Of a DNA stretch of 64,000 bases, positions 1-64,000 are shown piece after piece. Position 1 is the first letter of the stretch. Each line of letters opens with the position of its first letter. The stretch lies in NCBI GenBank assembly GCA_950295325.1, contig OX485807.1:44608440-44672439 (forward strand), read 5' to 3'. A program made the position numbers and the translations under genes. This DNA comes from Polytrichum commune. Lineage: Eukaryota > Streptophyta > Polytrichopsida > Polytrichales > Polytrichaceae. The notes under the pieces are model-generated. The model saw nothing but the letters and a program-made list of their open reading frames with translations, ran no database searches and had not been told where the DNA came from.

Positions 1-560
1 AGACCCATGTCAGCGAATCAGAGCCTCTTATATTAACCAGGGGTGATCTAAAATTAAAGTTCATCCACAAGATCCATTGACGAGCATTCATCCCTTGAGC
101 TGCTCAATCAACAACCCCAAGCTGAACACGCAATCGTTAAGCCTCATTCATCCATATCACATTCCTCATCGAATAAGATCCTTTTCGTTTGTTCATTCAT
201 TCACGTAACTCAACCTCGGTTCAGCTAGACCCCTATCAGCCAATCACAGCGTCTAATATTAACTACGGTTGGACGAAATCATTTCATCCATGAAGTAACC
301 TTTATTCGTTGAGGCGCTCATTCGTCCATTTCATCACACTAATTCTCTGATACCTCGGGTCGGCCAGACCCAGAGTGAGCCAATCACAGCCCCAAGAGTT
401 AACCCTGTGCGGACGAAAGTAAAATTCATCCTTTTTATTCATCTACTGTTATTCGTCCGGTGATCCATGGATCCGTTCACTCCGTTTCACCGCCTCTGGG
501 AGCTTGGTTAGCAAGATTCCATGCGAGCCAATCACAGCCCCTGGAGCTAACCCAGGGTTG
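1..560. repeat. Diverged tandem promoter repeats with CCAAT boxes
   Basis: Four related units begin near 1, 227, 366 and 514. Each opens with an AGACCC/AGATTCC-like run, then a GCCAATCACAGC-like core (GCGAATCAGAGC in the first), then TTAACC, a GGACGAAA-like stretch and TTCATCC. Spacings are about 226, 139 and 148 bp. Three of the units keep the CCAATCA core, which is the binding site of NF-Y factors in plants generally. The array ends about 100 bp before the start codon of the cathepsin B gene, so it probably forms part of that promoter. The regulatory role is inferred. Confidence 0.6.
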
Positions 561-659
561 GGGGTTTTAACCTCAGGTCAGGCGCCAAGGGTCGAAAACC
601 CAGGCCTCAACGTTGCACACATACTCTTCACACACCACGGCACACGGACTGACGGAGCT

Positions 660-3600
660 ATGGCGAAGACAGGATTCTATCTCGTTGCGACCGTGTTGCT
701 GCTAATCGGTGTACTTTCGTCAGTTCAGGTGCGGGATAATCAAATTTCACATCTAAAAATATTCCTCATGGAAGTCTGATTTGCTTTGTTTCAAGCGGTA
801 CAAATGTATGGTTGCGTATTCTGGTCGCTTTTCGAAGCTTAAGTGGCCGTTTTGGTTAAGGTTCTTGAATTTTGGTGCCCTCTGAGCTTAGGAAGTGGAG
901 AATTTGCTTGCTGTGGAGCGGTCCCCAGGGGTTCTGTTTCTGTAGGGACTTGGTAACCCTTTTTTTTTGGCTAATTGAGGTTTTTGGGGTTAACATTGGT
1001 TAACTTTGGTGTGGTGCCTTTGAATTTGCATCGGTAGGTTGGTGCGTGTAGCACGGGTATTGCATTGTATTTGGTTTGATTCCGAGTGACTCTGGAAGTC
1101 GGTGTTTGTGGTGCTGAATTCTAGGTGAACATGGGTGTGAAAAGAGATGGGTTATAGATGACTTCAAACAAAAAGTATCACTTTTTGGTTTAGATGTTAG
1201 CTGCTACCGGTTGTTGCTTCCGTGTTTATGAAGTTTCTGGGTTACCGGACAACGGTAGGCAGGAAGAATTTGTTTACACTTCGATGGGTACTTTGTTGTG
1301 TCTGTGTCCATGTGTAGATCTTTGGGTCATAAGAAAGAATCTTGTTCGTAAGAAGATCTGTTGGAGTTTCGTGATTTGGTACTTGGAGTGGAGGTTCGAT
1401 TCATTAGAGCAATTTTGGCACACAGATTTGACTGGATTCTTCTTCCACGAGGAGCACAGTGTTCCTCCTCTTTTGTTCTTTTGTGCTTCTGGGGCAATTT
1501 GCACCGCTCCAATCTTGCTTTGGTATTTTCAAAAGCAACATTGAATGGTTTTGATTGTCTTTGATGCCCACCATTGACTTTTTGGTCTTTTAAAATGAAA
1601 GACATGTCAAATTGTCATGGGCTCATTTTGTCTAAATTTTAATTTATTTACTCATCCTTTTTTGTTTGTTGCTGGACAACATAGAGGTCATCCTATCTTG
1701 TAACAGAAATTTGGAATGGCCATTAGCATGTACAAAAACTGTGGTGATAGGAGGAGAGAATATAATGTTTGCTTTATCATGGTATTAGTGCTTCTGTCAG
1801 CACCTTTTGAAGGTCACACATTGATTGTTGGATTGAGGGTATTTTATTCAGCTTATCGGCTGGCTGGACCTTTTTGTTTTTGAAATCAAAATCAATGTAG
1901 CAAGAGTTTTGCTAAAAGCTCTCTGCAAAGTGTTGCATGTCCATGAATCTTTGAGAGTTTGAAAAATTGTTCTGAGTAAAGAGAATGTGGCTCCACTATG
2001 TTCATGTCCACCGTGAATGAGATTATGTGTGCTTTGCTTGCAGGCTGCTAGACATGATCCTCAGCTCCTGGGTGATCAGAGGCCCATTCACCAGGTATTT
2101 TGATGCATGTTAATCTGGATGAAGTTGTCATGCATATATTACAATGCCATTGTTAATCATGCTTTGCGATAATTTCTTATGGTCTAGAGCTCTTTATTTG
2201 TGAAGTTGTTCATATCATTGTTATTTTCCTTCTATATTATGTATTTGGCAGTTTTTGCGTCCTAGTTATTAAGGTCATAGCTGTGGACTTAATAATGTCC
2301 TGTTTGATTTGTTGAGTCACAGCTATTGTCTGTGTTTATATGGTTACTAATCACTTTGGAGATTGTGAACAACAGCAATGGTTGGTCGACAAAATCAATG
2401 GCCACCCAGATGCAACCTGGAAGGCTGGCTTCAACGATCGATTTGCTGTCCATACAGTAAGTTCAATGCCCAGTTCGTTTTATTGAATCATACGTACACT
2501 GACATCATTGGCTTCAAGTTCATGTTGGATGGTTATGTGTATTTTATCTACCGATCTTCATCCAGTTATATACTGGTTGCCTAGCAAGATGCTGCTTCTT
2601 GTATCTGGTTTTGGCAGACTCTTTTGAGTTTCATATGAGAAGCTCAGGTATCTCAGTCCATGTATGTTATGTTAAAGATGTTGTTGTGATATACAGATTG
2701 AGCACCTGAAGAAAATGTGCGGCACCATCATGACTCCGGCCAAAAAGCTAGAGCCTTCCATTGAGACGGTTTCTCACAAGTATGAGAACTTGGTTCTTCC
2801 CAAAGAATTTGATGCTCGGAAAAAGTGGGACAGCTGCCCAACAATTGGCACCATTTTAGGTTGGAGATCTGATGTTTGTTCCTTGAGGATGTTGTTTGTT
2901 TTTAATACAAGATTAATGCATTTATCCATATTGCAATCTTTATCATTTTGTGTCTAGTATAAATTACCTGGATATGGAAGATATCTGAGTTTTTGTATGT
3001 GGGATGTGCTTGCTGGCAATCTTGGCTGACTTTGGCGAATCTTAGATCAGGTACATTTATGAATACCTGTTTATATATTTCTGCATAAAACAATTCGTTC
3101 TGTCTACCTTTGAGATTTTTCAGTTACTCCATCAGACCAGCAGACCTAGAAGTTTAAGCAAAAGGATATTTACCATCTCTGCTGGTTGTGTGACAGGGCC
3201 ACTGTGGGTCTTGCTGGGCATTTGGAGCTGTGGAGTCCTTGACGGATCGCTTTTGCATTCACATGAATGAAGTCAGTGCTCATCAATTCTTTCTTTTACT
3301 CTTTCCAAGGCTCCAGTTGTTTTATGTGAGCTGTAGGAGCTTCATGCTGAAACTGCATGTTGTTGTTATGAATAGTAACAATCTATTTTTTATCTTCTAA
3401 ATTTTTGTGGTGCCTCTTAAATGTGGTGTGTATCAGAGTGTTTCCTTGTCGGAGAATGATCTTCTAGCATGTTGCGGTTTTGAATGCGGTTATGGATGTG
3501 AGGGTGGATATCCCATCAGAGCGTGGCAATACTTCAAGCGTACTGGAGTTGTGACCAACAAGGTTAGTTTTTGGCTCCTTTTTTGTGCTCGTCAACTGCC

Positions 3601-5277
3601 TTGGTTTATCTTAGACCATTCAAAAGGTTGCAACATATACTCAATGCTCAAGAGATCCTTTGAGCATAGTTTGACTTTGATTTGAGATGTTTCGGGAATT
3701 TAGTCTGGTGGGTTTGACAATGTTTGACACACCAGCTAGGAAATAGGTTATAGCACTTGCTGTGTAATGTCGAATTAGGTTGTGACAGTGTATTGTACAT
3801 CAAGTGAGAATATGATAACATGAGTTCTGAGGATTGATTTTTCCATTGTTTCGTCTTGCAGTGTGATCCTTACTTTGATCAAATTGGCTGTGCCCATCCT
3901 GGCTGCTACCCTACTTATGAAACACCAAAGTGTGTGAAACAATGTGTGGATGACGAGTTCTGGGTTGAGTCCAAGCATCAGGGTATCAGTGCTTATGCAG
4001 TCTCTTTGGAACCTGAGGACCTAATGAAGGAGCTTTACATCAATGGCCCTATTGAAGTCGCGTTTGATGTTTATGAGGTGCTTGGGATGATTCCATAAAG
4101 ATAATTTGCTTATGTGCTCTGCTTATGTCTAGTTTCTGGGAAAGATAAGCAGAATTATTTTCAGTTTCTTCGGCAATTCTGAAGGACAAGGGGAAGAATG
4201 CCTGTGACTCTGATTGTTTTTGTTGGTTTTTTTTAATAATTTGGGAGTGGGTCTAGTTCCTTTAATTCACGTTTTGAAATGTACTTATGCTACATTGTCT
4301 TGCTGGCAGGACTTCGCTCATTACAAGAGTGGTGTGTACAAGCACTTGTATGGTGACCCAATCGGAGGTCATGCTGTGAAGCTTATTGGGTGGGGAACAA
4401 CTGATGATGGTGTTGATTATTGGGTACGTCAATGTTCTGTGGTCACTGTCCTATGCCTCCCATCTATACATATTGTAGTTCCCATTTTTGTTGCTTAATG
4501 TATCTTGTGTAATGATTATGTACTTATAAGTGAATCCTGTGCCCTAGTTTGTTAAATTTTGCATTTGGTATCCATGCAGGTTATTGTGAATTCATGGAAC
4601 AAGTCTTGGGGTGAGGTAAGTTTATATATTATTACTTAACCCCGACCAAAGTAGAGGAATCCATTTTCGTTTGCTGCATACAGATGTTTGTTTTAGGATT
4701 GCCTGATACAATAGTATTATGGAAATCTGGGATTGAAATTGGTGTGGTCATGGGCTTTGAAGTGTAGTTCAAAGATATGCAATCAGGCTCCCTACCGAAT
4801 GCTATTACACCAGATCTTATTCTTGTGGGCCCTTCTGCACATTTGTAATAAACCAAGGGTTGTGAGATTTTGAAGTGTCATGGTCTCCTGGTTTTGTGGT
4901 AGACCCACCTCTTTGAGGTGGGCTTGACTTAAAATCTGGTAGACTATGAAACATGATGCATGCATGTAGGTTTTGCAACCACTCAAGTCAAAGTCGTTGG
5001 TCTCTTCGGCCCTGAGGCTGTAGTGTGATGTGAAGTGGTGTGGTTTTGGCCTTTTTCACCTATGAAAGGTTTTAGATTTGATGGTCACAGGCCCTCTCTC
5101 TCTAATGTAATGTGCCTCTTTCATGAGTGAAGTTTATGATGTCTTGCCTAATTAGAATGTGATTGTGGATTTCAGGATGGCATATTCCGCATTGTGAGGG
5201 GCAACGATGAATGTGGCATTGAGAGCAATGCTGTAGCTGGACTGCCTTACAACAAGGCCCTGCATTCTACCATGTGA
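660..5277 (+). CDS. CATHB: Cathepsin B-like cysteine protease (papain family C1A)
   Basis: I assembled the exons from splice sites and family resemblance: 660-728, 2044-2094, 2376-2456, 2697-2859, 3046-3050, 3197-3271, 3437-3562, 3862-4077, 4310-4423, 4580-4615 and 5176-5277. They total 1038 nt, or 345 aa, close to the usual plant length. The product starts with a hydrophobic signal peptide ([20 protein letters not shown]) and a short propeptide (WKAGFNDRF). The catalytic Cys129 lies in CGSCWAF, His283 in [11 protein letters not shown] and Asn304 in NSWNKSWG. An occluding-loop-like Cys-rich segment ([15 protein letters not shown]) marks it as cathepsin B rather than L. The family acts in the secretory pathway, vacuole and apoplast, in protein turnover, defence and cell death. 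The start was chosen for the signal peptide. All introns are GT-AG. Intron 10 contains a transposon-derived fold-back. An AATAAA-like signal lies near 5586. Confidence 0.93.
3046..3050 (+). other. 5-nt micro-exon (ATCAG) of the cathepsin B gene
   Basis: Exon 4 ends in phase 1 (TTA G at 2859) and exon 6 begins GGC CAC TGT at 3197. Direct joining would break the frame and drop the conserved Asp-Gln before GHCGSCW. Between them, CTTAG-ATCAG-GTACAT supplies an acceptor, 5 nt and a donor. Joining G+AT CAG gives [12 protein letters not shown], exactly the family sequence, in frame. Confidence 0.9.
4740..5120. mobile_element. Fold-back MITE relic (family A) in intron 10 of the protease gene
   Basis: The segment holds TGGTCTCCTGGTTTTGTGG, GACCCACCTC TTTG AGGTGGGC and AAAATCTGGTAGACTATG. 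This is the central hairpin seen in the better preserved copy at 51130-51445 and the composite at 52481. Flanking text (GTGATGTGAAGTGGTG, TGGTCACAGGCCC) matches the same family. Termini are eroded, so the limits are approximate. Confidence 0.6.
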
Positions 5278-7680
5278 AGTGTCAAACTCAGAAGACTAAG
5301 GCTGCTGTGGGGGTTTTTCACCGTATTGTCTGAGCTAGTGTTATGTCTGAGAGTTGGCAAAGCAGTAGCCATGTTACAATGATTTTTAAGAATGGAAACA
5401 TCTCAAGTATCTTGTGACAGTACCTTAAACGATCTGTCTACCATCCAAAGTGGAAGTCAGGGAAGCAAAGTATCATTGAATGCTCTGTAGATCCGTGTGA
5501 GCATTAAGTGGAAATTTGAAATTGGAAGCCGTCCGCCCACCAACCGTAGGTTTGCATAGTTGTTGTCTACATAGGATATTGTATATTTAATAAATTGTAT
5601 ATATTTTGAACATTCTGGTTCTGACGTGTCTTTTAATAGCACCAAGGTGATCTCTTTTTCCTGGTACTCTTTATCCAATATAGCTCATTTGATATTATCT
5701 GCCAATTATTCTCGGTCATTAAACTGTAAGGGAAAACTGTGACACCATAAAAATGATGTGCATGCATAGAAATCATAAGTTTTTCTCTGTATGTCAGCTC
5801 AGAACTGTTTATTCAGAATGTTAGCACTGGAGGAACCTATGCTAAAAGTATTCAATCCTGGTGCAATCTAGAATCTGTCAAAAAGTCTTTATATCAATCC
5901 TTAGCTGTGAATCTGAGAAAACAAATTGCTCTTTGTATCAATCCTCAGCTGCATTGCTGAACTTGCTTACCTCCATCAAAATTCGTAACACAGCATAAGG
6001 CATCAAGATGCACTTGATGGTGGGGTGTTGAGGCACATGTCTCATGAGTATTTTGACCACCAATCGAAATGAACATGCAGCCGATCATCTTGAAGCTAAC
6101 ATATTGTTGTGCTTGGTTGTACAAGAAAGCTAAAACATCCACTATTGTTTCCTACGAAACTTGTGGGATCATCCATGAGAAGCAATGTAGTTTCGTACTG
6201 CATCTTGTAGCCTCGAGGTTGCAAGGGCCAGCCACTACACAGTGAGGGCTGGAAGTTTTACCGAGCGAAACTAAATTCACAAATACATGCTCATTTAACA
6301 TACATTTCAAGATAATTAGTGTATGCTCTAAGGTGTTTGTAGAGTGCATAATTTTTTTGGTGAGCTCGAAGAGGCTTCTTCTTCTTCTCATTTGGCGACA
6401 TTCACTCCTGAGACATCTCCTAAGATTAAGAAACTAGAGAGAACTTGCATTGACACTTTGACACTCTTGAAATCTTAGGTCTTTCAGTGGCACTAATTTC
6501 ATAGCTTAAAGAAATTTAGTATTTCCTTCTCTATTTCCCACACGCACTATTAGCCCATCCTCACTAAATGAGATAGTCGATGTAGTTGATTGTGCACCAA
6601 GGGGCCTCGCCTTGGAGACGCCCAATTCATTGATTCAAACGCTTGTATTAAAGCCACCTTAATAGAAAGGTGTAGAAACCTTGCAATGCTTCTCAAACTT
6701 AACCTTGTATACTTTTACATGTAAGGATTATTCTTTTGTGCATGCACCAACAAGGAAGGAGTAATCGTTGAATTGTCACATGATAACTGAATTTCACACC
6801 AAAAGCACATATGTCATTTCAAATGGTGTGGACCATTGTCACCAATTCTAAGCATCCACACTTAAGTAACATTATTGTCGACCACAATAATTCTTTGGGT
6901 GTATCTTATTTGCATCATATGGAAAAGTCCAATGCTAAAAATAGGATGTATTATGAAGTCAATCAATAATCTTGATTGTATGTCATGAGACACCACCATC
7001 ATCATCAATGAACATCGGAATTGTATCATACCATGCCACTTGTCATGGTCACAACTTTATCCTATTCATAAAAGGATCACTACATAACTCATTTGCTTAG
7101 CACATGTGTAGAACCTAGAATGTAGAATGCAAGGACAACATTTTCCTTTTGGTCAATCAATCTAGAGTCTCTCGAATTAGTCATAGTTCATCATGCCAAG
7201 CAATATAATGTGCGCAATTTTCAAACCATATAGGTTGTAGCTAGTCATTGGAATGTGCTTGCGAAGCCTCCATGTGACTTCCAGGCTTGTTCCAATCACC
7301 TTCTCTTATCACTTGCTCTCATGTTCTTTTAGTACTTATGGGATTGCCCAAACAATCATAGGGAGCAATTTGGGTTGTTGCATTTGATTGAATGAATATC
7401 ATGATTTTTGATGAGATTGTTGTGACTTGTTTATAAAACGTGAAAGGATTATGTTGTGAAGTTACATCGATCCAATGCAAGAACCACAATTATATTGTAA
7501 AATTATATTGATCCATTGCATGAGAGACGCTTCACCTTGATCAAAGCCACTAGCTCATATGTGTACCTAGAGCGGATTTATTGAGCATGATTTGTTGGGT
7601 TTACATATGAATGCAATCTATGCAGTGATGAAGTGTATCCCATCCACGACAACCTCCCACTTGAAGTCATCTTTCTCTCT
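5278..7680. other. 3' UTR of the protease gene, then AT-rich intergenic DNA
   Basis: The first ~320 bases are probably 3' UTR. The rest has only short ORFs, with no recognisable domain, RNA gene or well-formed repeat that I could support. Confidence 0.6.
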
Positions 7681-7786
7681 TTCTCTCTTTCGATCTCCAA
7701 GTTAGCGTAATGATCTCTTTCTTTCTTTCTATTAACATCCCAGTTGGCGTCATCACTCTCTCTCTCTCTCTGGATTCCCTGGAACC
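7675..7786 (+). promoter_or_regulatory. CT-rich leader of the F-box gene
   Basis: The segment has pyrimidine runs of CTCTCTTT and CTCTCTCTCT. The phrase AAGTTAGCGTAATGATCTC and the similar CAGTTGGCGTCATCACTCTC form a short imperfect duplication. (CT)n tracts are common in plant 5' leaders and core promoters. It ends directly before the ATG at 7787. Confidence 0.45.
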
Positions 7787-8857
7787 ATGTCAGGCCTAGT
7801 CAACGCAATGCAGTCCGTCGGAGAACGTGTTGAAGGTTTTGGAGACGGATCATCGACAAGAGCTCCCGACGACGAGGTTGCGGACAAGTTGCCGGATGAC
7901 GCGTGGGAGGAGATCCTAGCAAGGATGCCTCTGAGCTCCGTCGGCACCACCTCCCGCGTTTGCAAGAGATGGAGGCACATCACGAATTCTCCCACTTTCC
8001 TTGCCCTCCACAGTGAGAATCTCGACCACCCGCAAATCTGGCTCTACATCAACGGCTCCCGCTACAAAATCACCGAGGAATTACTGGAGGATTCTTCGAA
8101 CCGGTCTTCAGCGCTCGAGCAAGAATCATCATCATTATCATCATCCGAGATCACAAACCCGCCCCCCGAGCTCGACAACGTCGACTCTCCGGATTAGGGG
8201 GTGGAGTCATCGTGCGGTCCCGGAGGCATTTTTTACGTCCTCTCGGAGCAGCGGAGGAAGCTTTCGTACAAAATCGGTGCGTTGTCAAAAGATTACGTCG
8301 ACACTCCTGAGCTAACGCATCCGAGAACCCTATTACCTGTAATTGGAGTGGTGAAGAATTCAAGAACCGGCGCACACAAAGTGCTCTGCGTCGGCACAAG
8401 AGGTGATCAGCCGAAGTCTGTCTTGAGGCTCGAAATCTTCAGCTCCGAGTCGAATTCCTGGGAAGAAAGCGAGGAGCTTCCGTCCGCGTTTCAGGGTTTA
8501 TCATCCACCATCCAATCCGTCTCTGTGTCGGTGTGCAATGGGAAGATGTACGTTTTCCACATACCCTCGGGGACCGTTGCGTGGTATGACGTGAAGAAGG
8601 AATGTTGGAGTGAAGTGAAAACCCTCCGCCCTCCCGACGGAGTTCAGCATTGCTACCTTGGCGTCGGGAATGGCGAGCTTCTGTTGATCGGAGGGAACGA
8701 CGAGAACGAGAGTTTCGTGTTCCGGGGTTGGACTATTGACGAGGAGCCTAGTACGGCGGCTGTCAGTAGTGGTTGGTCTAAGCACCGGATCGTGGTCCAC
8801 GTGGCGGACTCACCTCTGAGATTTCACCCACGTGGGTCTCCTCCAGTGTTATTATAA
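7787..8857 (+). pseudogene. F-box/kelch-type gene interrupted by one in-frame stop
   Basis: An F-box is clear at about residues 33-75 (KLPDDAWEEILARMPL, then TSRVCKRWRHI). Such proteins are substrate receptors of SCF ubiquitin ligases. The frame hits TAG at 8195-8197 after 136 codons. The same frame then stays open for another 220 codons with kelch-like text: GPGGIFYVLS, VCNGKMYVFHIPSGTVAWYDVKKECW and LLIGGNDE. The two halves therefore form one 357-codon reading frame, not two genes. No GT-AG intron that would remove the stop is obvious. The C-terminus also looks short for a full kelch propeller. Options are a recent pseudogene, a truncated 136-aa F-box protein, stop readthrough or a base-call error. 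Confidence 0.75.
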
Positions 8858-8871
8858 CACGAGGTAATGTG

Positions 8872-9120
8872 AGTACCACACTAAATACTGTATTTAGTGT
8901 TGCACGGCATTTTATGTCACGGCGGTAATTTTTTTAAATATATGTATATATACTGAATATTGAGTATTAAAAGTCTACATGTATTTTATTTAGTGTTGCA
9001 TGGTATGTCTTTGCGGTAACTTTTTTTTAATCTATACATTAAATATTGAATAGTAAGAGTCTATGTATATTGTATTTAGTGTTGCATGGTAATTTATGTC
9101 ATTGTGGTAACTTTTTAAAT
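8872..9120. repeat. Three tandem units related to MITE family C
   Basis: TATTTAGTGTTGCAYGG followed by TTTATGTCA-like text and GGTAACTTTTTT recurs at 8891, 8987 and 9073 (spacings 96 and 86 bp). The array opens with CACTAAATACTGTATTTAGTG, close to the terminal palindrome of the element at 48449-48822. It begins about 15 bp after the stop of the F-box frame. Confidence 0.65.
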
Positions 9121-9429
9121 ATATCCCAATATCTCAATACATATTTAAAATGTTGCTTTGAAGCTGTGATTGTGTTGTGATTTGGATGTAGTCGTCCTCA
9201 TATCATGTGATCGATTGAACAAACCTCTCAAGCATTGCTTACATCCAATCAATTTTGTCATGCTCATGCTACAATGTTTGCAAGAAACATGAAGTCGTCA
9301 TTTGAGCAACAAATCGGGTAGCACTAGAAACCTAAGGATTCTTGATCACTCTCATTCTCCTACTTAGCCTACAACCTTCCTGAACAAAAGATTGAAAATG
9401 CATGCCTATAGTTGCATCATAAGAATGCA

Positions 9430-9810
9430 ACACACGGTTCGTGCAAAACCTTACTGCAAGTTGGAGATTTGATGGTGTGTCACAAACTAAATACACACTA
9501 CAAGCAGTAAACCCAAATTTCGTCGTCAACAACGACCAAATAAAACAACCAAAACAGTCATTACAACCAAAATTTGCCAACGACCTAACAAACAAAACTT
9601 CACCCTCAACAGACACAAACGCCCTAAGGGGTTGATCACACCAACCTGTTTTGGCACCATCTGTAAACATCTCTGGCTGTAATAGTGTGAGAAAGTGATG
9701 GACCAACATCTATTTCTCAACATAGTCCCCGACAATTTCAAGGGCGGAACCGGACGGAAAGTTTTGTGTGATCGGGGAATGAGACTTGACATCCACAGTG
9801 ACCACCGGCC
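9430..9810 (-). pseudogene. Decayed hAT-like transposase (DUF659-like) fragment
   Basis: Across two minus-strand frames one reads SHKTFRPVPPLKLSGTMLR and then MFTDGAKTGWCDQPLRAF with VSVEGEVLFVRSL. This order resembles the DUF659 segment of hAT transposases (PPS..LSG.LL, then DGW.....RPL.NF, then PKG..FLKS). A frameshift separates the parts and nothing flanking is intact. The family assignment is by eye only. Confidence 0.4.
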
Positions 9811-9819
9811 CACATCTCA

Positions 9820-12800
9820 AAATGGTTGTCAGCCTCCAAGCTGCACAACATTGCTGCCTCCCCTTTATGGGCATTCCACGTGGATTGCCACCTCACCCTG
9901 TGCCATTGCCACCTCACCCTATGCTATTGCCACCTGTACCCTGCGAAGGATGCAACCAGAATTCACCCTCCCCCACCGTGGGCCAATGATATGATTGCTT
10001 TACCCGTAAAAGCCAAGCTGGCATTTGTGGGTAATCGGTGCAAAAACACACTACTTATTTGGCACTTCTTATGAATAAGTTTACGAGTATTAGAGTTATC
10101 CATGACTTAAAGTCTCTCAAAGAGGGATAAAACCCGTGGGTTTGATTCTTCTTTGAGAAAACTTTCTATTAAGTTTGTTTGTTCGTCGTGTTTTGAAGCT
10201 TATTTTGAAAGTTGGGTGAAACTTTTGAGACCTCCTCTTTTCAAATGTCAAACTTTGAGAGAAAGTTAGGATTTTAAATAGGGTATGTGCATGGGACTCA
10301 CTTTCCTAAATCCCGGGTTGGCATGTGCAAGACCAGCTTGGCCCACCCATCCTAGTATGACAAGTTAGAAAGTCATTTTTTGATAGCCCAACACTGCTCT
10401 TTGTGTACGGTAACTTAAACATCAAGAAAACTTAGGTTACCTTGTGTTTATTCTCTTAAACTCGGGGTTTGAGACTAAACCCACGGGTTTCATCTACTTT
10501 ACTTTACGGAATAACTCTATAGTCATCCCAACTTATATTCTTGTAATGAAATACGTACAAAGTTTGGTGTATTCTACATCCCAACATTTATGTATTAAAA
10601 TATTGTCACTGATGCTTGAGATTTAGATGAAAATCCACTTAATAAGTGACAACAATTGCAACATCGTAAATCTATAATGCCCAGGTTTTTTTTCCACAAG
10701 GAATGACAAATAATGGCGTGTTTACATTTGATGTTGGTGATGCTACACGGGCAATCTACAATTAGTATTTAGCAAGACAAGTAGAATCGGTGAAACTAAA
10801 TACAATATTTAGAGTACTTATGTGTGCCTATTGTGGGCACAAGTATGAACTCCAAAGACCTATTTGGCAATTGGGCTGTCAAGCAGAAGCAATGTTCAAT
10901 TTGGTGGTTTTCTTGAAAATATAATGCCACATAAGACTTTGTGATCACAAATTTTATATATATGCTTGTAAGATCCCCATTCAAAGTGCGCATTCCATGA
11001 TGGTTCATAATGCGGTATTGTGTTGGAGGGAGGGGGATGGGCATTTTGAGGTTCACTTGTGTTTAGAGTGGTATTCTTTTTGTGTGCCTAATCAAGTGTC
11101 ACATGGTTGTTTGTTTAATATCAAATTATGTCGCATTCAAACAAGGAGGTGGTGTGTTTGAAACTTTGCCTACGAGGTATTTGTAATATGCATGGAATTG
11201 GTGTCAAATTAGTTACAAATTAAGAGCGATGCAATGTGTTTTTGGCCATTTATGTCTACAAAATAAGAACCCTTGTTTATTCAATTGGCGGCATTCAAGC
11301 TTCGTGAGTGAAGTGCCTTGGTTTGTGGTAAAAATCCACTCATGACTGCATGAACACATCTAGGCATAACTCCCCCCCCCAAAAAAAAAAAGGAAAATGA
11401 AACAAGAACACAATACAATCCCCACCTAAATGATGAATACATACTATACATTGAAGTGTCGATCATGAGTTTGTATTACATGTGAATGACGCCACTTTTA
11501 ATTAAGGGATATTTTGTCTACTGTAGTTGTTGCTGAAATACAATGAGCACTTATTCAAACTTACATCCTTGTGTGATTTTTTATACTTTGCTTCATTCAT
11601 ACCCAAACAAGGTAAACAAAAACCATGAACCCTTGGCTTGGCATATGCACGGTTAGCTTGGCGAACTAACCCTTAGTTTGACAAATTTGAAAGTTTTTTT
11701 TTTCAATAATCCAATGCCACTCTTTTAAACATGTTGATTTACGTCTTGAGAAAGTCAGATCGTTTTGTGCATGCATTCCCCAACTTTAACCCATATTTGA
11801 CCTAAAAAGATTATGGATAACTCTAATATCCAAAACATAAAGATTGTTTTACTTATATGTTTGTAGTTTCTTTAAAAAACTCTGAAACTCCAAAACTAGC
11901 TTGTTTTTCTAAAACTCTAACATTTCCAAAATTTCAAAGTAATTTTTTATATTGTTTAACCCCTAAAATGCTTGGACTTATACCCAAAAGTAATTTTTGT
12001 TTACTTTTCTGGGCTCAAATTCTAAACTAAAATCATATGTAAGTACGCAATGTATATTGAAACTAAAGATAGAATTATCAACATGATTGGACCATGTTTG
12101 AATTAGTTATGATTTTTTGCATGGGAAAAGATCATAAATTGAAAATAAACATGCTTTATGCATAACACTTCATCCAAAATTTTGTTGTGGTAGAGATAGT
12201 ATGTGTTCATTAGTAGGTAAAAGGAAAAAAAAAAACTCATAAGAGGCACATGATTGAAGCTTCCCTAGAATTCGGTTTGCATTTTAGGCACTCAAAATTT
12301 AATTTTTCTCTATGGTGTAGAATCTACAAATTCAGTCCTTTGCTCAATCCCAACGGCCAAAAGATACATCATATCTTAGCTTAGACATCTTGTGAAAGGA
12401 GTAATTCCAACATGGGTTTGTAAATTGATGATTTGGCCGTTTGACCCTAAATCGATCACTTTGTGGTCGCCCATGTTGTTTAGGGTTAAATCCAAATGTA
12501 ATATATTTTGGCACAAAATATCAAAACTAGGTATACATTTACAACACCTATAGATAGAGGGGAGGATGCAAGTCGATGTTGGACTTGTATATAGGTATAT
12601 GCATGATGTCAATACACAACATCAATCGTGGTATCAAAGAACATGCCCAATGAATATCAAAATTATAATACTAATCAGACATTCATATTTGGTGGGTATC
12701 ACTAGATGAGTGAATCTTTGTATACCAGATAGACATTCATATTTGGTTCAATAACATCCTAGTATCATACTGAAATTAGGGTAATTGTACCTAGTTACGA

Positions 12801-13160
12801 AGGTTTTAGAATGGTACATAAACTCGAATGGTATCAAAAACATTATATTTTCCAAATATTTTCTAAACCCCTTAATTTGGGATGAATTTGCAACAAACAT
12901 ATAGTGGCCGAGATTTAACTATTCCCCATGAACGAAATCCATTGAAACTCCGACCTAAGGGAACTTGGTATGGTAACCCTTAGTTTGCAATCAATGTTTC
13001 ACTTAACTTGATGAAAGGGTTATGAAAACACAAACCAAATCACAAGTGTCAGGTTGACCATCATGCTCTTGTCATCAACCCAGTGCCAGCACACTCGCTC
13101 TGAATTAGGGTTTCCTGTGCACCTTCGCAATCCGCTGCACTGAAGCTTCGCATATTCGGG
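9820..13160. other. AT-rich intergenic DNA
   Basis: The stretch holds a short array of GCCACCTCACCCTRTGCNATT units near 9885-9945 and homopolymer runs near 11370. No coding sequence, RNA gene or clear transposon could be supported. Confidence 0.55.
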
Positions 13161-13244
13161 TTCGCATTTCGCATTCGGAGCGAACTTATGGATCGGACTT
13201 GGTGGTTGTGCGAGGGAATCTGTTTGAGAAGTTGAGGATTGAGA

Positions 13245-13345
13245 GAAACAGCGAGCGAGCGTGCGTGCGTGCGTGGGAGGGAGAGAGGGAGAGAGGGAGA
13301 GAGAGGGAGAGGGAGCGGGAGAGAGAGAGGAGAGAGAGAGAGATT
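13245..13345 (+). promoter_or_regulatory. GA-rich leader of MTV1
   Basis: A long purine tract (GAGAGAGGGAGAGAGG and GAGAGAGAGAGA) ends 8 bases before the ATG at 13353. GA/CT tracts close to plant start codons are usually 5' UTR or BPC-factor sites. The role here is inferred from position. Confidence 0.5.
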
Positions 13346-13352
13346 CGTCGAG

Positions 13353-16300
13353 ATGCAGCAGGGCGTGAGAGCCGTGGAGGCCTACAGACGGACGCTTCTG
13401 GTGGACGGAGTGACGAACGACACCGACAGCATTGCGCCCGTGTACAAGCTGGAGGAGCTTTGCACATTGATCCGCACTTCGTCTCTGGACATTGTTCGAG
13501 AGCTTCTGGACCGGATCCTCAAGCGCCTGGACCACCGGAGCCCCGTCGTCAAGCAAAAGGTTTTACTTGCTTCTTTAATTTTGTTGCATCTATTTTTCTT
13601 TTTTGGTTTTTTTTGTGAGGTAGACGTGAGTCATTTGGATACTTTTCTTCTCTGCATCCACTTCTCGGAGGATATGAAACACGCCATTAGTGCGACATCA
13701 TTTAGCAAATTCAAATCGTGCCTGTAGCCATTTGCCTCATACTTTGGGAGCTTGTGCGAGACTGGTGTGAGAAGAGCAGCTAAGAAAGAGCCTGAAGCTG
13801 AATTCTTCAACATTGATCGCTATTGCATGCATGTAGCTTCAGTGGAGCCTTTCTCTAATAGGAGCTTCAAGTGAATTCAGGGTGGGAATTTGGACAATAA
13901 GGACGGGTTGATGAGGGGAGGGCTGGCAACCAGTAATGCGAATTTGAGGGAAATAAGTCACTGTTATGGTCTGGGAAGGCTCCTGTAATAAGACTGTAAC
14001 GTAGATGGTGCTAAGACTGTCACTTTCGGCTTCGACTATCGCAATTGTTATTAGATTGATAAAATTTCAAATGGTTCTTGTTAGCAATTGAAAAGGAATT
14101 CCATGGCACCAAAGTATCCTCTCTTTGAATTCTGTATGCAAAAGTCATAAGGGTTCAAAGTTGTATTGGTGGATGACCCAAAACCACCACGGAAGCGTGA
14201 TGTTACCATGGTGGCCATTCTCAAATGCAACATGTACTCATTGTGCAATATTTCAACGTGTTGATTCTGGGTGGGGTAATGGTTTTAGCACGGTCTACCG
14301 TAATGAGAGGAGCTGGATGTAATTGGACCTTGGTTGAAAGCGACTTTGTATCACAACATTGACTTAAATGTACATGTGCAATAATCAGGCTCGTCTCGAT
14401 AAGACAATGTGTATCATTTGGTATTATCTCTTTGAGAGCAACGACTCAGTTGATAAACCTCCTCTTTTTAATCTTGATAAGATTTCTAAATTAGCAGGGT
14501 CAATCTAGTTGTTAAGGAATGTGCAGAAATCCACACAGCAATGTGGCCTTTAGTATGGAGGATATGGTGATAGACTTATACCAGGTAGGAAGATTGAAAT
14601 TAAGGAACTTGGATGTTGCATTGTGGTGTGCAGACCTTGAGACTCATCAAGTTTGCAGCCGGAAAAGCAGGGTCAGAATTTCGGCGCGAAATACAGCGAC
14701 AAGCAGCAGTCATTCGGAACCTTTTACACTACAAGTGAGTACTATGAGTCTGAACTATATACTTCAATGAACTATATATAAGTCATTGGAAGCAAGTGTG
14801 GCTTGTCACTTGTGGTCCCACATTCTCACAATCATGAGCTGTAAGGCAAGATCATGATAGGTTCTTCATGAAGCACTTTACCCATGCAAAACGTGGGGCA
14901 TGTCCAAGATGGGTAGCACGAATGGATGCCCCTGTGTGACCTCAAAGGGTAAGGGAAACTCTTGACTTAGATATTCTGTAAGAAATTGAGATATGATTCA
15001 AACTGTTTGGGTTACATGGCTTCCAAATCCACTGCTAATCCAACAAGATAAGCGGCATATAAATTGGATCACTCTAAGTATCCAAACTTGCCAAAGTGTC
15101 TGCAAAAGGTGCGTGTCACCTTAGTGGTGAGAATGTTTTTCCCCTGAAAGAGCACAGATGTGTGGGTTAAATTTTGTGTGAAGTTGGAGTGTACATCCAT
15201 GATTTTGATCGACATCAATCTTCATTATAAACCGCAGAGGTCATCCTGACGCACTTAAAGGGGATGCTCTTAACAAAGCAGTGCGGGACACAGCACAAGA
15301 AGCAATATCTGCCATTTTTGCCTCCGATGAAAAAATTCAACCTATGGAGGAAGCTGGGAGGCGTATCCAGGGCTTTGGGAGCACCAACTATGACATGCCC
15401 AGCAGAGCAGAAAAAAAGACAATGTTGGATGAGATGCTGGGTTTTGGAAGCTCAACTATTCGGCAGATGAGTGGATTGGGCAGCAGCATGAGTGGCAGTG
15501 GCTATGGAAGCTCAAACCATGGCAGCTACAGGTACTAAAATTTGAAGTTTTTACTACAGCTACAAGATTAACAATTCCGTGAACTTTTGCTTCTTGTGCT
15601 GACATGAAAACATTGGTGTTAGCAAGTTTGATGATACTTATTATTGTGCCCTCACTTATTTCAATGTCAGTAACCAGTGATTGCCTCTTTCAAAAATAGG
15701 TACAAATTCTTTCCTGAAATTGCAATATCCAGGAATCTTGATACTTGTCAGTCATCTGGAAATAGAGTTATCCTCTAACTCAACATGGCTTTTGGTTGGG
15801 GGTTGGTTGTTTTGCATACAACACCTTCCATGTTTGGTAAGTTTTTGGTGCATGCTTGGAGGTAGAGTAAATGTTTGAATGAAGAACATTCTATATTGGT
15901 TCGTTGAGGGTCAAACTTAGGCCCTCAAGGAATTGAAGAGGTTGCTCTTCATTCAAATTCTGATGAAAAGTCCCATTGAGTTGAAAGGACAGCTCTATTG
16001 TTTGATCTGTTGCACAAGGAGCAGTTCTGCCGATTTCTAGTTTGCGTACGAACGAGTGTGGCATATTGATTGCACCCATAAATTTATCTGCACTCGGTGA
16101 GATATTTTCTCTTGTTTGCATTTTCTTTTGCAGGGGTCCAAATTTGCGAAGGTCCTTAACGTCAGAACGAGAAAGCAAATATAATCCATCAGAATTTCAA
16201 GCATCAACAAATTCCTCCAGTGCTAATGAGGTGTTTGATTCTTCTCATAGTAACAAAATAGACTTAAGTGGAGAAGGATCACAAACTAGCAACAGGGTTC

Positions 16301-19300
16301 CTGCTTCACCGGAGGCACGGTTGTTGGATTCCGTAACGACTCCCGGAGGTGTGCGGTTACAACCTAGCCGGGAAACAGTTCAAAACTTCCTCACAGGAGC
16401 TGTAAAATTGGATGCAGAAAGACTTGTTCAAGCATTTGAGAACAAGCTATCAGCACACTCATGGCAGGTGTGGCTCCTGGTTTATTCCTTAGTTCTTCTA
16501 TAACTTTGAGCAACTGAAGATTTCTTCAAAACTACGAATTTATGTAGAGAAACAGCTCTTCGAATTTGAGATATCATCTTGAATACCCTTGCAGGGAAAA
16601 GGCTCTGAAGAGAGTTTGAGAAAAAAATTGAGGCTGAACTTTGTTTGTGTACTAGGTTCGCTTGAAAGCCATGTGTATTCTGGAGGCGCTATTACGGCAA
16701 GGTGATAGCAGTGATGTATATCAGAAAGTGGCAATGATGTTTGAAGAAGATTGTGCGACTATTGTTGAGTGCACAAAGTCACCACAGGCTTCATTAAGGG
16801 AGAAATCCAAGAAGGTATGCCATTCTATGCAATTACATGAGTGGATATTATTGTTTTCCTGAATGCATTAGTTAGTCCTGTCTTGATCAAGTTTGAGTAG
16901 CAACCAAGGTTGTGGGAACAACGTGGTGGTTCATGATAAAGTTGATGCTGCTGTAAGTACTTTCAAAATGGTAAAATCTGTGCATATGGTGTAACTTCTA
17001 TGTTTTTTTCAACGATGGTTGGTATCTCAAGTTTAATATAAGAGTCTTCAAAGGTTGTCTAGAATCTCCTTGGAATTTACGGAGCACTGCTAAGGTAAGC
17101 AGTCCTCAAATGGACACTTTTAAGCTCTGCACCCACTTCTTGTAAGATATGAGACATGCAATTAGTGCAAGATGATTGCCAATTCCAAATCATGGCCTTA
17201 GCCATTTTCCTCATGATTTTTATATGAATTTCATCGGAGCTCATACGAATATCTTATTCATTGTCAAAGTGAAGATTCTTGTGGATGTTAAATGGCCATA
17301 TAGGTCCTCCCAAATTATGCTGACTATTGAGCCTAGAATGGTGAACGTATTTTAAGCACGTGATCCAATCTCTTTTATACACATGTCTTTTGTGTCTGTT
17401 CTTACATCCATACCTAACCACACGTCACTCAAATATAGCTGTTTGATTAGAGAAAGTGACCATGAAAGGCCCACTTACCTTGGATTAGGTACCAATTTTT
17501 GGGCTCATTTCCTTTTTATACTACCAAAAAATGAAATTCTTGCCAAATCTGAGTTTGCTCCTCCAACTTATCCGTCAATGGCAGGTGTTGGACTTGCTTG
17601 GAATGGGCAGTTCAGAAGAGGATCAACCTCAAGGAGCGCCAGGTTCAGTCTCTGCTCCTCCACCAGCACCTGTTGTTTTACCTGATCTCATGGATGGTTG
17701 GGATGCATCAGAGGATGCTGATGTACCACAGGTGATTTTCCACAACAATCCTGGTAGGAGTAGTTTTCAGGACTGGTTGCAATATTTTCCTTTTCTCCAG
17801 TAATTTATGCTCAGGATGGCAAGAAGTAGCCCGTTGCAATCTGTTTTCGATGTAAAAAGAATTTCTTTGGCATTCAAGGTTTGGATTGCATTGCATCCCT
17901 TGCCGAGTTGACAAATTATGGTGTATGCAGAGTGCCACTGCAACCTCTGAGCATGAGGCTTTAGCCACTGTCAATGGAGTACCGGCAGATACAGCTGATT
18001 GGCTTCAAGGAGGTTCTCAATGGTCTGACAATAGTACCATGAAAGTAGCAGCCACTACCAAAGATGCTGATCCATTTGGGGATCAGGATTTCTTTACAGG
18101 ACTTGAAACTTCTATCCCCAATGGAACCCAAGATAGTGGAAGCCTCTTTGAAGGCCTGACTGTTGGTGGTGGAGAGGAATCAACAATAACCAGAAAGGCA
18201 CAGGCTCCTATGGACAGCTTGGTAGATTTGTTTGGTGGACTCTCAACAGAGACACCTGCACAATCTAGTGGTGCTTCTGTTGATCCATTTGCGAATGGGA
18301 TGGACAAGTCAAATGTTGCACAGCCTTCAGCTAGTGGAAATGTTTTGAATCAAGGAATTGGATCTGGAAAGGCTAAGTTGAGCCAATCAGGCCTTCCACC
18401 ACAGTCAATGATGTACATGAACCCAGCAGTGCTAATGCAGATGGCCAATGTGTTACCACAAGGCATAAATCCTATGTTGGCACAACAGCAGTTGGCAGCC
18501 AGCATAGCAAACCTCCAAAACCTCCAGAACCTCCAAAGAATGGGAAATTTGGGGTTGAACCTTAGCACTGGAGGCAGCTTTCAAGGAAATGGTACTGGAC
18601 CTGCAAATAACCTCGGCCACATGTATACCGATGGTTTTGATTTTTCTACCACTGCAGCGCCTAGGTATTCAGTGGAAGCGAAAAAGGAAGACACCAAAGC
18701 ATTTGATTTCTTAAAGGTAAATGACACAAACCTGCATTTACACTGAGGATATGTATGGTAGTTAACAGCATAAGGATATGTGTCTCAGCATGTTCCACCA
18801 ATGTGTGTGTGTGTTAGTTTTACTTTGCAATTTACGGGCACTTTAAACTAGAGCTGAGAGCCCATGACCATAGAAATCCAAAATCCTCTCATTGGTGGAA
18901 CATGCTGAGACTGTCACACTTCACTTCACACTAGAGCTTGAGGGCCTAAGTTACCAAGGAAGTTTGAGTTGATGAAAAACCTACATGGATGGAATGGTTG
19001 ATGTTGCATGGTCTACCAGATTTTGTGACAATCCCTCAAGGAGGTGGGTCTAACCAGCACTAGGAGACCCTGACACTTCAAGATGTCACAACCCTTCATT
19101 TATTATAACTTATTGTGTAGAAGGCCCCACAAGAATAGGATGATAAGAAAATAGCGTTTGCTTGAGAGCCAGTTCGTGGATGCCTTAACACTACACTGAG
19201 CACACAAAATTCAATTTCAATCTGTCATGGTAAGGCCTTTGGATGAGTTTCAAGGGCCCTCACAATTTCATGGTCACGGCCTTGGCTATAAAGTAAGTGG

Positions 19301-19530
19301 CCTTTAAATTCCTATTTAGTTGTGTTGATTGTAGATAGTTGCTTGGTATGGTTATACGGCCTTGTATTTCTCTCTGATTGTCAATCACTGGATGATTGAT
19401 ATGTCGGAAGTTGTTCTGGGGTAACAGGAACTTCCTGGGTTCACAAAGGTCCTTGCACTGGTTTATCTAATTGTTCTTGGTTTCAACCATCTTGCAGGAC
19501 CATATTTCAGCTCAAAGAAAGGGTAGTTGA
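13353..19530 (+). CDS. MTV1: MTV1, ENTH-domain clathrin/AP-4 accessory protein (tepsin-like)
   Basis: The exons are 13353-13559, 14634-14734, 15238-15531, 16134-16467, 16656-16814, 17585-17731, 17931-18716 and 19498-19530. They sum to 2061 nt, or 686 aa, almost the length of Arabidopsis MTV1. An ENTH-type domain covers about residues 3-132 (APVYKLEELCTLIR, LKRLDHRSPVVKQK, GHPDALKGDALNKAVRDTA). A second helical domain covers about 258-365 (GGVRLQPSRETVQNF, VRLKAMCILEALLR). A low-complexity Gln/Asn/Gly-rich tail follows. LFEGLTV at residues 486-492 fits the LFxG[M/L]x[L/V] motif by which tepsin/MTV1 bind the AP-4 beta ear. AFDFLKDHI near the end resembles the epsilon-ear motif. MTV1 acts at the trans-Golgi network in sorting vacuolar cargo. 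Introns 1, 5 and 7 hold dispersed repeats. Confidence 0.93.
13640..13800. repeat. Dispersed repeat family B, partial copy in MTV1 intron 1
   Basis: TCTGCATCCACTTCTCGG, AGGATATGAAACACGCCATTAG and GCCATTTGCCTCAT match the copies at 17085-17500 and 60655-61130. Confidence 0.65.
17085..17500. repeat. Dispersed repeat family B in MTV1 intron 5
   Basis: The block shares ordered phrases with 60655-61130: AAGGTAAGC, CTCAAATGRACACTTTT, CACCCACTT, ATATGARACAYRCAATTAG, TTCACTGTCAAAGTGAAG (ATTGTC here), ATAGGTCC and ACTCAAATATAG. Partial copies lie at 13640-13800 and 21640-21850. The termini are not defined by inverted repeats that I can see. The class is unknown. Confidence 0.65.
18860..19320. mobile_element. 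MITE family A relic in MTV1 intron 7
   Basis: The block contains CACTTCACACTAGAGCTTGAGG, CATGGTCTACCAGATTTTG, GGAGGTGGGTCTAACCAG, GGAGACCCTGACACTTCA, CCTTTGGATGAGTTTCAAGG and ATTTCATGGTCACGGCC in the order seen in the 51130-53543 copies. The fold-back centre is still recognisable. Confidence 0.65.
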
Positions 19531-20283
19531 CGTCGCTGCAAAAGTAGTACATGCGTTTGTGTACTGCTGAGTAGGCTGCAGTTGGAGCAAGTGTACTAGC
19601 TGTTAGTATATATACTTTCCTAGTGATTAGAAATCGCCATGAGATGTATTTATATGTTACATTGAATTGAAATAAGGGGTGACAAAAGCTGAGAAGTGAT
19701 ATTGGTTGGGAAGCTCCTGATTAGGCTCCTGGTGTAGCAAATTATACTTTCTCTTTTACTGTGACAAGTATGAAAAGCTGAAAGATGTCGACACCTGAGG
19801 AGCAAGCATGCAAGGGCACACTTCCATGTGCTGGCCTCTTCAATGAAAACCACTAACAAATATTTGGACCCCTTCCACATGGAAGTGTGCATCAAAATTT
19901 CCCAGGAAAGTTAGAATCGGTTGCCAGGACGATTTTAGGGGAATGTGGAAGTTTGAGGAGGGGGAATTCACTTCCTCTATTGTGGAACCTGGAAAATGAC
20001 TTTCATTTGATCATGAAAACTTGGTTTACATAAACCTTATGGTGTGGACCTGAGGTTGTTGCATATGTAAGGGTGGTCAGGTATCCTGGTTGTAACGTAA
20101 TTGTATTTCTGATTGGAATGGGAATCCATCAATTTGTGCTTACCCCACCTTGAAAAACAATGGAATAATGAAAGAATTAGCCATCTTGTCCTTAGCTATT
20201 CTAGATAGTTAGCACAGTGTTGGTGTCACATTATTCTTGTGACACAATCTTGAGCTCATGGGTTCAAACTTCAGAGGCATTGC
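19531..20283. other. 3' UTR of MTV1 and spacer
   Basis: This is 3' UTR and then ordinary intergenic sequence. It contains one short inverted pair (TGCACACTTCCATGTGG-like text near 19818 and 19875). No gene is supported. Confidence 0.5.
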
Positions 20284-20410
20284 TACACTAAATATGATGT
20301 TTTGTGTCATATGGTATTTAATGTCACTATGGTAACTTTTTGGATGAATATTTCTTATGGAAAGTTCACAAGTACTGTCATGGATGATGGACGAGACCGC
20401 GTGTTACAAG
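20284..20410. mobile_element. Partial copy of MITE family C
   Basis: TACACTAAATATGATGTTTT, then GTCATATGGTATTTAATGTC, ACTATGGTAACTTTTT and TCATGGATGATGGACGAG correspond in order to the reverse complement of the right end of the element at 48449-48822. The other end is missing. Confidence 0.75.
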
Positions 20411-20974
20411 ATAAATTATCCAGGGTTCAATTCTTAAGAATTACCTCAAAATCAGAGCAGCTGTGAGGCACAGTCACAGCCTGATTACATGCCTAGGGTC
20501 AAAGAAATACAAAATTCAATAGTTTCGGTCCCTTTTAAAATGAATACCTAAGAAAACAGTTTCAAAATCAGCATACTCACATATCTCATTGTTTTGATGA
20601 GAAACTTGATATGATCAATGGCTGAAATTACAGATAATATAGAAACGTGGAACATTGCAAGCATGATATGATTTTAAAGTGAGAATTAATATAATATAAA
20701 CATATGCAAAGTTTGATAATCATGTTGCTTTGAGGGTCAGATGCACAATTTCACTATAGAGATATGTTTTGGGATATTAAACTCCGGGGAGTAGGACAAT
20801 AATTTTGGGACGGACGGAATATTACTTAAATATAGGTGTCTGATTAAGTTAAGTAACCGAAATAGGCACGGCTACCTTACATGACTTAATGTAATTTGTA
20901 TCAGTATTTGTATAGTGAATGGTTATGATCCTTTGGTATACCTATCGTAGCCTAGAGAGAGAAGTATCTGAATA

Positions 20975-21100
20975 ACACACGTAAGCCGAAGTTGCAAAAA
21001 TCACCATTCTCCAATTGTCTTTGCCAGTCACGCTGTATGGGTCCGTTATGGCATCCATGAGCTCGTGCATCAAGATTTTCACTGTGTTAGGTACGTGGGT
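20975..21100 (-). pseudogene. Decayed EXORDIUM-like gene fragment
   Basis: The minus strand reads TVKILMHELMDAITDPY, matching TVSILMHELAEAATDPY of the intact gene at 44136-46887. After a frameshift it continues GAGAATGGTGATTTTTGCAA, equivalent to ENGDLCN in that gene. Nothing else of the gene remains around it. It is a relic of a duplicated or retroposed family member. Confidence 0.75.
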
Positions 21101-21639
21101 GTTATTTGGTACGATTTTCGTGTTCTTCAATTTCTATTGATTAAATTCACATAACAAAACTCATGTTGCATTAGCATGTCTATGATGAAACATATGCAAA
21201 AATTGGATTGAAAATCGGACTTACCTTGTTATAGTTATGGTAATCGGAAGTACATGTTTGTTGCTCGGGGAGGGGGGGGGGGGGGGGGAAGTGTGTTAAA
21301 AAGGTTAAGGATATAGGTGCGAACAACCACTATTTTATAGGGGGGGTATTACTTTCAATTCTTTTTTTTTTTCACATTCTATCATTATGTAAATTTCTAC
21401 TTTGGGTTAATAGAAAAATGGCTTGCATTACTTATAATTCCAAATTACCTATTATTCCATACCCTATAGTACTTTAAAGATGTCCAGTGCCATTTTTGAT
21501 ACCCTATATTACTCTTAAGTCTATTTATATTTTTTTGCCCCCATGTTTTTAAAATACCCTATCATTTGTTCGCACGTATATTGCTACTCCAACCAATGAC
21601 TACCCCCCCCCCCGAGGTTTGTTGATTTCCTAACTGGAT

Positions 21640-21850
21640 ACATAGGTCCTTTCAATTTTGTTCACTATTGAGTGTGGAGTAGTTATTGATTTAGAAGATC
21701 TAGTTCAATCTCTTTTAAACATATGCATTTATGATGTTTACTCTTTTGATCCTCACTGAACTACATACCACTCAAATATAGGGGTCTGATCAAGAAAACG
21801 AGCCACTTAGGACCCATCTACCTTAATCCGGCGTGTTGTTTGGGGAGACC
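21640..21850. repeat. Dispersed repeat family B, partial copy
   Basis: ACATAGGTCCTTTCAATTTTG, CACTATTGAGTGTGGAGTAG, TCAATCTCTTTTAAACATATG, CACTCAAATATAGGGGTCTG and GGACCCATCTACCTTAATC line up with the second half of the 17085-17500 copy. Confidence 0.55.
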
Positions 21851-21919
21851 CTGACAAGGGAATGCTTAGAAGGTTGTAACTTGATGACAAACGTGCCATC
21901 GCTAACTTAAAAAAATAAA

Positions 21920-22085
21920 GGTCCTAGAACATACTTCCCATTCGACATGGGTGGCTATCGCGGCATGACCCCGTTTACATGTGTCAAGTCCAATCTACAA
22001 CATTCATAGATTGGTACTTGACACATGTAAATGGGGTCATGTGCTAATGAGTGCTTGTTCACATAGGAAGTGTGTTCTAGGTCCT
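21920..22085. mobile_element. Fold-back element (~166 bp)
   Basis: The outer arms are GGTCCTAGAACATACTTCCC and, inverted, GGAAGTGTGTTCTAGGTCC. The inner arms are GCATGACCCCGTTTACATG and CATGTAAATGGGGTCATG, with TTGACACATG/CATGTGTCAAG and CCAATCT/AGATTGG. A weaker relative follows at 22125-22250. Confidence 0.75.
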
Positions 22086-22249
22086 AAAATCCCAATAGTG
22101 CATTAGCCCTATACTACTAGGATTGTGGGGCCTACTAAAAACACACTTCCCATTTGACTGTGTTTGCATGTCTCGAATCCAATCTACAATTGTAAGTTTG
22201 TCAGGTTTTAATAATTACCTATGTCAAACGGGAAGCGCATGCTAGGCCC

Positions 22250-23440
22250 ACATTCCTAGTATAGTCTAGCCTCTCTAAGGAGTATCTTTTTATAAGTGTT
22301 ACATTTTCCATCCTTAAAAAAAAATACACTACAATAAATATGACATTGATTGTTACTTATTATTTAGAGTTAAACAATACTATTGTTTTATACCATTGAT
22401 ATAATTTTTTTCCAAGTAAAGTTGTTGATGTTTTATAATGTCCAGACAACCAATTTGATGTTTGTTGGTAAAACATGAGATATACAATAAATAAATATAG
22501 CATTGTGTAATTCCAATTAGTAAGTGCCAATAAATACAGTATCTACTGTAGTAAGTGTTATCCTACTTTGTTATAAAACATTAACTCCCAATCTTGTTAA
22601 TTTATATTGTATAATTTTTACCTGCACAAAAATCCATGAAACACATAAATTGATGTTGTGAATAAATGATCACTACTCTGAGTGACAAACTATGTTGGAG
22701 CCTGGGGAGTGCACTTAGTGTTAAAAGGCAGGTATAACGTGTGTAAGTCACCTCCAAATTAAAACCCCTATATACGGGTTTTATTTCATTAAAAGAAATG
22801 ATATATATACATAATATAACAAAAAATAAGCCTAACATATGTATGCATGTTCAATGTAAATTTTAAAGGAAAAAGCCTACAATGGTAAACATTGTCTAAA
22901 AAATAAGCTTGAATTTTTTTCACTTCAAAAGTACTTATTTATCATGTATAAAATCATTAAACACTTTTTCATTCATAGGATGTAACTCATCCAAGTTTTT
23001 TTCTACTACAAAAGTTACTATAGCTAGTGCAATAATAGTTTCTAAGTCTACCATGATACGATCTATCAAGTCATAAGTCTGTAGTAATCCTTGATCTTTA
23101 TGGTACCAACACAATCCAATCTCCATATGAGATGGTCGATCCAACAAATCAGTTGGTTCTCTATATTCAACCCACCTATTAGCGATTTTCCTCCGCATTC
23201 TATAAACCCTTCTCATAAATTAAAAATAAAATAAAAGTAACATCGGGGTTTGGTTTGTACACCGACGTGAATGGGAGCCCATTCATCTGTACTGTCTTCA
23301 TGTGTTACCAAGCATCACCATAAGGGTACTTCCTTCCTCTCGGAAGGTGGGCTCCTCTAGTTCCCAAGAGAAGCGTAATACCTAACATCTAAGGGGGGGG
23401 GGGGTCTACGGGGGGTTGTTTATTGTCTATTATTTTCCTT
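22250..23440. other. AT-rich spacer with one unassigned minus-strand ORF
   Basis: The segment is mostly AT-rich. A 93-codon minus-strand frame at 22935-23216 (MRRVYRMRRKIANRWVEYRE) has protein-like composition but no family that I recognise and no visible neighbouring exons. It may be a transposon fragment. A poly-G run sits near 23394. Confidence 0.3.
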
Positions 23441-24190
23441 TTGTTTAGTACTAAGTATAAAGGTATTTATTGGCAATTTGGTGTATATGTTTCATAAGTG
23501 ATTTGATCTCGTTTTTGGGTATTTTGAGTTTTTCTAAGTCTTTAATTGGTTGTTTGTGAATAGCCCCTCTAGCACCTACTGTGATGGTGATGAAAGGGTT
23601 GAATTGCCATCCGGCTATTTGAAGTGCTTGTATGAGTGGGTTGTATTTAGCGGTTTTTTCACAGTGTGCGGTATTTGGGAATATGTCGTGGCAATAGGTG
23701 AATTCTATGAATTGTATGACATTTGGTGAGGTTGGCGTTAGGGGGGGGGGGGGGGGGGGGGTTGGCTATTTGTGGGAGTGCCTAATACGCATAGTATGTC
23801 CGGTCTAAGTTTGGCTAGGCATGTGCATTGGAGTAGCCATTGTGGGATTGTGTTGTCTTGTGGTCTAGAGTTTTGGTTGCCTACATTTATGAGTGTATAG
23901 TATTGAGTGTGTTTGTTTGATTGTAGCTTATGTATGATTGGTGGACTCCTTTGTTATGGCGCGCTATACGCAATCCTTTTATGTGTGGGTTTGAGCATGT
24001 AGAGAGTAGGTGTGGCCATGTGTCTATGGTAATATTAGGGCATAGTGTACAGTTCGAGATTGGGTATAAGTTGGGCCAAAAGATTTTACGGTGGTTACCC
24101 ATATATTGGGCGAATCAAAATTTTAAAGTTTGTGCAATTTGGGCGTTTATTGTCCTGAGGTTTTTTCAGAATTGGTTGGAGAGTTTATGG
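23440..24190 (-). pseudogene. 3' part of a non-LTR retrotransposon (LINE), decayed
   Basis: The minus strand encodes KIFWPNLYPISNCTLCPN, DTWPHLLSTC, then IKGLRIARHNKGVH. This is the Cys-rich zinc-binding segment (zf-RVT) that follows LINE reverse transcriptase. Farther on it reads ALQIAGWQFNPFITITVGAR and PIKDLEKLKIPKNEIKSL, a typical LINE C-terminus. Frames are broken and a poly-G tract (near 23744) interrupts it. The giant element at 24277 is inserted just upstream of this relic. Confidence 0.65.
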
Positions 24191-24268
24191 TTGACTTGAT
24201 CATTGAATGTGAATTTGTCTATGTATGTGAATTTGGATTGTGCTATTCTCAATTCTTGGTTCCTATGT

Positions 24269-24276
24269 TCTTTGTT
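24269..24276. other. Target-site duplication TCTTTGTT, left copy
   Basis: This 8-bp direct repeat abuts the left terminal CAGGG. An identical copy lies at 40957-40964. Removing the element and one copy restores a continuous target. Confidence 0.88.
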
Positions 24277-24361
24277 CAGGGTTGTCTATTGTGTCGTGAC
24301 GGAGGCTAATCTCGGCATAATGTCGTGCCATCACGACACGTATCTGTCACGACATTATGCC
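24277..24361. repeat. Left terminal inverted repeat and subterminal hairpin
   Basis: TIR CAGGGTTGTCTAT occupies 24277-24289. GTGTCGTGACGGA follows at 24291-24303, with its partial inverse TCACGACAC at 24331-24339. GGCATAATGTCGTG (24314-24327) pairs perfectly with CACGACATTATGCC (24348-24361). Such subterminal repeats are usual transposase binding sites. Confidence 0.85.
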
Positions 24362-24850
24362 GGATGCTGTCTTTATCCTGACGGACTTGAATTTTACTGA
24401 ATTTTGTGTGTAATTACATTACCCCATTTCGGACACGTAGGATGTAACACTATATTCGTTAATCGGAGACTTTTGAAAGTCTCAAAATAAAATATGCCCA
24501 TAGTTTGGGATGCCAATATTGTGGGCATATGGAATGTTGGGAACATCAAGAACATGACAATTTAAAAATTCGCACGTAAAGAATATTCCTAATACTAAAA
24601 ATATAAAATTGCAATTATAATGAAAACGTGAACTCCATGTGGAAAATAACAAGCGAATATAAAAAACAAATGGTTTATGTCATTATAGAGTTTGGGGTGC
24701 GCATCCCATAAGTAAGGTTCTTATGGTTTTGGATGGCACATCCCAAACGTATACCACAATGGAGTGTGACAAGTCTACTAAGTCTATTAAAAACCAAGAC
24801 TACTAAGTACTAATGTTTTTTCCCGCCGTTAACTTTCACCTATGTTATGT

Positions 24851-27800
24851 TTACCCATCTCCATCTTCCGCTTCATATCCATTCTCGGCGTCATTTTCCG
24901 CAGCTGCAATACGTGCCAAGTTGTCTTTGGCAAAATCTATATGTTTTTGGGGGATGGTCATTGCTTCTGTGTTGGAACCTTTGCGCGGCTTCCAAGCACA
25001 AAGTATAGTATCCGTGTTTATCCAAACCGGTGTGTACGCTGAGTCCACTGTCCACTTAAAATTCTTTTTGGTGTCCCAACCTAAATAAGTGCGGAGCACG
25101 TTGTGGTCTTTAGTGCTTGGACGACAATATTCCACCTCAATTTGACGAAAGTTGGGGCTAGTTCGAACAAAATTGGGTGAAGACAATGCTTTTACCAACC
25201 AAATTGGCTTGGGATGCTCCTCATCCCCAGCTCGTACGAGGACCAAATACCCTTCATGGCAATCAACACCTACACGAAACGACGGTGCCGGTCGATTGCG
25301 GGCAGGGCCAACGTAATGCTCGTCCATTGCGAACTCTTCACGAACGTCTCCATTGCTGAAAAACATAGTATCGGACTCGACAACCGTCAAACGACTTTGT
25401 GGCCAAAATCCTTGTGTCAAAGTCGTACGGGTGTCGCCACCAAGTGTCATCAAGGCTGAGCGAATGCGATCCCAATACGCGATCAACGGTTCATGGGTAT
25501 CTCTAACACGTCTTGTGATGTCCTCCTCGCACAACTCTTTCCAATATTCAATGAATCCGGATATGCCTTTGATGATTTCCGGCCCATTCCTCATGGGTTC
25601 GGGTTTGCAAGGCTTTGGTTCCCCATCCGGGACCAAACATTTCCCATCATTGTCTTGACGCCATACGAGTATACCATCATCCGGGCCCCAATTAGGAGAT
25701 GTGCACAAAAGCTTGAATTGCATGGCCGGGAGACCATCGTCCCTCATATAAAATCGGAATTGTTGTGCTTTGGTATGCCCCACCAAACGGTCCCCTCCCT
25801 TCAACATGTATGGCTTGATGAAGGCCTTGAAATTTGGTACTTCCTCAATCAAGTGCGGAATTACTGGCATATGGTCCAAATCCATATACGATTTCATAAG
25901 AAGAGGTATGGTTGGAAAATCTTCTTCATGCAACTTCATGCTCCACCGTCCGAATGATGCATCAATGTCGTCGTGTGTATGTCCCACCATCAAGAAAGAC
26001 ACAAACACCTCCTTGAAGATTCCTTTCGCCACGAGCAATGACCAAAAACAAAATACGTATCGACATTTGTTGTCCTTCGCACAATTATCAAGTTGAACGT
26101 GGAGAGTTGGAGGCAATGGTTTTGCACAAATGGGCTCTCCGGGTGGTTCTGGCAATGACGACATACAAACCTCCTTTCCCAAAAGCACTGCCTCATAAAG
26201 GGATGTGGTTCCACAACCATCAAAAAGTGCACGGGAAGAATGTACCGGTGGCTTCTCAAGATCGCGCAACAGTTTTGCAAATGAACCCACCGTGTGGTTA
26301 GCATCCCCAGGGTAAAAATCCAAACCATAATGGGCATACTTTACGTCCCCATGGCCGTGGGCAATCATACCTGGAAAAAAGAAACGATGCGTGACCAAAA
26401 TAATCAAATAACCACTAAACGGATGTATGGAGTTGGACATTTGCCAAACACACCCAAGAAAATTGGATAGACTTTAAACACGTAGTTGTGATTTCATACA
26501 AACCTGTGACAGCTACGGGCAACTTGAAGAGACCATCCGTGGCCTTTATTTTGCGTGCATAACAAGGGCATGCGGTCTTGGCGTGGTCCATTTTATCATG
26601 GATGACTGTTAGAACCTCTGTGGGCCTCATTATGGATAGAGCACGATTCTTATAATAATCTTGACGGTGTGCCTCTTGATTGTTGACATGTTCAATATAT
26701 TTTTTCTGGTGTCTGGAATGAGATTCAGTGCCTATGGGGTGGGCGTCTCGAAGACCTTTGTATTTTTCACACGTCGTACATCTAGCGAACTTGTCCCCGG
26801 GTCTTTTCAGAATGTATTCCGCAAACTGCTGGTTTTTAATCACACTCAACTTGGACAAAGAAATGGGCCCACATCCCGCTATGCGACCCACTTCATTGAT
26901 GTCCGTTAAGATGTTCTTCCATTTTGTGCCCGTGGGCAACACCATTTGAACAACCTTCTCCCCTGACGACAATGTCCTCGTCTTGTGGGGCATTGCATCG
27001 GCCAATGGCACTATGATGGTGGATAGTGTCGCGGACGCTTGCAGTGTAGCCTCCCTAGGTTTCTTTGTGCCCGAGTTGCCATGAAATCGAGAGCGGCGAC
27101 CCAACGATGAATATTTTCGAAACCTATAAAAGTCAGCCTTGGAGACGGCGTGGATGGTATACCACGCTGTACAACACACATCAACATTCTCAAGTGTCAC
27201 CACCTTATGCCCATGGGTATCAAGGTGCAAATTTCTGTGGACCTCGAGTTTCTTAGCCGACCTCATACGAAAATCCGCAAGCCACATCTCTTGACGCAGA
27301 GATCTAATTTTCTCCCGCGGGAAAAATTGGCAACATTTCCTCGCGCAACAATCCTTGCCGGACACTAGACGGATAGATTCGTCCCCCAAAAGCCGATCCC
27401 GTCGACGCTCCTTATCTCCGCGAGGCACACGGTTTGAATCATATCTACGGAGGCCTTTGCGAGGACGTGTTGTGGCCAACAAAGCTAATTGTGTTTGCTT
27501 ATGCCGCCGCTCATGATCCCACAAACTCACTTCCTCATGTAGAACTCGACGAAGCGGCCATCGACGCAAGGAAAATCTCCATGTCACCGGGAACTCTACC
27601 GGAAGCAAAGAGTTCAAGATGCACACGCCAACATCATCGAGACCTAGGGCGTTGGCATCGACACAATCACGGGGATTGGAGTTTCTACATATACCATCTG
27701 CCACCGGGACACCAACCTCGTTGAGTAGAACGACATCAAGGCCAACCCATTGCTCCCTCCCGAAACCGGCACACAACGGAATGTCATCGTGGTCATCTCC

Positions 27801-27980
27801 GGAATGCAGAGATTGTTCGTGGACTTCCAAAGATTCATGGGAGGATGTATCCACAAACACCCCCCTCACGTTTGGCACACCATTACTATCTGCCGACGGG
27901 GAAGACAGTTCACATTCAGCATCGGATGACGATGCATACGTCGACAACTCCAATGAACTATCACCCACATGCAACGCCAT
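24851..27980 (-). CDS. Putative RNase-H-fold transposase of the giant element
   Basis: The gene has two exons: 27980-26504 and 26370-24851. The 133-bp intron starts GTTTGT and ends TTTTTCCAG. The joined frame is 999 codons (998 aa). I chose MALHVGD because the ORF upstream of it looks untranslated. Zinc-ligand candidates are CCARKCC (211-217), Cys270 and CTTC (401-404). HDKMDHAK (461-468), VQLDN (583-587) and GHTHDDID (621-628) are spaced like the acidic positions of an RNase-H/DDE core. I recognise this arrangement as a recurrent uncharacterised plant/algal mobile-element protein (DUF7869-like). The catalytic assignment is inference. It lies divergent to the ParB-like gene and its 3' end faces the left TIR. 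No frameshifts were seen, so it may be intact. Confidence 0.75.
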
Positions 27981-28204
27981 ACAGCCTAGACCAACCACCA
28001 GGACATGATCAACCCAACCACCACCGCAATGCATACAAGAGAGGATAGAATATATGTGGAGATAAATGGCCCAAAATTGACAAACAAATTTTGGTGCACC
28101 ATTGGAGAACCTCACGCACAAAGACGAACGCGCGTCCCAAAAAAACGTTTTAAGCATACGTCTAGGTTGTTCACTAATGTAAACAATACATGGACAAAGA
28201 GGAG

Positions 28205-28670
28205 AACACTCGTTAGTCGTCCAGGAGGGCCCTGCTGTTCGGACCAGCGCCTGTCCACATACAACCGACGACGAAATCAGAAATCCGAGAACGCCACATG
28301 CATTTACGAACGCGCGTTCGTGACCTCAGTAACTTCTCCATGTACATCCGGCGGCCTTCGAGATCCCTCAAATGAGAGCACCCTGAGGAATATCGGTTTT
28401 GTAGGTCAAAGTACCATGTTGACTTAGGAACCTGCGCGATATACTATCACAAGAGAACACTTGTCCATACGCACAAAATTAGCAAATCTGCAGATGATGC
28501 CTGAATCAACTCCAACAATATTTTGAACACTGAGCACCTCCATATTGTGAATTTGATTATGTTGACTTTTGCGTACCTACCCATTTACGAACGGACGTTC
28601 GTAAATGGGTGCGACCCCGTGTTCACATCCTTCACGGACGAGCGATGAGCATATTTTTCTTGCTATTCTG
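28205..28670 (+). pseudogene. Decayed copy of the exon 3 end and intron 3 of the ParB-like/HAD gene
   Basis: The segment runs parallel to 37590-38170. Matches in order include AGGAGGGCCCTGCTGTTCGG versus AGGAGGGACCTGCTGCTCGG, GACCAGCGCC versus GTCCAGCGCC, a palindrome at the same place, GTTTTGTAGG, ACTTAGGAA versus CCTTAGGAA, ATACTATCACAAGAGAA versus GACTATCACGTGAGAA, GATTATGTTGACTTTTGCGTA versus GATTATGTTGATTCTTGCATA, a second palindrome, and GAGCATATTTTTCTTGC versus GAGCACATTTTCCTTGC. It has the same orientation as the intact gene. It marks an internal duplication or a second, mostly lost gene copy. Confidence 0.75.
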
Positions 28671-28746
28671 TGTTCGTAAATTACTGCCATACTGATGTGC
28701 ATGAATGAAGATGTGTTGCTGGATACGTAGACAATAATGACATGTA

Positions 28747-29303
28747 TTTACGAACGAACGTTCGTAAATTCCCGACCATCAGATAACAATAGATACGGGT
28801 CAAATAAGTATGTATGATCCTCGAAGGCATATTTACGAACGCACGTTCGTAAATGACTGTCATGGATTAAGTGCATGTGACTAACCATATGAGTACCTCA
28901 ATCCAGAACATGCTCTCATGTGGGATTTACGAACGCACGTTCGTAAATTACCGACCAACAGGTACCAATAGACAAGGGTCAAATATGTATGTATGAAACT
29001 CGAAGGCATATTTACGAACGCACGTTCGTAAATAAATGCCATGGATGATGTGCATGTGACTATCCATGAGTAGCTCAATCCAAAACATGATCTCCTGTGG
29101 GATTTACGAACGCACGTTCGTAAATTACCGACCATCAGGTACCAATAGATAAGGGTCAAATATGTCTGCATGGTCCTCGAAGGCATATTTACGAACGCAC
29201 GTTCGTAAATAACTGAGATGGATTACGTGCATGTGACTATCCATATGAGTAGCCCAATCCAGAACATGCTCTCATGTGGAATTTACGAACGCGCGTTCGT
29301 AAA
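28747..29303. repeat. Tandem ~178-bp units, each with two palindromes
   Basis: Palindromes at 28747, 28926, 29103 and 29282 form one series (spacings 179, 177, 179). Those at 28832, 29011 and 29188 form another (179, 177). The DNA between them repeats too (CTCGAAGGCATA, CATGGATNANGTGCATGTGACT, ATGTGGGATTT, TTACCGACCANCAGGTACCAATAG). About three units are present. Confidence 0.85.
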
Positions 29304-29910
29304 TCCTTGCCATGTCCAGGTCCGAATCGTTTGTCTAAACCTGAAGCTCTTCATCTTTACGAACGTGCGTTCGTAAAGTTCCGGTATTTACGGCGGTATA
29401 TGCGGTAGGTACAGCCTGTACTGTACCTGGGTGGTGTAGGGTTGGCGCACACGAAATGGCTTGAGCGCGTTCGGTGAGGTCTGTAGAGCGCACACTTGCA
29501 TGTGCCGCTGAAAAGAGCTTTGTTGTGGGGGGAAGAGCTTTAAGTACTTCACCCCGCTGGTTCAAAATCCCTTGGATGCTTTTTAAAAAGCAGATTCCCG
29601 CCGCCTTCTTTGACCTAACAATCTTCCATTCCATCCATGCGGAATTATATAAATAGCATTGTCATGTATGGAACATGCCTTGCATGCACGCCAACATATT
29701 GAAAATATATAAATCGGTTGCACACCTTAGTTGTGACCAAGGTCTCATCGAAATATATGTATATACGTATATATATATATATATATATACACATAATGTC
29801 TAAATATGGAGATGGTTAACATTGAATATTTAATGATTTGCGACTAAGGTATGAAGTCCAAGTTAATTGACAATTGATGCCTAATAAAGTTATGAATGTC
29901 GAAGTCATAG

Positions 29911-29951
<41 letters not shown>

Positions 29952-30933
29952 CAATGAGGTCAGAGTGGCTAAAAAACATGTTGCGGACGCCCCTAAAATT
30001 ATAGGTATCATATGTTTCACATCAAAAAATGACCGTAATATGGTCACCAAGTGCATGAATACAACTAAAAAATCGGGTTAATCCATAATGGCTTGCACTA
30101 GGGTAGATTGAGGACACTATGAACTAATTATACCTAATAATATATGTAAGTTAGGTCTTCTTTCAAATGGTATCTAGGTGTGAAAATAAGGAATTAAAAT
30201 GGCATGAGTAGGAAGGATTAATCAATTTGTAATGCTGCATAGTATGATAGCGTAATGATCATTGAGACTTGAAACCATACTAGCTACCGTAACGTTGAAT
30301 CATAGTTACAATTATTATGTGTTTGACGTCCTATTGGAAATTGAATTTTCGTCCACTTGTTGTAAGGGTACGGATACACATTGGTTAAATGTTTATTAGA
30401 TCATTGGTGATATTTATAGTTGAATGCATTGTTCGATTGTTAGTTTAAGTTGACACATGATTAAATGAGTTGAGGTCCTATTGGAAATAGACTTTTAGGG
30501 TTTGGGGAAATGCACTATTAATTTGGAATGGTGCATACAATAGTATGTACTTACAATTAATATATGTTTTGCATCCTATGAGAAGGATGTGCATCATCAT
30601 AGCTTAAAGTGTTGATATAAATTGAAGTCTTAAGACATGCATGTTATTATAATAAGATCGTGGATTGTGTGATGAAATTTCACTCAGAACTATTAAGGTG
30701 AAAGTGGGAATATTTGAAATTTCACTTATCACTTAAACCAAAGTTTTATCTCAAATCTATTAATTTGGAATGTGAAATTGACAATTGCCATCATTATCAA
30801 TTATTATAGTTGTTATGAACGGAATTAAGCATTCTCCATCCAACCAACATTGGTAGACCAATTTGACCTGCCCTCAGAAAACAACATGGCCACATATAAG
30901 AAAGGTTGGTAAGATAAAAAGATGCAGGGATGT

Positions 30934-31012
30934 AGGGTTTAGGGTTTGCGGTTAGGGTTTAGGGTAAGGGTTTGGGGGTAGGGTTTAGGGGTTTAGGGTT
31001 TGTGAAAGTTGT
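30934..31012. repeat. Interstitial telomere-like repeats (TTTAGGG variants)
   Basis: GGGTTTAGGG, GGTTAGGGTTTAGGG, TAAGGGTTTGGGGG and TAGGGTTTAGGGGTTTAGGG occur in direct succession. TTTAGGG is the canonical telomere unit of most plants. The copies here are mixed with variants. Confidence 0.8.
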
Positions 31013-31889
31013 GTATGTGGTATTTGGGTTTAGGTTTTAGATTGTTACTAGGATACATTACACACACAAACAATATTGACTCCTCAAAAACCCTTGTAAT
31101 TGCATTAACTTCATTCATCGCAAGCTCGTAGTTGATGCTAGCAAAATAGTTGACCACTCCAGAAATGCATTAGTTCAAGCTAACACCTAATATTAGAACT
31201 TGAATTGACATCCTATCGTATAGCAACTCTGCGCAATCTCATATTATTATGAATTCTTTTTTGCATGTAATATTTATTTGAGGAACCATCGAATTAATTG
31301 AAAGATATCTAGCTCTTACATAAACTATATTTTAAAACACCATATATATATCTTTGGGGGTGGATTCTACATTGACAACCTAGGGAGTGACATGCATTGT
31401 TTATTACGAATTAACTGAGCATATTTTCCTAAAATATGTTTACAAGGAATCCAAATGTAGAGGTACTAAGGAAATAAAACGAGTAAAATTCATGTATTTG
31501 AACTAAGCTTGTCAAGTTAATGCCTTAAACGCGTCCATTACATATAAATATGTCAAAGCATGAGAATAACATGAAGGGTTCCAATATACAACCATCTCCC
31601 ATCTCCCATCGCATCCCATCCCATCCCATCCCTTCCCATCACCTCCCATACCATCCCATCCCATCTCTCTCCCAACCCTAGCCAGTGGAGTTGTGCCACG
31701 TGGCAGGTGCTGGGAAACCCTAGCGGCGCACCTACCTCCCCGCGCCCCTTCCTCTTCTCCTCATTTGTCATTTCGAGGAGAGGAGGAGCGGAGCGTTTAG
31801 AGAGCGAAGCTCTTGCTTTTTTTAGTCTTGAAGTTTTAAATTAGTTTTGTTGCAAGTTTTGAGAGATTTCAGATTGAGAGCTTGTGTGA

Positions 31890-32170
31890 AAGCTTTTGAG
31901 TTTGTGAAAGCTTTCATTGTGAAAGCTTGTGAGTTTGTGAAAGCTTTCAGTGTGAGAGTTTGTGAGTTTCAAAAGCTTGAGAGCTTGAGTAGGAAAGCTT
32001 CAGAGTTTCGGATTGAGAGCTTGAGGGTGATCTTTAGAAGCTTGAGAGTTTAAGGAAGCTTGAGAGTTGAAGCTTGAGAGTTTAAGGAAGCTTCAGAAGT
32101 GAAGCTTGAGAGTTTAGGGAAGCTTCAGAAGTGAAGCTTGAGAGTTTAGGGAAGCTTGAGAGTTTAGGGT
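31890..32170. repeat. Degenerate GAAGCTTGAGAGTTTAGG tandem repeats
   Basis: AAGCTTGAGAGTTTAGGGAAG and relatives (AAAGCTTTCAGTGTGAGAG, AGAAGCTTGAGAG) repeat for about 280 bp with 15-35-bp periods. A pyrimidine-rich, leader-like stretch follows. Possibly part of an LTR or a transcribed leader, but no matching second LTR was seen. Confidence 0.6.
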
Positions 32171-33342
32171 TTGCTTAAGAGTTCAGAAGCTTGAGAGCTA
32201 CAAGGTTGTGAGTTTTGTGTACATAGGAGTATACTAGGGTTTGTATATAAGCTGTGAAGGCTTGAGGTCTGCATTAGAGAGTTATCTGAGTGTGCATTTG
32301 AAAGGCAATTGAGTGTGCAGTTGTGAGGATTTCTGGGATTTTCAGAAAGAGAAGAAGCAGGGATTGCAGTGTGCAGCATTTCAATGTAATTTGTTATCCT
32401 TTCCAACTCCTCTCACATTCTGAAAATGTTGCTTCTTGAATTCAATTTCTTTTGTTACATGCAATGTGAACTATCACTCTTTTCTTCATGTTTCATTCTG
32501 CATCTCATTCTGCATCTCAATTGCTTTATGATTGAAGAATTGCATCATTCTGACCAAAATTTTGCAGGCACGGCTGCAAGCAGAGTAGCTAATAAGTGAG
32601 TTATATACATATACGTATATATACGTATTCGTATATACACGAATACATATATGTACGGACAGGGGATCCCAAAACCATCACATATACGAACGCTCGTTCG
32701 TAAATGGACATACACTGCATACCCACCTCCATTTACGAACGCTCGTTCGTAAATGGACATACACTACATACCGAACCTCCATTTACGAACGTGCGTTCGT
32801 AAATACGCACTCCACGTTCTTTGAGATGATCTATATTTACGAACGCACGTTCGTAAATATACTCAAAATATCACTCAGAAGGAACCTTAACTTAAATATG
32901 AACCTCTATGAATATCTAAAGAACAAATACAATTTTGCGAACACCAATAAGACAAATCACATGTACTTACGAAAGATAAATCAACCAAATATCCGAAAAG
33001 ATAGACCAAATGGACATACTTACGAACGCACGTTCGTAAATGAATCCAAACCTATAAAACCTATATCTTTTACGAACGATCGTTCGTAAAAATAACCAAA
33101 TATATTACAAACACATTCATGACGAGTAGTCTCTTTGATCTTCATATCTTTTACGAACGCTCGTTCGTAAACTCAATACTAAAAATTTATATGATCTTGC
33201 AACCCCTCATTTACGAGCGAACGTTCGTAAATATAATTACATCAATTGCAAAGACGCATTAACACTGCGTAGTCTGTGGGATATGCATGTCACTTACGAA
33301 CGTTCGTTCGTAAAGTCACTAATTGTTTATATTCTGTTGCAG

Positions 33343-36300
33343 ATGGCAAGATCAAGCAGAAGCGCCATTGAGATGTTCGCGGTGAAGGTCGATGGCCTCC
33401 CAGAGTCGGTGTTAGACGATAACGGCAACGACAACTATGTCCCCAAGGAAGACTTCATGGGGGAGTGGACGGCACTGCCAGAGAAGATCGGGGACGGCCT
33501 CTTCTGCATGCGCTTCACCTACGAGCTGGAGACAAGACCGGACCAGCCCGAACAGTGGGTTCAAATGAAGACGTGGGAGATAGAGTCCATAGAGGCCCAG
33601 GGGGAGTATGTAATTCTGGACATGAAGAACAAGAAGGATCATATCAACCTCTTGTTACATTTTCAGAAAAATACCTTCTCCTACCAATACGCCACCAATA
33701 ACGTAGCGGAAGATGCCAAGCACTTCGACCTGGACGGCCTCTTCTCCAAATATGCGTTGAGCCCATACTGGACTGCAAGGAAATTGAACGCCCTGGCATT
33801 GAACATCTCCAAATACAACAGTGTGGTCACTGAGGCAAACAAGAAGAAGAAGAGCCCCAGGAAACCATCCACATCAGGGGCAGGAGGATCTAGAAGTGCA
33901 CCCAGGCCTGTGCCTTCCGCTAGCAGGGCGACGGAGGGCCCCAGTAGACACTCCACGCCATCGAAGAGGACAAGGGAGGAGATGGAGAAATCGGGAGTAA
34001 CGGAGACCGCAGAGGTGACCTCGCCTGTCGTAATGCCCACCCCCTTGAAAAAGGGTGAGAACCCTGACGCTGTGAAGGCCACGAGGATCCTTCGAGACTT
34101 CAACAACTACTCGAAGGATTGCTGGCCCATGGGACGCCACTTCACATTCAACGTGGACTGCTTCAAGTGCGAGATGTCCCCCAACAAATGGGTGGTTCGC
34201 TCTCGCGAAAGCGGTGGTGTGAAGTGGCAGATAAATAATCTAATGAACAACGTCAAGTGGGACAGGCAGACCGTCTGCGTCATGCCGAAGGGGCTGACAT
34301 CCCGTCCGACGGAGAAGGACTGGCCACGGATCCAGAATGGAGAGTTCTGGATCATAGACGGCCAACACAGCTTGGAGGCGTCCCAAATAATTCTCAAGGA
34401 CGACAACTTCCAGCATGAGCTGAAGGAGGACTTGCGCTACTGGAAGGCGTTCTTGGTGTGGTCAGACGATTGGGACAAGCTACGGAAGATATCCACCTTC
34501 CTCAACTCCGGCAACAAAATCAAGGCCTTCGAGGCGTCGTGGGCAGCCAACATAGTGGCTGCAAGGGACGTCTGGGTCGCCCACGGGTGCCCCCCTAAAG
34601 AAAGGGAGAACGCGAAGACGCCGTCTCCACAATGGAAGGTGAGTTTACGAACGAACGTTCGTAAATATCTTTGACATTCAAATTTTCAAGTTCTTTGACA
34701 TTCAAACTTACGAACGTGCGTTCGTATTTTGTGCGTTACTGATGTTTTTCTTGCTGCAGGCATTCTGCGACGCGATGGTGGACAAGTTCTCCTCCATCGA
34801 CATGAAGTCTACAACAACCAAGTCTGTCCTGGAGCTCAAGGGTGAGCTCCGCCTCATCTGTTGCAACAGGGACACTTGGGAGTTGTGGACACAATTTTTT
34901 GATGCGCACAGCTCGGGCGATCTGGTCAACCCCGACACCGAGGAGAAGTACAGCGCGGAGAAGACCGGGGAGGCCCCTCCACTACTGAGGGAGTTCTTCA
35001 GGTCCCTTCAAGGGTTAACAGAGTCCGAGTTGCAGAGGTGCGCGGTGCATCTTCTTGGGAACACTGTGGGAAGAACCATCCCATACCCGAAGATATTTTT
35101 GAAGAGGCCAAGACACAAGCCCGGCACGTATTCCATCAAGGAATGGTGCGAACACCGCAAGCTGAAGACTGCTGCAATGAGGGAGTTGAGCGCCCTAATA
35201 CCAGAGTACGCACTCATCCTAGCCGACGGGGACATTAATTGGGCCAGCTGGAAGATGTTCAAGGTCGACTACAACATCTCCGGACCCTCAATGCGTTGTC
35301 TTGTCAAGGAGCACGCCTCCATTTTGAAGCAGAAGGGGAACAAGAGGACAAAGAAAACCGAGACGGATCCCCAAGAGGTGGAGCAATACAGAAGCTTTTT
35401 GACGCGGAAGAGGTTGGCCACATTCGAAGGAGTGGCCAGATTTTGTCTGTTGACAAAAGGAGTGGAGAGGGTGACATTTTCCAAGTGGGACCGGACCATG
35501 AGCAGGGCCGAGGTGAGGGAGGATCGACGGGGGTGCCCATTTGCCCTGATCGATTTCAGGGGGATCCCCGGTGCGTCGAGGCAGGGGGGGAAGGACATAC
35601 CTTTCTACGACCCCTTCATGGCCAAGTTCAAGGAGCACAAGTCTCCGGACATGAGGGAGCCTCACGTTTGGCTGTGGATAGTCGAGCAGGAGAAGCTCTC
35701 TGCTGTAGTCGACCTGTACGAGAAGTCGATCAAATTTGAGTACAGCATCTTCCACAGCACTTACGTGCCCGCCAAGACGGAAGGGATCGTGGCCATCAAC
35801 GAGGCCAGGGGGAACAAACAGGTGGGGGCGGTCAGCCTCGTCTTCTTGACGTACAACGCGCTGCGGAATGGGCGAGCCCCTGTCAAGGCGAACACTACGT
35901 TCAAGAAGATCTACAGCATCCCCCATCCCCCTCCCAAGGATCTGCTGCAGGAGACCTTGTACACTATCTTCCCGGCGATGGAACTCAGGTTGGAGTTCTA
36001 CGTCTCCGTTTTGCAGAGCGTGGCAATAAGCGGAGAGACCGTGTACAACGTTTGTGGCGGCAGCAAGTTCATGTACGCTGCGATGGTAAGCTCTCCAACT
36101 AATATTTACGAACGCTCGTTCGTAAAGTTCACCTCAACTTGTCTTGGGTTTGATGACATTGTTTCTCGTCGTTGATGTTTACGAACGCACGTTCGTATTT
36201 TCTAACGTATTTGCTTGAATCTCAGATGCTGGGGCTGGTCGTCAACAGCTTCATTGAAGCCATCGACGAGGAGGACTTCCACGTGCACAGGGCGAAGGCC

Positions 36301-39045
36301 TCCACGATGGACCTGGAGGACATGTCCCTCCCGAAGACGGACATCAACATGCCCGTCGACGAAGGCATGCCCGCCATGGAGACGGACGACGACGAGCCCG
36401 CGCCCTCCTACAACGTCGAGGCGATCCTCCGATCCTTGGACGTCACTCCTCTCCGCATTTTGGCGCCGTCGGGAAATCCATCCGACGTGCAAGGGACTCC
36501 GGGTGGATACACGGGGTCGTCGGCGGGGACAACCCAAGATGTCCTCCCCGCGAGAACGTCTGGAGCGGAGGCATTCGGCACTCCCGGGGGATGCTCGACA
36601 TCCGTGTCGCCCAGGCCGATCGTGGTTCCCAAGATGGAGAACCTCGACCTTCTGGACCAACGGTCCCGACCGACGTTGGACCAGTACCGCAACACGAGGC
36701 GGAGGATGAAGAAGACCCCCTACGTGGAGCTGCCTCCGGGGGCAATCATCGAGGTCTCCGATGAGGACGAGGGCGACATGGAGATCATGGTCGAGCTGGG
36801 GGTAGACTTCGACAAGAACAAGCGGGTCAAGGAGGAGGCGTTGTCCGTCGCCGAGCTTAACGCCAAGCTCGAGCAAAAGATGAAGGAGGACATGGCGAAG
36901 GCGGCAGAGGAGAATGCCAAGAAAATGTTCGCAATTCAGGAGGAGCTGAGGCAGTCCAACGAGAAGACGGACGCCATCCTCGCCATGCTCCAGCGTATGC
37001 AGAGCTTCTCGGCGCCCCCCCAGCCGGCCTACCCCTTCCCTGGAGGATACCCCTCCCAATCCCCTCCACCGGGCATGTTCACCGGAGGGCCTTCCCGCCA
37101 GCAGGCGCCCCACCCCACGCCTGTTGGCACTCCTCCGCCACCAGAGGTTCCCTCGACCACCTCCCACGATGCTGTGGCGGCGGCCATCCAGGAGGACGAG
37201 GATTTACGAACGCGCGTTCGTGAATCTTCAGGTCCTCCAGTCCTCACCCCTCCCCCTTCAAGGGTAGGACTGCCCTCATACACCGATGCATCGTCTTTCA
37301 CCGTCGTCCCCAGGGTAGTAGACAGACATGGCGATGACTCTGCGCGACACACTGACATGGTCATTGTGGAGGACACGCATGGGAGCCCCAATGACGCACC
37401 AGGGGTGCATGGGATGGACGTGGAAGAAACCCATGCGGCGTGGATGGAGGATGTCAGGATGGACGCGCTCGACCTGGGCGCCGAGGAAGAAGACGCGCTG
37501 CGCATCCAGGCGACACAGGCCTCTCAACCGGAGCGTGAGGCAGAGGCCATGGAGACAGAGGCGGCTGCAGCTGTGGAGGTTACGAACGCGCGTTCGTTAA
37601 TCGTTGAGGAGGGACCTGCTGCTCGGTCCAGCGCCGCTACCCCTCCCCCCGATGACGAGGTAACTCTCCTCTGAGAATACCATTTTTTAACGAACGCGCG
37701 TTCGTAACCTCTCTAACATCGCGATGTTTTTATCTTCATCGACATCCAGTGGCCTTGCGAGAGCCCTCTTCAGCGGTCCCCCTTAGGGCCGAACAGTTTT
37801 GTAGGACACGGCATCATTTTGCCTTAGGAAAATGTGATAGACTATCACGTGAGAAATGTAAATATTCAACGGATTAATATATGAGCCTATGTTATCTGCA
37901 TCGCGTTGCTTCAAATTCTCTGCCCTCGACCCCTTCTCGTATGTTGTATATGTTGATGAGATTATGTTGATTCTTGCATACCCACCTCATTCGCGAACGC
38001 TCGTTCGTGAAAGGCTGCGACCCACTGTCCACCTCATTCGCGAACGACCGCTCGTAAATGTACGTGTAGCCGCGCTCACGAACGAGCGCTCGTAAATGAT
38101 GCGCACCGCCCCCGCAGCCTTCATTCACGAACGCTCGTTCGCAAGTGTGCCCTTGAGCACATTTTCCTTGCACTCTCCTCACTTCCTCGTCTTTCCCCAT
38201 AATGCACCGTCTTCATTTTCTACGCAAAATTTCATTATTGGATCATAGAATTAAACTAGTCGCGTTGTTCATCACAGGACCCCCCGGAGATTGGTCGCAA
38301 CCCCTCTACCAGTGGACCTCCCACCCGGAACAAACCTTTCATCGTTTTTGACCTCAACGGGGTGTTGTGTCACACCCAACACATCCCAAGGGTCCCCACG
38401 CGTCCCTTCCGTCACCCCGACGAAAGGGACTACGACGGCGAGCTCGACACCCTCATTAACCGCAAGGCTGTCCGCGCCCGTCCCGGCTTGCGTGACTTCC
38501 TTCGCGAGGTGGTCGAGTTCGCTCACGTCATTGTGTGGAGCTCCATGGTCATGGAGAACACCGAGCCCATCGTGCACTTCTTGTTCCGCGATCTCCCGAG
38601 CCCTTGCCTCGTCCTCGGCCAAGAGGACTGCGACGAGCTGCTCGACGAGAAAGGTCAACCGGTGCCCAAGTTTGGCGGTCGGGGCGGAGGACAACAGTTC
38701 CTCAAGGTCCTCCGCTCGAGACTCTGGCGAGGCGTCCCCCGTCTGCAAGGGACGCCGCACGGGTGGTGGCCGACTCCAGAGAACACCGTCCTCATCGACG
38801 ACAGCCCCACCAAGAGCGTCTTGAACCCCCCGGGCAACGTCATCTTCCCGGACACTTGGACCGGCGATAGGCAAGACACATTTTTGGTCGATAGGCTAGC
38901 CCCCTACCTTAGAAGGCTCGTGCTCCACGCCGGTAGCATCCCATTTTTTGTTAGGTCCAACCCCTTCGGCAATGCGGCGCTAAGCCCCCGCGATAATGTA
39001 TTCAAGAGCATCATGAGGCTCGCCAAACTCAATAAATTGATTTGA
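33343..39045 (+). CDS. Element cargo: ParB/DGQHR-like N-terminus fused to FCP1/HAD phosphatase-like C-terminus
   Basis: The exons are 33343-34638, 34760-36085, 36226-37659 and 38278-39045, all joined in phase 0: 4824 nt, 1607 aa. DGQHSLEAS at residues 339-347 resembles the ParB/DGQHR nucleotide-binding motif (R changed to S), followed by ISTFLNSGNKIKAFEASW. Residues 433-874 match no family I know. 875-1352 is acidic and Pro-rich, with a SUMO-interaction-like IIEVSDEDEGD (~1048-1058) and a coiled coil (~1081-1134). The C-terminus has HAD/FCP1 motifs: FDLNGVLCHT (nucleophile Asp1377, second Asp replaced by Asn1379), VIVWSSM and VLIDDSP. GC-rich codon use differs from the host genes. A CAG directly precedes the first ATG, so a leader intron is possible. 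Function is unknown. If intron 3 is retained, the protein ends at 37674 without the HAD domain. Confidence 0.72.
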
Positions 39046-39249
39046 AATGCCTCCATGTCTTTGCTTGTATCATGTGGTTCACATTTACTAATGCTTGCTT
39101 CGTTTTTGGATGTCTTTTGTTGTTGTGATTGTTGTTGTTGTTGTTCTTGCCCATAGTCTGCCCCCATATGCGACGCCCCTGTGGTCGACGGCCCTTCCCG
39201 TCTCCTCTCGCCCCCTGCCTCCCCTTCCCGCGACGTCACGGGCTTCCAA

Positions 39250-40157
39250 ATGCCATCCCTCTACCAGTTCTCGGCGGTCGACGCGGCCTCGGCCGTGGAT
39301 TACTCCCGCGACGTCGGCATCGACGACGGCGTCGTCAACAGCCCGCCCCCACCACTTGTCGCCCGCGCCTACGCCCCGTCGCCCTCCCCCCTCTCCAAGG
39401 AGAAACGGACGCTCGTTCGTTTGGGACACCTCTCGCCCTCGAGGGACGACGCCGTCGCTCGTCGCGGGCCGAGCCGGCGTCTCCGCATGGAAGGCCCCCG
39501 TTGCCACACCTCCCCCGCCGACTCCGTTCCTCCCCCCGCAACGTCCTCCGCGATCGTGGGCCCTCCACGCCTCGACTCCCCCCCGCCATCCAACATAATT
39601 GCAATAGTTCCATCGGCTCCGGATGCTCCCGTCGACGCCCCCCTCGTTCCCACCGTTCCCCGCATGGACGTCCCCAAAGCCAAGGTGCCCTCCTCAACCC
39701 TGAACCCCTTTCTCGCTTTTGCTTTCCTTGTCTTCCGTTTGCGTGCCGTTCTCTTTACGAGCGCCCATCCCAAACCGCCCTCATTATTTTCCCCACTCCA
39801 TTCCTATTCTTATCTTCCTATGACGTTGTTTCGCAGGTGGTTACCCGCTCGCTTGGTGCCCGGCCCTCCTCCACGTCCTCCTTGGATAGGCACGCCCTCA
39901 AGGCCGCATCTTCCGAGTCCGATCGTTGTCTGGCCCTCTGGAGAAGCGCAAGACGTTCCCTTTCGCAAACACCCTCGCATTCTACTTATAATACCACCTC
40001 TTACAATTCGGGAGCGCGTCCTAAAACATGCAAGAACGACACATATTCCTGTCCAGGCAACACACAAGGATACAGTCGTGGGCCTGAGATTTTTAGAGCC
40101 ATGGAGGCCGCCAAAAAAAAGGGCTTAGCCGCAAAAAAAAATAATGGGTCGGACTAG
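39250..40157 (+). CDS. Possible Pro-rich protein gene at the right end of the element
   Basis: The likely exons are 39250-39684 (donor AAG-GTGCCC) and 39837-40157 (acceptor TTTCGCAG), phase 0, giving 251 aa from MPSLYQFSA. The exon may begin at an acceptor at 39156 (CTTGCCCATAG). The sequence is Pro/Ser/Ala-rich and ends EIFRAMEAAKKKGLAAKK, a basic tail. There is no recognisable domain. A degenerate palindrome at 39402-39423 lies in the coding frame. It could be a separate gene or a 3' alternative exon set of the preceding gene, whose last exon ends at 39045. High GC leaves other frames open, so the frame choice is tentative. Confidence 0.35.
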
Positions 40158-40609
40158 TGTGACGTCTAGAAGCGTACTAGTGGGACGGACTCCCTAAATG
40201 GGCTTAGGTGTAGAACATATTTAAGTGCTTACTTTCTATGCTATTCCAAGTTACTCAAGACATTGATGGTATTTCCATTATAATTGTATTTCAATCCCAA
40301 TTAATTCATTCAACTTCCATTCATTCTTCGCACCTTCCCTTCCATTCATAACGAGTTGTGATTTCATACGCAACTATTTTCATGTATGCCTCACATTTTT
40401 GTTCACTTCCATGCCTTTATGTATAATAATAGTAGCATACCATTATACATATGGAATTTTTAGTCGTCATTACTGGTCCAATTTTGAAAGGTGCATCCTT
40501 ATATAGTCTCATAATCAACAAAAAGTCTCCAAATACCGAATATAGTGTTATGTAAGATGTCCACGTGTGATGACATGTCAGCAAAGTAGAGGTAAAGTGG
40601 GGGAAAAAT

Positions 40610-40700
40610 TACTAGCCCCCGTCCGCCCCCCCGTCCGCCCCCTTCCCACCCTTTTCCCCCCCACCCCCCCGCACCCCCGTCTGCCCCCGTCCGCCCCACA
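40610..40700. repeat. C-rich CCCCGTCCGCC minisatellite near the right end
   Basis: CCCCGTCCGCCCCCCCGTCC and CCCCCGTCTGCCCCCGTCCG repeat within about 90 bp. The complement strand is G-rich enough for quadruplex formation. Confidence 0.7.
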
Positions 40701-40894
40701 CACTCCTTAGTCATATTTTACTACTTTGATTTTAACAGAATGATAACAGAATGGCAAAATGGTTTACCTAGCGCTAGGCATATCCACGTCCACGTCGGCC
40801 TTTTCTGCCACATAGGACGCCACCTTGGCAAGAAGGTAAGTATTTTACCCACCCTACTAGCTGCCCCCTAGGTTGACCCTACGTGGACCCTATT

Positions 40895-40956
40895 GTGTCG
40901 TGACGGAGGGGTCCGTCACGACACGACACGTCATGACGTCGGGATAGACAACCCTG
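40895..40956. repeat. Right subterminal hairpin and terminal inverted repeat
   Basis: GTGTCGTGACGGA (40895-40907), a GGGG loop, and TCCGTCACGACAC (40912-40924) form a perfect 13-bp stem. The TIR ATAGACAACCCTG occupies 40944-40956. The stem sequence is the same GTGTCGTGACGGA found next to the left TIR. Confidence 0.85.
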
Positions 40957-40964
40957 TCTTTGTT
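40957..40964. other. Target-site duplication TCTTTGTT, right copy
   Basis: This 8-bp direct repeat abuts the right terminal CCCTG and is identical to 24269-24276. Confidence 0.88.
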
Positions 40965-43900
40965 GATGTATGTTTGTAGATTGCGTATAGCACCCGTGTG
41001 GGAAAACCCTTGTCAAATACCAAGTTTTAGTGGTCAATGCTTTTATTTTGCTTGCCCTTCCTCGTTTTAAAACTTTTTTTCAATTGTTGCCTCAATGACA
41101 AAAGCCACAACACAATCACATCCCAATTTCAAACTGAAATCATTATCACTAGCTCTTGATATTTTCTTCTCAAGCTTGGTATATATCATACCAAACTTAA
41201 TTTTAGTCATCCTATCGTTCGACAATGTGGGGTTGCCATTTAATTGACTAACCTAGGTACTTTTAAAGATCTTGGAACCATTAACAACAACAAATGGCAC
41301 CACATAATGTTCCAAAGGAATTTCGTCATGTTCATCAACCATACTATCCAAGACATGCCTTAATTCAGATTGCAAAATGGATGCATGTAAATTTACAATA
41401 CTTATCACATTAAGAATGGGCTATGTACATTTACAAAATTGACCAAAGTGATACTCTAAGCTCATGTATATTATGTAAGCCTACCCCACAAAAAATACCC
41501 CTTTTTGTTCACTCACGTGGTTCCATACGTCGGGATATTGTAGTGCACCCCCGGGTGTTGGAGGGTGGAGAGTGAGCCATGCTAGATAGTGTTGGACATA
41601 GGGTAAATGTGGAAAGTGGTGGAGAGCGAACCACACCAAATTCATTAATGGATAATCCAAATTGACTCACATGTAAGCCTTTCATTAGGGTGGTGAGGAC
41701 TCATGACTACTATTGTTGAGTCTCTGGTTTCTTTTGGAAACTTAAGAATTTGTTTGTTGAGTCATTAGTATGTCTATCAATGTCTATTTCTTACCTTAGT
41801 TTCTCTTTTAAGTAGAATTTAGGTATATTTGGATTTATGCATGAATTGTAGACAATTCCAATCGCCAACATGACTTACACTAGATCGCAAAACTACGCAA
41901 ATATGGTGGTTGGCGAAAATGGAATACAAACATTTAAAGTTGTGATTGTTGTATTTTTGGTTTAAATGTTGTTGTTGCATGAGTGGGTCACTCTATAGGA
42001 TTTTTGTGCACCACATGCAGTGGAGGGGCATTTGTTTAGGGGCTATTTTCTTTCAAGGCATGATTTATAGGTTCCCTATAATTACTTGATTCTTTAAAAA
42101 GATCTGTTTGTTTGTATCCTATCATAACTTATACTTCCCATGCCAATGCAATTTATTGTAGTCTATATTTTATTTAAGTAAAAAAGAGTAATCCATGTTC
42201 ATACATACCATTGCATACATACAAAAACCATGTCAATGCATACTATTGCAATCACAATTCCATACCAACCATTACAAAAAACTTGTGCTTGAGGATCATA
42301 TCAGTGAACACAAAAATACAATTTCATCACGAAATGCAATCCTAGAACGAAAACACTGACTCCCATGTGTTTACACATGAGACCTAATAAAGTTTTTAAA
42401 CCTTGAGACCACATATTCAATACTTCCAACCAGCTGAAACTAAAGCATATGGAAGACTAACACTTGCAAATATATCATTCTAATACATGAAACAAAACAC
42501 AACCACATCACACTTACATATCATACACAATGTTCCAACAACTAAAATATCTTACACCATATGTATTACAAAAGTGCAAGTGCATTCACCCAAAAATAAG
42601 ATTTTTATGTCCTTCTAAAACACAACACCCACTCCATCTGTGCACAAGCACAAAGAGATCCTATATGGTTTAAAAAAATGATAACCTCAGAATCTAACAA
42701 ACACTTGCAAATTCAGATCCCCTAGCTCCCAATTCTTGCAATGATACCATGATTCAAAACCTAAACTACTCTTAATAGCAATTTGATACTTTAATAGATT
42801 CCCTACCTAATAGAGTAATAATCACCAAGACTCATCCATACCTTATAAAAGTAGCATTGGGCTAGATGCATAAAAAAAGTAAAAAAATACATGAATGAAG
42901 AAAGAAATTGCTAGAGCTTGGAAGGTTTAGCCATACCTCGTACATGAATCCTATACATTGACTCTATCCACTATCTATCAATGATGTCAATGGTCAAGTC
43001 CCATGCTCTTCTCAAAATCATGCAATACCATGTGTCTATGTGTGCAATGGTCTCGAGGATGTTGAGCACACACAATTTGGCAATTTTCAATCAATTGTGA
43101 TATTAAAGTGGATGAGATTAAGTCAGATGCAAATGCCAATATTATATTGCTGAAAGCTGTCAGGCTTTCAGGTTGCAACTCACAGCCATTTTGTCAAATT
43201 TCCAATCCAAACTATTGAATGTTTCCATCAACCATTTCAGAAATTTCACTTACGCATAGTTGATTTATGGTTGACAATCAACAGATCACAAGCCATATGT
43301 AACCCCGGAAGAACATCGCTTCACAAAAACTAGGAAGTACACGTCACTGCAAATACCGACATGTGAAAGGATATGGAAAAATCCTCTCTGCTTATTCAAT
43401 TTGAGATTATAATGTTACATCGTGTCGTACGGATTCAAGTGCTTCATTAGTCGCAGCTGATAAACTATGATTCTCACATAATAATAATTCCCAAGGTTCC
43501 ACCTATTCTATATCAGATATTTTATATCAGACCAGAATAGTAACCTACTCATATGACTCTCCGGGTCCAGGTCCAGGTCCAGGTGCAGTCCAAAACTTGG
43601 AATAATCTGTTTCCTCGAAGATCTCAGAGAGTTCACCATGCACTGCAACTGTGTTGCCTTTGCTTTTTTAAGGTGATCGATTGGACTTCGGGAAGAGCAA
43701 GGGAATATATAAGGATCACAGTTAAAATTTAGTAATCAAAATTCTGCATCCAAAAACAACACAACGAATCAGTTACTAGGTTGCCAACAAACTTTGGAGC
43801 ACCTTCAGCAAAACTTAGTAGAGAAACAGAGTTCAGGAACAATTTGGTGACGCTTCTGCAAAGGTTTGAGAAATTCCTGGTCTCCTCAAAATTGATCGGT

Positions 43901-44135
43901 TAACAACAAACTCTAAATTTTCCCCTAACCAAAACACGATACAAACATATCACTAAGCCATCAGCTAAGCAAACGCTCACAGAGCGATCCAAATGTGTTG
44001 CAAACACCCCCAACATTGCAACGCCAATTCCCAACGGGAATTTGAAAGTTTTTGCAATATGCCAACTACGATTCAAATAGACTATGAGATATATAACATG
44101 AAACTCTAGTCTACCACCCACATTTGATCAAGATT
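40965..44135. other. AT-rich intergenic DNA and 3' flank of the EXORDIUM-like gene
   Basis: No gene is supported. A short (GGTCCA)n run lies near 43563-43583. The 3' UTR of the minus-strand gene probably falls at about 43600-44135. Confidence 0.5.
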
Positions 44136-46887
44136 CTACACCGATTCGCTCACAACTGTCAGATTGTTCCAAGATTCAACAGTTTTGCAATGTGACTCAT
44201 TGAAACTTGTCATATTTGAAATATTCTTACCCGCTTTGTATAGCATTTGAAAGCCAGTCGCTTCGTTGTATGGGCTGCTCCCACCGAAGCTTGTGAAGCG
44301 TACCAAAGCTTCAGCACCTTCAATGTGCAGTTGGAGGGGTTTGTCTAAACCCTGCTCGGAGATGGAGGTTTTGAGTACCCATTGGGGGGTGGCGGCGACG
44401 TTGAGAAATGGTGCATAAGCCTGAACCTCGTAAACGTCAATGTGATCTAGTCTGTCGAACCCAGTAGCAACACTGGTGAATGTGAGGCTCAAGTTTTTGG
44501 CATTTGCCACCGAGATTGTCCAGCCGCAATTTTCACCTGGAGCGTATCGCTGTTGGCCTTTACCGTCTACAAACACTCCGACTTGAATGTGTCCTGTGGG
44601 CGACGTCAAGTTTACGTGCCCAGTACATGTGTCTGCAATATATGCAATTCCAGCACTTACAGTCACACATCAACTTACTTCCACCTAACGGATGATTAAG
44701 AAAATTACATAGGGACTGGATACTGGATTTCAGTGTTGGGACCGGTGGATCGTATAATTTCTGAATCCAACACCTTATTCTCAATCAGATTGCAAGCAGA
44801 TACTACCCGTTTTTTCTCTATATGTAGCAGACTAACCATTCAAGGCCACCCGAGGATACAAAAGTTCAAATTCACATTCCCAACCTGGGTTAGTCCTTAA
44901 CAATTATGTCCGAGGGGAAATTGCGAGGCACCATCAAGTCCGGATCACATCCCCACAGTTTAAAAAACGGAATTAAAACAATACAACTTTGTCTCGACTC
45001 TGTCATTCTCATTGATGAGAAACACGGTATAAAGGACGGCTGACATTAGAGAGACTATAGATTGGCGAAACGTCAAAGGCTCATTATTAACATATTCTTT
45101 AGGTGATCATCACATGGTCAAATTGTCTCCTGAGACGTGAGCAAGACTTCAGGTCGATGTATCCTAGAGAATGATAACCACTCACTACAATATATATATA
45201 CAACCACTGATACAAATGACATGGAGCCATGGGGTTCTTCCCAAGATCGAGTCCTCACCTTGAGCTTGGAGTTGGCAACTCTTGGTCTGCCGGCTCCACA
45301 TCTGCTGCACCAGGAAGCGCGACCCATTGACGCCGAAGAGGTTGAAGGTTTTGCCGCTCTTCTCGTTCTCCAACACCTGGGTGGTCCACGGGAAACTCCC
45401 GCACACAGTCGAGTTACTCAACTCGCCATACACGTCGGGCATCCCGCAGTACTGGTAGTCGCCGGGCCCGAACACATAGTTGCACAAGTCACCGTTCTCC
45501 GAGGCCCCCGACTTCGCCAGCCAGCCGGTCTCATAGTAAGGGTCCGTCGCGGCTTCCGCGAGCTCGTGCATCAAGATGCTCACTGTGTAATCCAGCGTGC
45601 CGTCTGGGCAGACCTCTGCGTTCGGGGGAGTGCCCAAAATGTTTTGGCCGGTGTATGGGTTGATGAAGGGGGAGCAGGGGAGGCCGGTCAAGGAGGGCTG
45701 CTCAACGACGGCCATGTTGAGGTCTTGGGCAAAGTGGAATCCGCAAGCAAGAACCCCACCCACAGTGACGTCGTTGGAGGTGAAGAGGACGAAGAAGTTG
45801 CTGAGTGCTCTAGGGTTCGCGACATTCAGAATCTCCGCAGCTGAGGTGAAGATTGATATGAACTCAGCGTCGACGGCGGTGAGGTTTGTCCCCAACCAGT
45901 GGTGATTGTGCACTTCGCCGCCGATGCTCACCGAGTCGCTCACTGCACAAACAAAATGCGTTACAACATGTTCGACAAATTACTCAACATAATTTCATTT
46001 TGGTTTCCTCAAATACATACTATATAGGTCGATCTACATTAACAAACGGTCGTTGATGTCCTCCAAACCAAAAGACGACGCCCTGGGTACGCAACTCACA
46101 TGTTATTACACGTAGGTGTCCTCGACAATAAAGCTTATTACTGGTTGGGTTTGTTTAATAATTAGATTCATAAAACACAAACAAAAAGTTTCAGGCGTAT
46201 TCCCTTCCGGCATATTCTATTAGAAACAAAACTCTGGTAAGTCTTCGATGTTGACTGCTTTATGAACAGAGTAACAAACTATAACACATCTTCAATGCTG
46301 CATCATTAGAATGCAATAGAAACGGTAATCAAAATGTGGACTAGCATGCGATGTTGATGGATTATGTGCAGATCGCTTGCGAACCCACTCGTCATCGATC
46401 GATCAAACGGGTGACTGAGTCATGCAGAAGAGGAGGACTCACCATGGGGCCCGTGCGGGGGGTTGGACTGGTAGGCGGTGACGATCTTCCACCAGTTGGC
46501 GAGGTTGGGATACCGGTCGATGGGATGGGCGGGGGTGAGGGAGTGGATGGCAGTTCGCACCACCGCCTTGTAGCTCTCTGGCCACGTACCATACCAGATG
46601 AGATACAGCTTGATGGGGTCCGACATCACCACCCCGCCAGTGCTGATCTTGATGTTCACCACGGGGGGCCTCACCGGCGGCATGCGAATGAGTACAGTGG
46701 AGTCCAGGCTCTCGGTGCCCGGGTGGGCTGAGATCGTGCCGTCGGGGACTGACACCATTCTCGACGCATAAACTTCGCCCACATTATAGGTGGCAGCGAT
46801 CAGCGCCACATAACCCGCTAGTGCTAGCTTGAGGAGCATTGTGGTGTTCGCGGGACGACGCATCGTTCTGGTGCTCGACTGCATCAT
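44136..46887 (-). CDS. EXORDIUM/PHI-1-like secreted protein with C-terminal CUB-like domain
   Basis: The exons are 46887-46443, 45942-45259 and 44632-44136: 1626 nt, 541 aa, both introns in phase 1. A signal peptide (MLLKLALAGYVALIAATYN, after 16 extra residues if the first ATG is used) precedes the EXO domain: IKLYLIWYGTW, AVVRTAIHSL, ILMHELAEAATDPY and ENGDLCNYVFGPGDYQYCG. EXO proteins are apoplastic and linked to cell expansion and brassinosteroid or phosphate responses. HELAEA near residues 273-278 resembles a metal-binding motif. Exon 3 adds ~165 residues (GENCGWTISV, LSLTFTSV, DHIDVYEV, ALVRFTSFGGSS, GFQMLY) with the order of a CUB domain. Ordinary EXO proteins are ~310 aa and lack this, so the fusion is unusual. 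Confidence 0.85.
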
Positions 46888-46979
46888 GGAATCAGCTCAA
46901 AGAATCTGTACATGTCCCCAAAACAAAACAACAAAAAAGTCAAGCCCGGTGTTGTATGGTTATCTTGAAGTGCTAGTCT

Positions 46980-47900
46980 CGATTTCACAACTCAAAATTT
47001 GTGAATCGATCCCACGGTGGTTTCATGAAACTCAATGTTGAGTGATCGTGTCAATATCGGTCTAGAAATCGATCTGATTAGTATCACAAGTCTGGAAGTT
47101 CGGTATAGAGAATTACGTCAACCGTCACTCGCTCAAAGGGACGCCAAATCTGTCCAAATCGGTTCCAGACATCGCAATGTTGTGTGATAGTCTAGATTCC
47201 ACACATCTCATGAGATTATCTACCATCCACTCTCAATTTTCTGAAGTCTGTAGAAGTTCAAATACAGAGAGTTTGAGAACTCGGTCGAAGAACCCCAAAA
47301 ACCTGTCCCACATTGAATCTTGAGATCATCAAGAAAATCACTGCCTTTAATATCACACTTCATAATCCGCCCAAATCTGGACTAGAATTGAGCCTAGAAA
47401 GCACCCAAATGGAGGTCGTCTGGAAATCAGTTCCAATCTCACAAGTCGGTGGAGTAAGTCAGAGAATGTGCTTCACTCCCTCAAAGGCACCCAAAATGTA
47501 TCCCAAACTCGATCTCCTCTAGAATTCGTACAATTAACATCTTGTAGGGGCATTCGGGTTTAATATCTGTGTACAGAGTATTAAATAACTCGCCCAAAGA
47601 CCCTCAAAATCTGTCCCAAATTAGATCTAAACTCGCGATGATTGTGAGATTACCTGAAACTCGGTCCAGATATTACACAATTGAGATCTAGAAATCAGTA
47701 TCAATCACACAAGTCTGTGGAAGTTCAATACAGAGAGTTCAATCACTTTTCTCAAAGAGACTGAAACTCTTTGATCTCAAACTCGATGAACTTGTATAAT
47801 TCTCGAGAAATGGGTCCAGAAATCACCTTAAGATCGGGTTAAGATCACCTAGAAACCAAGTCTCACAGACACAGGTCTGTGAAGTTTTAGCAGAGAATTA
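46980..47900. repeat. Degenerate ~150-bp tandem repeats in the leader of the EXORDIUM-like gene
   Basis: ACAAGTCTGKGGAAGTTC followed by AATACAGAGAGTT and CACTCNCTCAAAGNNAC recurs near 47087, 47241, 47437, 47572, 47717 and 47872 (spacings 135-196 bp). CAAATCTGTCCCA, ATCGGTCYAGAAATC and ATTGAGATC phrases recur between. The array fills most of the space between the start codon and the TATA-like box at 47973. Confidence 0.65.
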
Positions 47901-47972
47901 GATAACCCGCTGCACAGTGTAGGGACACTGGGCAAGCTGCAAGTGAATGTCTAGGGTTATGGTTCCCGGCTA

Positions 47973-47980
47973 CTTATATA
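47973..47980 (-). promoter_or_regulatory. TATA-box-like TATATAAG
   Basis: On the minus strand the sequence is GTGTATATAAGTAGCCG. It lies ~1.09 kb before the start codon at 46887, so use of this box would imply a ~1-kb repeat-filled leader or a leader intron. Confidence 0.45.
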
Positions 47981-48448
47981 CACAGGGAGTGTGGCGGGTC
48001 ACCGCTTGAAAAAACTGAAACTTTTCATCGCTGACATTAGCTTTAGATTCCGAACTGTCCAGTAGGACCCCAATCCGGGATTCCGCTCCGATTACCCAAA
48101 TTCTCACCTTCATCCCTCAAATGTCCACCATCTCATGAATGAATGCTTAATTGAATGCTTCAAAAAGATTGAATTTGAAGTCCCAAGACCAAGACGGGTC
48201 AAGATCAACAGTAAAGAGATGCGCGCAATTGGGAACCTAAATCAGCGCACTATCTGAGGTTTGGCGGTTCATCGGTTCTCGTCATGCACAATATCTAAGG
48301 GCCAAAACCGCAACAGCGTCGAGTCGCATTATTATTATTAGTAGTAGTAGTAGTAGTATTATCCACAGTCTGCAGATCGTAAAGAAACTTTTATCTTCAT
48401 GAACATAGATCTACATGTTTCAAAGTCACCGTTGCATGGTCCATGTGA

Positions 48449-48822
48449 TACACTAAAGATGGTATTTAGTGTCATCAATTCTGATTGTCTTATTAATAAT
48501 ACTGATTGTAAACTGCGGTGTAGTGTCACCAACACTAAATGTTTACCCAACATTATTTGTCATTCCTTGTAAATTTTTTAGGGGATTAGAGGTGCAATTA
48601 CTGTCACTTACCAAGTGATTTTTCATCCAAATTTCAATCATCCATGACAGATATTTCATCACAAGTTGCTAACAACAGGACGTAGGGTTTTGGCCAATGG
48701 ATGAACTCATCCATCATCCATGACAACATTTGTTCACTAATTCATAAGAAATGTTGTCTAAAAAGTTACCATAGTGACATAAAATACCATATATCAGACA
48801 CTAAATATCATATTTAGTGTAG
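48449..48822. mobile_element. 374-bp MITE, family C
   Basis: The left end is TA-CACTAAAGATGGTATTTAGTGTC. The right end read inverted is TA-CACTAAATATGATATTTAGTGTC, a 23-bp TIR with three mismatches. Each terminus is itself nearly palindromic. Both ends abut TA, consistent with a TA target duplication as in Tc1/mariner-type MITEs. Partial relatives lie at 20284 and 8872. A GTAGTAGTA/ATTATTATT microsatellite lies just upstream at 48330-48360. Confidence 0.8.
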
Positions 48823-51129
48823 TTTGTACTAGTCCTCAGTAAATATTGAAGTTAGTTATCACTAAGTCTCTGAGATTGAAACTATATCTAGGAAAACTCT
48901 TACTTGAAAGAGGATTCCAAAATATGGTTTTATACAAGTCATGACAATGATGATAAAATATACATTCTTCATGTTGTATTTAAATCCACTAAGGTAGTGA
49001 GGTCATTTGTAAAAGCCCAAACTTTAATTTTATTTTTAAATACATGACATTGCATTGGTCCTTGGGGGGGGGGGGGGGTTTGGACTCTTCATAAAGCAAC
49101 GTGACTGTAAAAATGGGTATTATTTGAGGAGTAGAGAACATATTATACATACGGAAGAGGTATTGTTTTGTTCCAGTGTGTACATCAAAAAGACTATCAG
49201 AAAATTTGAAGTTTAGGTAGATGTAAAAAGGAGGGGCCCGGGTTAAGGTTTAGAGAAACAAATTGACAATAGTTGTCCTAGTTTAACCAATTTACCTTGT
49301 TTCATCCAAATGATGTGTCTTTTAAGGTCATATTATTATGAGTTGGATCCTATGGATGAAAGCATGTTCAATGACTTTCTCATTGGAAAGTGAAAATGCA
49401 TTATATATATATATATATATATATAATGTAATAAAGGCTTATGTATATCATGATTTATATATTGTGTTTGTTGTGGAGGCATTTATCACATTATATTGAA
49501 AATTTTAGTATAAATACTTGAGGTCATTTTCTAGACTATTATTAATATGCTCACATTTTCATTCCTCTATAAATAACTCATATATAAGAGGTTTTATCTC
49601 ATAGTTACCCACCCACATCATTTAGGTTTTCCAATGAAGAGCATGACACCCCTAATATTGGTCCAATTAAAAAAATGCAATTGATAATATGTTTATTTTA
49701 GATGGGTTGTATCTGGCCAAAGTACATAAATGTTCTAAAAATATATTATCTTGAGGCGAAGCAAACTTGATGATCAAACTCAAGTCTTTAGGATTCTCAA
49801 ACTTGATGAAGAAATTGTCAAATTTACAAACCACCACCTTAGCATAACAAACTTAACATTCAATCATTTATGTGCTCTCATTTCTTCATCTTAAGTTGTG
49901 AGTAGATGTCCATTGAAAGGTCTCGAGAAGGTGAATCTACAGAGATCATTCTCACTTTTTAATTCCCAAAACTGGGGGTAAAAGGATGATACACAAAATG
50001 AGTCGAAGAGCATTTGATCTTTAAAACTTACTAATTGTGCCCAAGTGAATGAGAGGTTGGGCATGATTTTGATATCAATGGAAGGATCTTGGAAATGTCA
50101 TCCAGTACAACTTCGTACAAGTGGCCCATTTCAAGTTTCGAGTAGGATTTGAAGGAGATTATACCATTCAATTGTTTGAAGTTGATGAAGATATAAATGT
50201 TTGTGATGCTATAGACCCATTTACACGAATCTCAAAATATGTTAATGCAAGCATGTTGCCTCGTGGTTATTGTCTGCCTTTATAATGGTAAGCTATCTTT
50301 AAGTTAACATTCTAGGCAAACCCCAATACCAAAACAAGCCCCAAAGATGGCATTCACACCTAAATTATATAAGACACCTCAAACACCCACCTAGTCAATG
50401 AACCTTAATCCCCTTCAGTACAAAACATACGAACTTCTCATTTAACAATTCCAATGATCAATCTCACATGATCAATTATGTGTTCAAGTTTTTTAGCAAC
50501 TTCACATGATTTTTATCTCAAATGTGAGTATATTTGAACATATCACTTGTCCAAAAATAATAAGAGATGTGCACTTGTGGGGACAAAACCATCGAACGAA
50601 AACAACAACACAACAACACAACAACCACAACTTTGAATGTTTGTATTCCATGTTCGCTAACCACCATATTTGTGTAGTTTTACAATCTAGTGTACATCAT
50701 ATTGACAACTGAAATTGTCCAAAATTCATTCTTAAATCCAAATATACTTAAATCCTAATTTTAATTTTCCATCTTCCATCTTGCAAACACCATACATCTA
50801 CACCACTAGCTACCTCTACATGCAAACTTCAACTTCATGACCATCGAATCTCCTCAAATGTGCTCAAAATCAGGAAATTATTTTTCTCATAAAATTGTGC
50901 TGAAGTTAGCTATAGCATGTGCCAATGGCTGATCCAAACAACATGTTAGCAAGTATAATTAAAAACCAAAAACGTCAGTACTGGTCTAAATTTGAGTCCT
51001 ACCTTAATAATATATATACTTGTATTCAGAAAAATCAAGAAGTTTAAGTAACATTGGAGGTATGGCAATTTGCAAACCTAACTTGTTTCTCTATTTTTGT
51101 TATAGTGACTTGCGAGCATCTTACATTAA
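48823..51129. other. AT-rich intergenic DNA
   Basis: A poly-G run lies near 49063 and (TA)n at 49400-49425. No gene or RNA is supported. Confidence 0.55.
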
Positions 51130-51445
51130 GGGCCACTTCGCACACGAGATCGAAGATATGTGACCGTTGCATTCTAAGATCTCTCGTTAGTCAAAAAGGT
51201 ATTGACCGTCCAAGTTCACTTCACACTAGAAAGTGAAGATCTAAGAACCCAAAGAAACCATCATGGATGAAAAGTCTACATGGAATCCTATATGACATAC
51301 TATAAATTATGTTTCATGGTTTCCAAGAGATAGGCCTAACGCAAATTCTAGTAAACCATGTCAGTGGTACGACGTCCTTTGGATGGGAATGAAGAACTGT
51401 CACAATTACATGGACATGACCCTTGGCTCGTGTGTGAAGTGGCCC
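51130..51445. mobile_element. 316-bp MITE, family A (best copy)
   Basis: The ends are GGGCCACTTCGCACACGAG and, inverted, GGGCCACTTCACACACGAG: a 19-bp TIR with one mismatch. Inside are GTCCAAGTTCACTTCACACT, GTCTACATGGAATCCTA, a weak central fold-back (TTCATGGTTTCCAAGAGATAG with GTAAACCATG) and CCTTTGGATGGGAATGAAG. It defines a family with at least five copies here. Confidence 0.85.
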
Positions 51446-52480
51446 TGATTAGCAAGGTACTATGTTAGGGTCACAGTTAACACACCAACGGTTGCATTTC
51501 ATCATGTAGAAGTATCTTCGAAAAGGATAGGATAATAATAGGGATTTTTGAACAGTGTGTATTTTTGACAAAGTTTTTGCAAGGTTTTGATATGTGACAC
51601 CCAAAAACTGGCACACAAATAAAAAGCACGTCAATTGACACGCACAATTCATATTCTTGAAATGTAGTGTGAAATCTGAAGAAAAAAACACGCATCAATT
51701 GACACTTTACAAATTGAAATGACACGTACTCCTAGGCATGTGACAATGAGACGACATTTTAGAACAAAATGTAGATGTCAATTGACATTCATTTTTGTTT
51801 TTGAAAACGTCCCGTGACACTTTGGATTTGAAACTGAACATCAAATGAAATTTGTCAAACATACACACATACACACTACTTTCGGAGATCAAAAACATAG
51901 AAAATTGACTTGGGCAAACTGTAGTGTAAAGTCAACTCTGCTAGGTGATTACCTCGTCCTATTTTCATGGAGCACACCTATAATATCATGAACACTTTAC
52001 ATTCTCAAAAATGTAAATTACACTAGTTTCAATTACTGTTTGGATTTACAGTATGCAGTGATTCTAATTTGGTCACATGCATTTAATAAGTGGACTGCTG
52101 TATTTCATCACGTGGAAGTATCTTTGAAAAAGGATGGGGTAGTACTATATATGTAGGGCCTTCTGGAGATCCAAAACATATATAGAACCTTGATTGGAAA
52201 AATTTCAGTATAAAGTCAACACTGCTAAGTAATACCTTGATCAATTTGTCGGGGAGTACGACCTCTAGTACCATGGACGCTATTTCTGTTCTGTAATATG
52301 CTGTTAAAATGGAATATTGTGTTACCATTATTCAGCTGTATGGTTGTATTCCATTATATATTTAGCATCTGACATGAGCCTCCATTATCTTATCTTCACA
52401 GGGAGAAACTTAGAAAATCGGTGGTTGATTCCACAATAAGTAAGTTAAACAGTGGGTGCTTGTGATTGCAATTGTGCTTA

Positions 52481-53082
52481 GGGCCACTTGACACACGAGA
52501 CTGAATGCCACTTCACACACAAGGCTGAAGGCCCTTGACCATGGCAATGTAAGAGCTCTCATTGGTCGAAAAGGCGGAGACCGTCCAAGTTCACTTCACA
52601 CTAGGAGGTGAAGGCCTAAAGGCCCAAAGAAAAGTTCGTGGATGAAAAGTCTACATGGAGTCCTACATGGCTAGTTGTGGATAAGGGTGCATGGTCTACC
52701 GGAATTTGCGTCAGACCCACCTCCAAGAGGTGGGCTTGACGCAAATTCCGGGAGACCATGACTTTTTAAATATTTTTTCCAGCATGACATATTTTAGGAG
52801 AGACTGCATGGTAGATTCCAGGACAAACAAACACCACCAAGTAGTTATCTTAAATTGATAAACTTGGAGACATATTATATTAAACCAAATCCTCCCCTCT
52901 TTTTCCGTCAACAAAATATGCAATGGTCCCGCAACATGGTTCATTCTCACTTCACACTATGCTTGAGGGCCAAAGACTACATAAAATGGCTTTCCCAACA
53001 CCCGTGGTACGGCCTTTGGATGAGAGTCAAGGGTCCTCACCATTACAAGGTCACGGCTCTTGGCTCATGTGTGAAGTGGCCC
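52481..53082. mobile_element. Composite family A copies
   Basis: Starts GGGCCACTTGACACACGAG and ends CTCATGTGTGAAGTGGCCC. It holds a strong hairpin at about 52690-52760 (GGTCTACCGGAATTTGCGTC, GACCCACCTCC AAG AGGTGGGC, GACGCAAATTCCGGGAGACC). At 602 bp it is about twice the unit length, and internal CACTTCACACACAAGGCTG text suggests nested or recombined copies. Confidence 0.75.
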
Positions 53083-53543
53083 GTGACCATTACACTTCAA
53101 ACACTCTCATTGGTGGAAAAGGCAGACCCGGTCCAAGTTCACTTCACACTACGCTTGAGGGACCAACGGAGTATGTAAATGCAAGTGGATGTAAAGTCTA
53201 CATGGATTCCTACATGGCATTGAATGGATCATATTTCATGGTCACTTGGATTATTTTTGAAAACCACTTCTTGGAGGTAGACCTAACACAAAACCAGGAG
53301 ACCATGGTACTCCGAACGCTCACAACCGTTAATTTATTCTATTTTATCATGTGTGAGGAGCCGCATGAATAGAAATTTATTGAAACATCATTTGGTTGAG
53401 GGCCAGGTTACATATGATTTCACACTACACTTGAGGATCCATGACCACACTACATGATTTTGGAGGTGTCTTAGGACGGCCTTTGGTTTCTTTGGGGCTC
53501 TCACAATTTCATGGTCACGGCTCTTGGCTCGTGTGTGAAGTGG
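53083..53543. mobile_element. Family A copy with eroded left end
   Basis: CTCTCATTGGTGGAAAAGG, GGTCCAAGTTCACTTCACAC, GTCTACATGGATTCCTACAT, CAGGAGACCATGG, ATTTCATGGTCACGGCTC and CTCGTGTGTGAAGTGG occur in family order. It abuts the preceding copy directly. Confidence 0.75.
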
Positions 53544-54096
53544 TATTCAATGACACATGCATAATAATGTCACATATCTTATTTTTGAGGCATATGCTAG
53601 GTTACGTGATGATGAATGACTTCACCATTAGTGTCACCTCATGACACTTGGTGTTCAAGTGCCCTTACTAATTTCTTGGCATGAGTATGTTCAATAGTGT
53701 TATGAGGTGCATGCCTAGTTTACATAATGGTTTACAACTTGACTAAAATGTACACAAATGACATTTGCCATTAGTATGCTTAAGAATACCTTCCTCTTGC
53801 ATACTAAAATGTAAACACATCTTCCCCTTGCATACTAAAATGCACATCTTCCCCTTGCATACTAAAATGCAAGACTATCATCTAACTTATCCTAGTGTGC
53901 TACTCTAAATGTCGCAATGTAGATCATTTTTCACTTGAAACAATTACTTGTGTTGATGAATGGAATCGTATTGGCAATTAGCAGACATGACACTTTGAGA
54001 CTTCTAGGCATCTAGTTTAGGCCCTTCGCAAATAGTGTACATGACACTCAATACCATAAACAATGTCTTGTACTTAATCAGAGTAGTGGAGAATAG

Positions 54097-54580
54097 AACA
54101 TGGAGTTACATAACAAAGAGAACTAGTTGAGTTTAAGAAATAACTGGTTGAAATTCAAGACTTCAAGAAAATTACCAATCTGTTTAGAGGAATATACGAA
54201 ATATATCTCAAATTAATAAAGAAAAACCGATAGATCACAACATGTAACCAGTTAGACTTGGAAACACTAGGATATTGACCGATTATGCCCAAAAATCTCC
54301 CTAGATACTGGACTCATGAGTCATGGCATCAAGCATTAAATTCCTTGTCAGGGTTCCTAGCCTCCATTAATGTTATTAATGTCAAGATCCTAGTGATTCT
54401 AAATCCAACCGGTTACATGTTGACATCTTCCAGTTTTGCTTTATACATTTGAGGTATATTCTATAGATTCTTCTAAAGTGATTGGTAATTCTTCTGAAAT
54501 CTTGAATTTCAACCAGATATTTTTCAAAGTTAACTAGTTTGTATGTAACTAACAGCCGGTTCTCCCCAAGCTCTGGAACT
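54097..54580. mobile_element. Long inverted repeat element (arms ~185-200 bp), family D
   Basis: The left arm (about 54097-54281) reads GTTACATAACAAAGAGAACT, GGTTGAAATTCAAGACTTCA, TTTAGAGGAATATACG and ACATGTAACCAGTTAGACTT. The right arm (about 54382-54580), inverted, reads GTTACATACAAACTAGTTAA, GGTTGAAATTCAAGATTTCA, TTTAGAAGAATCTATAG and ACATGTAACCGGTTGGATTT. A ~100-bp unpaired centre separates them. A single-arm relative lies at 63655-63865. Confidence 0.8.
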
Positions 54581-55312
54581 TCATAACATTTTGGAATGAT
54601 ATACCTATAGACCCTTTTCAAATACCATGTCTTGATGGTTAATGTTTTGGCCAACTTGCACAATTATAGAAATTGTCATCACATTTGATTGATGGTTTGT
54701 ATTTTAAGTAGTACTATTGAATGGAATTGAGACGGCCGTGGAATGGAACAATCAACTTCCCAGGCACAAAAGGAAAATAGCGGAAGATTAGTAACAAGGA
54801 CCTGTGCCATCAATTGCATGCGGCTCCACCACACCTGGTGATCAATCAACAATCTTTTTGAATGTTCTCCAGTAGTATAATCTGTTGAACAAAGTGGCTG
54901 CTAATGTCCATTCCAAATTGGCAGAACAGACAGACACAAAAGAAGCGACAAGACATTAACTTGAGATTTCTTAAGAGTACTTCTGCCTCATGTAACCTCT
55001 ACATCACTCTGAGCTTCACCTAATTAGCTGCATTGATCCAAACCATCGCCATTCGTCTTCCGTGCAGAAACCAAAGAATCTGCCATGTATACTTAATCTC
55101 GACCCTCAGATGAATCCTTACTTAGTACGTTCCTGCACGCTATCGCATGCTCGCCGAATGATCCTGATCACCACTGTTAATCCGCCTTCTCTCAAATCAG
55201 GCGAAACAACTTCAGATGAATTCACATGAGCAGCACTCGAGAATTCGCCGGGGTGTGCTGTGCTCGCTCAGTCGTAATTGACAATGAATCGTCAATCTCA
55301 TCAGCACTGAGG

Positions 55313-56689
55313 CTAAAAGTTGAGAACTACAAAAGCGAGAAAGACAACTCCGCCCAACTTCGAAAATGACACACACCTACTTGCCATCGCACGAGAAGGC
55401 GCTGGCCCAGAGGCAGGGGAGCCCTCCGATCCACCATCAGCACTAGGGCTAGCACTCCCGGGAAGAGTACTACTACTGGATGGACTCGCAACGCTAACAG
55501 GAGCAGGCGCACCGGTTGGAGAAGCCACAGGCTGTCCAAGAAGGGCAGGACACTTGCTCACATCCGAATTCACCTTACAGACACTAGGCAGCTCCAAAGC
55601 TCGGGTGGCGTTGATCCCCGAAGTGGCTGGGTCACCGCTCCCCACTGTTTGCAGAAGCTGGCACAAACACACGAGCTTGTTCGTCACAACCGTCCCAAGC
55701 GCCGAGCAACAGCTCGCAGATGGCGGAGTGGTGTCGTTTCCAGTCACATAAGCAAAGCAGGATTGCAGGGAAGTGAACTCATTTGAGCAATCCACCGTCG
55801 ACCCAGCAGGACCCGGCGACGACGCAGCAACCGGAGCTGCAACGGGAGCCGAAGGGTTAACGACCGGAGCTGCAACTGGAGCCGAAGGGTTAACAACGGG
55901 AGCTGCAGCTGGAACTGTAACTGGGGCAGGGTTAGGAGGTAGGATGTCCCCAAGAAGTGCAGGACACTTGCTGGTGTCCGCTGCGACACTACACAGCTTC
56001 GGTAAGCTCTCAGCGAGCGTTGCGTTCACACCGTATTGACTGCTGTTGCTTACTTGAGCTAGAAGCTGGCACAGGCAAACAGGCTCCTGAGATTGCACGG
56101 TGCCCAGCGAAGTGCAGCAATCCTTGGGGGGGGCACCGCTTCCGTCGCCGGTGACGAAGATCACACAAGGGGTGAGGAGGTTGAACGCGTCTGTGCAGTT
56201 GTAGTCTGAGCCTTTTGGGGCAGGAGCAGGGTTAGGGGCGTGGAAAGCAGGAGAAGGATTAGGGGCGTGGGAAGCAGGAGCGGGAGCGGGAGCTGGAGTG
56301 GGTTTATGAACCGGTGTCGATGGAGCGGGAGCTGGAATTGGAGTTCCCAGGAGGGCAGGGCACTTTGTATAGTCGACGGTGACTTTGCAGAGGGTGGGGA
56401 TGGCTGCAGCGCGCGTTACGTTTCCACGTGCGGTGGCGGGATCGGCGAACGCTTGCTGCAGCTGGCACAGACAAACGGGCTCCTGGGCTTGCGTTGTTGC
56501 AAAGGCGGTGCAGCATGGTTGTGACGGTGATGCGGAGGAGTTGCTGTTCACGTAGTCGAGGCAGGGTGCCAGGTTGCTGAACGGAACACTGCAGTCTGCG
56601 GCAGCTGGAGAGGCTGGCTGTGCGTTTACCAGTAACAGAGCGCTCATGCACATTAGTAGGACTGCGAAATTAGTCCCTGCCATCACCAT
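55313..56689 (-). CDS. Triple-domain lipid-transfer-like protein with GPI anchor signal
   Basis: The gene is a single exon. I start at MVMAGTNFAVLL (458 aa); an upstream in-frame ATG at 56713 would add 8 residues. A signal peptide ends near NAQP. Three complete 8-cysteine LTP/AAI domains follow, each in the order C-C-CC-CxC-C-C. In numbering from the upstream ATG, the first and last Cys are 41/118, 173/250 and 309/388. Each ends KCPALLG. The linkers are Pro/Ala-rich, including a repeated PVVNPSAPVAAP. The tail is Ser/Gly/Pro-rich with a hydrophobic C-terminus (LGGVVFLAFVVLNF) typical of GPI addition. LTPG proteins act at the cell surface in cuticle and lipid export, normally with one domain. 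No intron was needed. All cysteines are intact. Confidence 0.88.
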   Translation of the reverse strand: MVMAGTNFAVLLMCMSALLLVNAQPASPAAADCSVPFSNLAPCLDYVNSNSSASPSQPCCTAFATTQAQEPVCLCQLQQAFADPATARGNVTRAAAIPTLCKVTVDYTKCPALLGTPIPAPAPSTPVHKPTPAPAPAPASHAPNPSPAFHAPNPAPAPKGSDYNCTDAFNLLTPCVIFVTGDGSGAPPKDCCTSLGTVQSQEPVCLCQLLAQVSNSSQYGVNATLAESLPKLCSVAADTSKCPALLGDILPPNPAPVTVPAAAPVVNPSAPVAAPVVNPSAPVAAPVAASSPGPAGSTVDCSNEFTSLQSCFAYVTGNDTTPPSASCCSALGTVVTNKLVCLCQLLQTVGSGDPATSGINATRALELPSVCKVNSDVSKCPALLGQPVASPTGAPAPVSVASPSSSSTLPGSASPSADGGSEGSPASGPAPSRAMASRCVSFSKLGGVVFLAFVVLNF

Positions 56690-56833
56690 TGTTGATCGTT
56701 CCCAAAACACCACGCTCGAGAATTACAACCAGGATCGGAGGTTTAATCAATCCCCCACCAACGTGCTCAATTATACCATCAAGCGCCTACGCTCGCATTC
56801 CCACCTCTACGTCAGCTTTACCTACCCCGACTT

Positions 56834-58000
56834 CGAGTGGCCGCAAACACTCCAGAAAAGCTGACTGCCGATCGATGTCAATACAATCCGCAACCTACTG
56901 CCAGATAAAATTACCAACATGGTCAGACTATATACAAACTTGCGACTCACAACGTCCCACCACTGACAACATCACGCAAAGGCAAGCAACCAGCTGCTAC
57001 CAAGTGCGCAACAAAGTCCGCAACAACACCAGCACAAGCATCATTCAAATCATATAATCAACAGTGAAGGTCTGGTCCTGACCTAACCCGACGTTACAGA
57101 ACACCAGCTTCAAGCACTGCAGCAACCCAAATCGAAAACTTCACTGATCTAAACCCGCTCACTAAAACTTCAAATGCAAAGCCTTTCATCAATCACCCAC
57201 CTGATCAAAGCTGCACCATGCACGCCAGCCTCAAGTGGCCCAAACACCGACGCTAGCTCCAAGGAAGCCGCGGTGCCAAGTATGCCAATATAGCGTCAAT
57301 GCGCAAGCTGCTGCACTGTCAGAACCAGTCGCATGGTCAGATTACCATCAACCGACTCACAACCAATCAATGACCCCCCTGATGAAATGCTACCGAGTTC
57401 ACAACCACCTTCGCAACAACATTGCCGGAGCCATCAATAGTCATCATTACGTGAAGTGCCCCATGCACAAGTGGCAAGCTGAGACTTGAGTCAAGAGGCC
57501 CTCGGCTCGATCAAGGCCTCCAGACGCAACCCTAACCCGCAGTGATAAGTCGACTCAAATCCAAAACTTCACTAACCTAAGTCCGACTGCAACATCAGAT
57601 TTATAAGAGCATATCCACTAGCTGCAGCTAGCCAAGCGTATCTAACTACCTCGAGAATTTCGATCGAGTGGCCGCAAAGACCTTCAAGCAGGCTCCACGA
57701 AAAGCGGTGCCAATGTATCAAATGCAATTCTCAACTAACTGCTGCTAGTGGATGAAACGAACATGGTCAGACTGTGCATCAATTAACCGACTCATGAGAT
57801 TAAACCCCCCCCCCCCCACCAATGAAAAACATGCTACAATATTGTGTGACCAACCAGCTTCATGCTGCTACCAAGTTCCACAACAGCCCTCTCAGCGACA
57901 ACATCGGCAGAGCCATCATAGCCATCATTCCAGGCGCCGGCACACATCAAACAACACATCCAAAGCTGAAAACTTTCACTAAGCAGCTAAATCTCACAGG
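56834..58000. repeat. Three degenerate ~400-bp tandem repeats upstream of the LTP gene
   Basis: Units begin near 56834, 57233 and 57664 with GAGTGGCCGCAAA-type text. They share CATGGTCAGA, AACCGACTCA, AACCAGCTGCTACCAAGT-like, CCACAACA and GCCATCATA-like phrases in the same order. They lie directly 5' of the minus-strand LTP gene. A C-run (57807) interrupts the third. Confidence 0.6.
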
Positions 58001-59400
58001 AACTCAAACTAGCACTCCAAGCTGCAGTACTCACCTGATCACTTAACCGAAATATCCTTTCATAACAGCTCAAAATCATAAAAATTTCGCGCACAGCACC
58101 GAAGTACTGGAACTTCAAACCATAGCTGCCATTACTGCACCTAACCTGTTTCTACAACAAAACCTTTTACAATTTTGATACGCAGACACTCTCCTAACCA
58201 CAATCCCACTATAACATCCAATGCTAGGAGCTTCTGAAGCAATCACCCACCTGTAGTTCATTCACAGAATGAAGATCGTCACACACTGCAGCTCAAAACT
58301 TTGATAATATCACCCACAGTATAACGTGGCTACCGATCGAAACCCTCGATTTGATCCACATGAGCACCGATATTAGGCAATTACTCCACCTAACCTCCTT
58401 CCACAACCACACTACCGGCAGCTGTTAATTAAACCATGATTGTAATCAACATGCTCACCAGCTTGAATGGGACCTGCAACACACCCGCAGCCGTCTTGAT
58501 GGCCGCTACTTTCATGCAGAAACTATGAGTTAAGTTCCAGGAAAATTAGTAATTATTTTGCGAAAAGGGGAAACCTGGTGAATAATTTATTGAATTCAAG
58601 GGGTGGGGTTACACTAGGGTCCAATACCAAAGAAACTCTAAATTTGAGCGGCGAACCTATCGGGCAAGAGACAAATTATTGTGGACTACATAACCAAAGA
58701 GAGGAGAGCAAATGACGAGTTGGGGGAGCAGCAAGCCATAACCGAACGATCGAATCGGTTATGAGTCATAACCAATCAGCTCATGGACAAAAATCTAGGA
58801 ATTAAGAATGATATCGTGCCTCGTCCGTGGGTGACAAATTGTGACGAGTTCCGATAACTCTTTTTGTTTTTCGATGAGCGATTTGTCGTGGTCCATGGAC
58901 CCAAGGAGTTTAATCCGGGATCCGGGTCCAAGGTATGACAAAACGAAGTCTAGTGACACTAATGTGGCATCACTCTCCAGCCAAATCTCGACAACCCTCA
59001 TGCAAAAAAAAATACTTCCTCTTAATTTGCAAAAACCGATCTGGACCCCAAATCTCTTGCACCCAACCCCTCATGCAACCCACTTGTAAGGTACACTAAA
59101 TAACATACTTTTTATGTAAGATGTCGGTCGGAAACCTTCAAAAAGACTTACCAAACAAACAAACAAACAAAACCCGGATCTTGGACCCACGGTGATTCCA
59201 CCTTGAGCAGAAAACCAAATTGGTATGACCCACGCTAATTACTTCCCACTCTAATTTTCCACCCACACTATTAGGACTGTTTAGTGTACTGTAGGTGCTT
59301 GGTGATGTGTAATGAAGGGCCATCAAGGTTAGCGCGTGTGGGCGTCATGGGATCGAGTCAAGCGGCGATACGGGAATTAAAGGCGGGCAGCGTGGGCAGC
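58000..59400. other. Intergenic DNA
   Basis: No gene is supported. A 68-codon minus-strand frame at 58795-59001 has no recognisable family. Confidence 0.5.
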
Positions 59401-59462
59401 CGTCTGGATGGGGCAGTTGGCGGCACTTAATGCTCCTCAGGGTTTGGGGCCGCGAGCCTCTC

Positions 59463-59572
59463 CTGGGCAGAGAAGGGGCGGGGCAGGGGCAGGGCAGAGA
59501 AAGGGCAGGGAAAGGGCAGGGGCAGGGGCAGGGGCAGAGAAGGGGCAGGGGCAGAGAAGGGGCAGGGATTAA
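59463..59572. repeat. GGGGCA/GGGCAGGG minisatellite
   Basis: GGGGCAGGGGCAGGGCAGAG and related short units repeat for ~110 bp. It is G-rich on the plus strand. Confidence 0.85.
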
Positions 59573-59704
59573 TACTCTATCGCTGTTGATGGGCGAGTCG
59601 CCGCTGCCGCTGCAGTACTAAGCTTAACTGAGCAGCTGAACTCCACAACGCCTTCATGGGGGAGAGAAACGGCTTTATTGCGTACCAGTGTACCAGAGCC
59701 CTAC

Positions 59705-60115
59705 ATTGGGTGCCCATACCCATGCCCATGCCCATACCCACCCATGCCCATGGGTTTTGGGTGGGCATGGGTGCAATATTATTGTTCATGGGTGGGCATG
59801 GGTGGGCATGGGTGGGCATGGCTGCGATATTATTGTTCATGGGTGGGCATGGGTTTGATATTATAATGGGTGGGCATGGGTGGGCATGGGTGGGGCACAA
59901 TTACACAATCATACAAGACACATTACACAATTACACAATACACATTACACAATTTTTGAATACATGGGCGCAATTTGAATAGCATGGGTGGGCATGGGTG
60001 GGCACATGTCATGCTATGTGTGGGCATGGGTGGGCATGGGTGCGCACACGTCATGCTATGGGTGGGCATGGGTGGGCATAGGTCACTGCTGATGGGCATG
60101 GTCTGGGTATGGGTG
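59705..60115. repeat. GGGTGGGCAT minisatellite with an inverted start
   Basis: CCCATGCCCATGCCCATACC (59715-59750) is followed by many GGGTGGGCAT units on the same strand, so the first block can pair with the later ones. Units are spaced by ATTATTGTTCAT-type inserts and ACACATTACACAATTACAC repeats (59900-59950). Confidence 0.9.
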
Positions 60116-60654
60116 CAATTAAAAAGGAAAATGTTGGGCTCTGCAGTGTACCCCTCTCATTCATCCCACATTAAAAGCCCTGAAATACTGTAGATTAGCT
60201 TAGTTTGCAGTCCAGTGATGATGCATGCTTTCATCCAGGTCTGCGCCGCTGATTTGCTGTTCTGGAAAATGGAAAATGGAATATTGTGTGAATGATCTAT
60301 ATAGAGCCATGATTCATCACCAACTTTTGGATGAATGTGTGTAAGTTTGGATGAACATATGTGTAATCATCCATATGTGGCGTCCGCCCCTCCAATAGTT
60401 GTAGCCAATGCTCCTGAGATTTGCAATGGTCCTTAAGATGAAATTCATTGATGCAGTTTGGATCTTATTTTGTTAGTTATTTGACACCGGAATCAACTTT
60501 AAAGGCCTTGAATTTATTCATTTGAGGTTGTTTGAGATGAACCAACAACAAGTTACAACCCTACGTAGGGGGTCGAGTTTTTATGTTGGATGGATGAGAG
60601 GTACGCTTGTATACGATAATTCTCTCTCTCCTTCGTTTGAGTCAATATCCTTCT

Positions 60655-61130
60655 CTAAGGTACATACTGATATGGGCCTTAAGGTAAGCGGGTCTCAAAT
60701 GAACACTTTTCTCTCTACACCCACTTTCGGTAGGATATGAAACACACAATTAGCGCAAGGTGATTAGCAGATATGAATCATGCATGTAGCTCCTTTCCTT
60801 GTAATTTTTGGAGCGTTGTATGAATTTCCTGTTCACTGTCAAAGTGAAGTTATTTTGAGTTAATAGGTGATCACATAGGTCCCCCCAGGCCCCAATCATG
60901 TTGACTATTACGCATAGAAAAGTTTGCAAATTTGAGCATGTAGTCCAATATTCTCTTCGACACCTTTTTTTTTTGGTATTCTTTCTTAAATTCATGCCCA
61001 ACCATACACCATTCAAAAATATAGGCGTTATGCTTAAGATCACAAACCCAATTAGGGTCATCTACCTTATTACTCAAACACTTTCCTCTCAACCACAACC
61101 CACTTCTCATAGGATATTAGATGCTTAAAC
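60655..61130. repeat. Dispersed repeat family B, longest copy
   Basis: AAGGTAAGCGGGTCTCAAATG, ACACCCACTTTCGGTAGGAT, ATGAAACACACAATTAGCGC, TTCACTGTCAAAGTGAAG, ATAGGTCC, ATTCAAAAATATAGGCG and TCATCTACCTTATTACTC match the MTV1 intron 5 copy in order. Confidence 0.7.
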
Positions 61131-61139
61131 TGCAAGATA

Positions 61140-62400
61140 ATTAGCAATGCCAATTGTGCCCTTCCATTTCCATTATTGATTGAACCTTACTCTAACCCCC
61201 CCCCCCTCCCACACCTTTTTCCCTTTTTCCCTTGAAACCAAACCCCAAACCCTAGGGTGTTGCTAATTAGGTAGGCCATTCATCCCATGAAGTATATTGT
61301 TCAATTGAAACCTAAATGACGTGAGCAAGTGTCTATGAATTAAAACCTCTTATATACGAGAAATTTATAGAGGATAGAAAATGGACCCATGTGTTTATAC
61401 TAAGCTTTTTGATTTATTGTGATAACTTTCTTCACTACTTACACAAAATATAAATCATGAAATAAATAGGCCTATGTTACATATATAATCCAATTTCAGT
61501 TTCCAATGAGAAAGTCATGGAACATTTTTTTCATCTACATCATATAACACATGTAATAATTTGACCATGAAACACATGTTATTTGGATGAAATAAGGTAA
61601 ATTGGATGAAGTTAGCACATCTATTGTCAAAAAAATCTCTAAACCTTAACCTCAAGATTCTTAATAGCCTCTTTAAATGTACACAACAGAGAAAAACAAT
61701 ACCTTGCCTTATGTTTCCAATGTACACTAATGCCTCGGATGAATACCCCTTTTTACACTCATATTAGTTCGTACATGGTAGGAAGAGTCCACCCCCCGGG
61801 TCATGCACACACTAAATGTAATATGGAGATGTTGGATGATTATCTCCCACTTCAACCTTGCCAAATGTTCTATATTCTCCTATCATGAAGATTTGAGCTT
61901 ACATGAATGGCCTAGGCTCAAATACATACCACATATTTCTAATCATCGCTACCACATATCACCTCCTATTGTAAATGGGTTATACAAAATATGAATTCAA
62001 TACCATGAAATATCATTTCCAATACTCGTTAGGGTTTCGTATAAAATATAGCACACACCCCATCCTTTAACTCGGGGTTAAAGACAAAAATATTTGGAAA
62101 TCGTTATAGCTTGGATATCGATTCCCTTAACATAGTTGACCTCAAAATTGACATCAAAGACCCCAAATTAGTTAGTAAAATCAACATGGAATGATGGAAT
62201 GAATAAGCTATAAATCCTTAGGAGGTAGATTTCAACTTTGTTACAAAACCCTAGCATGGCCGCCCTCAATCCTGAGCAGTGTCCGGGAAGGATTTTTGGG
62301 TATAAATCAGTTGAGATCCTATTGTTTCCAATATAATCCTATTGTTGAGATCTTTCATTTTTCTTTTCTTTCTTTCTTTTGAATGAAGGAATCTTTTCTT
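61140..62400. other. AT-rich intergenic DNA
   Basis: A poly-C run lies at 61197 and a TTTCTTTTC pyrimidine tract at 62345-62410. No gene is supported. Confidence 0.5.
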
Positions 62401-62421
62401 TCTTTTCTTTTGAATTCTTGT

Positions 62422-63545
62422 AGATTGATCAGTAATTGTCCCGAAGTCTCAACTTTAAACCGGTAAATGCTCAAACGTCAACCAAGTTCATCTGTAAGTA
62501 GCTGTTGGTTCATTGATCCTAATAAGCGCATTCTCACAGGCAATTCAACCAACGAACCAAGGTGCATGCACAGGGAGTTTGAATCTACACACGTTCATTC
62601 AAAGTTCGCCTCATTCGCCTTCATTGTTCGTGCCACAAGAGCTCTGCATACTAAAGGAACATTTTACAAATTAAAGGACTATTGTGTAAATAAACGGAAT
62701 ATTCTGTTAATTCAAGTAGATTGATCAGTAACTGTTCAAACTGAAGTCCCGACTTTGAACCGGTTAATGCTCAAACTCAACCAAGTTCATCTGTAACTAG
62801 CTGTCGGTTCATTGATCCTAAGCAGCGCATTCTCACAGGCAATTCAACTAACCAACCAAGGTGCACGCATGGGGAGTTTGTTCCGTTTACACGCGTTCAT
62901 TCAAAGTTCACCTCATTCGCCTTAGGTGTTCGTGCCACAAGAGCTCTGCATATTAAAGGAACATTCTACAAATTAAAGCAATATTCTGTAAATTATAGGA
63001 AACTTCTGCAAATTAAAGTAGATCGATCAGTAATTGTCGTGAAGTCTCGACTTTGAACCGGCTAATGCTCAAACTCAACCAAGTTCATCTGTTAACTAGC
63101 TATCGGTTCATTGATCCCAAGTGCATTCTTACAGGCATTTCAACCAACCAACCAACCAACCAAGGTGCACGCACAGGGAGTTTGAATTTACACACGTTCA
63201 TTCAAAGTTCGCCTCATTCGCCTTAACTGTTCGTGCCACAAGAGCTCTGCAAATTATAGGAACATTCTACAATTTAAAGGAATATCCTGTAAATTCCTGC
63301 AGATCGATCAGTAACTGTTCAAACTGAAGTTCCGACTTTGAACCACTTAATGCTCAAACTCAACCAGTTCATCTGTAACTAGCTGTTGGTTTCATTGATC
63401 CTAATAACTTAAAGCGCATTCTTATACAGGCAATTCAACTAACTAACCAAGGCGCATGCACAGGGAGTTTGAATTTTACACACGCATGCTCATTCAAGGT
63501 TCGCCTCATTCGTCTTAATTGTTCGTGCCATGAGAGCTCACTGCA
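62422..63545. repeat. Tandem array of ~300-bp units (about 3.8 copies)
   Basis: Units start with AGATYGATCAGTAAYTGT at 62422, 62718, 63020 and 63301 (lengths 296, 302, 281 and ~245). Each holds AACCGGTTAATGCTCAAAC-like, CAACCAAGTTCATCTGTAA, GGTTCATTGATCCTAA, GCATTCTCACAGGCAATTCA, CACAGGGAGTTTGAATT, CACGTTCATTCAAAGTTCG, CGTGCCACAAGAGCTCTGCA and AAAGGAACATTCTACAAATT. Confidence 0.92.
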
Positions 63546-63654
63546 GGCTCCACCTTTCTTTTCAGATACCGTAATTAAGTCTCGCCCTGTCTTTCAGGGT
63601 AAAGCACTGCACTGTATGGGAAGGACGGGACCCCTAGTCATGGCAAAAGGATCA

Positions 63655-63865
63655 TGGCCCTACTACCGATGAACTGGGAGACGCGACCGCTTGTTAAAGA
63701 TGAACTGGTTGAGTTTGAAATATAACCGGCTGACGTTAAAGACTTTGGGAAAAATACCGATCATTTTGGAGGAATCTATAGAATATACTTCGGATTCATA
63801 AGAAAAAACCGGAACATGTCGACATGTGACCGGTTGGATTTGGAGACGTTGGGATCTTAGGGCTG
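63655..63865. mobile_element. Single-arm copy of inverted-repeat family D
   Basis: GAACTGGTTGAGTTTGAAAT, TTTGGAGGAATCTATAGAAT, ATACTTCGGATTCATAAG, ACATGTGACCGGTTGGATTT and TGGGATCTTAG correspond to one arm of the element at 54097-54580. Confidence 0.7.
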
Positions 63866-64000
63866 CTTCACATTATGACTGTTCAAGTCGAGAGGCCGTG
63901 GGATTGAATGGCCAAACTTTGTCAAGAGTCCAAAGAAATGGGCTGACAATAGTCAATACAATATAGGAATTGGAGGCTTTGGCTGGGCACAGTGTGAAGC

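Follow-up and report, generated by a model that had tools for sequence, protein, structure and literature searches.

VANDALs are Mutator-type elements. In Arabidopsis they are described as carrying dense noncoding arrays of a non-palindromic motif cognate to their own VANC protein, the VANC motifs being 8-9 bases long and set in one orientation (PMC5735166), and the target-site duplication (TSD) of Mutator-type elements is given as 7-12 bp (PMC10741241). The latter source describes the Sola superfamily as having a 4-bp TSD, terminal inverted repeats (TIRs) and a size that may exceed 15 kb, and reports it in a moss. Fungal DNA transposons are reported to carry TET/JBP dioxygenases (PMC12730594). 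The moss locus analyzed here, a 64-kb stretch of DNA referred to as the window, holds one 16.1-kb TIR transposon with a 4-bp TSD and arrays of a 22-bp palindrome. An earlier sequence-only reading knew of no plant element described as having such an array, a statement too strong in light of the published VANDAL arrays (PMC5735166); a literature search of titles and abstract openings found no account of this element and no motif arrays of this kind in Sola elements. From sequence comparison, and with a probability of about 0.6, we propose that the palindromes are recognized by a homodimeric protein encoded by the element itself, most likely ORF1, in a VANC/VANDAL-like anti-silencing system housed in a different kind of element; the binder (ORF1 as opposed to the transposase or a host factor), its dimerization and the anti-silencing role are the parts that we infer.

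The transposon and its two genes

The element occupies positions 24446-40549 of the window and is flanked by the TSD ATGT (24442-24445 and 40550-40553). The left TIR (24446-24474, + strand), consisting of the core AACACTATATTCG followed by TTAATCGGAGACTTTT, pairs as an inverted repeat with the right TIR (40521-40549, - strand), which also fits the genome TIR pattern; the pair is 30 nt long, extending one base beyond the annotated TIR on each side, is 90% complementary and contains a 13-bp perfect core. Fifteen copies have both ends, and 14 of them show a matching 4-bp TSD, shorter than the Mutator-type length; a 16th copy is without a right end. At up to 1 mismatch the TIR pattern occurs 828 + 850 times genome-wide. 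Nine of the 97 scored copies of ORF1 exon 1, including the window's own, tie at the top score with 100% identity, which suggests that the transposon has apparently been active recently.

This is a large plant DNA transposon with two divergent genes. The first (24851-27980, - strand, ~1000 aa) has an intron at ~26371-26503 that was deduced from splice signals and the reading frame, is open after splicing and matches PF25273 (DUF7869) in Pfam with an E value of 4.1e-40; its product is the probable transposase. The second, ORF1 (33343-39047, + strand, 1607 aa), forms a single open frame once its four exons (33343-34638, 34760-36085, 36226-37659 and 38278-39047; splice sites inferred) are joined.

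ORF1 comprises a fast-evolving N-terminal region (aa 1-165), a DGQH region (~aa 331-432), the part encoded by exon 2 and a C-terminal NIF/FCP1-like domain (aa 1374-1567). The last of these is the only Pfam domain above cut-off (PF03031 NIF, E 2.6e-14, 53.7 bits vs a curated cut-off of 21.8), and it recurs in ORF1 of the sister family E37 at 50.9 bits. The catalytic motif of NIF/FCP1-like phosphatases is DxDx(T/V); it is not intact in the window element, E27 and E37, all of which read FDLNGVL with the second Asp replaced by Asn. Between W-clade ORF1 and that of E37, identity is 27-37% over aa 1-165, 61% in the DGQH part and 60% in the NIF domain, and exon 3 (32-40%) is about as diverged as the N-terminal region. 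A heptad-like stretch was noticed by eye in exon 3. Alignment A3 leaves out C7, which has a stop codon, and includes E57 from after its stop only.

Searches of Pfam, NCBIfam and PDB sequences gave no confident DNA-binding domain in ORF1, with 0 matches in the PDB searches and 0 NCBIfam families in each of three exons, and the structure predicted for exon 1 from the window sequence alone was unusable (mean pLDDT 35.4). Candidate relatives of exon 1 were sought as pattern stretches in viral contigs (49) and prokaryote genomes (53), none of which was confirmed. A YEATS-like match in the N-terminal region was rejected as below cut-off (best E 0.018, 4 of 11 members). An amino-methyltransferase reading of part of exons 2-3, made by eye, was also rejected: an hhalign comparison with 7 phage loci and an ORF of L076, eight sequences in all, did not outscore the reversed control (14.8 vs 14.1). 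One member matched phrog_21482, of unknown function, at E 0.0032.

Palindromic sites in the window

The motif TTTACGAACG-NN-CGTTCGTAAA is a 22-bp palindrome whose arms contain four CpGs and whose 2-bp centre varies across the window sites, as had been stated from the letters alone. About 31 copies had been claimed at 28303-39423; a scan of the whole window at up to 3 mismatches gives 30 (16 exact), spanning 28303-38145, and the 31st, ending at 39423, is a look-alike beyond that threshold. The claim that the sites are confined to the element was borne out, with all 30 inside the transposon and 0 in the remainder of the 64-kb window; 0 matches appeared in each of 100 dinucleotide-preserving shuffles of the window.

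By the inferred exon limits, on which all these locations rest, 28 of the 30 sites are noncoding. Ten lie between the divergent genes (28303-29377) and nine in the intron inferred for the ORF1 5'UTR (32683-33314), where sister copies also have arrays upstream of exon 1. Introns 1 (34644-34728) and 2 (36105-36199) hold two sites each, and intron 3 holds five whose outer bases have drifted (37687-38145). The remaining two are in coding exon 3, no site being present in exons 1, 2 and 4: one (37203-37224, within D L R T R V R E) reads identically in E57 of the same clade, and the other (37579-37600, within V T N A R S) has a counterpart in E37 whose arms are switched (F T D A R P). All of these are given for the + strand. 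The arrays start ~3.9 kb from the left end of the element, and the site nearest the right end is ~2.4 kb from it. Of the sites described earlier as dispersed through leader, introns and coding DNA, and not only in tandem, only two are coding and several are tandem copies.

Simple copying, in which tandem duplication would have spread a palindrome whose sequence is not selected, draws on a 179-bp unit repeated 3.1 times (28746-29304), a 49-bp unit repeated 2.5 times (32681-32804), a stretch at ~28200-28650 that is a diverged duplicate of the 3' region of ORF1, and the close spacing of sites in the type copy of a non-autonomous family described below. Because several sites are tandem copies and only two are coding, the window alone could not show selection. 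Comparison of copies argues against copying: arms diverge by 14-18% (substitutions per aligned base) and flanks by 42-46%, with 205/1,457 vs 807/1,903 in W and 232/1,293 vs 870/1,874 in E, in alignments that are partly anchored by the palindromes themselves and in 17 directed pairs that overlap. By pair, arm divergence ranges from 2% to 29%. Copying would also leave unexplained why sister families show the same two-arm base switch in arrays, in introns and at a coding site (see below), and we regard it as the least probable of the readings weighed here. The earlier proposal that selection acts on a symmetric dimer-type site beyond copying is supported, mainly by the symmetric switch, the lower divergence of the arms and the palindrome arrays of TIR-defined relatives. 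The 2-bp centre has 67/146 substitutions in W and 33/130 in E, the E centre being no freer than expected of a read base.

Genome-wide distribution and two versions of the motif

The exact motif occurs 2,909 times genome-wide (reversed control, 0), and the genome scan that had been suggested, at up to 3 mismatches, gives 9,764 matches vs 27 for the reversed control; viral contigs gave 0 exact matches. Sister families with the same TIR core carry TTTACGGACG-NN-CGTCCGTAAA, in which one letter is changed symmetrically in both arms. This switched version (G-type, GACG/CGTC, as opposed to the A-type of the window) has 1,147 exact sites. When the inner letters are left free there are 4,283 sites, of which 4,099 fit R/Y (2,909 AA/TT, 1,147 GA/TC and 43 hybrids) and 184 are anything else.

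For enrichment in elements with these TIRs the comparison covers the matches listed: 86 of 86 distinct A-type places (of 2,909 sites) and 47 of 50 G-type places (of 1,147) lie in stretches with element TIRs or coding homology. These figures bear on the idea that the sites are operators of a host transcription factor, which the element would exploit for promoter or enhancer function. Plant transposons commonly contain host-factor sites, and many of the palindromes are upstream of both genes; near-exclusive occurrence in these elements among the matches listed, and the presence in one genome of two clades with different versions, both numerous, nevertheless make a host factor distinctly improbable.

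The sample read for palindrome arrays in TIR-defined relatives is 20 of 30 TIR pairs picked by eye among the matches listed; of the other ten, four had been fetched earlier and six were passed over as presumed near-identical W copies. Slice L069 was low, with 2 sites, and slice L059 had 0, its TIR pair holding a copy of the non-autonomous probe.

Motif version, ORF1 clade and the DUF7869 protein

Motif type follows ORF1 clade, with two clades and one switch. Over all 24 copies compared, the ratio of A-type to G-type to hybrid sites is 88:0:0 in the nine W-clade copies, one of which (W89a) has 3 sites only, and 14:107:12 in the 15 E-clade copies. E-clade arrays are thus impure (14/133 A-type, 12/133 hybrid), and a recurrent A-type site sits just upstream of their ORF1 start codon. 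E57, with A-type sites, and E27, with G-type sites, share the TIR variant TTAATT/GTAATT; motif type is therefore not tied to TIR type. At the aligned coding site AAC GCG CGT TCG has become GAC GCG CGT CCG, changing two amino acids and keeping the palindrome.

This pattern does not prove that ORF1 reads the motif, because there is a single two-clade split and the DUF7869 protein also differs, dividing into the same two clades in the copies compared. The palindromes could instead be internal sites at which the DUF7869 protein or another transposition factor assembles a transpososome, as the subterminal repeats of En/Spm and Ac elements do. Besides the shared split, this reading has on its side an amplified non-autonomous family of 9.4-9.5-kb elements that keep their TIRs. 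A 1-kb probe matches at least 33 places at 94-100%, 40 of the 448 candidates having been scored. In the type copy the palindrome arrays are dense and closely spaced, and both genes are reduced to relics of 81 and 46 aa. Arrays of this family were read in the type copy only, and slices of two others, L058 and L063, have one site each. Of the 30 TIR pairs picked by eye among the matches listed, the shortest is ~7.6 kb, which points the same way. Against it, the window arrays are not subterminal, many sites are in the inferred 5'UTR intron and other introns of ORF1, and across motif versions the DUF7869 protein is better conserved (71-85% identity) than ORF1 exon 1 (~40-44%); we consider this reading unlikely.

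Symmetric changes within the palindrome

Changes mirrored in both arms exceed shuffled expectation in W at positions 1 (5 vs 1.95, p 0.04) and 2 (8 vs 3.5, p 0.0045) and in E at positions 1 (7 vs 2.1, p 0.0005), 8 (2 vs 0.13, p 0.006) and 9 (3 vs 0.92, p 0.037), with p values that ignore relatedness and are uncorrected over 20 tests. The excess could stem not from protein reading but from pairing or palindrome-templated mutation. With the self-complementarity of the motif and the pair of palindromes found in short intron 1 and again in short intron 2, it would suit RNA hairpins or DNA cruciforms, selected for pairing and serving, for example, splicing or small-RNA targeting. One-sided changes show no clear wobble bias: 24 keep a G-U pair, 17 are transitions that disrupt it and 29 are transversions. 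Pairing would moreover admit any paired inner letters, yet 4,056 of the 4,283 sites are of the two symmetric versions, and ten window sites lie between the divergent genes. We therefore judge selection for pairing very unlikely.

Proposed role of the palindromes

If the palindromes are sites of an ORF1 homodimer, one subunit would read each half-site (core TACGAACG or TACGGACG), with the 2-bp centre read loosely or not at all. Sites around the upstream regions of both genes and in the ORF1 introns would mark the element for the protein of its own family. The likely purpose would be sequence-specific self-recognition, by which ORF1 with its NIF-like domain is recruited to the element; the recruited protein would keep both genes active against host silencing and may also help non-autonomous copies in trans. 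The multi-copy non-autonomous family, with dense arrays in its type copy, counts in favour of this reading as well. As ORF1 diverged, the arrays would have come to carry one and the same base change in both arms.

If this is true, sequence-specific self-recognition by a transposon-encoded protein evolved outside VANDALs too, and its DNA code is symmetric and easily scored. Two clades in one genome with motif versions one base per half-site apart constitute a natural experiment on the joint change of a protein and its dispersed sites.

Comparison with known systems

Repeated palindromic sites and a DGQH-motif protein recall the ParB-parS systems of bacteria and phages. A more elaborate possibility is a eukaryotic clamp of this kind, in which ORF1, through a ParB/Srx-like DGQH domain, would load as a dimer at parS-like palindromes and spread as a family-specific coat that excludes the silencing machinery, the palindrome letter serving as a self/non-self code between clades of one genome; we think it as improbable as a host factor. 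The match to phrog_1033 (ParB-like) is weak (best E 0.019 across 7 of 11 members, and 0.029-0.046 for four members scanned one at a time), as is that to DUF6551 (E 0.12-0.13). An hhalign comparison with ParB using 3 of the 8 sequences of the methyltransferase set gave weak profile-profile support (P 0.12 vs 0.76 for the reversed control), and a genome search with PF02195 (ParB_N) found 4 places, all on small contigs and none in the element. The present system also differs from ParB-parS in being a eukaryotic transposon and in that neither of its two genes is ParA-like in the Pfam scan.

The transposons with TET/JBP genes, as described in PMC12730594, resemble the proposed ORF1 system in having an accessory gene linked to host DNA methylation; they differ in that theirs encodes an enzyme acting on methylcytosine, and Pfam reports no TET/JBP domain in the window element's proteins. 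The likeness to Sola rests on TSD, TIRs and size: reported Sola elements have TIRs of 11 bp or more, and the window element has a 4-bp TSD and a 13-bp perfect TIR core.

For the ORF1 reading the closest parallel is with VANDAL21, VANDAL6 and VANC, compared by published description. In both cases an accessory protein is encoded by the transposon, a short motif recurs many times in noncoding regions and introns, partly in tandem, and related families carry different versions of it (PMC5735166, PMC10398659). Motif and accessory protein diverge together between families in both, though here the transposase diverges too. The moss element is set apart by its 22-bp palindrome, 4-bp TSD, DUF7869 protein and NIF-like ORF1.

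Structure and gene content of the element

The element carrying the palindromes is a TIR transposon at 24446-40549, bounded by a 30-nt inverted pair (90% complementary; core AACACTATATTCG) and flanked by a 4-bp target-site duplication (TSD). Its TIR pattern has 828 + 850 occurrences in the genome (at most 1 mismatch). In a sample of the ten top-scoring copies, the window element and five other elements, the TSDs match in 14 of the 15 copies with both ends available; the 16th is without its right end. On the minus strand lies a gene whose protein has a DUF7869 domain (PF25273, E 4.1e-40) and is taken to be the transposase. The divergent plus-strand gene, ORF1, is a single 1607-aa open frame composed of four exons, with splice sites inferred from signals and frame, and NIF (PF03031, E 2.6e-14) is its only Pfam domain above the cut-off. 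NIF phosphatases are expected to carry the catalytic motif DxDx(T/V); the NIF-like domain of ORF1 (38278-39047) has FDLNGVL in its place, identical in the sister elements E27 and E37, suggesting that the domain may lack phosphatase activity.

Downstream of ORF1 and still within the element, a 323-aa stop-to-stop open frame (39157-40128) with no Pfam match contains a look-alike of the palindrome at about 39404-39423; it could be an extra exon or a separate gene. A run of TTTAGGG-like (plant telomere-like) repeats lies upstream of ORF1 at 30933-31002. Other genes of the window encode Phi_1, LTP_2 and F-box domains, in keeping with plant DNA.

Palindromes within and beyond the window

The palindrome array described in the sequence-only reading is real and stronger than reported. 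There are 30 sites of TTTACGAACG-NN-CGTTCGTAAA in the 64-kb window, 16 of them exact (at most 3 mismatches; 0 in each of 100 shuffles), and all 30 fall between 28303 and 38145, bearing out their confinement to the element. Their dispersal over leader, introns and coding DNA is likewise borne out: with exon limits as inferred, ten sites lie between the divergent genes, nine in the putative ORF1 5'UTR intron, nine in introns 1, 2 and 3 (2, 2 and 5, respectively) and two in coding exon 3. Part of the array consists of tandem copies (179-bp x 3.1 and 49-bp x 2.5), so the window by itself is no proof of selection. The stretch 28200-28650, upstream of the DUF7869 gene, resembles a divergent second copy of the 3' part of ORF1 at 37520-38200 (the end of exon 3 and intron 3), sites included.

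The searched genome comprises 407.8 Mb in 64 contigs, seven of which measure 42-78 Mb. Exact palindromes of the window's type (A-type, inner letters AA/TT) number 2,909 against 0 for a reversed control, and the scan at up to 3 mismatches returned 9,764 sites against 27. The matches listed agree with the proposed enrichment inside such elements: 86 of 86 distinct A-type places (of 2,909), all from a single contig's first 2.6 Mb, fall in seven stretches that each carry element TIRs or coding homology. For a second arm type (G-type, inner letters GA/TC; 1,147 exact sites genome-wide), 47 of the 50 distinct places listed lie where the surrounding stretch matches ORF1 or the TIRs, the other three being near C1:25.98 Mb. 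For the places listed, this location in element-like stretches argues against the palindromes being operators of a host factor, a disfavoured reading.

Twenty TIR pairs were sampled by 2.2-kb slices at the expected array position: 15 slices hold at least 6 sites, four hold 1-2 and one holds 0. Among the low counts, the array of E57, a W-clade element (the ORF1 clade of the window element) with A-type sites, lies largely outside its slice; three slices (L058, L059 and L063) are within TIR pairs containing the probe of a non-autonomous family; L069 is the remaining one. The type copy of this family (within C1:636500-651500; 9.5 kb, TSD CATA) retains dense palindrome arrays, with many spacings of 33-34 bp, and both genes are reduced to relics of 81 aa and 46 aa. 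At least 33 places show 94-100% identity over the 1-kb probe (best 40 of 448 candidates scored), so this family seems to have been mobilised in trans not long ago. A search with ORF1 exon 1 gave nine copies, including the window's own, tied for the top score (best 97 of 1,087 candidates scored). In one W-type copy (C1:2284500-2288500 and C1:2274828), ORF1 exon 1 and pieces of later exons are about 10 kb apart, and an insertion of several kb may split exon 2.

Conservation of the palindrome arms

Divergence was compared over upstream stretches in 17 directed, overlapping pairs, for the W clade and for its sister ORF1 clade, the E clade (E27, E37 and others). In alignments partly anchored by the palindromes themselves, the arms are conserved relative to their flanks, with differences per aligned base of 205/1,457 against 807/1,903 in W and 232/1,293 against 870/1,874 in E; the rest of the upstream stretches gave 1,763/4,748 and 1,972/4,314, respectively. 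Arm divergence by pair ranges from 2% to 29%. Between two copies aligned in this way, W100 and C7, 28 of 36 CpGs are retained in arms versus 3 of 15 outside. The claim of a freely varying centre holds for the W clade, in which centres differ as freely as flanks (67/146), but not for the E clade (33/130), in which they are mostly CG, CA or TG.

With no correction for relatedness among the copies, symmetric arm changes are commoner than in shuffles at two of the outer W positions and, in E, at positions 1, 8 and 9; selection on pairing, or templated mutation, would be suggested by this as much as a dimeric protein. Selection on RNA hairpins in particular is not favoured, because wobble-keeping changes are not clearly in excess (24 versus 17).

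Switch of arm type between ORF1 clades

In E27 and E37 the A-type palindrome is replaced by TTTACGGACG-NN-CGTCCGTAAA. Both share an identical TIR core with the window element, 71-85% identity in the DUF7869 protein and about 39-44% in ORF1 exon 1. With the inner letter pairs of both arms left free, the genome holds 4,283 sites, of which 4,099 fit an R/Y pattern (2,909 AA/TT, 1,147 GA/TC and 43 hybrids with one arm of each) and 184 show any other combination. Across the upstream stretch and exon 1 of 20 further copies plus four of the elements, nine W-clade copies carry 88 A-type, 0 G-type and 0 hybrid sites (the lowest copy just 3), and 15 E-clade copies carry 107 G-type, 14 A-type and 12 hybrid sites. 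TIR type fails to account for the switch, since the TTAATT/GTAATT variant accompanies A-type arrays in E57 and G-type arrays in E27. The switch extends to coding DNA, where AAC GCG CGT TCG (N A R S) at 37579 in the window corresponds to GAC GCG CGT CCG (D A R P) in E37, a change in both arms that also alters two amino acids.

Seven E-clade copies (L034, L035, L038, L039, L040, L041 and L045) with mostly G-type arrays retain one A-type palindrome just before the ORF1 start codon, beginning about 78 bp upstream and altered at one outer base in three of them; it may be a leftover or have a cross-regulatory role.

Candidate reader of the sites and comparison with known systems

We propose that the palindromes are probably family-specific sites for a dimeric protein encoded by the element, that their reader is probably ORF1, and that ORF1 would probably act there in anti-silencing or self-activation. 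In ORF1, W and E37 share 27-37% identity across aa 1-165, with 47% and 61% in the two DGQH parts, 53-58% in exon 2, 32-40% in exon 3 and 60% in the NIF-like domain. By this comparison the N-terminal region is a candidate specificity region, with exon 3 diverged about as much. The DUF7869 protein, at 75% identity, is a possible binder as well. The DGQH motif of ORF1 gave weak ParB-like matches; a ParB-like reading is hardly supported by profile comparison, and the ParB_N model (PF02195) did not match ORF1 in a profile search of the genome. Small contigs C12, C23 and C10 carry bacterial-looking genes, including ParB_N domains, a ParB-methyltransferase fusion and a recombinase-like frame, and are probably contamination.

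Among the Arabidopsis VANDAL transposons, the anti-silencing protein VANC21 binds YAGTATTAY motifs arrayed in VANDAL21 noncoding regions, VANC6 has motifs that differ from those of VANC21, and the arrays turn over through tandem repeat formation (PMC5735166). The moss element is similar in anatomy to these transposons but differs from them in its palindromic motif, 4-bp TSDs and domain set. In its 4-bp TSDs, length and occurrence in moss it resembles Sola elements as described in PMC10741241, a possible affinity.
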